Of a DNA stretch of 64,000 nt, positions 1-64,000 are shown piece by piece; position 1 is the first letter of the stretch, and the number at the start of each line of letters is the position of its first letter. The translations under genes and the position numbers were made by a program. Source of the DNA: Caenorhabditis elegans. Its lineage: Eukaryota; Nematoda; Chromadorea; Rhabditida; Rhabditidae. The notes beneath the pieces were generated by a model. The model had not been told where the DNA came from and did no database searches. It saw only the letters and a list, made by a program, of their open reading frames with translations. The DNA is taken from positions 13,764,001 through 13,828,000 of the forward strand of contig NC_003283.11 in the NCBI RefSeq assembly GCF_000002985.6, written 5' to 3'.

Positions 1-566
1 ATCTCCGACGTCATGCTTGCAGATGCTGATTGGAGCATATAATTGTTCAGAAAATTATAACGTTTGAGAGGGTATTTAACTTCGAAATGATAGATAATTG
101 ACACGAAAGTTCGGTTTTTTCTAAATTCATTTATATGCTTAATATCATTTCAATTTTACTTTCTTTTTTTTTGAAATCCATTCCTCGACCATGCAAATGT
201 TATGTTGACTTATTTTTAAATATAATATTTTTTAATTAATGTTGCATCTACAACTATTTTATTTTATTCTACACATATTTTATATTATTTGAATCACCCT
301 TCCATATTGGACGTCTTAAGATTTTGAATAGAATCGCTGAGTTAATCAAAAATTGTATGACTTTAAAACATTTCGCCAGTTGAACATTTTTTGATAAACC
401 CGAGTTCAACAAAGCTGGACCAATGAGAGTGCAAAAAACAAGGTTTATATTATTTTGTTAATATCCGTTCATTTGTTTTTCTGAGCTGTTTCTATATATT
501 ATTTCTAATTCTCTGAAAATATCTTTTTTGTTTCTACTCTTATAGTTCAACTTGTCTAATTTTCAG
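1..566. other. AT-rich non-coding sequence upstream of the PPxY membrane protein
   Basis: No open frame with good splice sites could be supported here. The first 42 bases can be read as the tail of an exon that ends in TAA, so the window may open in the last exon of another transcript, but nothing confirms it. A good 3' splice site (TTTTCAG, ending at 566) closes the region. Further 5' exons of the following gene may lie here or outside the window. Confidence 0.4.
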
Positions 567-1744
567 ACAGAAGCGTCGTTCGTGTCTGTCATAGAGAGGT
601 TCTGGGTGATGATCAGATGGACATGTCCCGTGTTCTGGTCATTGCTCCTCTCGTCGTATTTGCCTTATTCTTTTTGACTATTCTGATGTTACGTTCATTT
701 TTCTCGATGAGGTGAGTGACTCAATGTTTTTCACGAAGTTTGAATTTGCATAGTTCTGGTTTTGACTTTTTTTGTTGAGATGTATGTATAATTAATTGGA
801 ATCTATGTTATCAGTTGATAATAAAACAAGCTCAAAAGAACAATGCATATATGCACAGACGGAAATTAGAACATTGTTTTTCACATATTAATAATTAGTT
901 TATTTTTATCACAGAAGGTTTTATCATCTTTTTAGAAGCCTCTTGAGAGTCGTATCTGAAAATAACAAATTGAATTCCGCAGGGAAAGTTTTGAAAAATG
1001 TATTTTGACAATCTAAAATTTTTAAAACTATATTTGTTCCGGTTCAAAAATAACAAAAAACCAATTTAAAATTTTAATCATGCGCGTAGAGGTTGATCAA
1101 TTGGTGGCGCTAACTTTTTGTAAAATAAGGTCAGAAGTAGGCAAAAGTTAGCTGGTCAGACTTATTTTTATTCAAACCTTAGCTACGAGGAGAATAAACT
1201 ACCAAATAATACTATCATTATTTAGCAGAGATAAACGGCGACGTGCTCGACGAGGGTGTCCACAATCAAGTATTGCTAACAATGACACAGAAATATCTTG
1301 TAATAATTTCAATTCAAATAGCTCATTTAATCGGAACAACAATTCCAATAATACATCAAATCCGAGCCCACCTAGTTATTATGCCGAAGTAATGGCTACC
1401 AATTCATCGGCACTTTATCCAGTTTATGTGCCACCTTATGCGGCGCCTTTGATGTCGTTACGAGACCCACGGCAATTTCAGGTAAGATTTTAAAGATAAG
1501 GGTTCAGGAAGATATTATAATTGTTTCATTTCAGGGTTTACCTGGATTGGCAGCACCACCGCCTTATCCTCCGCCTCCTAGCTATCATCAAATTAGTAGT
1601 TTTCCTGAATTACCGAGTGGTTGGTTGTTAAAGCAATACCCTTAAATGTTATTTTCACAATTTTCAGCTCCACACGCGGTGATAGACGTTGCGCAACAGC
1701 CAAGGATAACAAAAACGCGTCTAGAAGTTACACCAGTCGAGTGA
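567..1744 (+). CDS. Single-pass membrane protein with PPxY motifs, 5' end uncertain
   Basis: Four exons are joined: 567-711, 1226-1481 (an alternative acceptor gives 1229), 1535-1616 and 1668-1744 (TGA). The frame is open back to the splice acceptor at 566. The first in-frame ATG, at 617, would give a protein of about 169 residues, but more N-terminal sequence could exist upstream. Right after this Met lies a strong hydrophobic segment of about 22 residues (VLVIAPLVVFALFFLTILML). It is followed by a basic stretch (DKRRRARRG), which predicts a cytoplasmic tail. The tail is rich in Asn and Ser and then Pro and Tyr, with three PPxY motifs (PPSYYAEV, PPPYPPPPSY). PPxY motifs bind WW domains such as those of Nedd4-type ubiquitin ligases. 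The layout resembles Shisa/WBP1/VOPP1-type adaptors, but I cannot assign a family. Phases close perfectly across all introns. Confidence 0.75.
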
Positions 1745-2031
1745 TAGATGATTTCTTCAAACTTTCTTGAATTTAATTATTCAAAAATTCTATGTAAATT
1801 CGGTATACATAATGATTTGCCATAATTATGTCTTCTTATGTTTTTTTTTGTTTAGCATTTTCGCTTTCCTTTTAATTGATCGGGTCACATGCCTTTTGCT
1901 CTTCATTACACTTTTTACATTGTATATTACAGATAACTTTATTCTTTTTTGTCACAAACTGATATCATAACATTGATAATGAAATTGTTTTTGCCTTGCC
2001 ATTTCCTCTAACTTATCACCCAACTTCACCA

Positions 2032-4421
2032 CTATTCCACCTTGGCAACATAATCAATTTTGAGCGTGTGAAACCAGGCATGTTGATTGCCAAACCACAG
2101 GCGGTAGGTTGCTGGAATAAAGAAAAATATGTGTGAGTCACGGTGTGGGAAAAAATTGCAGAAATATAACACTCACCTGATGACGGGCAAACCAGCTTGT
2201 CGATGCAAGGAACGATTGTAGGACCGGGGATTTTCTGGAAAAAACTTGTGTCAAAAAATTAGTTTTGATATGAAACTTTAACAAGAAAACTGTAAAAAAT
2301 TTGGCATCAGAGCATGGAAAACAGTTATTTAATTTTCTGCCACTTCACAGTTTATTGAAAAAAAAACCATATGTAAAAAATCTTCAAATCCTTTTACGGA
2401 AAACAATCTCTCAGCTTCTTTAAGAAATTTCTAGATACAATTTTTAACAGCAAATTGCCGATTTTTTCTTTTTTTTCTCACTTTTCAGTCAGCTAAAATA
2501 TTTTGAATTAGTTAAATCTTTGGGAACTTCCAAGCAACAATTTGATTGATGATTCGTTGCCAGACTGTTGCCAAAATTGGGAAACAGACTGAATGTTGCC
2601 AAAAAGTTTCAAAATGACTGATCGATTAAAAATTGAAATAACATACGCTGAAAAGAGGATAAACTCTTGTGTAGTTGCTAACATCATCTGAATTATTTGG
2701 CACAAGTGGGAGTTCATAAATGGCAAATGCAAAATGTCCATTGGAATGAATTTCCCAGGATAGCGTTTGACCCTAAAATAGAAATAATTTGTAAATTTTA
2801 TGGCATTCAAAAGTTTTCATATTTTGGAATTTAATAAACTTACAGTTTTCACTTCCACCTCAACGAAGCCTGTCTTTCCAGCTGATACTGACATATGATC
2901 GGCATTCGAAGAAACTTTTCCCATATAATACTTGTCTTCAGGGAACGGCACACATTTCTCGATTGGTGCTGTAAATGGTCCATCATCTTCTTCATCATTC
3001 CAGTATGATGGGAGACAGCTTCCTTCGGCCATTTTCAGAACTTCAACTCTCCATTCACTATTCAAAATGTTACACTTGTTACGTGTTCTCTCTGGAAGTA
3101 ATGGCTTGGCAATTGTCCAGATTGCGGAGATGAATGCTGGAACATTGACAAGCACAAAACTGTGCACCAACTCAACATAGTGCTCAGCCATGAATGCAGA
3201 AATAGCAGATAGTCCTCCAGTGAGAAGTGTAATCGTTCGTTTATCAAATTTGATTCCAGTCAGATCCATAATATAAATCACAGAGCATTGTTGGTTCGTC
3301 TTCTTCTCCAAATCCATTACTGCCTTAAGCATACTCTCCAAATCGTGAACTCTTGCTCTTAAAATCTCATTTGTCGGATAAGAATGAAGCATTCCCCAGT
3401 AATCATTTGATCCTGTTTGTTCGATATTCACAATGGTATTTGGAATGATTCCAGATTCGCCGGTAAGTCCAGTCTAAAATATATTTACATATAACTTAAA
3501 AATTTTGTTGATAGCTTCTCCTAAAAATTGAAAATAAAGAAAAGTTTGAAACAAAATAGAAACAAAATTTTAAACACTTGAACTAATGCATACTTTGCTT
3601 TGATTATGTTGCAATATCCTTAAATGCAACAACAAAAACTTTAAAGTTTTAAAATATGCTTTCCCGGCTCCGGTTATATTTTCAAACCATTTTTCAAATG
3701 ATAATTTTGTTGCTTAGCGTTAATTGGTTCAAAAATGGGCGAGGTCTGACCCTGATTGATAGAAAACTGGTTGTGGTCTGGTACCGATTGGCCCGAAGTT
3801 CACATTAGAAATAGTTTCGTAAGATGTTTTATGTTCTATCGTCTTATGCTTTATGTTTATTTTCTGTATAGATATTTCTGAATTTTGATAGTTACAATTA
3901 TTACAGATTACAATCTAATTGAAGTCAATTGTTCAACTTTTTTCGTAAGTTGGGTGAGCATAAACATGTTTTCAAATGTTCCTAAAAACATGTGTTGCGT
4001 TTTGAGAAGAAGGCACTTGACTATTTATAAAAAACATGTTCACTTTTACTACAAATTCACAATTACCAAATACTAACTAATTAAAATGCAAAACACTTGA
4101 AAAATCATTTTTCTGAAATTAAAAACAACAAACCTTCCAATGATGATGAACTGGGTGATCTCTTGGCTTATCAGCCAGCGAATCCAAGTCCCAGTCCGAT
4201 TTTCGAAACAAAAGGTGGTTAATCAACTTGGGTTTGATTACATCCATCTTATAATCATGACCTTTAAGCCAACGAAGAAGGTTGAAATCAGTATCATAGT
4301 ATGGAGTGAGCTGAAGATTTACATTTAGGGTTAATTTCTTCTTTTTGCTTTGGCTTACATGTTCTTTGACAGCTTCTCTCAGTTCATTGATTGCCACTCG
4401 ATCGGATTCCGAAATTGACAT
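2032..4421 (-). CDS. CRAL-TRIO and GOLD domain protein (SEC14-like)
   Basis: Exons in order are 4421-4134, 3473-2844, 2772-2647, 2234-2177 and 2111-2032, giving 393 residues with all phases closing. The N-terminus (MSISESDRVAINELREAV) and the WLKGHDYK segment match the CRAL-TRIO N-terminal helices. The large second exon holds the lipid-binding domain (DYWGMLHSYP, VIYIMDLTGI, FVLVNVPAFISAIWTI, LLPERTRNKCNIL). The last three exons form a GOLD beta-sandwich (LSWEIHSNGHFAFAIYE, PGPTIVPCIDKLVC, YRLWFGNQHAWFHTLKIDY). Proteins of this build bind phosphoinositides or other hydrophobic ligands and act at Golgi or endosomal membranes; several nematode ones are called CTG (Cral-Trio and Gold). No transmembrane segment is seen. 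It is transcribed divergently from the astacin gene to its right. The exact symbol is unknown to me. Confidence 0.88.
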
Positions 4422-5668
4422 TTTCAATAAAATGCATAAAAATATCAGAAAAAATTATGAAGAAAATCAATTGGTGACGTGAATGTTGAATTCCTCGATG
4501 TCGTTGTCCGACAGTTGTGAAGAGACGAGCGTGGAACGGAGAAGACGCAGACATTGAAAGAAGGATGCGCGTAGATTTAGGTCAGTTCGGAGGGCAAGAA
4601 GCGCTTGTAAAGGAATTTTTTTGTGTTGAAATATCCACAGCTATGGATGAATTAGCAGGAGAATAACGGATTGATTGATGTAATATTTTTTGATTGGAGA
4701 GGTTGTTTGGCGTGGTTACAAAACTTTTGTCAACTTTCAAAAAATTTACTGAAATTTTCCTCAAAATCCACAGATAATTGAATAAAAACCGATTAGTCGG
4801 TTATCAACTGAAACTGTTTAAAGTACATTTTTTCATGAAATATTGTTGTTATTGACTTCATAGTCAAGCTTAATCAAGATTTTCATATGGCGATTTCAGG
4901 GGTTCAGACTTGAGTTCCGCCGCTTAAATTTTTGTGTTGATCTAGGCCAAACATAAGCTTTCAAATGACATACGTCTTGATTCGAAGTCCAGGACTAGAT
5001 TAATTTACTTTCCTTGTGAGTCTTTCAAAATTTTTTATTTAATTTAATAATTTTCCACACTGTGCGTCACCACTGTCCTTTTTCAATTGTTTTATTCTGA
5101 AATTGCTTGATTCTTAAACTATGATAAACAATCGTTTTTAACAGAAATGATAAAATAAAGTGATAAGAGACATAGCTACAAAATATATAATATATAATCA
5201 TCGATTTCTGATGAGCCCATAAATACTACACTCTATTTCTTGACATACCGTATAATAAAATACAAACTATAGAAAAAATAACTTAAAAATATTTTTTTAG
5301 TTAACTTTTTTCAAACCTCTACGATACTGAAAATGTTTCAAGTTTTTTAAAAACTGTTTTTGAACGTTAGTTTTGAAATCGTTTGGAACATTATAATTTT
5401 TCAAAATATCATAAATAGTTTTCAAACTTCTGTTTTAACCATGAAAATGTCCTTTTATTTATTTTTATAATGTTTCGTTTTTGAATAACCATCATGTTCT
5501 CCAGTCCAATTTTCGCTCTGGCGATATGACAAATATTTAAGATACTGTAGTTTTATTTGAAAAATTCCCCACCGATTTGCATTTTTCCATCATTTTTTGC
5601 ATAAGAATAAGGCTGAAAGCAGTATAAATAAATACGCTGCTAGTGGAAGAATCATTTAACATCTCGAG
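4422..5668. other. Divergent intergenic region between the SEC14-like gene and nas-24
   Basis: About 1.2 kb of AT-rich sequence lies between two divergent start codons, so it should carry the promoters of both. No open frame here is supported. The part next to the astacin gene has a clear TATA-like element, listed separately. Confidence 0.6.
5623..5630 (+). promoter_or_regulatory. TATA-box-like element of the astacin gene
   Basis: The octamer TATAAATA stands 39 bases before the predicted ATG at 5669, a distance typical of a worm gene with a very short 5' UTR and no outron. The match and spacing are seen directly; promoter activity is inferred. Confidence 0.55.
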
Positions 5669-7279
5669 ATGACTCGGGTGGTTCATATTATTGGAGCTGC
5701 TTTTCTCCTTTCTTCCTACGCATACTGTGGACTTTCTCGTTTCAATGAGCACGACATCGAAGGAGGCGACTCTTATAAACGAGTCAAAAGAGAATTTGAA
5801 CGTCTTGGATCAAAATGGTTAGGTGGAACAATCAATTATTATTATGCAGACAACAACAATTCAGTGAAGGAGAAGGTTAAAAGTGCAATTGCTTACATTG
5901 CAAATCACACTTGCATCAAGTTCAACGAAGATCCAACACATTGGCAACGTTTGAAGATTTTTACTTCAGAGTAAGTTTTATCAATTTTAGTTTTTCACAG
6001 GTCATGTTATATTTTAGACTCTCTCATTGTCGGTCAACAATCGGAGCTCCAGGCACTAGGAGTGGTTCAGCTGGAGAGCTCAGTATGGAGACTGGATGGT
6101 GTGCTAATATTGGAAGTATTGTTCATGAATTCTCACATTCACTCGGAAGATATCATGAACATACTCGACCAGATCGTGATAATTCTTTGAAAGTAACATC
6201 CACTGATTACGAAGCACGACCAAGGCCATGGGGAATGACAACAATGTATGGACCATTTGAACATGGAAGTATCATGATGTATCATTCAAGCAACTATGGT
6301 GTTGGAAAAATGGAACCATACGATATGGAATACAAAAATACAATGGGGAGTAGAAGAGTGACCTTTTATGATATGTATAAAATCAACCAATACTACGGAT
6401 GTGGGTGCTCCACTCAGTTGGAATGCAAAAATGGAGGATATACTTCACCATCTGATTGTTCTAGATGTAATTGCCCGAAAGGATTCTTTGGAAAACTTTG
6501 TAACGAAAGACGTCAACAAGATTCATATGAACTAAAGGCTACCTACGGTCGATGGCAGACACAGACTATCTCATTTAACTACAAGCCAGAACCAGTCTCT
6601 GATGGTTTTTATTCAACTTTTGTGTACATTACTGGTGAAGCTAACTCAACAATTGAGATTACAATGGAAGGCCTTGAAAATGTGATATGTACGGCTGGAT
6701 GTACTTGGAACGGTGTTGAAATTAAGTCAAGAGAAGATTCTAGAATTACCAGCCCAGTGTGAGTTTTTTTAAAAATTAAAAGTCGAGTTTTTTCGATAGT
6801 TGTAAATAAATGTATCAAGTCGTTATAATTTTCTAAAGATTTTTGTTTTAATTTCCGAACTAATCTGACTTTTTGCGCAATTAAATGGCCTAGTTTTAAT
6901 TTTTTGTAGTTTTAAGCTCCATTAAATTGACTAGGAAACACATTTTCATAACTTTCTGCGGAAAAATAATTCAAAAAAAAATCAGCACCTTTCAAATAAT
7001 CTATTTAGCAGAGTTTTCAACAAAAAAAATTAAAAACAAAGAAAACCTTTAGTACATTTTTTACAGTTGTCAGTGATTACGGTTTAATTTCTAACTTTTA
7101 AAATTAGAAAAAAAAACCCGAAATGTTTCAGGATGTGCTGCAAGGATGAACCACTGTATAAGAAAGTATTCAAATCACTTCACAACCCAACCATCATTGA
7201 ATTGTACTCAAAAGAAACGGCCCCGTCTACTGCTACATTCAAGTATCGCTTCATGAATGACAAAATTGTGTTCGGATAA
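5669..7279 (+). CDS. nas-24: Astacin-family zinc metalloprotease (EGF and CUB type)
   Basis: Exons 5669-5970, 6018-6758 and 7132-7279 give 396 residues. A signal peptide (MTRVVHIIGAAFLLSSYAYC) starts the protein and a short prodomain with a basic cleavage site (KRVKRE) follows. The zinc site is intact: HEFSHSLGRYHEHTR matches HExxHxxGxxHExxR. The Met-turn reads SIMMY where most astacins have SIMHY, so the Met and Tyr are kept and the His is replaced. An EGF module (CGCSTQLECKNGGY, CNCPKGFFGKLC) and then a CUB domain (about residues 270-396) complete the subgroup II build. Such enzymes are secreted and cut extracellular matrix, cuticle or peptide substrates. The symbol rests on memory of gene order (nas-24 near F20G2), so the family is certain and the number less so. 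Confidence 0.85.
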
Positions 7280-7515
7280 AATTTCAAATTTCAAAAAGTT
7301 TCCAATTAATGAACTCGTCAGATTTTAATTCTCTTAATTATTTTTCTTTTCAAAGCGACTTCCGTTTTCTGCAATCGTTTTCAACAATTGTGATCAGACT
7401 TTCACCTATGATAAATTTCTGGAGTAAAACAAACAAAAAATGTGTTTCTTATCAAGAAAACTCCACCCATGTCCCTAATATAAAATGTTGAATAATCGTT
7501 TGATTGTGGTGCATC

Positions 7516-9665
7516 ATGTTTCTTCTCAAGTACATTTATTTTCTCTCATTATCCATTATTCCCATTTGGGCTGCAGATTTAACATGTCCAGGTATGCCAA
7601 TTACGACCGAATCTGGAGACTTTCCACAAGGAGGACCAACGGTGTTTCCAAAAAATTATAACTGTTATTTTCAGGTTAATTCAAAACTTGTAGTTTAAAC
7701 TAATGAAAAGAGTTTTTAGTTTCAAATTCCTGATGGCCAGGTGGTCAAATTCGATGTTCAAACTAATGCAGATACTGATGCTGGAGACAAGCTTGTAATC
7801 GAAGATTCCACGGGAACAAATCATGAGTGAGTTTTATCCGAAATGGGAATTCCTCAAAAATTGAACGCATCTTTTTCATAGCACACTATCGGAGTTATAG
7901 TACATCTTATAGTTAGCGTTTTAACAAATTCTCGCAGCTTTTCAAATAACTATTGTAATTTCTTAAATTAATTTTTGTTCAGAACTGCATATGTTTCTGC
8001 ATCTTCGTCACATCTTTTGACAAAGATTTGTAAACTTTCTTTTCAAGTTGCAGGGGTTTGCTATAAAGTTGTGACCCAGTAGCCATCATACATAACGTCA
8101 TTTGTTTCAATCTAAATTTCCAACAAAAGTTACTGTATTTTTTGCACGGTCTCAAACTTGTTATACTTTGCAAGTGACAACAACTATCGCAAACTTTTCT
8201 CATTGGAGTTCCCCTAATTGCACCATAGATTTGATAGGGGTTTATCAATGAAACTTTCAAGATTTTGTTACAGAATGTATACTGGTGAAATTACGTACTA
8301 CGCTGCCGCCAATAACGCAAATGTCAAAATTACTACTAAAACCAACAATGCTTCTTTTCATTTTTCTTGGAAGTTCATCGATGTCACTACATTCAACAAA
8401 ATTCAGAATCCAAGTGGAACTATTCTCAATTTGAATCTCACCGCAAACACTTTCTATCAATTCAATTCAGAATTGAGTAACATAACATTTCACACTGCAA
8501 ATCTTGATAGAACTTTTGACGTATCACTTGCCTATATTTATGTTTATGATGGACAAGACCTGAATGGAAAGTTCTTAGGACATCTTTTGCAATTTTCTGG
8601 CTCTATGAAAACTCAATCCACAACTGGAAAATCATTGGTTCTTGTCAATTTTTATGGATCCAACTCAAGATCTTATGGTATTGCAAATGACTATTCATCT
8701 GTATTTTCATACAACACATACGAATTGATTGTTGCTTCAAGTGGCATTAATTATTATTCCAATTATGTAGTTCCAACTGGAAAAGAGTCTGCATTCACTT
8801 ATTTTTGTGTGGACTCAATGGAAACTTATATCATCGATTTGAATATTGTGGACCAAAACGTTGTCGGACAATCGATTAGTTTTAAACCACTCACACCAAC
8901 ACAATTTCAATCAAACTTATTGATTTACAAGTAAGCGTTCTAAATTCAACTTTTTCCATCTACATTTTTTTAGACACGGAGATCCAATTGCTCAAAGTTT
9001 GCCACAACAAATACCAACAAATACCTTCACTGTGATAATGAGCCAGTCCACGTTCAACTTTTTGCTCTCTTCTGGCCCGTCGAGCATTTGGAATCTTGCT
9101 CCTCCAGGAAGAAGAGGATGGATAATATCTCCATCGCTCTGGAATCCTACGACTACTGCTACGGTTCCCTATACATCTAATTTCAGTACGTAGTTTGAAT
9201 TTTCAACTTTCCAATTCAATCATTTAAAAAATCAATGAGCAAAACTTAATAGGAGCGTTTTTCAGCGTCTGTGGAAAAAATTAAATTCATTTTCAACCTG
9301 ATATCCGTGGTAATTGTGGATGAAGGAGCAGAAATGAAAATTACTATGGGATCGCCGGGAATTCCACCAAATGTTGTTGAATTTAATCAAACTGCAGTTA
9401 ATACTGGTTCAAGATCTGTATATGGAACGTACATGTCCACAGAATTTACCGGAAGCACGGATATTTCATCATTTCTTCTGAATTTTGAAATAGTGGTTAG
9501 TTTAAAATTACATAGTTTGCGGTTGAAAACTAAATTCTCACGATTTAGGGTAATCCGGCAACAGCAACTACTGCTCAACTGGAGACAACAACAAAAACGG
9601 CTAATTTGTTTATTAATATTCCACTTGTTTTATTTATTTTTGTGAGACTTTTATTAGCTTTATAA
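7516..9665 (+). CDS. CUB-like domain secreted protein A, probably GPI-anchored
   Basis: Exons 7516-7674, 7720-7826, 8274-8930, 8974-9185, 9266-9495 and 9549-9665 give 493 residues. A signal peptide (LSLSIIPIWAADLTCPG) is followed by the nematode CUB-like domain (CPG, FPKNYNCYFQ, FQIPDGQVVKFDVQT, DKLVIEDSTG). A second, poorly characterised region has repeated YVYDGQDLNGKFLG and PGRRGWIISPS motifs. The last exon encodes a Thr-rich stretch and then a hydrophobic tail without charged residues, as expected for GPI attachment. CUB-like genes of this kind are often intestinal and pathogen-responsive in C. elegans. It is a tandem paralogue of the gene at 11804: exons 1, 2, 4 and 5 have exactly the same lengths. 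The last two exons also exist as an inverted copy at 10.7-11.0 kb. Confidence 0.85.
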
Positions 9666-11012
9666 CAACAGCATTCAAATAAATAATTTGTTTTGTGAAA
9701 CATATATGGCAGTCATGACTAGATCAGAAAGGAGAACTACAGTGGTGGCCAAAAGTATATGCGTTTTGGTTTTTTTTTCGAATTGTTCATAATTTTCAAA
9801 TGAGTATAACTCACAAACTAGGCACTTTAGAAAGAAAAGTTTAACTGCTAAACTGTTGTTTAGAATCTTGTCTACATGTTAAAACATGAACCAACATTTC
9901 AAAAAATTCAGGTCAAGAGATACAGCGGGAGACATCTCGCGAGTTCATTTTTGGCTATTTCTTTTGAAACGCATGTAGCTCGAGAAGAAAAAGTTTTCAT
10001 GAAAAAATTTTTAGTAATAAAATAATCTGCAAATATTTCTCTATTACATGTAATTAGTAATTTTTCAATCAAGCAACCAGTAGAATAGAGCTGTAAGTTT
10101 AAACACGCGGAGTACCAGCACTCGTCGGGAACAATTTCTAAAAGTGGTGGGTAAATTTTTCTAATACTTGCTTTTCAGTTGAAATGCAAATAAAATTCAG
10201 TTATAAAATTAGTTATTCAAAATATATGCACGAAAATATATTTTTGAAAAACATGACCTGGTGTTTTAACAGTGGGTTTTGCTTTGCTTTGTGCTTTGAC
10301 AGTGCTTTGAGATGCCCGTATTTAAACTTACAGCTCTATTCTACAGGATGTTTGATTGAAAAACGATTAATTGCATGTGATAGAGAAATATTTGCAAATT
10401 ATTTTATTGCTAAAACTTTTGTCATGAAAACTTTTTCTTCTCGAGTTACATGCGTTTCAAAAGAAATAGCAAAAAATGAACTCGCGAGATGTCTCCCGCT
10501 GTATCTCTTGACCTGAATTTTTTGAAATGTTGGTTCATGTTTTAACATGTAGACAAGATTCTAAACAACAGTTTAGCAGTTAAACTTTTCTTTCTAAAGT
10601 GCCTAGTTTGTGAGTTATACTCATTTGAAAATTATGAACAATTCGAAAAAAAAACCAAAACGCATATACTTTTGGCCACCACTGTAGTTCTCCTTTCTGA
10701 TCTAGTCATGACTGCCATATATGTTTCACAAAACAAATTATTTATTTGAATGCTGTTGTTATAAAGCTAATAAAAGTCTCACAAAAATAAATAAAACAAG
10801 TGGAATATTAATAAACAAATTAGCCGTTTTTGTTGTTGTCTCCAGTTGAGCAGTAGTTGCTGTTGCCGGATTACCCTAAATCGTGAGAATTTAGTTTTCA
10901 ACCGCGAACTATGTAATTTTAAACTAACCACTATTTCAAAATTCAGAAGAAATGATGAAATATCCGTGCTTCCGGTAAATTCTGTGGACATGTACGTTCC
11001 ATATACAGATCT
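9412..11012. repeat. 692-base inverted duplication with 217-base loop
   Basis: Positions 9412-10103 and 10321-11012 are reverse complements of equal length (692 bases), separated by 10104-10320. By eye, the outer part (9412 to about 9943 against about 10480-11012) has a single mismatch (9520s T against C). The inner part (about 9985-10103 against 10321-10440) differs at roughly one base in ten. The outer arms contain part of exon 5, intron 5, all of exon 6, the stop and the poly(A) signal of CUB-like gene A. A transcript across the block would fold into a long hairpin. Boundaries are sharp: AGATCT on the outside, TTTAAA at the loop. Confidence 0.93.
9678..9683 (+). terminator. Poly(A) signal of CUB-like gene A
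   Basis: AATAAA stands 13 bases after the stop codon at 9663-9665. The paralogue downstream has AATAAA at a similar distance from its stop (13752-13757), which supports both. Confidence 0.6.
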
Positions 11013-11260
11013 CCTTCTCGAGCTACATGCGTTTCAAAAGAAGTAGCCAAAAATGAACTCGCGAGATGTCTCCCACTGTATCTCTTGACCTGAATTTTTT
11101 TTAATGTTGGAGCATGTTTTAACATGTAGACAAGATTCTAAACAACAGTATAGCAGTTGAACTTTTCTTTCTAAAATGCTTAGTTTGTGAGTTATACTCA
11201 TTTGAAAGTTATGAAAAATTCGCAAAAAACCAAAAACGCATATAATTTTGGCCACCACTG
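9741..11260. mobile_element. Non-autonomous TA-flanked element with long terminal inverted repeats
   Basis: The left end reads TA-CAGTGGTGGCCAAAAGTATA and the right end is its near reverse complement followed by TA (11261-11262), so the block is bounded by a TA target duplication, as for Tc1/mariner-like insertions. Terminal repeats of about 248 bases (9741-9988 against 11013-11260) match with scattered differences. No transposase frame is present, so it is a MITE-like derivative. The central 10441-11012 segment looks like a later insertion (see findings), so the original element was probably about 950 bases with terminal repeats of about 360 bases. Confidence 0.75.
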
Positions 11261-11262
11261 TA

Positions 11263-11803
11263 CATTGAAATTGACAATAATGTTTAAATCAGAACCATGT
11301 TATCAAAATACGAAATAGTTATCACAAGTTTACCTGGCGAACGGTTGCAACTTTTTAGCAAATGATTTATTTAATTAATCCGATAAATTTTTGACACATT
11401 TTAGAAAATTTTACAAGTTTCTCGCATGCTTGCAATTTTCGGAAAACGATAGCAATTTTAGGCTACTTTTGAAGTTTTTTGCAACTTTGGTAGATTCTTG
11501 TAAATCCTAGAATGCTTCTATAATTTCAGAATTTTTTTCCATTTTTTGTAAAATAATTTGTAAGATTTTGGAGATTCATTTAACAGGTTTTTAAAAGTTG
11601 TCAATTGTTGCAGCATTTTCTAAAATTTCACAACATTTTCTAGCTACAGTCACCAATGCCCACTTCGCCTTTAATCGGTTCTTGGGATTGTTTCATTCTA
11701 AAAATGCACAAAGCAAATAAAGCGTCATTTTTTTCTTATCAAAAACGAATAATCGACTGTCTCGTTCTTATAAAGAAATGAATAATCATTTCAGGATGAC
11801 AAA
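11263..11803. other. AT-rich spacer upstream of CUB-like gene B
   Basis: There is no open frame of interest. The sequence is a run of degenerate phrases of the type TTTTAGAAAATTTTACAAGTTTC, common in worm intergenic DNA. A possible trans-splice or 3' splice site (TTTCAG) stands 10 bases before the ATG at 11804. Confidence 0.5.
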
Positions 11804-13734
11804 ATGATTTCCTTCGTTCTATTCTCTATTCTTTTCATCGCACCCAGTTTTGCAGATGACTTAACATGTCCCAACTCACCTATAACAAGTAACGTTCCAT
11901 CAGGGCATTTTCCATTAAATGGTTTAGCAAAGTTTCCTGCAAATTATGATTGCTCCGTTGAGGTAAACTGAAAAACACTTCAAGATGTTAATAATTTATT
12001 CAAATTTTAGTTTGAAATTCCCGATGGCCAAGTTATCAAGTTTATTGTTCAAACAGATGCATTATTTGAGAATCTGGACAGTTTTGTCATTCGGGATTCC
12101 AGATCTACACTTTATAAGTGAGTCTAGTATTGAAAAAAAAACATCTGAAATTTGCTCCCATTATTTACTTTACACTACCAAAAATGAATTTGAATTTTTT
12201 GTTTGATAGTAAAAAATTTCTATTTTCGCCATGCAATGAATGTGAAATAAGAAAGTTCAGAGTTTCAGGAGTTCAAAGTAAAAATGTATAGAAAGTAGTG
12301 CACAAATAGTGCTGCCGTATACAATTGCATACTCAAGAGTTGACAAAACACATTTGTTTTTCAGAATGGATGTTGGAGAATCAGTTTTCTTTGCAGCGGC
12401 CAACAACTCAAAAGTATATATTTCCACAAACTCGGGCAAAGCTAGTTTCTATTTTTCCTGGCAATATATTGATGTTTCGAAGTTCACTCGCATTCAAAAT
12501 CCAACTGGAACAGTGTTAAATTTGAATCTAACTGCCAATAGTTTCTATCAGTTTGTTTCATCAGCTGATCAAGTTGCATTCCATACTTCTGCATTGGGAA
12601 TTCTTTCAGACAGTTCTATTTGGAAGATTTACGTGTATGATGGGGAAGATTTGAATGCAAAATTCATGGGGAATCTGAAGCAATTTACAAATATTGGTAG
12701 CTCGTCTACCCGGAAATCGTTGTCACTTGTGAACTTTTACGAAACTCCTTCACAATCATACGGCATTGCTAATGACTATTCAATTGTCTCTAGATACAAG
12801 GACTACTCATTAAGGATATTATCAAGTGGATCTGACTTTTTCGAGCGTTTCTTCGTCCCGGATGGAGTTAAATCTGCTGTCACATTTTTCTGCCCTGATT
12901 CAATGGAAACGTATATCACTGGTCTTACTATCGTCAAACAAAATTTTCCTGGCGAAAAATTTGTCAGTTTCACTCCACTCACACCGACACACGCTTACTC
13001 AAATGTTTTAGCTTACAGGTGAGTTGAAGAATTTTGAAAATTTAGTTTTTATGAAATTAGTTTCTAATAATAATTTTAGTGTGGGCGACCCAATATATCG
13101 AAGCTTGCCACAACAGATTTTATCAGATACATTTACAATGGTTGCATATCAATCAGCTGTTTCCTTATCACTAACTTGTGGACCTTATCCAAACTGGGGT
13201 TATGTCTTTCCTGGAAGAAGAGGGTATATCATTTCTCCGTCGATCTGGAATCCTACCACCCTGAAAACTCCTTCATATTCTACTAATTTCAGTGAGTTGG
13301 CAAAGAAAAATATGATTTTTTGAAAAACAATTTCAGCTTCTTCTGAGACTGTACGTTTCAATATAAACCTTCCCGATGTAGTGATTGGTGATCCCGGAGC
13401 TAAGATCAGAGTCGAATTCGGAGCTCCTGGCAAAACTCCAGTTGGAGTAGAGTTTAATGAAACTACGTCAGGTGCGGGTGCTAGATCTGCAAATGCAACA
13501 TATATGTCTGTTACATTCGATGGAACGACTGTGAAATCATCGTTCTCATTTGTTTTTAACGTAGAGGTATATTCAGTTAATTTAGTGGATTATGATATAA
13601 CTGAAATTCAGAGTTTGTTTCCGAGTACGTCTACAACAACGGACACTCCATTTGAAACAACAACAAAATCTTCAGCAATTATTTTTAAATGTTCAATGGT
13701 TTTCATTATCCTTGTTAAATTTTTAAATTTTTAA
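11804..13734 (+). CDS. CUB-like domain secreted protein B
   Basis: Exons 11804-11962, 12011-12117, 12365-13018, 13080-13291, 13337-13566 and 13612-13734 give 494 residues. The last intron is 45 bases, a multiple of three without a stop, so it could be retained; it is drawn as an intron because paralogue A has one at the same place. A signal peptide (MISFVLFSILFIAPSFA) precedes DDLTCPNSPIT and a CUB-like domain (FPANYDCSVE, FEIPDGQVIKFIVQT). The central part shares MDVGESVFFAAANN, IYVYDGEDLNAKFMGN and FPGRRGYIISPSIWNP with gene A. The Thr-rich C-terminus ends in a hydrophobic stretch, consistent with a GPI signal. Exon lengths equal those of A in four of six exons, which shows a tandem duplication. 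Confidence 0.87.
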
Positions 13735-13751
13735 TTACGATTTTCGTGTTA

Positions 13752-13757
13752 AATAAA
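13752..13757 (+). terminator. Poly(A) signal of CUB-like gene B
   Basis: AATAAA stands 18 bases after the stop of CUB-like gene B, matching the arrangement of its paralogue. Confidence 0.6.
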
Positions 13758-14162
13758 TGATTTCCGTTCAATTTGTGTTCTTGGATTATGTTTTATTTTA
13801 ATGCATGCTATCGCTTTTTCCAATTCCTTTAGAAAAACTATCGCCTATGGACGGGTACTAAATTTCATTCCGTTCAAAACTTGAAAGAATAAATAAAATT
13901 AATAATTTCATTAAACTTTTGAATGAGTTTAATATTATTCAACCGAATTTTTGTTTATTTGAAATTCAATACAAAGTTCTGTGTTGGGAATCAGAAATCA
14001 CACCAATCTCGTTTATTGACAAAAAGAAAGTTCAAATGCCCGACCACGTTTGACAAACAAATCCCATCCATCAATCACCGAGGAATAGCCCTCTCGAAAA
14101 CAATTCTCATTGAGAACATTTCAACACACAACTGGGATATTTGTTTCCCATTACATTTCAAA
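13758..14162. other. Intergenic region upstream of the TIL-domain gene
   Basis: About 0.4 kb without a supported gene. A frame runs through the last 240 bases into the TIL gene, but its added residues look random and a signal peptide begins at the ATG at 14163, so the upstream part is taken as promoter and 5' UTR. Confidence 0.55.
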
Positions 14163-14549
14163 ATGAAATACTTTCTATTTTCCCTTCTTGTCCTGGCTAC
14201 ATTGAGCTTTGCATTGGCTAAAAATCAATGTGGAGAAAATGAGATATTCAATGATTGTGGATCCCCGTGCGATCGAACTTGTGAGAACCCAAATCCGGTA
14301 AGATTTAAGCATTTTTTTATTATGATAGGAGGGGGTTAATATTAATTTTAATTTTTGAAAACAAAATGTGAAACAAAAAATTCAGAAGTAAGAAAAGTTG
14401 TATGAAATCTAACTTTTTAAAATTTCACTGACTAATTTCAGATGTGCATACAAATGTGCAAAGCGAGATGTGAGTGCAAGCAAGGATTTGTTGTTGATTC
14501 AAATACCAAAAAATGTATCGATCTGAAAAAATGCCCGAAATCTGCCTAA
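14163..14549 (+). CDS. Small secreted TIL-domain (trypsin-inhibitor-like) protein
   Basis: Two exons, 14163-14297 and 14442-14549, give 80 residues. The signal peptide is MKYFLFSLLVLATLSFALA. The mature part has exactly ten cysteines in the TIL pattern: CGENEIFNDCGSPCDRTC, then CIQMCKARCEC, then C and C near the end (KKCIDLKKCPKSA). TIL domains fold around five disulfides and usually inhibit serine proteases. The reactive-site loop would lie around KARCECKQ, by analogy with the family. The length equals a signal peptide plus one domain, so nothing is missing. Targets cannot be read from the sequence. Confidence 0.88.
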
Positions 14550-14775
14550 TTTTGTTCTGAAGTATTTATCAATGAATAATCTCAATTACTGTAAATGTTA
14601 TTACATATGTTGAATGCTTTTCCACAACTTTTTCAACTCATTGCACTTCGTCTGACACGGATTGTTTCAATCGCTTGAGTCGATTTTCCTCGATATACCG
14701 AAATGGGTTTCAAGAATATCTTTTCAATTCTGTAAAAATTTATTAGCAGGTTTTTAATTCAAAGTTAAAAATCAA

Positions 14776-17661
14776 CTACACCCACTTTGCAACGGGAACT
14801 TCAAATAATGAGCTCCAGAAAAATGCAAAAGCGTAGGAGAGTAGAGTTCCAGGAATAGAATAGAAGACAAACTAAAAATGTAGAGAATTATTTTCAAAAA
14901 TTCAGAAAAAAAAACCATTTGCATTGTCGAATATGCATGGGGATTAATTCCATCTAAATTGAAAAACCAAAATAAGACTATTCGATGAACAATGTAAGCA
15001 CAATAGGATAACCTTCCAAATGGCTGCCAAATTGGATGACACATAAAACTACAAATTGGTCCTGAAATAAATTATTTGTAAGTGAAAAATTTGTTGAAAA
15101 AAAACCGACCACCCCATCCATAATGGTTGGCAATGATAACCCATGAAACGAAAAACGACCAGCCAACTTTGGAGAAGTTTGAAGTAAGTAGCCCTTTGGT
15201 AAATACTGCAAAACTATGAAACATTCAACTAATTTATTTCCAAACAAGACATGTACACAAATTATTTTTCGGGAACCTATCAGTTCCTCGAACAAATTGA
15301 AAATTTGTTGAACGTTTCTGAACTTTTTTCGATGTTCAGTTCATACAATTTATTTGAATTTTTCTAATTTCCCTAATTTTTCCGAACAATTTCTCTCTTT
15401 TCTGATCGCTTTTCAAATTCTTCGAACCAAAAACTGCGCAAAAATTGTCAAAAACTCCCAGAAAACATCGCAATGTTCTAAAAATTTACCAAACTTCCTC
15501 GAACTTTTTCAAAAACTTCACAATTAATCTTTAGAAATGTTCTAAAAACTTTTTGACATTTTCAAAAGTTCCCAAAACCTTCTTGAAGATTGTTGAACTT
15601 TTTTCAAAATTCCATAATATTAAAAAAAATCATGATCAGAAGATTCCAACGTTTTTCTAGAAAATCGTCTCACTAACCTCCAATGATTTCCAGAATCATA
15701 TGAGTAATTACCCCAGAGACACCAAACAGCTATTCCTGAAGCCACAACCCATCCAAAAATTGTAACACTCCAATGAAACTTCAATCGAGTTTTTGTGAAC
15801 GTTGCCAGAAAGTAACCAACAAAAATTCCAATGAAAAAAGACGGAACTCTTGTCCATGGCATTTCATAGACTACTGATCGGAAGAGCTCGTGATGGCTGA
15901 AATTTTCTCCGAGTTGATAGATTGATACTGGGGGAGTGACAGACCCATTTCCAATAAAATCAGCCGGTAATTCGAATATTCCAAATAAGAAATACTCAAC
16001 GAAGACACTGAGAACGCATCCACCAAATATAAGAATCACTCCGCCTGTTATAGTAAAAAATAATGTGATGAGAATAATTGGAGAAATTAAGAAAAGTTGA
16101 GTGTCAACTGCCAGAAGCCAAGTGATACGGTAGCACTGAAAGTAATCAGAAATGTTTCAATAATTAGAAATTTAGAATATAAAACCAACACTTTCATCGC
16201 CGGCAAAATTATTGATGTACAATGCGTTTTTCCACCAATTGGACTCACAAATTTCAGCTTCTTTGGTGAGAACATCTGAAGTTCAAGATATAATAAAGTT
16301 TAAAGCTGCACGGAAAATTTAGGAAAATTTTCTTACTCATTTCAGAAGCCATAAATGGACCTTGAATGAATTTTTCATAAATTGTAAAAAATCCGATAAA
16401 CGTCATCAAAGCAGGCGCTGACCGCAAGTACCTATGAGCATAGTAATAAATCCATGTCCAAGGTTTCAAAATAGTCCCGTATTTTGGTTTATTCCAAAAG
16501 AATATGTAAGCCTCTGTGATTCCGGACAGAACAAATAATGTGTCTATTGAGAAATAAGAGTTCAAAACCAACTGTCTTGAAATTGACAGATTCTCAATAA
16601 AGTCCGTAGAGCTGCCAACGTTGTTGTAAGGAAATTTAAAATTATAGGTGTGAGCGAAGACAATCCAGAGAATTGTTAGAGCACGGATACAGTCTAAAGA
16701 CCGAATATGATGAGGTTTGTGCTCTTTTACTGACAAAATAAGTTCTGCGTTGCTCCAAAGAGAAAATGAGAGAAAGGATCGAAGGACTGAAAATTTAAAT
16801 TATCAGTTTTCCAACTCATAATATGTACCATATGCATGCTCGTTCACCGCAGACATTCCTATTTCCTTTTCTCGAAAATAATCTACAAACGTTGCAGAAA
16901 CAACTAAAGAAACTATGAGTGCCATGAACACCCTGAATTATGAACTTATTAATTCATACAGATTTTTCAAAAAACTTACGAAAATGCCCAAAATGCCCAT
17001 TTCTTTTCAACTTTAATACCAGATTTAAATGCTTGGCAAGTGGTCAATGGAAATGAAATAATTTGATTGAAAATCTCAACAAGATCACTTTCACTGCAAG
17101 ATGAAGGCATGCAAACTGCGAATCGAGGAGTTACGTGCTCATGGGTTTTAGGATCACATGTAACATTGTCTCCGATGTAAGTAACAATATAACTGTAGCT
17201 TGTCGTGTACTTTTTTCCGCTGACTTTCTGGCATTCAGCATAAGATCCTTCGAAAAATGTATTGATGTCAAGAATATCTGGTGGTAGCTTTCCAAATGCA
17301 TCAAGCTCTGAAATATGAAGAAGATATATAAACAGATACAGATTTCTAGTGAACACTCACGTTGAAGAGCAAACACATTATCTTGAACTGAAGTTAGTTC
17401 AATCAGTGTACAATTTCGAAACTTCAGACAATCCGCTGTAACCTTTGCAATTTCTTTCAGAGAATCAATGAATAATTTTGTCTCTTCAAAACATTGCCGA
17501 TTCAAACTTGATGTTAGATGAAGAGGATTGGAAAGAAATGGCAGCACTCTCAAGGCGGCATCATATTGTGCATTTGAAACTAGAAATAGACAGAAAATAC
17601 TAAACGATATTGAAAAGAGATTCATGAGTTCGTATTGGTCGTTTTCATTGGAAAATGACAT
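14776..17661 (-). CDS. NRF-6/NDG-4-like multipass acyltransferase
   Basis: Nine exons (17661-17361, 17307-16980, 16932-16829, 16786-16337, 16275-16190, 16135-15678, 15213-15110, 15061-14916, 14871-14776) give 690 residues. A start at the second Met (17625) gives 678 and a better signal peptide (MNLFSISFSIFCLFLVSNAQ). The N-terminal half is the NRF domain with paired cysteines (RQCFEETKLF, DCLKFRNCTL, VCMPSSCSESDL). The C-terminal half is an acyltransferase-3 domain with about ten membrane spans. Diagnostic segments are SLDCIRALTILWIVFAHTYN, FFSIDTLFVLSGI-type, CESNWWKNALYINNF, YRITWLLAVDTQLF, FVSWVIIANHYGWGG and PFGRLSYCAYIVHR. NRF-6 and NDG-4 act in intestinal lipid and drug uptake and yolk transport; the role of this paralogue is unknown. 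Phases close at every junction. Confidence 0.9.
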
Positions 17662-18488
17662 GGATTTGTGTCAATTGATTGTTTGTGGGTGGTGTAATTT
17701 GCATATGAGATGTCATTGTGGGGAATATTTATGGAAACTAAGAACTCAGAGACCACAAACGGATTGAAACATACCGAATAAGATGGCACGGGCTGTAAAA
17801 AATACCCAGAGAAAAGGCGAGCGGCATTTGCTTTCTGCAAATACCTGAATTTCCTGTTTGTCGAGCATTTTTAAGGCAAAAAATTACAAAATCACAAAAA
17901 AAACGGCATTTCCAATTTAAAAAACGGCATTTTGTCGACATTGCCACTTGCCAAAAATTTTCAATTTTGGCAATTGCCAATTTTGCTGTTTGCCGGAAAA
18001 TATTGTTTTTTTTTTCATAGGCGCAACATGACAAGACATATATATTCAACACAAATATTCAATGAAAACTTAGTTAAACTTTATACTTTTGATAAAATTG
18101 ATCCAACCTTTATTGTTTTGTCTGAATTTTTGGGAATTTTTTAATTTCAGAATAATTGGAGCATGTATAAATATAAATAACACTTGTTATAACTGTGCTA
18201 TAATATTTCAAAAACTGACTATAAGAACATCGAAACCCGCTGAATTTTATATTTCACGGAAAAGTTCATTTAATATCAAAATGCATTGATCAAACCATGC
18301 TTTAAAATTATTTCCTGCCCTACATTGTGTTTTCCAATGTTCTCTTGATCATGTTGCCCACATTGTGCTTTGTAACCCCCACTACATTCTAGCCTACCAC
18401 CACTTCTGCGTCTCTCCATCTCTTTACCTATTTATTGATTCCAGGTCTTATTCTTCGATCACTCTTGACCATTTGTTAGTTTGAAATA
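17662..18488. other. Intergenic promoter region, with a degenerate repeat at 17.88-18.01 kb
   Basis: This lies between the divergent acyltransferase and decr-1.1 genes. Around 17885-18000 are phrases such as CGGCATTTCC, CGGCATTTTGTCGACA, TTGCCACTTGCC and GGCAATTGCCAATTTTGC, typical of the dispersed TTTGCC-rich repeats of worm DNA, including a near-palindrome (TTGCCAAAAATTTTCAATTTTGGCAA). No gene is seen. Confidence 0.55.
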
Positions 18489-20034
<1,546 letters not shown>

Positions 20035-21380
20035 AAATGTACTATTTCGAATTTAAGCCTAGTGTAAATTTATCATATGTGCCATAAACTTTACGAGAAC
20101 TATTTTCTATTTATTTGTCAGAATCTTAAAAAAGGGAGGGCAATAATGAGAGCACATGATTTTCTCGCATTTTTACCTATGGATTAATATAAGTCCAACA
20201 CGAAACTGAGGATACAAAGATTAGATGAAGAAAAATGAAAAAAAAGGGAAAAAGTGTAAACACCGAAATTTAGAAAATGGGAACAAGGCTGGTGAACTTC
20301 GAGGATAAAATAGAAGAAAATGGGTAGATGATTGGAAAAGTTCAGAAGGAATCGTTTGTACTTTTTCAGTGATCGAAACAAAACCAGCTGTGGAGATAGA
20401 GAGGAGGAAGTGAGAAGGATCCCAAGAAATATATTACAAAAGTTTGACAGAGAAAAGAAAAAAAGCGGATAAATAAAGTGTGTCAGAGCAAGAAGAAAAC
20501 TATAACAGATCAACAAAGAAAACGACGAAACGAATGCTGGAAGAGCTAGACATATTTAAATAAATACAACTTTCTCTAAATGTAGAGGGGCTTACAGACG
20601 GGGGAGTTTAGAAGAAACATGCTACACTCATGAATAAAAAAGAGATAAGATGATGGAAAAGTATGAAGCTACGATTTGTTCAGCAGGAAAAATCGAATCG
20701 AATTTGTACATTTTTACAGAACTGTCTAAACAGTTTGATGACGGGCTGCTGGGCTGATGCGGCCGGTCTGAAAATTATTGAAATTGATTTTTTGGTGAGA
20801 AAAATAATCAAACCTTTGTGTGAGTATTGGGTTTTTGGGTTTGTGAGTTTTTTTTTTCTTAATTTAATATCAAAAAAAAAATTTTAAATGACTTTTCAAA
20901 AATTCCCAAAAATTGTTATGAGCTAAACTTTTAAGAAAAAGGGCTAAATTTAAAAAGTTTTAAAGCGGACATTCTAGCTGGAATTTCAAAAACTTTCACA
21001 TTTGACCAAATTATCAACACATCCAAAAAAATCCGAATTTGCGCTACTTTTTGACTAAATTTTTTAATTCAGGCCATTTTGGGCTGGAAATTTTGAAATT
21101 CTGTATTTTAAGCCATTTTTCGCAGAAATAGCAAAAATGTTCCAATTTAACCAAATTATCAACTGAAATTTCCAAAAAAAGGTCAGAATTTGCTGGTATT
21201 TTTTCAATACATTTTTGGTTGGGATTATAAAAGAAAAATTATCAAAACATCACAAAAAATTCGAATTTGCGCTATTTTTTGACAAAATTTTTTAATTTGG
21301 GCTAAAAAAAATGATTCAAAATTTTTTTGCCGCAACTGTGAAAATTTAAAAAGTTAAGCCACTTTTTGACTAAATTGTTT
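20035..21380. other. Convergent intergenic region, low-complexity repeats
   Basis: This region lies between the 3' ends of decr-1.1 and the acidic protein gene. From about 20.85 to 21.36 kb it is a chain of degenerate phrases (TTTTTGACTAAATTTTTTAATT, GGGCTGGAAATTTT) repeated several times with changes. Nothing that codes is supported. Confidence 0.5.
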
Positions 21381-23137
21381 CTAATTTTCAGTAATTTTTC
21401 TCACCTCTTCATGAATACTTTCAATACTGCTCGCCAGCGAGTTTTCTCGCTTCTTCTTCTTCTCGTTCTTTTTCAAATTTTTTCGTTTTTGTGCATTGAT
21501 ACTGGTGTTACTGTTGAAAAGACGAGTCTGCTCGATGCGTTCACTAAACGAAACACTCTTCTTTCGTGGAGCAGCAGGAAGAACACAGCAATCTGATGAC
21601 GAGTCATCGGTCTCTGTAAATACTGAAATTATGTGAAGTGGAATACTGAGACTATAGCTTACCATGGAAAGCATCCTCATCATCCTCAGAAAATCGGAGA
21701 GGGATCAATGGAGGGAATGATGATTCGTCGTGATGACATTCCGAATAAGATCGAATGAGGTATGGTTTGGCGGCGAGTCTACTCATAGTGTTCGGACGAC
21801 GTGGCCACTTCAAAATCCCTTTCAACGATGAACAGCTTTCACTTCTCGAGCGAGTTCGCATTCCAGGTGATGTCGCTGTCAATTCATCATCTCCATCATC
21901 CTCGTCGAAAGATCCTTGACGTGTTGGAGATGTCAATGAGACACCCGAATCAATAGAATCGGTTGGAGATATTGTCAATTTACATTCAGAATCTGAATAG
22001 CAATCGAGTGACTCATTGTCAAAATCCGTGTGAACCATCAATGGAGCTTGGGTGATGTTTTGAATGAACTTGTGAAGATGTGGAGCTTCGGACTTATCGA
22101 GACCTATGATTGCATCAACGGCAAGAACTTGTGGAACTCTTTGGAGGACTCCGTTGAATGTTGGTGAGCCACACGCAGAGAGAGAAGCGGTGAGTTTGTC
22201 GAGGTGATGGAAGACAGAAGCACACGGAGAGTACACAGGCTGAAATTGATGAAACATTGATTTTTCTAGAGGAGGGAAAGTTACATGTGAACTAAAAAAT
22301 ATAATTAAAAAAATCTCACCATCTCCTGTTTCTCTTCGTCGATCCACATATAACAGTCGAGCTTATGCGAAACTGTCGGCGGCGAGTTTTCAAAATCGTC
22401 CTCATGACGTGGCAACACCCAGGTGAAGCATGTTTTCGAAACGTCAAAAACACACTCTTGACCCGATTCCGATGATTTCAGGTAACCCGCGTCAACGTCG
22501 ATACTGATTATTTGGCGGGACCGCCCGTCTTTTTCAAACACAATCTGCGCCGATTGATGGGCATCGTCGTCGTCTGAGATGATGGTGTGAAGGTGAGAAG
22601 AAATCGATTTACATGAGATCAGCTTGACGAACTCGTCGAAAAATTCATCGTGGAGCAACGTGAGACCGATTTTCGATGTATCAATCTCGATGATTTTATC
22701 CATCTCACTGAGATATTCGATGATTTTATCGATTTGTTTTCCGAACAAATCATCGTCGTGGTTGGTTTTTCTTGTCCAATCACTGTCATCGAGGAGAAGA
22801 TCGAGGTACTGAAAATAAAAATTTAAAACTCGCTTCTGAAAAAGAATAAATTGAAAAATAATTAACAAACCTTGAGAGCACTCTCGCATGCGGCCTGATG
22901 GAGAGCCGAACCTTCCGATGACAGTTTGGAGACAGATGGGTGGAAGCGAATTTTGACGACCTTGGACTTTTTGGCATTCAATCCAGTGACATCATTCGGA
23001 ACCACCCATTCTCCATTTTCCAATTGTGGCGACCCGATTTTTTCCGACAGCTCGCACACGACGTTCACACTGTTGTTATGCTTGGTTCTGTGATATAACT
23101 GACAGACTACTGACTCGTTTTCTATGTTGAACGACAT
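21381..23137 (-). CDS. Acidic protein with RVxF-like motif, tentative PIH1/kintoun relative
   Basis: Exons 23137-22871, 22808-22320, 22239-21663 and 21622-21381 give 524 residues; phases close. A splice acceptor at about 23164 (TTCGTCTTCAG) just upstream of the ATG could be cis- or trans-spliced. The N-terminus has KVVKIRFHPSVSKLS and HQAACESALKYL, which recall the FHP...TAL part of PIH1 domains. The middle is acidic (DDDDAHQSA, DEDDGDDELT). The C-terminus has SSLKGILKWPRR, RKKSVSFSERIEQTRLF and INAQKRKNLKKNEKKKKRE. KSVSF fits the RVxF motif of PP1-binding proteins, and the LKGILK plus KKKN pattern resembles what I recall of dynein-assembly factor kintoun. The match is weak, so the family is a guess; the gene itself is well supported. 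Confidence 0.75.
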
Positions 23138-25886
23138 GGCGGCGGCGGATAAGTTTGATGGGTCCTGAAGACGAAAATTCAATTCAAATGAAATTAAATC
23201 ATTGAAATGACGAGAGGTTGGGGGTTAAAGGCGAATAGAATATTCTAGAAACTCGAGAAAAAATTGGGGAGGTTGAGATTTTATCGTGAAACTTACAAAA
23301 AATGTAAATTTAATCGTTTGATTTCAATATTTATTCGAAGAATTAATCGAAAAACTTTAACAGAAAAAATTAGAAAATCATATTCAAAGGCGCATGGAAT
23401 TAAAACGAGCTTTGGGTCTCACAAGGATTACAGTACCCGCCATGGTGTACTCCTCTCGGGCAAAACACACAAGCAGCTTTTTTTCTGTTTTTACCTGAAT
23501 TTTCATTAAATTATACATTATTCATGTAAATTTCCAGCAAACAAAGCAATGGAAAAATCAAGAGGACTTTCAACAACTGCGGAGACCCAGACGGAGCAAC
23601 CAATTCTTCTCACAGGTACTTATTTTCATATTATACGTGCATAATGAGCGATGAGATACTGTAATGTGTCGCCCTTCGGTCTGCTGCATTGACCGAGACA
23701 ATATGGGTCATTGATGTAGAGAGTGCAGAGAAAAATGGGAAAAAGAAAAGATGCTTCGAGAAAGATCTTTGATTTTAGAACAGGAAAATGTCAGTTCAAA
23801 AAGTAGACGCATTCGTGGATGCGGTTTAACTGGATTTTTTTGATTCCTGACTGGAGAAATTATTTTTAAAAGCAGTTACATCTGTATGAATGGAAAAAGA
23901 AACAGCTCAAAAAATGTTTTTTTTTCGAAAGGTCTTTGCATATTGAGAAAATTTTCCACAACACGTATAGTAACTGTTTTGTCGGTAAAAACCAGTAAAA
24001 TACTTTTGCAAATTGGTCAGTTATCCCCCGTACATGCGTATTCACTCATCCGAAATCTGGTTTGTGATCGAAATAGCAAAAAAGTGATCGTACTCACAAG
24101 TCGTTCATCATCTTGGCGCCGTGTGTGTTGGCCTTCAACAAAAAAATCCCTGGTCACATGACATAGGACAATGAGATGAAAGATCTTTCCGAAATGGGTG
24201 AGAGAAGAATGGGATATAAAAAAAAGTTCAATATTTTATTATTGAATTCAATTTTAGCTCGTTTCCAAAATCTGCTGGTTTTTCAACTTTTGCATTGAAT
24301 TCGTGGTAAATAACAGACAAAAAGTCTAACGCCTCGACCCGACATTTTGCGATCATCTTTCCGTTTTTGCACGGGCCGCGAATAAAATAAACGATCGATG
24401 ATCAATAGAAAAGTGTTTGTACTATACGAATGGCTCGCTTCAGAGTCACTATCAGCTCGTTTTTAAAGTTTATCGGTCGAAGGGAGCCAATGGGGCGTTT
24501 CAGACAATTTTTGAAAAAAAGTGCAAAGCGATTATTGATATTGACAGTAGCAGCCCTATGCGTCAGAAATTGAAAAAAAAACAACTTTTCTAAAATAGAT
24601 GTATATTTACATCGATAGAAAGACGAATATAGTGTTTATTAAAACATTATTGCTCTCTAGCATCTGAAGGGTGGTGTGATGTATGCGCAGAATGTTCTCG
24701 GCGTTGTGAAAAGTCGATATTTGCGGGCGGAATAATTCTTTGATGGAGGAAAGAAAACATCGCTTTTGAATGTGAAAAGAACGGAGGAGTGGCTGAAAAT
24801 AAGTGTTTTTCTGCATTTGCAGTCGGGTGGCGGGTGTTGCGAAAGTACTTACACTTCCACAAGCCGGGCGGATGAAAATAATACAATGGAACGGCTTGTA
24901 ATAGTATCCTACAAAGAACCTCGGGGAAAAAAAACAAGGAATACGAAAAAAGACGAAGGAGAAAATCTTCGTCAAAAGCTCAATTAGTGATGGCGAGAGG
25001 AATTGGCTGAGATCGAAAGAACGCAAACGGGAATATGTATACACTTCAAAGTCTAATCGAAGATGAGGAGAAAGAAGAAACGGAGGGACGGATGCTAGTA
25101 AAACACAATTTGGCCGAGGGTCTCGAAGAAAACGTCCTATACACAATTTAACAAAGTTTTCTTTTGTTGAGCTCGCGAGCGGAGAGACTGCAAAATGTTG
25201 TCTATGGCCGATTATCATATTGAAAATTGATTTGGAAAGGAAACTGATAGCTCAAGGTGGCCTAAAATGTTGCATGGCTTATGCATTTTTGGAAAATCTA
25301 AAGAGATGTCTAGTGTTGTTCAAAATTTCTAATAGAACTGTTTGCCAATTGTTGACCAAAGACTCTTGCTCGGGCGGCATTCTCACGTATATCTAGGAGT
25401 CTAACATATTTTCTCTTCATCGTTATCATCTATACGTCCGAACCATCACGTGCTTCTCCTTTACTACATATACGAAGATTGGACGAAAGAAAGAAGTGAG
25501 GAGAAAGAAAGAGCGAGCCCAGGAGAGGAATTATTTATTGAACCGAGGTCTCTGCTTCAGACTCTATGTTTTCTCTACTTCCATCTTTTTGTCTGCGTCT
25601 CGACGATACATTGAGTTGTCAATAGAGCGGTGTTTCAACACCAACGGCAACCATCCCCCGACGGAAAGGAGAACGATGGCTGTGGCCGTCCACCACTCAA
25701 ATTGATCGGCCACTACAAGCCTTTGTTCATTCGGTTGGGAGACTTCAGGTCTGCGTCTCCACAACACCCAAACACTATATTAGAGTATTTCTCTTTGCCG
25801 ATTTATGTGCTGGTGAATGAGAACAAACTGACTAAGCACTTTATTCTCCCCCTATTCCATCATTTTATCACTTTTCATCCTGTCTT
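23138..25886. other. Large divergent intergenic region
   Basis: About 2.7 kb lies between divergent start codons. Several open frames on both strands (for example 24.6-25.2 kb) show no worm codon bias, no splice logic and no known motif, and are treated as chance. The stretch 25.40-25.88 kb, with pyrimidine-rich blocks just upstream of the next ATG, is the likely promoter and 5' UTR of the 25.9-31.9 kb gene. Confidence 0.5.
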
Positions 25887-28800
25887 ATGGACAATAATCA
25901 GAGGTCGGTGCCGAGTTCGCCGGCACCAGGTCACGGGTCTTCTGGATATTTTTCTCAACAGGTATATCCATCGTTCATATTTTATTCCGGTCTGATCAGT
26001 TTAATTGAACTGTAAACTATGAATTAATAGTTTAACCTTCTCAAACAATTGAATCTCAGGAAAGTACCCATCACGATGAGCGAACAACACCTCCAACAGC
26101 TTTTCATTTTCCGGCATCACATCAAGGACAGCCGGCACCTGTAATGGGCCAACCACCTGGTTTGTCACTTTCTTTTCATCGGTTCATTGAGCTAATGCAA
26201 GCACCCAAGAGCCATATTCGAGATAAATACGACACAAATATTTCGTAATTCACGTGACCCACACCTAGTTCCGGTGGCTCGTATTTCAAAAGCTTATTTA
26301 TTCCGATCTCGTAAACTGCCAGTCAACAAAATTTCGTGTAAAAAAATTTTGATTTTCATTGAAACCAATGAACCTGAAAATGTTCGTTAATTTCACGCTC
26401 GATTACTCTTATTCTTCGTTAACTTTTCTCGATTCTTTAATACAATTCCTTCCACAAATTCTCCCAAGATATCCATCTAGCTCAACAGAATTGAAAATGA
26501 GCCAGAAAACGGGCAATATGGAGCTCACGAAGAATCCTCCTAAGAAATTGGCTCTCATTAGAAATGCATTGGTTTTCTCTTGTCGAACTGTGCACAAAGG
26601 ACAAGACATCATTCTTATTTGACCCCTTCTATGTCACAATGCTTCCATCTTTGTCAATTACTGATCGATGGTTGTGAAGAGAAAAAGTCACATATACAGA
26701 AACAGACACAAAAAACCGGTTTCACAAAGAAATAGAGACCGACACACACACAAAATTTGACGATTTATGGCTGAACATGAGACATAGTGTGCCATTAAAA
26801 ACAATCATTACTTTTTATTAACATCACTTCAATTTTTTGTCCTTCTGTGAAACTTTACGCGCGCGAAAAACGTGTCTTTTTGAATATATATCTCATTTAT
26901 ATCTGTGAGGTTTGACCTAATCATAAACCAATTTGATTGCCTATATAAACTTGTGTTGATTGTGTATTGAGTGAAAAGCTACATCAGTTGTATCTATAAT
27001 TTTTGAAACTTTTCAGGCTACCCAATGCAGGCGCATGTTCTTGTCGATCCGGTCACAGGACAACATTACATTGTTCCACAGTACTACCCACCTCCAATGT
27101 ATCCATATCCATCAGCACCACCTCCACATCCAAATGCTCCAATGTATTATCCATATGGTCATCATGCACCATCTCATGCTCCGATGCCTTCACAGAAAAT
27201 TCTACCGCCGCCTACTACTTCGGCTCCGAGTAATTCTGGCAACAATTCTAGTGAGTTTTTAAGATTTTTTAAATTACAAAAAACTGCTTTGAGATGAGCT
27301 GAATCAGGGCTGAATTTTAAAAAAAGTTTCGAAAATGAAACAATTAAAAAAATAAAAAAAGTTTAATAATTTATCCGTACTTGTGCGTTAGTTTTCGAGT
27401 GTTTTTTTTTCGGAAAAAAAGTACAAAATTGAAAAAAATTAATGAGATTTTTCCTTTTTTCATGTTTTTGGCGAAAATTTTAATTTTTTTGTTTTTTTTT
27501 TGAAAAAATGTGAAAAAAAGGAACGAAAAAAGCGAGAAAATTGTGTTAAATTTTTATTAAAACATTATTCAAAACAATTATTAAAAGAACATTCTAGAAA
27601 GTAACGTTTCAAGCTTTAAAAAAAATAGTTGTTTCCTATTTTCGTTACCGGACATAAAAATGAAAATTAAATTTTTAAAAAAGAAGAAAGCAATTATTTT
27701 CCGGACTCAGGCGGCAGAAAACAAAAGTTTTCGTTTTTTTCCCCGAAAAAAAAATCTAAAACTAAACTTTTCGCCAAAAACACGAAAAACTAGAAATTTT
27801 CAGCTCTGATGCTAATATTAAATAATTTTCAGTTAACTATATGGGAGTTCAAATGTACAATAATCCAGTTCAAAGTCACGAGGAAAAAGAAGGTTCAGAA
27901 GATGCAATGTCAACAACTTCAAATATATCCAGAAGTTCTTTAACACTTATGCAAAATCAGAAAGTACCACCCACGCAACATCAACAACAATTTGGACGAG
28001 AGAATAGTCGAGAATACATGTATTTACATCGATCCCCAACTACAAATCCTGCTCCACCATCACCCTTAATGCGTCCCAAGCTGTTTCATCAACGATTAGA
28101 AACTGTTACCGATTCACGTGGCGGAACACAATCGGATTTCGAAGGAAAAACGCCAACGATGCGACAGAAATCAGTTGATCATCAACCATCATCGGCGTCA
28201 GATCATGAATCTGGAAAACGATTCTCGAGAACATCGTTCGGAACGCCAGCAGCAGCTGCTTCAATTGAAGAAATTGTGAAAAGTTAGTTTTTATTCCAAA
28301 AAATAAAAAAAGAAAAATATAAATTCAAAAATATAGCTTTTTTTTTCAAAAAAAAGCACAAAAGTTTTGTTGTTAAAACTTTATTAATTTTTCACTCTTA
28401 TACAAAAAATTAATTCTCTACATGAAAGGAAATTGGCCATAATGTCTGAATGTAACTGTAGTTTTTAAAAATCGGAAAATCGAAAAACGAAACATTTCGA
28501 TTTGACTTTTTATCTAATTTTGTTTATATTGATGAGAAGAAACATAACAATTTATTTTAAAAAAACAATGACCAAATTTTAAGCTAATTTTTTAAAAATC
28601 GAATTTTTGTTTCGAAATATCTGAAAATCGGAAAAAAAAAGAACAGCCATTTTTTGAAAAATTCTGTTTCTATTTTCTGTCATTTGAAGAAAAATACTTT
28701 TTTTTCACTCTTTAAGATAAATTTGAATTTTCAGCTGTCAACCCACCTGCAAAATCAGTCCGAATGGAAATTAATTTTGCCGATGTATTGTCAATGCCAA

Positions 28801-31800
28801 GTGAACCCAAACGTAAGATTTTTTATCCAATTTATAATAAAAATTATAAATTTTCTAGCAGCAAAGAAGTCCAATGCAACAGCATTCACGGTAAATTTGG
28901 GAGAGGAGAAAGAAGTATCTTTACAGGAAGCCGCACGGACTCTAGCTGAGGTACTCAGAAAATTTAACTGTTTTGGAATTATTAAAACTTTCAGAATCGT
29001 CGTAAAGTAAAGCTTGCAAAAAGTGCATCTCATGACCGCACCCCTTCAACCCCGGATGCCATTGCAGCGAGTAAAACCAACAAAAATTACTTGCTTGAAA
29101 GATTGTTGACTGGAAAAACTGCAATTGATAATAGCAATGAAGAAGAATACGTAGAAGGAGAAATAGTAGAGACACCAGAAGAACAATTTGATGCTCGATC
29201 GGAGGCTCTCACTTTTGTTATTGGTGCGTTTGAATGATTTGAAAATTTGAAAACATTGCGAAATATCTAAAAAACCGACCATAAATTGTTGAATATCACA
29301 TGAAAAACGAAACGATGCAATAAAAATCCAATAGAAATTATCTAAATTTCCATTGTTTTCGAAGAGTTGTTTGTTTGATGTTTCCTCACACAAAATATAT
29401 ATTCAAAATAGAAATTTGATTGTCTGAGAATTATTTTATTTTCCAGACACATCAAAACGAAACAACGGTGGTGGTTATGGAGGACAAGCACGTTTTCAAC
29501 AGCAACGAGTTGTACAGTACTCAGATGATGATGATTCTGATAGTGATAGCGAGTAAGTTACGGAATTAAATTTTTTTTAAATTATTAAATAATTGTTACG
29601 GAGAAAAATTAAATTGGAAAATTATGTTATTTCCTGAAAAATAAAAAAGAAAAGAAAAAATCACACTTTGAATTTTCGAAAAATTATTTTAAATTAGTCA
29701 GAGATGGTCTAAAAAAATGGTCGTGATTTTATGTGATTTTTTAACTGAAAATATACGGTATTTTGGAACCGAAAACTTTGTTTTAAAATTTAATTGTGAA
29801 CTGAAATATATTGTTTTGAGATATTGTTTTAACGAATTTTCAAGAAGTTTCAACTTGGCAAAAAAAAAGAAAAATCATTCAAAAAATTTTTTATTAATTG
29901 TTTTTACGGATATATTCGGTCATTTTATGACCCATTTTCATAACTCCATTAATAACTCCATATTAAGATTAATTAAATTTATTTTAAAATTTCCAGATTT
30001 ATGGATCAGTATGCCAATTCTCAATCGCCAAGACCCTCTCAACCACTTCAAACAATTGCACCACCACCATCACAATCATCTAATATTCCACCACCGTCTC
30101 TCCCTTCTCCCCGTCCTTCCGCCCTTCCAGCTCCTGGATTTTCTCGCCAAATTTCATCGGCAACTACACTGACGGCCCAAGCTCCTCCTCCTCAAGCACT
30201 GACGTCTCCACGAACTCCATCGACCTCCGCCTCTCCACGAACATCATCTCGATTCGATCGATCTGGTGGTGGAGGTTCTGACTTTTTGCAAGAACTCGCA
30301 AAATTGAGAATGATGGCCGGGCTTCCGGCTGCTGGTCCAACTGGAAGTGAAGCTGAACAGAAGGCAATGATGATGGCTCAACAACGACCAACGACGACGT
30401 TCAGAAGAAGTGAAGTAAGCTCATCCGCACGAGCTCCAACAGTTTCTTCGTCGCAAAAAATGGTTGGACTTGGAGAAAGAGGAGGATCAAGAGCATCGTT
30501 TACTGGGAAATCGAAGGAGACTAATACTACACCAACACCAACGTAAGTATCTGGAAATTATTGAAAAAATATAAAATTGTTTTAAAAATTATATTAAAAT
30601 CCAAGTGGAAGAATTCCAAAAATCGTGTTTTAGATGTTGCACAAATTTCTCGATGAATTTTTTATTACCAAAATCAGGGTGGTTGCAAAAAAATTTATTT
30701 TTTTCATAATGCTAACTATCTAAAAAAAAAACATTTTTGAAAAAAATGTGTTTTTTTTCGGTCCGAAAAAACCAAAAAATCTATTGCCAACAACACAAAA
30801 AAAACGGCAGCTCTGTCAAAAATGCGAAATTTTGCATCAAAAAAGGTACCCGGTCTCGAATAACCGTTTTTTTAAATTAAAAATAGTGTGATCTTTTCGG
30901 AAGTATTGTAGCGAAATTTCACTTCCTTGATATATTTGTCAGTTTTAAATTTTGATTATTTTTCTTCTTCCAGACGTCGAAGCGAGAATCGTAGATCCCT
31001 GACCGGAAACTCATCTCCACAACTTTCAAATCTCAATCGTCCTCCATTCAAACCTGGAACACAACGTGGAATTATGATAGGACAAAGTGAGCAACAAAGG
31101 GAACAAGAGATGACTGCATGGCTTAGACGAAAAGATTATAATCCGATGAAGGCTGCGGCAGCTGCAAAAAAGCCTGAAATGACAAGGTAAATTTCCAATG
31201 TTTAATTCCCATCTTTACACCATCATTATTATAGAGAACAACAATTCACATCTCGTCGTTCAATGACTTTCCATAATACAAATGAAGCACAATCACCATT
31301 TGGAAGAGGACCTTCTGGAATATTACCATCTCGACCAGCTCCACGTAATAGATCTCAAGAGCCACGAGATATTAACAATGAAAAGTATCGATCAGTACAA
31401 AAAGATCAACGATTGAAGCGTACAGTTGATATGCTATCTCAAAAATGCAAGAAGAGCATAGAGCTTATTAGAATTCAAAACAAAGGATGTTTATCAGTTT
31501 CTGTAGAAGATCTTTTATCTGCAGCTGCTGAAGAACCTCGACTCAATGAGACACTCGATGATCAGCTCGACAGATTGTCGGATGCTTTCGATGCAGTACA
31601 AAGGTATTTTCAATCAAATTACTTGAATTGTTCAAAATAATAATTTTCCAGATATTTGGAGCAATATTCGCTTGACGGATACAACTCACCAACTTCAGAA
31701 GATCGATATTTTGACGATGATGTTCTAGATTCAAAATCGACATTTTCTGGTGTGAGGTAAGATTTTAAGATTTTTTCTAAAATAATTTTCAAAGCGTCAT

Positions 31801-31919
31801 TTTTTAAATATCACTATAGATTAATATGTTATTTTTCCAGCACTCATCAAGAACGAAGCAATGTGCCATCAACGGAGTCGTTGACCAGTTCCTACCGAAA
31901 GAAAATTCTTGATTCTTAA
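25887..31919 (+). CDS. Large Ser/Pro/Gln-rich protein of unknown function
   Basis: Thirteen exons (25887-25961, 26060-26159, 27017-27250, 27833-28282, 28735-28812, 28859-28950, 28995-29223, 29447-29552, 29997-30542, 30974-31186, 31235-31603, 31652-31756, 31841-31919) give 891 residues with all phases closing. I do not recognise the family. The N-terminal 110 residues are rich in Pro, Tyr and His (YYPPPMYPYPSAPPPHPNAP). An acidic Ser/Asp cluster (YSDDDDSDSDSE) lies near residue 450. A Ser/Thr/Pro-rich tract (about 455-640) follows. A possibly folded C-terminal region contains REQEMTAWLRRKDYNPMKAA, a basic stretch and a helical segment (SVEDLLSAAAEEPRLNETL). No signal peptide or membrane span is seen. 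Composition suggests a largely disordered scaffold or regulator with many phosphosites. Exon 2-3 and 3-4 introns are long and could hold isoform starts. Confidence 0.85.
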
Positions 31920-32640
31920 TTGGACATTACGCATTTTAATAGGCTATTTACTGCATTGTTACATTTCAATTCAAATCCCCTCCTTTTCCTCACAAATTAT
32001 AAGTCCTTCTCACCTGTAATAATTTCGAGTCAATTCGCTTTCACGTTTAGCCTTCAATTTTTCTCGCAACTAAATCAAATCTATGTCTTATTTCCCGGAG
32101 TTTCTTCATTTTCCTTTTTAATTTTGTATTTATCACTTTCATTTTCCTAAATTGTCTTCATTCACGGCTCACTACTGGCACTTCTTTACATGGACCAATA
32201 ACTGAAACTGATATGATAAATTTGTGATAGGAACCTCTTTAGTTCAAAAAATCCCCAATTCGAGACACAATGTTGCTCAAAAGAGCTGAGATGAAAACTC
32301 TTCCGGGACTCCACCTCTCTCTCTCTTTTCATCCGAAAATGACCCGCCTAATGAGTTGGTGGGTCCCCGGGGATAACATGCCCCTCTACTTCTTCTTTCT
32401 TACCTTCTTCGATGGATCTCAATTTGAGTTGCTCTCCCATATATAGTAGTAGTTGTAGTCAGTGAGTAGATCCACCACTCATCATCTCTCGTCACCTATT
32501 CTCTCTGTCTGTCTTTTCTTCTGTGTGTGTGTGTACTTTGTTATATTCTCCTATTCTGTTCTTCTGATCCTTACTGATCACCACGTCACAACACGAAAAT
32601 CGCCACGTCACGAGCAAATCACGTGAGCCCACGTGATAAC
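31920..32640. other. Intergenic region upstream of the K2P channel
   Basis: About 0.7 kb. It holds pyrimidine-rich runs (CTCTCTCTCTTTT near 32.32 kb, TGTGTGTGTGT near 32.52 kb) and, between 32.57 and 32.64 kb, several E-box-like hexamers (CACGTG, ACATGTG) in CACGTCA-type surroundings. These may be promoter elements, but no function can be shown from sequence. Confidence 0.5.
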
Positions 32641-35600
32641 ATGTGCGGCGGAGCACTGTTAAGCTCGGGGCTATGCCGATTTTCCGAGCTCACACCCGGG
32701 CAGTTTGGGTTGACCAAACAATTGGTAGGTTGAAGGATACAAGACGTTTTGACGTTGGAAGCTTCAGCCCTTCTCAGTTGAAGACTTTTTGAAAATTATT
32801 GGGCTTTCAGTTAACAAAAAGCTTCTTCTAGTTTAAAATCGAGTCTAAAACATTTCGAAACTGAGGTATTTGAGCAATTACAGTACTTACTTTTTATTTT
32901 GAAAGTTCTCTTCGATTTACTTTTAAGGAAATCCCTATTATAGATAAAAAATACAATAGGATTTTTTAACGAAATTTTTTACTTTGATCTACCATGGTGA
33001 GCTGAAAATAGAGGAGTCCATTTTGCCAGGTAGACCAAAAATAAATATTTTGAAAATTTTGCGATTGTGTTTTTCCGAAAACAGTTCCGAATAAGCTTTT
33101 TTCAATTTAAAATAAACGAAAAACCCAGTGAAGATAAAATGGAAATTTAACTGATAATATAACTACATTACTACCTCAAAAGCACACCATTTTTCCCATA
33201 AGAAATCGATTGTGCCAACCCTGAGATTGCATTTTTTGTGACCAAGTAGGAAATCACACAAAAAAGTTTAAAAATTCTCTCATAAAATCTCAGCCACCAT
33301 GTTCGTTTTGAGACTTCTTTGTACAAACGAAGTGTTGGACAAATTTCAGAATATTTTGATCCAACTTCTGAAATTTTCCGAAACCAAAGAGAAAAGTGGA
33401 AATTGGCGTTGACCTCTGAAAATGGCGGTAAAATTAGCAACTGCAACTGATTGGCATCACACTACAACTCTAAAAATTGCAGGTGTTCCGTCTTGCTCTT
33501 CCACACATAACACTTTTAGTTGTTTCAATATTATATGCAGTATTTGGTGGTTGGATGTTAACACTTATCAAATATAGTCAACAAACTACACATCAAGCTA
33601 TCATGTTTGATCAGTTAGTTACAAGAATATCTTCTACTATTTCATACATCTTGTTACAGAACACGACAAAATTTTGCAAAACGGCTCGCATTAATAGGGA
33701 ATAAAGAAGAATTTGAAAGCATTGTTGACGAATTGGTTGAAAAAACTTATGATTTTTATACAATGGAAGATGGACATCGATGGCAGGAAGCTGCAGTGAG
33801 AATCAGATTTGAGAATGTTTTAGACTTTAAACTAATTTGCAGTTTAACGCGAATCCACTCACAAACTTCACATCAAACCTGTTCTTTGCTGCAACTACCT
33901 TGACTTCAATAGGTAAATTGCACATTTTAACCGACATAATCGAGTAGCTTGATTCATTAATTGGATTCTGAAAAGTTCTGTTTCTAAAAATCAATGTTTC
34001 TCTTTTCATACCTTTCCGTTGAACTTATTAATCTTACCTTCTTCAACACCAACATACGGTTCTGGCCAAAAAAATTATTTTTGGCTTTTTTCAATGAGAA
34101 GACTGTTGAAAAGAAAAACTCTACAAGCCTTTTTGAATATACAAACTAAACAATTTTCTAGAAATTTGACTTACTGTCAACTCTTTAAAAGTTTGTCAAA
34201 AAATTACTCACGATATGTCGGTCCATAATTGTGGTAAAACATTTGAGCATATTGAAGATGTTTTGCCAATAATGTAATTTTTGAGAATCCAAAAAGAATA
34301 TATTTCTAGAAAGCTTTGTAATTTACAATCTAGGAAAATCATCTACGTATTCAATTTTAATTTTTTCAGGATATGGAATCGATGCTCCAGAATCCCTTAT
34401 TGGACGTGTATTTTGTTTGGTTTACCTCTTTTTTGGAATCCCTCTTTACCTCATTACAATCGCTGATATGGCAAAATTTTGCACGGAACTGATGAATCGT
34501 ACTTATACTGAAATAATCAAGTACAAATATCGAGTGAAACGGCGTTACAAGCGTTGGAAATCTGGACGAATTCGGAGGTTTTTTGTCTTGATTTTATAAT
34601 TTTATTATCAAACATCTTCTAAATATTTTTGCAGAGAATCAATGAAAGTTGGCCAAGTCATTATTGCTGGTGGCGAGGATGAAGTTGCAGAATTCCTATG
34701 GACTCACTTGGAACATGCACAATTTGTTGAAGTTCCATTTTTATTAGTTATTGGAATTTTGTTACTTTATATCGGACTAAGTTCTTGGATTATTTCATGG
34801 GTTGAAAATTGGAATATGATGGATGGATTTTATTTTGTGATGATGAGTGTGCTGACGATTGGATTTGGAGGTATTAATAATGAAATTGATATGAAGCAAT
34901 ATTCCTATTTAATTCACAGATTTGGTTCCTCGAAATGAAATCTTCGCAGTTCCAATTCTCTTCATAATTCTTGCTGGACTAGTTTTGACAACGACATGTA
35001 TAGATGTAGTTGGTGCATATTATATCGATAGACTTCACTTCTTCGGGAGAAGACTTGATGATGTAATACTTATTTTGTAGAATATACTAAAGAAATTTCA
35101 ACTTTCAGGATCCATTATCCTGGTTGAAAGAGGTCCAGCAACGAAGGATAGAAGCAATGAAAAAAGAGGCAATGAGAAAGTTGTTTGAAACTGTAACAGC
35201 GCTTCATCACATTCGGTTGACTGGTAGGACCTTTAAAAAATATTGAGCGTGTTTTAAATTTTTTCTGAAAAATTTGGGAATTGTTGGAATAAGAACGTGA
35301 AATCAATAAAAACATTTAAGTCTCAATTTTTCTCCCTGTTTAAACAAACTTCTTAGCATCTAAAAATATCAATTTTCAGCATTCAAACAACTTACTCAAA
35401 ACTACGATGAACATCTTAGAGGAAAAGCTCCTGATCCACCGAGACATCTTATTGCATCTCATGCCACGGCTGATTCAGTTATGCTCCGATGGAGTGCTCC
35501 AATTTATGTCGATGAGGGAAAACGTTATTGGTACACTATCACTTACAAACCACGAACACCTCAAAGACGGAATAATGTGGTTGCTGTTGATTTTATCAAT

Positions 35601-36549
35601 AAGGATCGATATTTGGTTACTGGTTTGAAGTCTTTCACGTTGTACGAGTTCAGTGTTTACGTAACCACACGATACGGACAAAGTGTGCCTATCAAAGTAC
35701 AAGAATATACAGGTAACACAAAGAAAACTAATTTGATATAAATCATAAAACTCCAGAACCCTGCACAGTTCCGCAATCAGTTCGAATAGATGCGATATCC
35801 GATGAAACGGCGACAATTTCATGGAGAGCTCCAAAAATGAATAATGGTCCAGAGTCCTACGTGATTCAGTTTGTACAAGAGCCTGCACCCCAGTTTGTTT
35901 ACTGGTGCAAGTACAAAGTTGGATCATCTACGAGATTCACTTTGACAGACTTACATGCAGATACGAGGTAATCGTGAAGCTGAAACAAAATAATCTTTTT
36001 TTTTGGTAAAATTTTTTTTTAACCTAAGTAGCCTATATGTTGACACAGTTGACAGTATTGGCAAATTTTAACAACATGGAAAATCAGTTCTCAGACGGTG
36101 AACAGCTTGCTTCTGTTTAAAAAAATCCGGATTCTAATGTTCTAATAATTTTGAGCAAATGGCCAGAATAAGTTGAAAATGATGCTATAAATTTATCGAG
36201 TTGGCAAAAAAAAAGACCTGGTTTTAGAGGAACCTATTTAACCGAGCTTCTAGATGTTTCAGACACCTGTACATTTTTTAAAAATTCAAACAGAAATGAG
36301 CAACATTAAAAGTAAAAGAGAAAATGATTGAACATCTGAATTCATAAAAACCCAATATTTTTTAATTCCAGGTACATCATCTGCGTAACTGCCGAGCACA
36401 ACCATGGTCTGGCGGCCATGTCAAAATCAATGAGATTCCGAACGAAAAAGTGGTGGGGTGATGAAGATAGCACCTGCTTGAGGATTCCTGGAACGAGTCA
36501 TCGATTATCGATAGCATCTGCAATTAGTACATTGACTGCTTTAAGGTGA
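32641..36549 (+). CDS. Two-pore-domain (TWK) potassium channel with two C-terminal FN3 domains
   Basis: Exons 32641-32724 (tentative first exon), 33483-33613, 33660-33795, 33843-33912, 34370-34577, 34635-34870, 34920-35062, 35109-35223, 35380-35712, 35757-35967 and 36372-36549 give 614 residues. The channel core is complete: M1 ([21 protein letters not shown]), pore 1 ([11 protein letters not shown]), M2 ([20 protein letters not shown]), M3 ([19 protein letters not shown]), pore 2 ([14 protein letters not shown]) and M4 ([23 protein letters not shown]). Selectivity filters TSIGYG and TIGFGD are intact. After M4 come a basic coiled region and two fibronectin type III repeats (about residues 389-485 and 486-580). 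These are marked by [20 protein letters not shown] with [13 protein letters not shown], and [20 protein letters not shown] with [13 protein letters not shown]. This tail is cytoplasmic in K2P topology. The symbol within the twk family is not known to me. Confidence 0.88.
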
Positions 36550-37580
36550 CCTCAATATTTATATACTTCCATAGCCATGTTGACTTTTTATCGGGAAATT
36601 GAGCAGCCAGTTTTGAGAGGAATGGTTTTCTAAATTTCGAATAACGTTTTACTGAAAATATGTGCAAAGCTAGGTATAAAAATTGTAAGCATCATTTGGT
36701 AAGTTGGGAATTATTTTCTAGACTCTGTTTCTAGAGTTCTACTAATTTGTATAACTTGCAAAGAACATTTCCGTCTAGAAATTACAGATTAAAAATCCTT
36801 TATAGTTATTTTTAAAAATTCTCTCAGAACTGGCTCGAATTTCATCCCATTCCCATTTCACACTATAAACTGCCACAATGTCTCCAATTTTTCAAATAAT
36901 TTTCGGGCAACTCATTTCGTTTTCTTTCTTAAAAAATGACTCTCATTGTGTTGTTTGCGGGTTTCTAGATTATATACTTGCATGAATATATTTATTGTAT
37001 TTGAAATGATGAATTATAAAAATATGAAAGTGATTTTCGCGTGTATCATCATGTTTTATGAACAAGGAAATGACTAGGAAATATATAATTTATGACATTG
37101 AAAAAAGAAACAATGAATATATTAAAGAATAAGATGCGAATATTGCATACATAGAACCTATTTTTATTACCATTTTTGAGTTTGTTTGCGCAGAAAATTT
37201 TAATTTTTAATTGAGCAAATTGAGCAATGATTAGGATGACCCTAACAGTACCAAGGTTGAGAGAAGAACGGAGAACGAAAGATTTTGCGGGATTTTAACA
37301 GTCAAATTGATTTTGCGATGGTTTTTTAATGAGAAAAATTGACAAATGGATTTTTTTTGTTGCAGACAGTTTGAGAGATATACGCAGTTTTCAGTGAGAA
37401 ACGAAAAGGCACTTCGGTGGTACTACTGAAATTAAAAATATGAATTATGAATGGAGATATCGGGGAGTTTTTCTCGCAGGGCGAAAAATAAAACAAGAGA
37501 GATAAAAACTGAATTTGGTCACTACGAATCGACAAAAATGATTAGATTTTGGATGGAGAGAGCGGGATGAATGAAGAAAG
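36550..37580. other. Convergent intergenic region
   Basis: About 1 kb between the 3' ends of the K2P channel gene and swan-2. It is AT-rich and no open frame or repeat worth naming is visible. Confidence 0.5.
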
Positions 37581-40281
37581 TTATACTCGAAGGATTTCAA
37601 GCTTATTGTCTGAACAAATTGATATCCAATCAGGGAATGATGATGACCAATGGATCTGGTTGACCTGGAAAATATAGGAATTTATTGAATTGTTGTGCTT
37701 TATTTTTTTTCTTATTCAAATGACAAACGGTCATTCAAGCGGAATAGTGATCATTGCGTGAAAAAGATGGTTGGGGTAGGTTTCATTGGAATAAATACTG
37801 AATTATCTACCGTTTTCATCCCACAAATGAAAGACCTGATTCAAAACTTGTTCAATTTAAAAACTGCTCACCTCTGCCTGAGCTCGATACGCCAAAATTG
37901 GATCATTAATTGGTTTGGGCATCTCGTGAACATCCCAGATTAATGCTTGATAGTCATCTCCAGCAGTACAAATGTGTGATCCAGAATGTGGAGCCCAAGA
38001 TAGTCCGTTGATTGTTGCTTCATGATTCCGTAGCCGAGCAACTGGAGTACATGGGAGACGGAGATCAAGAATGAGCACCTACAAAACAATGTTTGCTTTT
38101 GAATTTCAAAATTTTAGAAAGAAATTCACTGACCTCTTTACTATCTTGCCCGAATGTTGCAATATAATTGTGATCATTTCTGTTCCATGCTAACCGAAGC
38201 AATGGTTGTCTCTGAGGATCTTCGTACATAATCGTCGAATGTTCAAGCCTTCGTAGATCAAAAAGCCTTAATGATCCATCTGCTCCAACGGATGCAAATA
38301 TTTGAGCCGATCCTCTAGAGAATGAAATATCAAAAACTTCCTTGTCATGAGCAATCAGTTGTGTCCGAACTGTTCCATCAATAGCTGCCGTTGGACGAGT
38401 GGTTCCTATTGCTTGACCGGTCTAAATATGTTACACTTTAATCAGGACAAGTAGAAAAAGCAATTACCTCAAGCTGCCACACAGTACACGTCGTATCAAT
38501 ACTACTTGTTCCTATGAGATTCATGTCGAGCTCATTCCAATCAAAACTAGTCAACGGAGCACAATACTCGGCAGTTCGATTTGTGTTCAGCAGAGATTCA
38601 ATGCACGCATTGTTGTCGGTACCAATCTAAAAAAAAAGTTAAGTTTTTGAAAGTAGGAGTGTACCAAAATTTTTAAATACTTCTTTCTGATAGTTTCTGA
38701 TATTTTCTTAAGGCCTCTGACTTGGTTAACGTATCTAGTAGATGTTCGAAAAAGTGTTAAGTAGCAAGGAAAATTTTCAGTTTTTGGCACTCATAATTTT
38801 GGAAAATGACCAATGACCAAATAAAATTGTTTGACAATTTTGACAAATTTTTAATTTGAATTTAATTTCACAATGCAATACTGCTTACAGAGAATTGAGG
38901 CAAAACCTCTCTTGTTATTCAATTTAAAAAAGTTACTAGTCTAAAGTTTCCAATAAAAACTAACCCTCCACAGCCTCAAATAGTCTCCACTAGTAGCCAA
39001 AAGATCCGGAAACGTTCCCTTTTGATCGGGAATCCACATGATTTTCGTGGCTGGATACGGATGATCAAATGTGCTCCGATGTACAAGTTCACCGGCTTCT
39101 TCGTCCAACTGCACTATATGAATTTTGTTCGAGTACTCTTCGATAAAACTTGAAACCGCCAGCCGAAACTTCCTTGAAGGATCTGTAGCTGCGCTCCAGC
39201 CATGGGAGAATAATGTGAATGGAGCATTGTAGGCGTAGATCTCCTTCCTTCGAGGATCACCCCGTACACTGCTTCTTCGTAGATCTGATGTACTGGCGTT
39301 TCCATAATTCTTAAATTAGTGAAAATTTTCATCAAAATTTTGAATTTAAATTTAATAAACTTTCACTTACATCATAAATATCTATCGGTGCAACAGAATG
39401 CATCGTAGACGTTGAAGCTCCTAAATCGGCTGGCATTTGTCTGAACTGTTGTGATGGTTGTGATTGTGATGATGGTTGTCGTGTTGATGCAGCTATTGAC
39501 GTTGACGATGCTGATCCATAAAGTTCTGATGGGATTTGATTGAACGGATCCATTCTTTGTACTGCAGATGTTTGACCTGTTGACGCGTTTGGATGACCCA
39601 TGTTACTGTGATTGGAACTTGAAGCAGAAGGATTTGTGTATGATGGATAGTTGTTCGAATGATGGTGCATCAAATGAGACGATGACGTAGATGATGATGG
39701 TGCTGCTTGGGATTGATCAATCATTCGAGACTAAATGAGAAATTTTTTTTTAATTGGGATATCTCTTGATTATTTCAGGCAAAGTTTTAATGGTTCTTAA
39801 ATGAAATTTTGAACAAAAAATTGTAGAGAAAGTAGGTATTTCAAGAGATATTATATGTATTATTGAAACTAAAACTTGAACTGTTCATAAGAAACAATTT
39901 TCTATCAAAAAGTTTGAAAAAACTAGTCGATTAATTCTGAAACAATAAGCAACATTGCTGTCAAGAAATTAGGTTCATATGGCAAACACATGTTTTCAGT
40001 CAGTCACGCGGAAACGGTCGGGTGGTCAATATAAAGGTTCATCACATTTCGCAACGTAGGCACAGATGAAAAATGACGTCAATTTTGATGTACATAATTT
40101 TTCATCAATACTTTCGCTAAAATGAAAACTCACATTAGCAGACTGTGTCGTCGTCGCGGATGACGATGTGGGTGCCGCTGGCGCGGGCGGAGCTCTCGGT
40201 ACAAACCGAAAGTCTTCGGCGGTCTGCAGCTGAGACGACCGCTGCGGCTTCACGTTCGGCTGCTGTGTCGGAAGAATTTTC
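37581..40281 (-). CDS. swan-2: WD40 protein of the AN11/DCAF7 family, 5' end unresolved
   Basis: Exons from the 5' side are 40281-40134, 39730-39371, 39309-38965, 38626-38468, 38421-38134, 38078-37872 and 37664-37581; phases close between all of them. The first listed exon starts in the middle of a codon after a splice acceptor, and no convincing upstream ATG exon was found before swan-1; the next in-frame Met is at 39724. The N-terminal 170 residues are Ser/Gln/Asn-rich and unlike swan-1. The rest is a beta-propeller close to DCAF7/WDR68 ([102 protein letters not shown]). Such proteins are adaptors; the worm pair is known to act with Rac signalling. The symbol is assigned by pairing with swan-1. 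Confidence 0.88.
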
Positions 40282-40757
40282 CTGTGAAAAACCAGAAATT
40301 AAAGAAATACCAAAGTGAAAATCCATTTTGAAAAGTATAAAAGCCGGAGGAATTTACCGGAGTATTTCAGTTAAAAATAAATATTTTAAAAAAATACAAT
40401 TTCTGAAATTTTTTTTGAAACCACCTTAAAAAATTTTCGGGTTTCCTGTAACCTTATCACAATGGAAAATGGAAAAAAATAGGATATAAAACAATAATTT
40501 TCGGGTGGATAAAACAATTGTGTGTTGGCGTGAGAAAATTGAGGTTTGAAAGAGATCGTGAATCATCATACTGATGCTTTGGAATTAATTCAAATAAGTT
40601 GTTCACAACAAAGGCGGAGAAAGTGACTTGAAATCAGAGCAATTGACAAAAAATTATAATTTAAAAACATAAAAACATAACAGGAAATGGAAAATAACGT
40701 TAATTGAGAAATGTGAGAAATTTTTGTTAGTTCTCAAACAGAACGCACATCCTCTGC
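40282..40757. other. Short gap between swan-1 and swan-2
   Basis: Both neighbours read leftward. The gap is 476 bases, larger than the roughly 100 bases of a classic worm operon, but the missing first exon of swan-2 must lie in it unless transcription starts within swan-1. An ATG at 40326 opens a frame that does not match the phase of the next exon. Confidence 0.4.
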
Positions 40758-43211
40758 TCAAACTCGAAGAATCTCAAGAGTTTTGTTGAAGCAAATTGCA
40801 ATCCAGTTACTGTGTACAGGACCCCAATGAATTTGATTGACCTGGAAATTGTATAGTAATGAAAGTTTTGAAACTGGAAATCTCCAACAAAATTTAGGTG
40901 ACAATTCATAGTTTATGTTTTCTAAGAAACTACGTGCAACAGCTGAACGTAGTATGAAACTTCGATGTTTATGATTCCGGAAAAGCAGGTGGAAAAAAAT
41001 TCACCCCGAAAACGGAGCCAAGCTAAGTTCGGCATAGAAGAAAAAACTTGGATGTAATTGTTAACTGTTTCAGCAAATGTAATGTAAACATGGTAGAATA
41101 AAAACAATCCGCTTCGAAAAACAGTTTTTAAACTCTCAGATCTCAAATATTCCAGTTTTCAAAGTGGCTCATTACTTGCAATTTTTAAGACTGCACCTCT
41201 GAGTCCCACTAGTGACATTGTAGAAAATTATGTAAAATTCTAAGAAATATAAGAAAATTTGATGCAAAAAATTAACAAAAAGGGACGCACCTTTTTTACC
41301 TTTTTATTCAATTTTCAGGTAAAATGTTCAATGAATGAATGAGATTTTTATAATTAAATTCAAATAACTGCGTGTAAATGTTTTTTTTTTGTAATCGTTA
41401 GTGTCAACTTTTGAAAGTTCTCTTTCAGCATTCGTTTTAATTTTCAGGTATATATATTTTTTAATCTCACTACTTTTTGATCTTGATCGGATAAGATTTT
41501 AAGTTCAAATTCAAATGCTCACCTCTCCACCAGCCGAATAAGCCAGAATCGGATCATCAACGGGTCTTGGAACCTGCTGCAGATCCCAAATCAGAGCTTG
41601 TGAATCGTCTCCAGCAGTACAAATGTGATGTGGACTGTGTGGGGCCCATGCAATTCCGTTCACTGGTCCAGTGTGATTACGGAGTCGACAGAGAATGTTG
41701 CATGGCATACGAATGTCAAGAATTTGAACTTCTTGACTGTTCTCGGCAAATAAAGCCATGAAATAAGGTTCTTGTTTGTTCCATGACAGTCTTTGAAGCT
41801 TCTCCTTGTTTGGATCTTCATAGACAATTGTCGAGTGGTTTAAATGTCGAAGATCAAACATTCGGGCACTTCCGTCAGCTCCTGGAAACTCGTAATGTTT
41901 ATAAAAAGATGCAAATACTAGCTAGACAAGACTCACCAACAGTTGCAAAATGATCACGACCGCCATTGATTTTAGCAAATTCGATATCGTGAACAGGCTT
42001 GTCATGAGCAATCAGTTGTGTTTTGAGTGTGAATGGAGCTGTCGGCTTGGTCTGCCCAATTGCGCAACCAACCTGAATATTTGTAAACATTTCACTAAAT
42101 CTTATCAAAATTATAACTCACCTCAACATCATAAATTGTGCAAGTCGTATCTACACTGGAAACTCCAATATACCTCGGCTCCAGCTCGTTCCAGTCGAAA
42201 CTTGTCAAAGCTGATCCATATTGTGAGTTCTGAAAATTCCATTGAACACTAAAAATTTACAGGTTTAACGTACAGTATTATTGATCATAACTGCGTCTGG
42301 ATGAACTTTTCCATCAACTACTCGCCAGAGGCGAAGGCAATCTGATGTTGTGGCAATGAGATCAGGGTAAACGTTGTCTGGATCCGGAATAAAACCGACT
42401 GCATTGGCTGGGAACTCCATTGGAAAGCTCGCCGTCTCGACAAGCTCGCCAGTTTCGTCTTTTAGTTGTACAATTGATACCTGAAAACGTTTTAATTGGA
42501 ACTGTTATGTTTCAAAATACATATAAATTTCGTTTTTTTTTTTTTTAACTTTTACATTGGAGTACAGTCTATAGGGTTTTCAATTCAAAATATTCGAAAT
42601 GTTTTAATATACATACTGAAATACCGCAAAAGGAAAGACAAAAATTATGTTTAAAACCTGAACAGTTCAATTTCGATTTGTTCCGATTTCCAGTTTTTCT
42701 AAATTGTGTCTTTGAACTATAGTAAAACTCGACTCAAAAATATAACTCAACTCAAAAATAAGAACGATCGCTGTTTAATCTTGCAGTTCTTATTTTGTAG
42801 ACAACTTAAACAGTAGATTAGAATTTGCAAAAACCCGTTTTTTAGAATTGCGTTTTTTGTGGTATTTCAGTAAATGGGACCTTATTGACTATGGCCAACA
42901 TTACCACTCACACGTTTTCAAATTTTTCAAAAACTCACCTTGTTTGCGGCACATGGGTTAACGGACACGTCGGATACTGTTCCCACAGCAAGTCGAAATT
43001 TGATATCATTTTTGTTGCTCCATGCCGATGCATACAACTGTTGATCAGACGTGAATTTATAGATCTCACAACGTCGATCACGTCCTCCGATCACAATTTC
43101 GTTCTGTCTTCCGATCCCTTGCGGAGCTAATGGTCCTGGTGGAGCTGGTTGTTGTGCGACTTGTTGCATAACATGAGCTTCTCCGTTCACTGCGTGACCA
43201 TTGGTAGCCAT
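40758..43211 (-). CDS. swan-1: WD40 protein of the AN11/DCAF7 family
   Basis: Exons 43211-42939, 42480-42274, 42229-42122, 42072-41937, 41881-41523 and 40841-40758 give 388 residues with closing phases. The last intron is 681 bases, so the final 28 residues ([20 protein letters not shown] and on) are easily missed. The N-terminus (about 40 residues, Gln/Pro/Ala-rich) precedes a seven-bladed propeller. Family segments include [66 protein letters not shown] and [20 protein letters not shown]. The human orthologue DCAF7/WDR68 scaffolds DYRK and other kinases; SWAN-1 binds and inhibits Rac-pathway activity in worms. A splice acceptor (TCTTGCAG) about 35 bases upstream of the ATG indicates a spliced 5' UTR or spliced leader. 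Confidence 0.95.
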
Positions 43212-43642
43212 TGCAGGTGATAAGGGTTCACAAGTTTCTGCAAGATAAAACACTGCGTGAGGGGATTATTAGAATAATTGGAAACTAGTAAGCGAACGAG
43301 GGAAAGAGCGAAAAAAAAGTGAGAGTAGTAGTTTTCAAATCGAATTCGACAAAACAGAAAGGTTCCAGGGAAAAGACGATCACAGAGAATACGGTAAATC
43401 AATAGACGCAGGGAACACGAGAACGAGAAAAATAAAATTGAAAAGTAGAAGGACACAGGAAGAAAATGAGGGAAAAAGAGAGAAAGAGAGGGAAGAACGC
43501 ACTTTGTTACACTAAATCGAAAACGAATGGAATGGAGGTGGTGGTGGAATGTTGAAGATGAAAAGAAGGCAGTAGAGAGCAGGAGAGCAGCTCAAATGAG
43601 ACAGGTGAAGTTGAAAAGGGATTCGATTATTTCAACAAGGCA

Positions 43643-43656
43643 GGGGGGGGGGGGGG
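43643..43656 (+). repeat. Poly-G tract, 14 guanines
   Basis: An uninterrupted run of 14 G stands on the plus strand upstream of swan-1. Such monomer runs in C. elegans can fold into G-quadruplexes and are prone to deletion when the FANCJ-like helicase DOG-1 is lost; this run is a little shorter than those most often affected. Confidence 0.9.
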
Positions 43657-46600
43657 TAGATCAAGTTGTTTCTAGGTCATTTTGATGTGATATGACATTA
43701 TAAATCAGAAAAGAAATGCTAATCAGGTAGTTGTAAAGCTTGAACGATTGCCATGTTTTTTAAAGCACACTACCAAAAACATAAAAGTAAACGACAAACA
43801 GATTCAATTAAGTATAAGAAAATTGAGTCCAAAACACCGAGATATGGGCAATTCCTATATTGGGATTTCAGTCTATTCCAGATTAATGCCGACACTTTTA
43901 ATTTAAATTTGGACAGCCTAATCATAGAGATCGAAAATTTAATTTAAGCGAAAAAATAGAAAGAAACAATTTTAGAGGAGTAAAATTGATCACATACTAT
44001 AGTTTTGTTTATTGCATTCTGAATTTTTGACAAACATTGGATATTCAAAACTGACTTGATTTGAACTTTTTTGGAGGTAACGCTGATTGGAAAATGAGCT
44101 GAAAAAATGTAGCAAGTTTTGGACAAAAATTGTAATTTTCGAAGTTGTCAAGAGGACCAAAATTCAACTTTTGCATAAAAAAAAAGAAGAAAAACTGGAA
44201 GTTAGTTCTGAGAAAATTTTTGTTCGGACAATTTTTTTTCCAATTTAACATTATAAAAATGGAATTATTTTGCAAACTTTTCCAAATTTCGAACATTTTC
44301 CGAATCTATTTCCAATTTGGAAAAAAACAATGAAAGTTCGAACAAGAACAGAAGAAAATTATCCAAAAGATCACATTGAAAAGTTTGCAAAAAATAGTTA
44401 GTGGTCAACTGGGAATACCCGCATTAGTTCACTAATGAGCAACAATGGAATTAGGGAATTAGGAGGAATGTAAAGAGACAGAAACAGTGCGTTGCAGATT
44501 GTAACCAATCGATAGTATGCAAATAGTGTAAACTGTGCAGTGTTCGTCTATTCACCGAAGGGGGCCACCGACTAGCTGCACTGGACGAGGTAGTAGGTAG
44601 AAATAGGAGAGTTACACAGAGAGTTAGAGACCATTGCGTGAGTGCGTGTGTGAGTGAGTGAGAGAGTGAGTGAGCGAAGCAAAATGAAAAAAGAAGAAAC
44701 GAAAAGATTCTCTGCGTTACGTGCCGTCTGTCCATCTCGTTTTGCAGAAATGGAGACGCAGAGGTCGGCTAGACGGACATGCAATGCGGCTAGCGGATAC
44801 GTTGACCCCGAATACTCGGTTGCAGGTGGAAGAGAAAAAATGAAATTACAAGGAGCACATGACGCCAGAAACGGTGCATTATGATGCAAGTTTTCCGGAT
44901 CTGGATGATCGTAGAATACGTTCCAGTTGACTTTAAAAACACTGAAGCTCCGTGAGAGTTATGTAAAACTGCCCTACAATCTACCTTGATAATTTAGAAG
45001 TATTAACTGTAAAGACTGGAACAAGCCATTCAAAAAGAAATCTGATCTGACTGAGCCTGAAATTGTTTAGAAAATCCTGCACATTTTGAATATTTGTTCA
45101 GGAGCACCTACGAATCAACGGTTTTATTAGAATTTCAGTAATTTTTAATAACAGTTTTAAAAGCAACTCGTTACTAACAAAACAAGGTTCTTATGTTGTT
45201 AGTTTTAAAACTTGTCTCTTTCATTATGTTCATTTTGATAATTCAATTGTATCATGGGCAGCATTAAACTGGCGCAACTCAAGAACTTTTTTGAAAAGCT
45301 TCACCGAAAAAAATTTCCGTTAGAATTTTTCAAAATTTCAGCTAAAAAAATTAGGCAAGTTGCAAAAAAGTTTTTGAGTGTTTGATTAACTAAAAATAGT
45401 TTGGTAAATTTCAGTACTAAAAAATATTAATTTGAAAAAAAACTTACTTAGATACTCAGATACTTAGACGATCCGTTCTTCAGGAATTTGTGGTATTCCT
45501 GCGGATCACAGCAAGCCATTCTTTTTTTAGAAATATTAAATATTAAAAAACGAGATTGATCGGTTATTTCAAAAAATTTAACCAGATAGTCTAGCCGTGC
45601 TCGTTTTCATGATTTCAGTCAGAGGGCGATAACACAATGTGTGTTAGCCTAATTTTCAAACAGCTATCAATAAATGAAATTTGTTCCAAACAAAAGACTA
45701 GGATCAACAAAATACCATAATTGAGGATATTATTAAAATGTGAAACGATAAGAAGGGATCTTTTCTGTTTGTTTTCTGGGTGGTACATTTTGCTTGGGAA
45801 CAAAACGTTTGCACTCGGCAACTTTACAAGTACCGCGACACTTTTTTCTTGTGATGAAAGTCAACTGTTAATGAAAAATTTTGCAGTTCAACTTTCTAGG
45901 AATACTTTAATTCAGGAAAAGTCGGAGTAGCTGATTTTAGATTCTATGTTGTATTTTTGGATATATTTGAGCTGAAAGGGTTTCCCATGAACATGGCAAA
46001 TATAAAAAAAACAAAGTTTTTAAAAACTATATTTAGCGTTTCGACAGTACTACATATGCAAAGATGTATTAAAAACCGAGTGAATGCGCTTTTTGAATAA
46101 AAAGGATGTCACTTCTAAGCCAAATGCAACTTTTGAATAGAGAAGGCTTTTCTCATATGGTTTCACTATAATGGCAACTTTTCTCTATGGAACTTTTTTT
46201 TCAGAAAACGGCTCAATTTATGTTCTGTTGGAAACTCGTCTGAAAAAATGTAAAAACTTCAAATTATGAGTTTAAAAAAAGTATGCTTATCAATAGAGCT
46301 TCCTTTGGAGAGATACCATCATCTGTATTCTCTCCTTCAAGTTTCAAATTTCAAAAATCTTAATTCGAAATTCCCTTTGAAATGTATGCAAACATCTTCA
46401 AACTTCCGGAACACCATCGCTCTCTCATCACTTGACACCCTCTTTCAATTCACTAAAGTCTCAAGTGGTAACCGCCCTCTGGTATCAAAGCGATCCTAAC
46501 GAGCCATCCTATATCGGTGGTCCTCCGTCACAATTAGGCGTAACCAATGATAATTGAGAAAAAGAGTGTGGAAGAGATGGAGACGAAGACAGCTCAGCCA

Positions 46601-47271
46601 CTTAGACGGTAATCAACAAGTGTTTGGAACACAATGAATTGAAAAAGAGGAGGAGAATCGAGAATTGTATTGAAATTCTTTTGAGCAGATTCATTCAGGT
46701 TTAAAATCATTTTAATTGACACATTTAAGTAAATTTTGTCACATTTTATAGTTGAAACAACTTTTTGGTTTAATTTAAAAGATTAACACTCATTATCAGT
46801 TTTTTTTTCAATTTCTAGGTTTGTGGATTACACTTTCAGAGACAACACGAATAAACCTGACAGTATCAAATAGAGGATAACCAATTGACATGTAGTCAGA
46901 CGTTCTCATTTGCACTGCTTTCTGACTGATGGAATCCAAGTTTGTTAAAAAGGACTCTGACGTTGCATTGGTTTTTAAGGAGTACTGTAGGTTCTACTTA
47001 TCAAAAAATTGAGAAGCAGCAATTTGAAATTACTGGATTTTTTCAAGCGCACTTATTTTCGCCGTTACAAACATGTTTTGAGCCGTGTGGAGACCTACTA
47101 CCGTAGAGATATTGTAAAACCCTGCATTATCAGAAATGAACGGTATTCCTCTACAAAATCTAAATAAAAAAGAATGTTCTTCACATTTCCCCATATTCAT
47201 TAAGAATTGCTTCACTTTCCACTTGCTCCACTTTACCATTGGTCCTTCTCGATTTCAAAATGTCAACTAAA

Positions 47272-47286
47272 CATATGCAACATATG
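47272..47286. promoter_or_regulatory. Twin CATATG (NdE-box) sites upstream of ceh-24
   Basis: CATATG occurs at 47272-47277 and again at 47281-47286, three bases apart, about 2.0 kb before the ceh-24 ATG. The NdE-box (CATATG) is known from work on ceh-24 as a bHLH-type site needed for vulval muscle expression. The sites are seen directly; identity with the published element is inferred. Confidence 0.65.
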
Positions 47287-49308
47287 TGCCAAAAGTGCCT
47301 CTTTCCGCCCAGATCTCCAGAATTCGTTTCCCACCTTCCAAAAAACTATCGCATCCTCCTTTTCTCTTAATCTTCAAATGTTCAGGAGCCAGTTTGAGGA
47401 GCTCTTTGCATCTTTTTCACTTTTGATTGGTGAGCACTTTGTGTGAAGGATCTCTTTACTGTGGGAACCACCCGAGACGCATCATTGGGGTGGATAACAC
47501 TGATAACACTTCTCTTTTGTTTTTTGTTGTATGAGCTTTCGAGTTCTTGATATAGTTTGATCGGTTCACTTTCAACTTCCAAAGGTTACTGTAGCTCTTG
47601 CTTCTCGGTTGCTCACTCAAAAGTGTAAGTATCTCTTGATAACTGACTCCATTGTTAGCTGAAAAGACCGCCAACATGGCTCTTCTTCTGAATTCGAGTG
47701 CTCTTCGTCGTCTTCTGAAGACTCTTGATTGGGGTCTCCGGAAGGAAGAAAAATATTATACGAGATGAAGATGCGCAGAGATAAACGAAAGTGAACAAGT
47801 TGAGAAGCTCATAGTCTCTAAACTTTTACAGAGATAATCGAAGTTGATTTTAAATAAGTTAACTTGCCAAATTGTTTTGATACTCACTTTTTTTGAAGAA
47901 AATATAAACCATTTGAAACCGTGAAAGTACCAAGTTTTAGAATTTTTTAATCAACTTCGGTTACCATATTTTTCTATTAGTCTTGCAACCCATTCCCCAT
48001 TTTGACAATTCGAATCTCGGTACATTTTTCAAATACAGTATTTTTCCTATTAGCTCTCCCCTTGCCCCACTTTGACAGTTCATATATCGGTTCTCGTTAG
48101 TTTACAAAATACGTGCAAAATATTTTTTTACACTTTGACTGTGAATCACTTTTGATAAAACAGAATACAACTGGTTATGAGATACAAACCTTGAAAGTAG
48201 AGCAATAAACGATCAAGTTTATAAGGAAAGATGTACTCAAGTTTTTAGAAAAAAAAATCTTGCTCGTTTTTTCATAACTTTCTTGTTTTATTCAGTTTTA
48301 TCATCATCTTCCCATTTTATTCCTGATCGCTTACACCAATCTCTTTTCAGTTAGATTTTTTAAACAGAGCATCCGTTTAGTGTCTTCTTCCCCAACAATC
48401 TGTGGATGCTTATGAAATTACGAGCCGCCCGTATGTGTGGTGTGTTGGCAAGTCTTGCGCTCAAAATTCCTTCATTCGAACCGGAATTCGATTTATAACA
48501 AGGAGCCCCCGAAAAGGGAGCTTCGATACGGTAGTTTAGGAGCCAACTAAACCCAATAAGACAAAGAAGTAGTTAGTGTGGTTTGAAGCGGCAATCAGAG
48601 GATACTGAGAACCAAGAAGAATTGGTTTTGAAACGACAAATCGAGAGAGTGATGGAAAGAGATCCGCCCCTCTTTTGTTTTCAAGAAACATTGCAAAACT
48701 TCACAAAACAGAAAAAGCACATTATCTTCACTCTTCCGTTTCACACTTTCAGGTTTTTAAAATTCGAATCTAGTGTCTAGAGATGCTTAAACTGTACGTA
48801 TCTTAATATTTAGTTAGGCCAGAATGTGTCCATCCATCATATGAATGGTATCTTAGAAGCATATTGAATTTGATCATCTCCATAAAAGCTTTAACGGTTC
48901 TGAAACTACTTTGATTAAAATACAACTATCTCACCGGGTCGAGGCGTGAGCCTCTCACTCGCTTTTTTTGTCGCCCTTATATCGCCCTATCGGTTGCCTT
49001 GTGGGCAATTTTCGCCAGCGCCTTTTTGTGGCAGATTATTATCATGTAGATGCTCCCAAACGTTAAAAGATTTAAATTTTCTAAAACTACAAAAACTGCA
49101 ATTTTTCACACTTTTTTTTCACAACTACATATTTCTTCAAAATATTCATCATATTCGAGTCAGTATTATTTTTTTAATTCTTTATCGTTCGTTGCACTTT
49201 CACATATCTCTACTTCAACTTTCAAATACGCCATTTTTCAGAAATCAACTCTTCCCTTCTTACCCATAATCTTCAGAAACATCTGCAGCAGCTCTCTGCC
49301 TTGGAAGT

Positions 49309-51272
49309 ATGAGCGAGAAAGAGGTACCGTAGTTTGTATCTTCTCGGAGAAGCACCGCCCATTTTTGACTTGGTCCCGCCAATCCTAACCGGCGTCGAAT
49401 AACACATTTTCATTTGTCATGTTTATATTTCAAACTTTCAGACGCCGTCTCCTGTTCTGGATGTTAAAAAAGAAAAGAATGAAGAGACTGGAATTGATGA
49501 GGAGAAGAGCTCGGAAGATGATTGCTCCAAAAGATCGAAGGTTAAATCCAATCCCTCCAAGTTTTCAGTCAACAGCATTTTATCACCATTGGAGAGTTTA
49601 GGTAAGCTGCAGAGTGTGATAAACTCACTCTTTTTTTTAATTTTCACTTTGTCTTCTTGAAATTGTGTTCATGAAATCAATCGTCGAATATCAAACAATG
49701 CTTACTGGTTTCAAAGATTGTTGAATTTAATTCATTTAAAAACACATTTTAGTAAAAAGTTGCATGAACCATTCTAATTTGGTAACGATCCATGTAATTA
49801 AAAATGTTTTAAAAACAGTATCGCAGCTCGTACTCATCTGGTCTTTGTTTTCATGTTTCCCGCCATTTTCAATGGCTGTTGAATCAAACGCAATAATGGG
49901 GCTGAAGTGGTTGCTCCACGAGAGCTCTCTCATCACTTCTTTCTTCCAATTCTAACCAAAAATCGTTCCATTGCAGTTCGTGTACAACAACAGCTTCTCA
50001 AAATGGCTGCATCAAAATCTGGAACACCTGGAACAAATGCAGGAGTTCCTGGTGCGTTTCCGTATGGTCCAGGTAGACTTCCAGGCAATTATTTTGCAGG
50101 ACCATTTCCTGGGTGAGTTGGGACACTTAATTTTTTGATTAGCGGTCCCATTTTCAGTTACAGCGGAGCTCAACCAAATTGGTACAATGGGAATGATCCA
50201 AGATTTGCAGCAGCTGCAGCTTGTACGTTTCAATGTTTCATTGTTTCGATATTTGTTTAATTGAACATTTTAGTAGTTTTAAATGGTGCATGTTTGCATT
50301 AGATTATAAATTTTGGAAATAGGCAAAAGTTGGTCTATAGTTTTAATGGGAATTCACAACTATTCATGACTTAAACTTATTTATTTAAATTTTTAAAGAC
50401 GCAGAACCATTGCAAATCAAAAATTCAAAATATTGTAATTGAAACCATACGAGTTTGAGAAACATAATTTTAGTGCGCATGTGCCAAAATTGAATGCATT
50501 AATCTATAGACAAAACACTTTTAAAAAAGTGATTGAAATGGGACTTGGATGACCACTATGTATGTAAATATTTTCTTTCGATACTGCAAAATTCCGCAAT
50601 TTTCAGTACTTCCGTGCTCTATTGATCCAGTTAGATCTGCTATAAATCATCAATTTTCAATGAGTTCAATGAGTCAACGACGGAAAAGAAGAGTCCTATT
50701 CAGTCAGGCACAAGTTTACGAATTGGAACGAAGATTCAAACAAGCGAAATATTTAACTGCTCCGGAAAGGGAGCAACTGGCTAATTCGATTCGGTTGACT
50801 CCAACGCAGGCAAGCTTTACATTTTTAATGCATCAGTTTTGATTGTTTTTCAGGTGAAGATCTGGTTTCAAAACCACCGATACAAGTGCAAGCGTCAGGA
50901 GAAAGAAAAAGCAATGAGTGGTCTTGGACACAGTGAAGATGGAAGCTCACCCCCACCAGATAACGATGATGATGACGAGTATGACTTTTTTATTTATTTT
51001 ATTGAACTAAACTTCTAATTTCCAGCAAATACTCTATTGAAATGGATGATAAAGATGACGAGGAGGAAGAAGAATCAGAAAAACCAGTGTTAAAGCCAAG
51101 TGGAGTATTTGGGGTTAGTTTTAAGAGTAGAGGAACATAATTTTTTTGATTAGTTATTTTGTAGCTCCCCTACCCTCCAAATGCTGCTGCAGCTGCCGCC
51201 GCTGCAGCGGCTGCGTTCAATTTTCCTTTTGCTGCACAAGGACCGAATCCCGCCTATTATATGCGTTGGTGA
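49309..51272 (+). CDS. ceh-24: NK-2 class homeodomain transcription factor CEH-24
   Basis: Exons 49309-49323, 49442-49601, 49977-50112, 50158-50222, 50607-50809, 50854-50978, 51026-51113 and 51165-51272 give 299 residues. The first exon codes for only five residues. A TN-type motif ([13 protein letters not shown]) lies at residues 46-58. The homeodomain is about residues 150-209 ([20 protein letters not shown] ... [15 protein letters not shown]). Its residue 54 is Tyr, the hallmark of the NK-2 class, which prefers CAAGTG-type sites. An acidic stretch ([15 protein letters not shown]) follows, then an alanine run of 11 and a C-terminal YYMRW. The intron inside the homeodomain has a GC donor (50810-50853). 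CEH-24 is expressed in pharyngeal m8 muscle, vulval muscles and head neurons in C. elegans. Confidence 0.96.
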
Positions 51273-51373
51273 TGATTTTAAATTCAATTTTCAAAGTATG
51301 ATCTCCAAGCTTTTTTTGTTTGAAATTTAGAATAAATATTTATAATTTAAGTTTTCAAGGCGACGGAAAAAAT

Positions 51374-52983
51374 TTATTTGAAAAGTTTCCATGATGTTAA
51401 TAGTTGTTTATATTCATCATCCAAGTGATTTGTATCAAAATTGAAGATCAAATAATCAAAGAAGTAGATTTTGTGAAGATACTCTCGGACTACAGAATCC
51501 TCGTTCACTTGTTGTTCAGCCTGAACTCTTCCCACTGATTTGTGGGTACCATGTAACGTTTCACCAGCTGAAACTAGACATTGCCACTGTAGGTATAAGG
51601 TAAAAATCTTACTCATTGATTCGTTTGAGATCTTGGTAATAAGTGTGTCAGAAACACGATTTGTGTATAGAATATCTGTGAGTTGAGTAATTGCAGCATG
51701 TCTACTTTGATAGTCGAAGCCAATTTTAATGAGGTGATATTGTGAGAAGGTTTCTTGGAAGTTACAGTTCCTGGAAATTTGAAAAGTGAATTTATGTAGA
51801 GTTTATTGTCAAGCGACATTTAAAAGTTTAAAAGTTGAAAACTAAAGGTCAAAGAAACAAAACCGTGACTATTTCACAAATATAGTCTCCTACCATGTAA
51901 TTGGCGCGGCATGTCTGTCTATCGAAGACGACGAAGCTTCATCTGGGTCATTCTCATAACTTTTCAGACTTTTATACACATTTCTCACAACACATCGCAT
52001 ATTGTCACCGCAATCCCAGCATCCATTGTCACTAAAAATGTGGCATGTTTCTCTTAAGTTTAGAGAACTCAACTCACTTTTTACAAACGTGCAAATAGAA
52101 TGAGATGAATCTATCAAAGGGATCCCGGATGAACGCAAATTTTGTGAGATTTTGATATTGTTCCACGTTTTTTTGAGGAATGTGGAACTCTGGATCTTTG
52201 TGAGAGCATACTCTGAAAAAGTTTTTGACTACTTTAAAGAATTAGAGAGACTATTGTACCTTTCAGACATCCACGTATCATTTAAAGATCGATTTTGGTT
52301 CTGAAACTCTGTTTCATTGTGTAGTAAGCACATTATATTGATTAAAAGTTGGGACATCGATTTTCGAATTCCACATGATAAAATCTTATATTTAGGAGCA
52401 ATCTGAAACAAGACTGATCTTCTAGGACAGCACTTTCTAAAACGTACAAATAGATCCGATCTAATATTTACATATGGTTGGATGAAGTCAAGGTGATTAT
52501 CTGACATTAGAAGAAGTATGCTTCTAGTGCAAGTTTCAACAGTTACCTCTAAGTTGGCGAATTTCAGATGCCATTCCGTAATAGTATAAGATAACTATGA
52601 AGTTGATGGCAAATGCTTGAAATATGATTCTGTTTTTTGAACTGAAACAGTTTAAGCATTAAAGGAAGCATTGAAATCAATACAAAATTAAAATTGAAAA
52701 ACAAAAAACTAAACCATTGAGGTCTGAAACATTCTTAGTTTAAAAAGTGAGTATTTTGCAATAAAACACATGCTTTGGCTTCTAAATTCACAGATTTGAA
52801 ACGTTACAGAACTTATTTCAGCAATCGAATTAAAAGAAAATTTCCCATAAAATGCTGTAATCATTTTTTCCCTGAAACCTACAGTAGTATCGAGTCCTAA
52901 TCAACTTACCGATCCGCAGACTGTTTTCTAACAATTTTCAGATTTGTCAGTAGAAATAAATGCCCATTCTTGGTCATGATCAT
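51374..52983 (-). CDS. Carbohydrate sulfotransferase family protein (Sulfotransfer_2 type)
   Basis: Exons 52983-52910, 52641-52547, 52500-52260, 52212-52078, 52031-51894, 51770-51613 and 51567-51374 give 344 residues; two in-frame Met codons (52983 and 52977) are possible starts. A signal-anchor segment (IIFQAFAINFIVILYYYGMA, about residues 28-47) predicts a type II Golgi membrane protein. Family motifs are IAPKYKILSCGIRKSMSQLL (5'-phosphosulfate-binding part) and KFAFIRDPFDRFISFYLHVC (3'-phosphate-binding part, with the conserved RDP and Ser). NGCWDCGDNMRCVV and the C-terminal CNFQETFSQYHLIKIG are typical of a large nematode set related to chondroitin 4-sulfotransferases. The first has Cys-Gly-Ile-Arg-Lys-Ser where classical enzymes read PKxGxTxW-like, so activity or substrate cannot be asserted. 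The gene is convergent with ceh-24, with only 101 bases between the stops. Confidence 0.87.
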
Positions 52984-55364
52984 TTGGTAACCATAAAAGA
53001 TCGTCGTTGTCTTTTGATTCTCGTTTGCCAAATAGAGCAAGACACGGTTGTTTGATGCCAAAACGGAGGGAGTAGACACAAAAATGGGACAGAATAGAGT
53101 GTGGAGTGATTTTTAAAATGTAAACATTTCCAGGATATGAGCCACAAAAAGGGATATAGACCGGCAGCAAACATTACTGTACATGATGTATGAAAAAAAG
53201 AATGCCGACCAATCAAAATCACATTGAACGATGGTTGTGTCTGGATCTCAATGATCTCGGATGAAAATGGGAGTAATTAAATTGTGCCTAAAAGTAGTTT
53301 CAAAGTTGCATCCATTTTTGATGCTTCCACTTCAACTTTTGAACACACGTAGATTACCAGAATTTCAAATCGGATCAGAAAGTAAATACCGTAGTTCTTT
53401 TGTTGTAGGGGTGGGCGGTAATCAAGGAATTTTCTAAAAAATGTTCAATTTCGGCAATTTCTGAACATGCCGTTTTTCGATAAACCAACAAACAGATCAT
53501 CATATTGTAATCAAAAAGTTTGTAAGTTGGCCATTTATATTTGAAAATAAATAAAGCTCTACAAAAATAATACATTTGTTTTTCTGAAATACCCATTTTT
53601 AATAATTTGTGGGCAACATATAATAGTCTTAACAACAGACTGAACACTTTTTAATTTTAAATCAGGTATACCCACTATTTCATTTTCTAGACACCATACC
53701 GAAAACCCTAAATTTTGGCAACACGTATGATGTTGGTATTTGATTTTATCCTTAAATTTACAATTAGAGCTCATTTTTATTCTGTTTTTGTTTCTATAGT
53801 TTTGCAGTTCAAATTTTAATTATAATGTGAAAATCTTCCAAGAAAACATTTTTTCAGCTTTCCAAAATCGTTCTACAGAAATTTCCGAATTGGTCAGGTC
53901 TCTTTCAACTAATCGAATTTTTTGACATACTGGAGCTGGACTAGTATCAAAATTGCCAAATTATTTTAATTTAATTATTTTCATGTTTCGTCGTCCTTTT
54001 TTTATCGAAATGATATAGGTAGAAAGGCGTGAAAATAAAAATATATTTCACGAATTTATTGTCTGATACCAACGTCATTCTTGAATAGATTTGGATTTTA
54101 TTTCAGTTTTTATTTCACTAAATAAACATATCAAAAGTGTTGGAAATTGTGGCTCCTCCTGAAGTCGAACAATCGGAATTTCCGTTTTCAGAGAATGTAG
54201 GCTATTTCAAATAATCGTATTTTTCGGTTTTGTGCAATTTCTAGCATATTGAATATATATCTTGCAAATGTGATGTGTTGCTGACAAATATGAATTTTAA
54301 CTTTCGCTGATAAATATCAGTACAATTTATGAATTGAATCCTCTCAATCACATCTCAATTCTTTCATATTCGTCCCCCCGCAATACAAAGCCAATAAAGT
54401 GTGAAAAACAAAGAAATGGAGCAAATAGTGAGCTATGACTCAACTAACGTATTTCAGATGGGAATTGCAGTTTAGTCATGAATGTGTTATCATATCAGAA
54501 ATAGTTCTTGACATTTGTGAAGAAATATTATACAGAAATTCCAAAGCGATTGTTTCCAATTGTGGCAGGTGTTCGTGTCTCTTTTTCTGTCAGTTTATGG
54601 TATTCATTTCCATAAAATTACCCCCTCGGTAGCCACAGATGGTCATAATTCTTTTGAATTCAGTTATGGAAATACCACATTACGTTCAGAATGTTACAGA
54701 TTTTAAATCATTTTTCTTTTGTGGTTGTAAATTGAATCACTTGTTTTAAAAAACCATATTACCTATATGTATTATTTTATTCAAAAACTGAATTAATATA
54801 CTCAGTTTAAAATTTCAAAACAAGAGTTTTCGTGGGATGCAGTTCGTTTTTTAAATTCCTTATTATCCTGAAATTTATAAGGATGGTTTACTTGTGCAAT
54901 ACGAAACAACCTTTCCGTAAAAATGATTTTGAAACAAGGTTGAACACATTTTTCTGCACCATCATGAAGGACGAGAACCCAGCTGTCATATGCAACAGCA
55001 GTGACCATCGAACACCTGCTTCTTCTGTGAAACTGATTATGTGACCGACAAGTCGGACATTTTATATTTTATTTTACACGAGAATATTTGTTGAAGTTAT
55101 CTTATCAACTTTATACACTTTATATGCATAGAAAATGTTTCATCGTGTGAACATCAAGTGAACAAACGTGCGCGTCGGAAAATGCGTCAAGCGGTTATTG
55201 GCGCACTACTGGATGCCTTGACGCATATCGCGTGCAAAAAGCTTTCATCTTCTCTTCTCATTTTCTCACGAAAATCATAGTTTTATCGACTTTCCTTTTG
55301 TGTTCAAATTCTTCATTCCCAGTAGTTTTTGTCCTTTATTCATTTCCAATTCTTTTTCAGCCAT
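52984..55364. other. Intergenic region upstream of sel-10
   Basis: About 2.4 kb of AT-rich sequence between the divergent sulfotransferase and sel-10 genes. A few short open frames (for example at 54.4 and 54.8 kb) lack splice or codon support. A TTTTTCAG acceptor at about 55360, just before the sel-10 ATG, suggests a spliced 5' UTR or SL1 trans-splicing. Confidence 0.5.
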
Positions 55365-58300
55365 ATGTGGCCACGAAATGATGTACACATGGATGATGGA
55401 TCGATGACACCGGAGGACCAGGAGCCTGTTACCGATAATGATATGGAATATAATGTATGTTAACATTTACAACCCTTTTCAGAATATAATTTAATTCTAA
55501 TTGAAATGTTTGTCTTCAGGACAATGGAGAAGAAAGCTCGTACAGCAATGGCTCTTCTTCCAGCTACAATGCTGACAAATTATCGTCGTAAGCCTTTTTG
55601 TAGTGAATATTTATAGCAAAACGTACCAGTTCCAGACCTTTGCAACACAAACTTGATTTATCGGCTTCTCCCTCTCGAAACAACGACCTCAATCCGCGTG
55701 TCGAACATTTGATCGCATTATTCAAGGTAAACATATTGATTGATTGTCGCGATCAATCTTTCAGCGTTGCGGCTAATACACATGCAATAAATTAATATTT
55801 GAATGCGACAATAATTAGTAACATGACAAAACAATGCATTCAAGCTCCGGTGAGGGTGACCTGTGTATTATTGATTTTTCCAAACCTTGAAGAGAGCACC
55901 TCAGCCAGGCATATTCGCTCTATTTTTGCTGAAAAAAAGTGTAATTTGAATTCATTTTAGGATCTATCAAGCGCGGAACAAATGGATGCATTCACACGTC
56001 TGCTTCAGGAATCCAACATGACAAATATTCGACAGCTGCGTGCCATTATTGAACCCCATTTCCAGCGTGATTTCCTCTCCTGCCTCCCTGTCGAGGTATT
56101 TGTGTTGAAACGGAAAGAAAAATTATAAATATAACTTTTTCAGCTCGGAATGAAAATCCTTCACAATTTAACCGGATATGACCTGCTCAAAGTGGCACAG
56201 GTGTCGAAAAATTGGAAATTGATATCTGAAATTGACAAAATTTGGAAGAGTCTTGGTGTCGAAGAGTTTAAACATCATCCAGATCCCACGTAATACTTTT
56301 GAACGGGAATTATTTGAGATTAGTATTATCTTTTCAGAGACCGAGTTACTGGTGCGTGGCAAGGAACTGCAATTGCTGCTGGAGTCACTATTCCTGATCA
56401 CATTCAGCCATGTGATCTTAATGTTCATCGATTTCTAAAGTTGCAGAAGTTTGGAGAGTACGTTTATTGGAAATATTATTTTTAAAGACGTTCCGATCAC
56501 ATTCGATTTATTTTCAGTATCTTCGAACGCGCTGCTGACAAGTCACGTTATCTTCGAGCCGATAAAATTGAAAAGAACTGGAATGCGAATCCAATTATGG
56601 GGTCAGCAGTGCTACGAGGACACGAAGATCATGTAATCACTTGTATGCAAATTCATGATGATGTCTTGGTGACTGGATCTGACGATAACACTCTTAAAGT
56701 ATGGTGTATTGACAAAGGAGAGGTTATGTACACACTAGTCGGCCACACTGGAGGAGTTTGGACATCACAGATTTCTCAATGCGGAAGATATATTGTTAGC
56801 GGGTCCACTGATAGAACTGTAAAAGTTTGGAGTACTGTAGATGGTTCACTTCTTCATACACTTCAAGGACATACTTCCACTGTTCGATGCATGGCTATGG
56901 CTGGTTCCATGTAAGGCTATTCACTATGATAACTGCTTGGAAAAAGAAATTTAATACTGAAAATTTCGGGTTTCGTACAGTTGAATTCCCTAATTTGCGA
57001 GCTATATCAAATCTTGATGGAAAGTTTTTGATTTGTAGATCATTTATATCTTAAGAAAATTATTCTATCTAATTTCACAAAAAAAGTTTATGGTAATTTT
57101 TTTAAAACTTTTGTTTCAAAATAGAAAAACACGAACGTGTATTTGGTTGTTTAAGACTTTTTTAATACATTTTCTATCTTAAAAATGAGAAGAAAACGAA
57201 AAATCTCGCTGAATAACCACACTTTCAACCCATACATTTTAATTTTAATACTTTCAGACTTGTCACTGGATCACGAGATACCACTCTTCGTGTATGGGAC
57301 GTAGAATCCGGACGTCACCTGGCAACTTTACATGGCCATCATGCAGCCGTTCGATGCGTTCAATTCGATGGAACAACTGTTGTTTCGGGAGGATATGATT
57401 TTACCGTTAAAATTTGGAATGCTCATACTGGGAGATGTATCCGTACTCTGACCGGTCATAACAATAGAGTTTATTCTCTTCTCGTACGTTTTTCTTATAA
57501 CAAAATCCGAAAAATAATGTTTTTGTTTTCAGTTTGAAAGCGAGCGATCGATCGTGTGCTCTGGCTCTCTGGACACTTCAATTCGCGTGTGGGATTTTAC
57601 ACGACCGGAAGGCCAAGAATGTGTGGCTCTTTTGCAAGGACACACCTCACTTACATCCGGAATGCAACTTCGAGGCAATATTCTCGTGTCATGCAATGCA
57701 GATAGCCATGTTAGAGTAAGTATAGAGATGTAAGATTGAGAAACTTGTCATAGTTAAACATTTGTACGAGAGTCTGAATCGCTCTCCTGTTAAACAATTA
57801 GAGACCAATTCCAATTAATAAAATTGGTCCTGATGTTTCACTGCGTTTTCTGTCTCTCTGCGGCTGTTTCTACAAAAGCCAATATTCGATGGCAAACAAA
57901 GGTGTACGGATCTGAAATGATTTTCAAAAGTATGGAAAAGCACAAAAGCGTAGTAGATAAAGTAACCCTCACATTGTGAGAACATTGAAAAATTGTATTA
58001 TTTTTTTAAATCATTTTTTCAGGTATGGGATATTCACGAGGGAACTTGTGTACACATGCTTTCTGGACATCGATCCGCTATCACTTCACTTCAATGGTTT
58101 GGACGAAATATGGTAGCAACGAGTAGTGACGATGGAACTGTCAAATTGTGGGATATTGAGAGAGGTTAGATCACATAAATTACAGATAGTTTTACCCATA
58201 AAAAAATTTTCCAGGTGCACTGATTCGAGATCTAGTAACTTTGGATTCTGGAGGCAATGGTGGCTGTATTTGGAGACTTTGTTCTACTTCTACGATGCTA

Positions 58301-58378
58301 GCGTGTGCAGTCGGATCTCGTAACAACACCGAGGAGACCAAAGTTATCCTTCTCGACTTTGATGCTGTATACCCTTAA
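55365..58378 (+). CDS. sel-10: F-box/WD40 protein SEL-10 (FBXW7/CDC4 orthologue)
   Basis: Eleven exons (55365-55454, 55520-55587, 55636-55726, 55961-56095, 56144-56289, 56338-56457, 56518-56910, 57258-57483, 57533-57715, 58023-58164, 58215-58378) give 585 residues. It is the substrate receptor of an SCF ubiquitin ligase that targets phosphorylated LIN-12/Notch, cyclin E and other proteins with CDC4 phosphodegrons. A dimerisation region (about 85-120) precedes the F-box (about 122-165, [20 protein letters not shown]). WD40 repeats follow from about residue 250 in an eight-bladed arrangement, each with GH...VWD signatures (GHEDHVITC ... [12 protein letters not shown] ... [12 protein letters not shown] ... 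[13 protein letters not shown] ... [13 protein letters not shown] ... [21 protein letters not shown] ... VKLWD). The Arg residues in the repeats that would bind phosphate appear kept ([14 protein letters not shown]). Introns 7 (347 bases) and 9 (307 bases) are the longest. Confidence 0.97.
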
Positions 58379-59069
58379 CGAATTCTCGAATCTCTGCCCC
58401 TGTACATAGAATGTTCTTGCTTAGGAACTAATATTGTACACGATGCCCTCATTTTTAAATCAACAATGCTATCATATCATGGAATATAGTCAAAAGCCAA
58501 CAGTATTGAAACGTCAAATTTGAGGAAAAACGAATTTATGTGTCTATTCAACTCGTTATATCCCGGCCCGCCACTATAATTTTTCTTTTTTTTACTATTT
58601 TTTGTCAGATTCTGTCTCACACTCTTCTCTTTCTCTTTTCGATTGTTTCCCATTAAGTTATCGGGTTTGATTGATTTTATATTTTTATTCAAATGATGGG
58701 CTCACTACTCCCAGATTTTGATTTCCTTTATACAATAGTTCAGTCAGTATGTTAGTCCTTATGTGACTTCTTTTTGATCTAATGAGCTTTTTAGTCCCTG
58801 TCGGTTCCCTCTTTTTTCGCTTTCATTTTTCGTAAAAACTACTTGTCAAAATTCAAAGTTCTACCCTCGACATTGCCTTTTTTAAAATTTTTGTCTTCGT
58901 TTTATCGACTTATGCCAGACGTCATTCGATTAAGTAGGTTAATAACAATTATTTCATAATAATAAATATCGATTCGTGTCATCCGTCTATATGTGATTTT
59001 CTTTTAATATCTCTATTGGAGATTTCTCCAAATTATCCTGTAATTTTTCAGTGAGTGAATATCAGCTTT
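58379..59069. other. 3' UTR of sel-10 and upstream region of the CCA enzyme gene
   Basis: About 690 bases between two genes on the same strand. An AATAAA at 58971-58976 could end the sel-10 message, and a TTTTTCAG acceptor ends at about 59051, 19 bases before the next ATG. That pair is compatible with an operon-like SL2 site, though the gap between the coding regions is large for one. Confidence 0.45.
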
Positions 59070-61157
59070 ATGAAGTTTGTGTCTAAATTTTTGACCCCAA
59101 CTACAATAATTAGTTTAACAACCAGAAGTCTATCAACAGCAAAAACTCCAACATACATCATGAATCAAATTGAGCCAACTACAATGAAAATTGATAATGA
59201 AGATTTTCGGCAAGTTCCGGATATTTGAAGAATCGTTTTAAGTTTAATTCTATATTTTTCAGAACTCTCTTCACACCTCAACTTTTGAAACTCCGTGATT
59301 TATTCGCCAAACGAAATTATGAGCTTCGAATTGCCGGTGGAGCTGTTCGAGATCTACTTATGAACATTCGACCGGCTGACGTTGACTTTGCCAGTACTGC
59401 AACACCGACTCAAATGAAGGTTTTAATTGTTTTCCAAATCTCAAAAAAAATATATTTTATTCAGGAAATGTTCGAAGAGGATAAAATTAGAATGCTTCAT
59501 AAAAGAGGCGAAGAGCACGGAACAATCACGTGTCGCATTGACGATTGTGAAAACTTTGAGGTATTTAGTTTTTAGTTTAATAAATTTAATCTATATACAT
59601 TTTCCCAGATCACAACGCTTCGTGTAGACATTGTGTGTGATGGAAGAAGGGCTCAAGTTGAATACACAACTGACTGGCAACTTGATGCAAATAGAAGAGA
59701 TCTTACTATCAATTCACTGTTTTTGGGTTAGTATAGAAATTGGAAATTGAAAGCACTCCGCCCCCGAACCATGGGTCTCGTTAGGAATTGTCAGCAAAAC
59801 CGTAAATTGAAACTTTCAATTAGTTTCGGCACTTCCGCCAAATTTCAAACATTTTCTGTTTTTTCCTGTTTTTAAAAATAATTTTTATACGGAATTGGAT
59901 TTAAAATTTATAGTAATATGAAAACCCATTATTCACCTTTCAAATCCGCATAAATTTTTTCAAATCATCATTAGGAAATGAAAAATAATCAAAAACAACA
60001 GAAAATCGCCGAAATTAATTGAAAACGTGTGCATTCACGGGCTTTCCGCTAAATACCTAACGAGACCCATAGTTTGTGGGCGGAGTTTTTCAATTGGCAA
60101 TGGAGCGCGTTCCCATAATATTATATTCTTTGCTCATGAAATATTGGAATTTCTTTTACAGATCTTCATGGAAACGTTGTCGACTATTTCGGTGGAATCA
60201 GAGACATTGAAACTCGGCGCATCGCTTTTGTTGGAGACGCTCGTCAGAGAATCCAGGAGGACTATTTACGAATTCTTAGGTTTTTACAATTATCATACAT
60301 TTTCCTGTTATCAAAATCTCTATATTTCAGATATTTCCGTTTCTTTGGACGAATCAGTGACTGTACGGAACACGAGCACGACACAATTCAGGCGATTGTA
60401 GAGAACAAGGATGGTATGGCGGGAATAAGTGCCGAGAGAATTTGGACAGAACTCAAAAAGATTGTGGTTGGAAGAATGGCTGATGAGGTGTTAAAAGCGA
60501 TGATTGAACAATGTGAATTACAAAAATATCTGGGACTTCCGAAGGAATGCAATCTAGAGAGATTTCATACAGTTTTTAATAGGTTTTCAAAAACTGTCGA
60601 GCCAATGACAATGATTGCATGCCTGTGTGAGGATGAACATCAAATCGCCGAATTTCATCGTATTACGAAGCTCTCGAACGATGAACGTCTCCTCGGTGAA
60701 TTCATTCTTAGTGAACGACAATCTGCTGTTGAGAATTTAAAAAACGATGACTGGTGGATTGATAGAATTGTTGATTTGGAAGTACGTCCTGGTCACGAGA
60801 ATCAACAGGATCGACTTCGTCAGCGACTTGTCCAACTTGCCAAAAGTGTGCTCGCTGATGAAGAAAGAATTCAAATGATTGAGAATTTTGAAGCTCCCAA
60901 GTTTCCAATAACTGGTTGGTTTTTTTTTGTAATATTGAATTAGAAATATTCAAAATTTTCCTATTCCAGGTCGTGATCTGATGGAAGCTGGTGTTCGAAA
61001 AGGTCCTCACGTCCGAAATGTACTCTATTATCTTTACAATTTATGGAAAGAATCAAGATTCACTGAAAGCAAATATTCTTTATTGGAGCGTGCCAAAGAC
61101 TCGGACATTCCGGATTTGTCGAAAGAACGCCGAAAGTCGATATCCCCAAAACGTTAA
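59070..61157 (+). CDS. hpo-31: CCA-adding tRNA nucleotidyltransferase (TRNT1 orthologue)
   Basis: Exons 59070-59209, 59263-59419, 59465-59560, 59609-59726, 60162-60279, 60331-60914 and 60970-61157 give 466 residues. The enzyme adds CCA to the 3' end of tRNAs without a template. All class II motifs are present: [11 protein letters not shown] with ADVDFAST (catalytic Asp pair) in motif [12 protein letters not shown] in motif [14 protein letters not shown] (nucleotide-selecting EDxxR) in motif D, followed by a helical body and tail. The first Met (59070) adds about 30 residues rich in Ser, Thr, Lys and Arg with no acidic residue ([20 protein letters not shown]), a likely mitochondrial presequence. 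A second in-frame Met at 59160 would give a cytosolic or nuclear form. The first intron has a GC donor. The symbol is from memory (F55B12.4); the function is firm. Confidence 0.92.
59757..60090. mobile_element. Palindromic MITE-like element inside intron 4 of the CCA enzyme gene
   Basis: The left end reads ACTCCGCCCCCGAACCATGG, then GTCTCGTTAGG. The right end is the near reverse complement (CCTAACGAGACCCATAGTTT, then GTGGGCGGAGT). Inner segments also pair (CAATTAGTTTCGGC against GCCGAAATTAATTG). It has no coding capacity and lies within the 435-base intron between 59726 and 60162. It is oriented so that the intron boundaries are untouched. Confidence 0.8.
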
Positions 61158-61611
61158 TTCGTTGTCCAAATTTTTTTTGAATTTGTTATTGTTTCTTTTG
61201 GAATATAAATTATTGTTGATCGAAATTTGCGTTCTTGCAATCAAATATCGATATTACACCACTTTAACAAGAGAGCTACATAAGTAGTCCTGAATTTTTA
61301 AAATATAGCTGGAAACTTCTGCTTTTTGTGTTCTGACTCATTTTCACAGTATCTACGGATATAGTCATGAAATTGAAGTAAATTTCAGTTAAGTCTCGAA
61401 TTTCAAAAATTGGGACAGATCTAACTGGTTACTGTAGTTTTTCGTGGTGATGCAAAATCATTGAAATACCGAGTTGTACAACATTTTCTCAGTGAAATTC
61501 TCTTTCAAGAGGTCGGTCGGTCTTGTGAAATGATAGAATCTAACTCTACGAAGAAATACTTATTTATTTCAAATCAAAATTAAAAAAGAAGTATTTGAAT
61601 TTAAACACATT
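61158..61611. other. Convergent intergenic region
   Basis: About 450 bases between the stop codons of the CCA enzyme gene (+) and the F-box pseudogene (-). It is AT-rich and I see nothing in it beyond 3' UTR. Confidence 0.5.
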
Positions 61612-63066
61612 TCAGTTCCATATTTTCATTACAAACGTGAAGCTGTTTCCTTGTTTAATACTAATCGTTGCAAGTGTTCCATCGTCTCTTCTAATATCGA
61701 ATCCGTCGTTGAATCTTTGTTCACCTCGCAAGTTCAGATGATTTCCGTTTCGGGCATGGGGCAAGGCAAAACGTTTATGTTTCGTTTCATCAGAAATCTC
61801 TTTGTAATTTATTCCATTTAATACCACTTGAAGATTCAATGCTAGGACAAAGCCATCAAATTGAATATACGTAAGTTGTGAATTAGATCCACGAATCCAA
61901 TGTTTCAAGAAAAGGTTCAACACTTTTTCATTTAAAATCAAATTCGGGCTTTTGAACTCTATAATTGGGCTGTTAATGCACATAAGATCATTCAATTTGA
62001 CGCGCTTTCGCTGTTGGGAGATTTCGAAGATTTCGAAGTTTTGTATACAAATGTGGTGGTGTGTCTTCCGAAATGATGCCTTGGCTACAGAGAACTGCCT
62101 TGAAGTGCTCAAAAATTGTTGAAATGATTTTTTGAGGGCTTCTGACTGTTCAGCGATTTGCTTCATTGCCGAAAATCTTAAAATAAGATTTCTGATTTCA
62201 ATTCCATTCAAGTTTGGAGTAAGACACTGATAGTCAATCTGAAAGCGCCCAGTCGCTTGAAGATGAACATCAATATTTTTTATGGATAGAATATCAAGAA
62301 AGTGTTCAGTCAAATTTCTCAGTGTCATTTCTCTGGAGACCGTTGGTTCCGGAAAAGTCTTGTGATATCCATTTCCATCGAAGTCCAACAATGTCACTGT
62401 TAGTTTTTGTAGCGCATTCAGATTGAAGTCGATAAAATCTTAATGCATTTCTCTCCGTAAAATCGTTACATGAATAACGAAATGACCGAAATTAATGAAA
62501 AGCGCAAAAAAGTTTCTGCCAGTTCTAAGTTTGAAACGGTGTGTTTTTATCATTAAACCTTTAATGATGTTCTTGGTCTTCCTGCTGATGAACGAGTACG
62601 AGATCCTGCAAAATAATACCACATGTTGAACATAATGGATTGCAAAGAATATTTGTAATATTAATTTATTTGTTAGGAAATACCAGAGCAAATATTTCGA
62701 GAGATATATGTTTCAAAAACTGCGGAATTTAATACCAAACTAGTTCCGAACCGCATTTGTAATTTTATAGTTTGTATTTTTTCATTAGACTTGTGGGATT
62801 ATATATCGGTTGTCATAAGTTTGATTACAACTATTTAATAACAAAATATAGAAAAATATTTTGAACATTTCTTGTCAGTTGACAGTTTTTGATAAAACCT
62901 AAAACAACTGAGATATAGACTGTAAAAGTTAACCATAAAATGCATAAATAAACTTTTCAGACGGAAGAAAAACTCACCAACACTTCATATCCATATGTAG
63001 AAGTACCTTGATTCCACAATTTTTTGGCAGTTTTCCTAAAGGAAACGTTGAGACGATAGGATTCAT
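61612..63066 (-). pseudogene. F-box / FBA_2 (fbxb-type) gene broken by an in-frame stop
   Basis: Exon 1 (63066-62978) and exon 2 (62605 downward) join in phase to give a normal nematode F-box (FPLGKLPKNCGIKVLLHMDM, then ISYSFISRKTKNIIKGL). The frame then meets TAA at 62440-62442. Read on in the same frame it continues for about 275 codons into a typical FBA_2 domain (LKHWIRGSNSQLTYIQFDGF, FDIRRDDGTLATI) that ends at 61612. I found no intron that would remove the stop without creating another problem. Intact members are substrate receptors of SCF ligases and belong to a huge, fast-turning nematode family. Either the gene is a recent pseudogene, or a shortened protein starts downstream of the stop. 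Confidence 0.8.
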
Positions 63067-64000
63067 TCTGAAAAAAAAACGTATAACTGATCATACAATA
63101 CTGATGCACCATTGGCTCGCGAAGCAAAAAAAGACGCTGAAAAGGTAATTATTTTTCTTTCAACTTGCTCAATGCTTTGGAGAAATTATGAACCTTATAA
63201 TAAAGTTTGATTAAATGTTGTTTAAATTTCGTTTTAATAAAACATTTTTTGGCACCTACACCCGGAGAAATCAACTTAGGCTGAAGCTAACCCATATAGT
63301 TTTTATTTTACAAGATCACAGACTCAAGATAAATTTAGTGCTAAACTCCCCAACAAAACTGTAAAACAAACAAAATAAACTGGACTAATAAAGCATATGA
63401 TAATGTAAAATCAAAAAAAAGGAAATTGTGTAGTTGACAAAATTTTACCAATGAATGGTTTCTCTAGATTAATGCAAACTGCAATAAACAACAATACGGA
63501 CTAAATGAAAAATTGCAATAGCATATCGACCGACGTCGTTTACATTCTGCCAATAGTCTCTGCAACAGGTCTCTTTTGTGCTCTCTGGTTGATGACGTCG
63601 ATTCAATGCCCCATTGTAGCGCGCGCACATCTGTCTTTAGTAGGGTACGATTTATTTCTCTTATAGACAACATCTTTCAATCCATTAAGGTACTCACAAT
63701 GGAAATATGCCCACTAGGAAATGATGAGTAAAAAAACAGAATATTTTGAAAGGTAGGATAAATCACACACTTCGTGAATTGTTGAGCAAAATTGGATTTT
63801 TTTTAAATGGAGCTGGTGCGAACTTTAGTTCAGTGACATTTCAGAGAACAGGATTACATTTAAAAAATACCCAGGTTTCGGTGAAATTTCTGAAACATGG
63901 CTACGGGGAGACTTTGACATAAAGATACAGTTTTTAGAAAAACTCTGGATGCAAAAATCTAACTTTGGCTTTTTTATTATTTCGTTTTTATAAGATGAGT
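63067..64000. other. Intergenic sequence to the end of the window
   Basis: Upstream of the F-box pseudogene. A minus-strand open frame at 63.46-63.67 kb has no recognisable motif and no matching splice sites nearby, so no gene is called. The stretch may be the start of a gene that lies beyond the window. Confidence 0.4.

Follow-up and report, generated by a model that had tools for sequence, protein, structure and literature searches.

A young inverted copy of a CUB-like gene end inside a diverged Tc7-like element of Caenorhabditis elegans, apparently copied through the element's own left arm

The window, the whole 64-kb stretch of Caenorhabditis elegans DNA that was analysed (C5:13764001-13828000, within a searched genome of 100,286,401 bases in 7 contigs), contains a predicted CUB-like gene, gene A, with a palindromic element on its 3' side (Table 1). 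The hand-spliced six-exon frame of gene A is open, its product matches Pfam PF02408 (CUB_2, E 1.7e-14) and the gene displays no visible damage. Part of a further gene, gene B, can be found downstream on the same strand (about 11805-12991); in places it matches gene A at 70-74%, as direct repeats at 8788/12873 and 8862/12950, and genes A and B look like tandem paralogues. Between 9412 and 11262 three arms follow one another: the left arm, a middle arm at 10317-10686, and a third arm formed by the outer part of the old right arm. We are highly confident that this three-arm structure is real and stems from one copying event.

Table 1. Features of the locus (positions in the window)
Feature	Position	Strand	Content or basis
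Gene A, donor, CUB-like, 493 aa	7516..9665	+	Predicted, hand-spliced on GT/AG sites; exons 7516-7674, 7720-7826, 8274-8930, 8974-9185, 9266-9495, 9549-9665
Template tract	9412..9987	+	Exon 5 (final 84 bases), intron 5, exon 6, AATAAA, 3' flank, left arm (outer 250 bases)
Left arm of the palindromic TA-flanked element	9738..10107	+	Outer TA at 9738-9739; arm alignment, sister elements
Unique loop, 209 bases	10108..10316	+	Sister elements matched by a loop-spanning query
Old right arm, inner part	10317..10436	-	Differs from the left arm at 13 of 120 bases
Exit interval of the copy from the old right arm	10422..10465	.	Nearest marker columns 10003 and 9958 (left-arm positions)
Young inverted copy of 9412-9987	10437..11012	-	3 mismatches in 576
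Complete terminal-repeat end, within the young copy	10686		
Reversed gene end, within the young copy	10687..11012		
Extra single base C, outer junction	11013..11013	.	Junction comparison
Old right arm, outer part, ending in the outer TA	11014..11262	-	Arm alignment, sister elements

In the arm alignment, 10317-11012 is the reverse complement of 9412-10107 over 696 columns, with no gaps and 16 mismatches, and this inverted repeat extends 326 bases past the end of the left arm, into gene A and its 3' flank. The mismatches (left-side positions 9518, 9953, 9978, 10003, 10008, 10015, 10027, 10045, 10051, 10057, 10059, 10060, 10073, 10076, 10079 and 10104) are unevenly spread: the outer tract 9412-9987 holds three in its 576 bases and the inner tract 9988-10107 holds 13 in 120 (Fisher P = 2.4e-8), and 9412-9952 (541 bases) differs from the middle-arm copy by a single mismatch. 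A single change-point in mismatch rate gives a best fit that was matched by none of 2000 shuffles; it falls at 9953 rather than at 9987 because the young mismatches at 9953 and 9978 sit near the inner junction. In simulation, the chance of at least two of the three young mismatches lying within the last 35 bases before that junction is about 1%. Both are private to the middle arm, and are either later mutations or errors at the start or end of copying; none of the three lies in an exon of gene A, the one at 9518 being in intron 5 and the other two in the arm. The third arm (11262-11014) differs from 9738-9987 by 17 columns out of 251 (14 substitutions and 3 indel columns). A preliminary description of this DNA had already contrasted a young segment, nearly identical to the reverse complement of the end of gene A, with older and diverged neighbouring pairs, and had proposed that the three arms be aligned base by base for mismatch density; the alignment agrees, with divergence along the arms being non-uniform. 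An ungapped scan of the window (seed 12, minimum 60) listed three inverted repeats, two of which are parts of the three-arm structure; together with the mismatch statistics, this rules out a chance repeat as the origin of the 696-base inverted repeat. The remaining inverted repeat of at least 60 nt pairs 27443-27508 with 27737-27802 at 74%, 228 bases apart.

The source of the middle arm can be read from the 17 alignment columns that distinguish the left arm from the old right arm across 9738-9987. The middle arm has the left-arm state in all 17 and the right-arm state in none, and stands alone at two more. With 12 sister arms as reference, six of these columns are apparently derived in the left arm, all six of which the middle arm shares; ten have an apparently derived state in the right arm, some of them perhaps younger than the event; and column 9785 is ambiguous. 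The left-arm derived columns comprise the substitutions at 9778 and 9821 (12/12 sisters agree with the right arm at each) and 9890 (10/12), and a T/G-tract difference at 9768-9771 that accounts for the other three and is alignment-dependent. Since left-arm derived bases recur in the middle arm, the template was this very left arm; another family member as the source of the copied arm is ruled out by the same shared bases. On the inner side of 10003, the differences between middle and left arm are those expected of an old right arm. The preliminary description had the copying start in the right arm, pass to the left arm and outward into gene A, and return to the right arm; the left-arm derived bases common to the middle arm support this order as well.

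The copied part of gene A consists of 84 bases of exon 5, intron 5 (9496-9548) and exon 6, including the stop codon (9665) and followed by AATAAA (9678), and ends at AGATCT in exon 5, as had been noted earlier. Because intron 5 lies inside the copied tract, it was DNA that was copied, and an RNA-mediated origin is ruled out. A whole-genome search with the gene fragment 9412-9737 (326 bases) returned exactly two matches, both at this locus; copies of the exon fragment in other elements, which had been named as an argument against a local switch, were thus not found. With a mutation rate of about 2.5e-9 per site and generation, the divergence of the two copies (between 1 in 541 and 3 in 576) places the event roughly 0.4 to 1 million generations ago, by a hand calculation based on very few mutations.

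Removal of 10437-11013 leaves an element of 948 bases (952 including two flanking bases per end), close to the roughly 950 bases predicted for the ancestral element, with arms of about 370 bases and a loop of 209. A left-arm query (9738-10004) gave at least 49 matches across the whole genome (40 of 65 candidates scored). Over almost its full extent the collapsed element can be aligned with four sister copies (L045, 934 bases; L044, 935; L043, 969; L049, 922 as cut), which makes the two-arm element the ancestral state. The focal element and L043-L046 start with TACAGTGG and end with its complement; TACAGTGG is found at the left ends of five sister loci, and the right end of L049 is altered. The outer TA ends and two-arm sisters of about 920-970 bases thus bear out the earlier proposal of an old TA-flanked palindromic element inserted after gene A. 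One of the sisters is shortened to 627 bases (L046, C1:3200300-3202700, 854-1480), having kept both TA ends without the loop and without the inner part of one arm.

The ends of the element relate it to the Tc1/Tc7 type: an outer TA with Tc1-like bases (TACAGTGG...CCACTGTA) is present at 9738 and 11262, and long arms around a unique loop within about 0.9-1 kb are found both in the 948-base form and in the four sisters (922-969 bases as cut). A genome search for the terminal-base pattern gave 116 sites (60 forward, 56 reverse), and among the sites listed many with CAGTGC form pairs about 1.6 or 0.92 kb apart. Among the matches listed for CAGTGG, 13 of 14 lie at the ends of left-arm-query matches, the remaining one being at L079. 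Twelve loci were taken from this search; eight are long-armed, of about 0.92 kb, with arms that partly match the focal arms at about 65-70%. The other four are L077 (1615 bases with 58-base ends), L074 and L078 (short, with 59-base ends) and L079 (one end only). We take the 1.6-kb type to be Tc1 and the long-armed ~0.92-kb type (8 elements) to be Tc7, which is said to have been described by Rezsohazy et al. in 1997 as a non-autonomous 'Tc1 hitch-hiking' element of C. elegans. The outer 39 bases of the focal element match those of L077, with its Tc1-like ends, at 84.6%. With Tc7 the focal family shares TA flanks, a length of about 0.92-0.97 kb, arms of about 350-370 bases, a unique loop and Tc1-resembling ends, but its arms are about one third diverged and its terminal bases are CAGTGGTGG in place of CAGTGCTGG; under a strict definition of Tc7, the outer bases are identical to those of Tc1, and the focal element falls outside it. 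The element is best described as a diverged relative of the type taken here to be Tc7. Passages of PMC6829131 place Tc7 among the families with detected transposition, and PMC2837035 reports no new Tc7 locations in the strain sequenced there.

No second case of host capture in a three-arm layout was found among the relatives. Thirty related loci were compared with themselves, and those whose arm match began at or before position 11 on both sides were counted as two-ended; none of the 11 that qualified (L043, L044, L045, L046, L047, L049, L055, L059, L061, L070 and L071) displays this layout, the other 19 being single-ended or worn and left out of the count. Inverted repeats do continue beyond the element ends in L070 (about 180 bases), L055 (26 and 31), L049 (about 10) and L046 (2), and L055 has weak similarity on both sides of the element. 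Of the eight Tc7-like elements among the 12 loci above, none has a repeat that extends beyond its ends by over 4 bases and none displays a three-arm host capture. L070 (C3:12245200-12248600, 979-1973) is a diverged member lying inside another high-copy palindromic family (at least 40 matches, 722 candidates). In L047 (C6:13768400-13771000, 1482-1676) the right arm contains three tandem partial copies of an outer arm segment, and L065 (C3:2976000-2980000, 1551-2527) contains six tandem partial arm copies at a spacing of about 173-186 bases, a satellite-like array. The last two loci demonstrate that the arms of this family also multiply in tandem without inverted capture, which counts against snap-back as a general route.

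The exit of the copy from the old right arm is bracketed by the nearest marker columns (Table 1) or, with the next ones (10008 and 9926), by 10417-10497; the interval rests on single columns, and either of the nearest may have mutated later. The position at which the third arm picks up again aligns to 10437. Loss from the old right arm is thus limited to about 15 bases, or duplication to about 29; with the looser markers these limits become 20 and 61. Exit and re-entry thereby fall at nearly one place, within ~30 bases by the nearest markers and ~60 by the next ones. The preliminary description had read the same microhomology, CTTCTCGAG, at both junctions. Its position at 11014 was correct (11014-11022), the other occurrence starts at 10437 (10437-10445) and not at about 10441, and the notion of a shared microhomology has to be given up; apart from it, the preliminary description is in essence correct. 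At the inner junction the arms are identical over 24 consecutive bases (10422-10445), a match which is ordinary arm homology, long enough to prime, and CTTCTCGAG is the arm sequence around the exit of the copy and its return (11014) instead of a two-junction microhomology. At the outer junction, the donor sequence is AGATCTTGAAC: past the end of the copy the donor continues as AGATCT-TGAACC, the observed sequence reads AGATCT-C-CTTCTCGAG, and in the right arm a T precedes CTTCTCGAG. Comparison of donor, observed sequence and right arm yields no clear microhomology at this junction, and one extra base at 11013. In the reconstructed pre-event sequence, each of two overlapping 7-base words across 11013 has a single match, on the reverse strand; these weak matches would allow a tiny templated step at that position.

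Break-primed snap-back copying, closed by end joining, is in our view the probable origin of this structure. An apparently non-coding palindromic DNA transposon of the Tc1/Tc7 type would first have been present immediately 3' of gene A. Later a broken or stalled DNA strand, with its end in the right arm, would have paired with the complementary left arm, the arms annealing as a snap-back hairpin or across chromatids. Outward synthesis of about 570 bases would have crossed the left terminal repeat, the poly(A) region, exon 6 and intron 5 and reached 84 bases into exon 5. The copied strand would then have detached at AGATCT and been rejoined by end joining to the remaining right arm, near its point of departure and with one extra base. 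An inter-arm switch of this kind fits a copy that is far younger than the arms, has its joint at an arm position and was made on the local arm rather than on another element; error-prone priming might leave the two young mismatches in the last 35 bases. Set against this route are the more than 1 kb of single-stranded DNA that an intrastrand hairpin would require, the mismatch change-point at 9953, the possibility that the junction mismatches are later mutations, and the lack of a second example in the relatives compared.

The closest parallels to the favoured route come from repair in C. elegans and yeast. Passages of PMC5068794 describe snap-back templated insertions in reverse-complement orientation during C. 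elegans polymerase theta repair, with mismatches commoner near where copying is abrogated; the likeness to our locus lies in the reverse-complement copy of a flank at a break, the errors near the copying stop and the little or no homology at closing. The inserts ascribed to theta there are overall < 25 bases long and lie in deletions, whereas here about 576 bases were inserted with little or no loss and one joint has long arm homology. Given this difference in length (about 570 bases against < 25), theta alone is unlikely to have made the whole insert, and theta end joining as its sole maker (~576 bases against few to tens in the same passages of PMC5068794) was rejected; at most theta may have closed the outer junction. 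According to the excerpted text of PMC11292364, purified human theta extends stem-loops, an activity that may help explain inverted-repeat repair events. In yeast, as far as the relevant passages of PMC7467729 go, hairpins with large loops mediate foldback inversions, a strand folding on an inverted repeat and being extended into an inverted duplication; loops there reach many thousands of nucleotides, compared with 209 here, and the products are gross chromosomal rearrangements, whereas at our locus synthesis ended at about 570 bases and was followed by rejoining to the original arm.

Fork template switching, a possible though distinctly less probable course, would place the event during replication, as the preliminary description had it, and yields an identical product: the nascent strand of the right arm would switch to the left arm on the same or the sister chromatid, copy outward and switch back, without a double-strand break. 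Long inverted repeats are natural switch points, the closeness of exit and re-entry fits a single stalled site, and about 570 bases suits a processive polymerase better than theta; but the return jump lacks clear microhomology and carries one extra base, more like end joining, and the sequence bears no mark of replication direction. We modestly prefer the break-primed route because the outer joint resembles end joining. The narrow exit interval bears on aborted gap repair after transposase excision, in which, during refill from the homologue, the left-hand strand would switch arms and join the right-hand strand. Tc1-like elements are known to leave breaks at their ends, and template-switching gap fill is the standard model of gene capture by DNA transposons; for two opposing fill-ins to meet with so little loss or gain would nevertheless be luck, the re-entry at 10437 lying inside a 44-base exit interval (81 with looser markers) of a ~370-base arm, and we consider this origin improbable. 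Still less probable is an old capture made to look young by recent gene conversion between the arms: such conversion is common between inverted repeats generally, but it would have had to stop both near the start of the third arm and at the end of homology, and no further copies of the exon fragment were found in the genome. A cloning or assembly artefact of the reference is hardly credible, for although long inverted repeats are difficult to clone and assemble, the copies differ by three mismatches and cloning presumably tends to lose such repeats and not to create them. A partial-digest cloning chimera is ruled out, the right arm having no GATC at the junction.

Within the literature searched, no paper on this locus was found among the titles and abstract openings listed. 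The locus is a well-resolved single event of known kind, in a diverged Tc7-like element. A related case of gene capture in C. elegans is Turmoil-1, for which passages of PMC2572040 report fragments of rsp-2 and cpg-3 in the inverted repeats and suggest capture by non-homologous recombination. Both cases have host coding fragments inside the inverted terminal repeats of a DNA transposon, the rsp-2 piece including an intron. By the same passages of PMC2572040, the Turmoil-1 fragments occupy both terminal repeats and exist as several copies, and cpg-3 occurs without adjoining Turmoil-1 sequence, whereas here the fragment comes from the adjacent gene, is present in one copy and leaves its route readable. 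The locus represents another capture route, from an adjacent gene in one step. It is not a transduplication, in which a fragment is moved or multiplied with its element, as a single captured copy was found in the genome.

The ends at 9738, 10686 and 11262 have all kept their terminal bases and TA, and a 949-base unit, or a 1525-base unit including the exon fragment, could in principle move; the genome search found no moved copy of the exon fragment. An RNA of 9412-11012 is predicted to fold at -1196 kcal/mol with 94% of its bases paired, and read-through past the poly(A) signal would, on this folding model, form a hairpin of gene A's own exons. F35E12 is a clone name associated with CUB-like genes and is not tied to this locus. 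In the passages concerned, PMC3213143 describes a C. elegans endogenous siRNA pathway that targets recently duplicated genes, and its main text makes no mention of F35E12. It would be a speculative and rather unlikely extension of these observations that the locus is at once a first gene-capture step, with 9738-11262 as a potentially mobile composite, and the source of a 696-base near-perfect hairpin whose read-through could silence gene A.

The finding bears on how mobile elements acquire pieces of genes. How DNA transposons come to enclose host exons usually has to be deduced from old, multiplied copies; here the source, the direction, and the approximate points of exit and re-entry are legible from one young event, with the two-arm form present elsewhere in the genome. 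If wild isolates keep the two-arm form at this site, the event would become datable and its effect on gene A directly testable.
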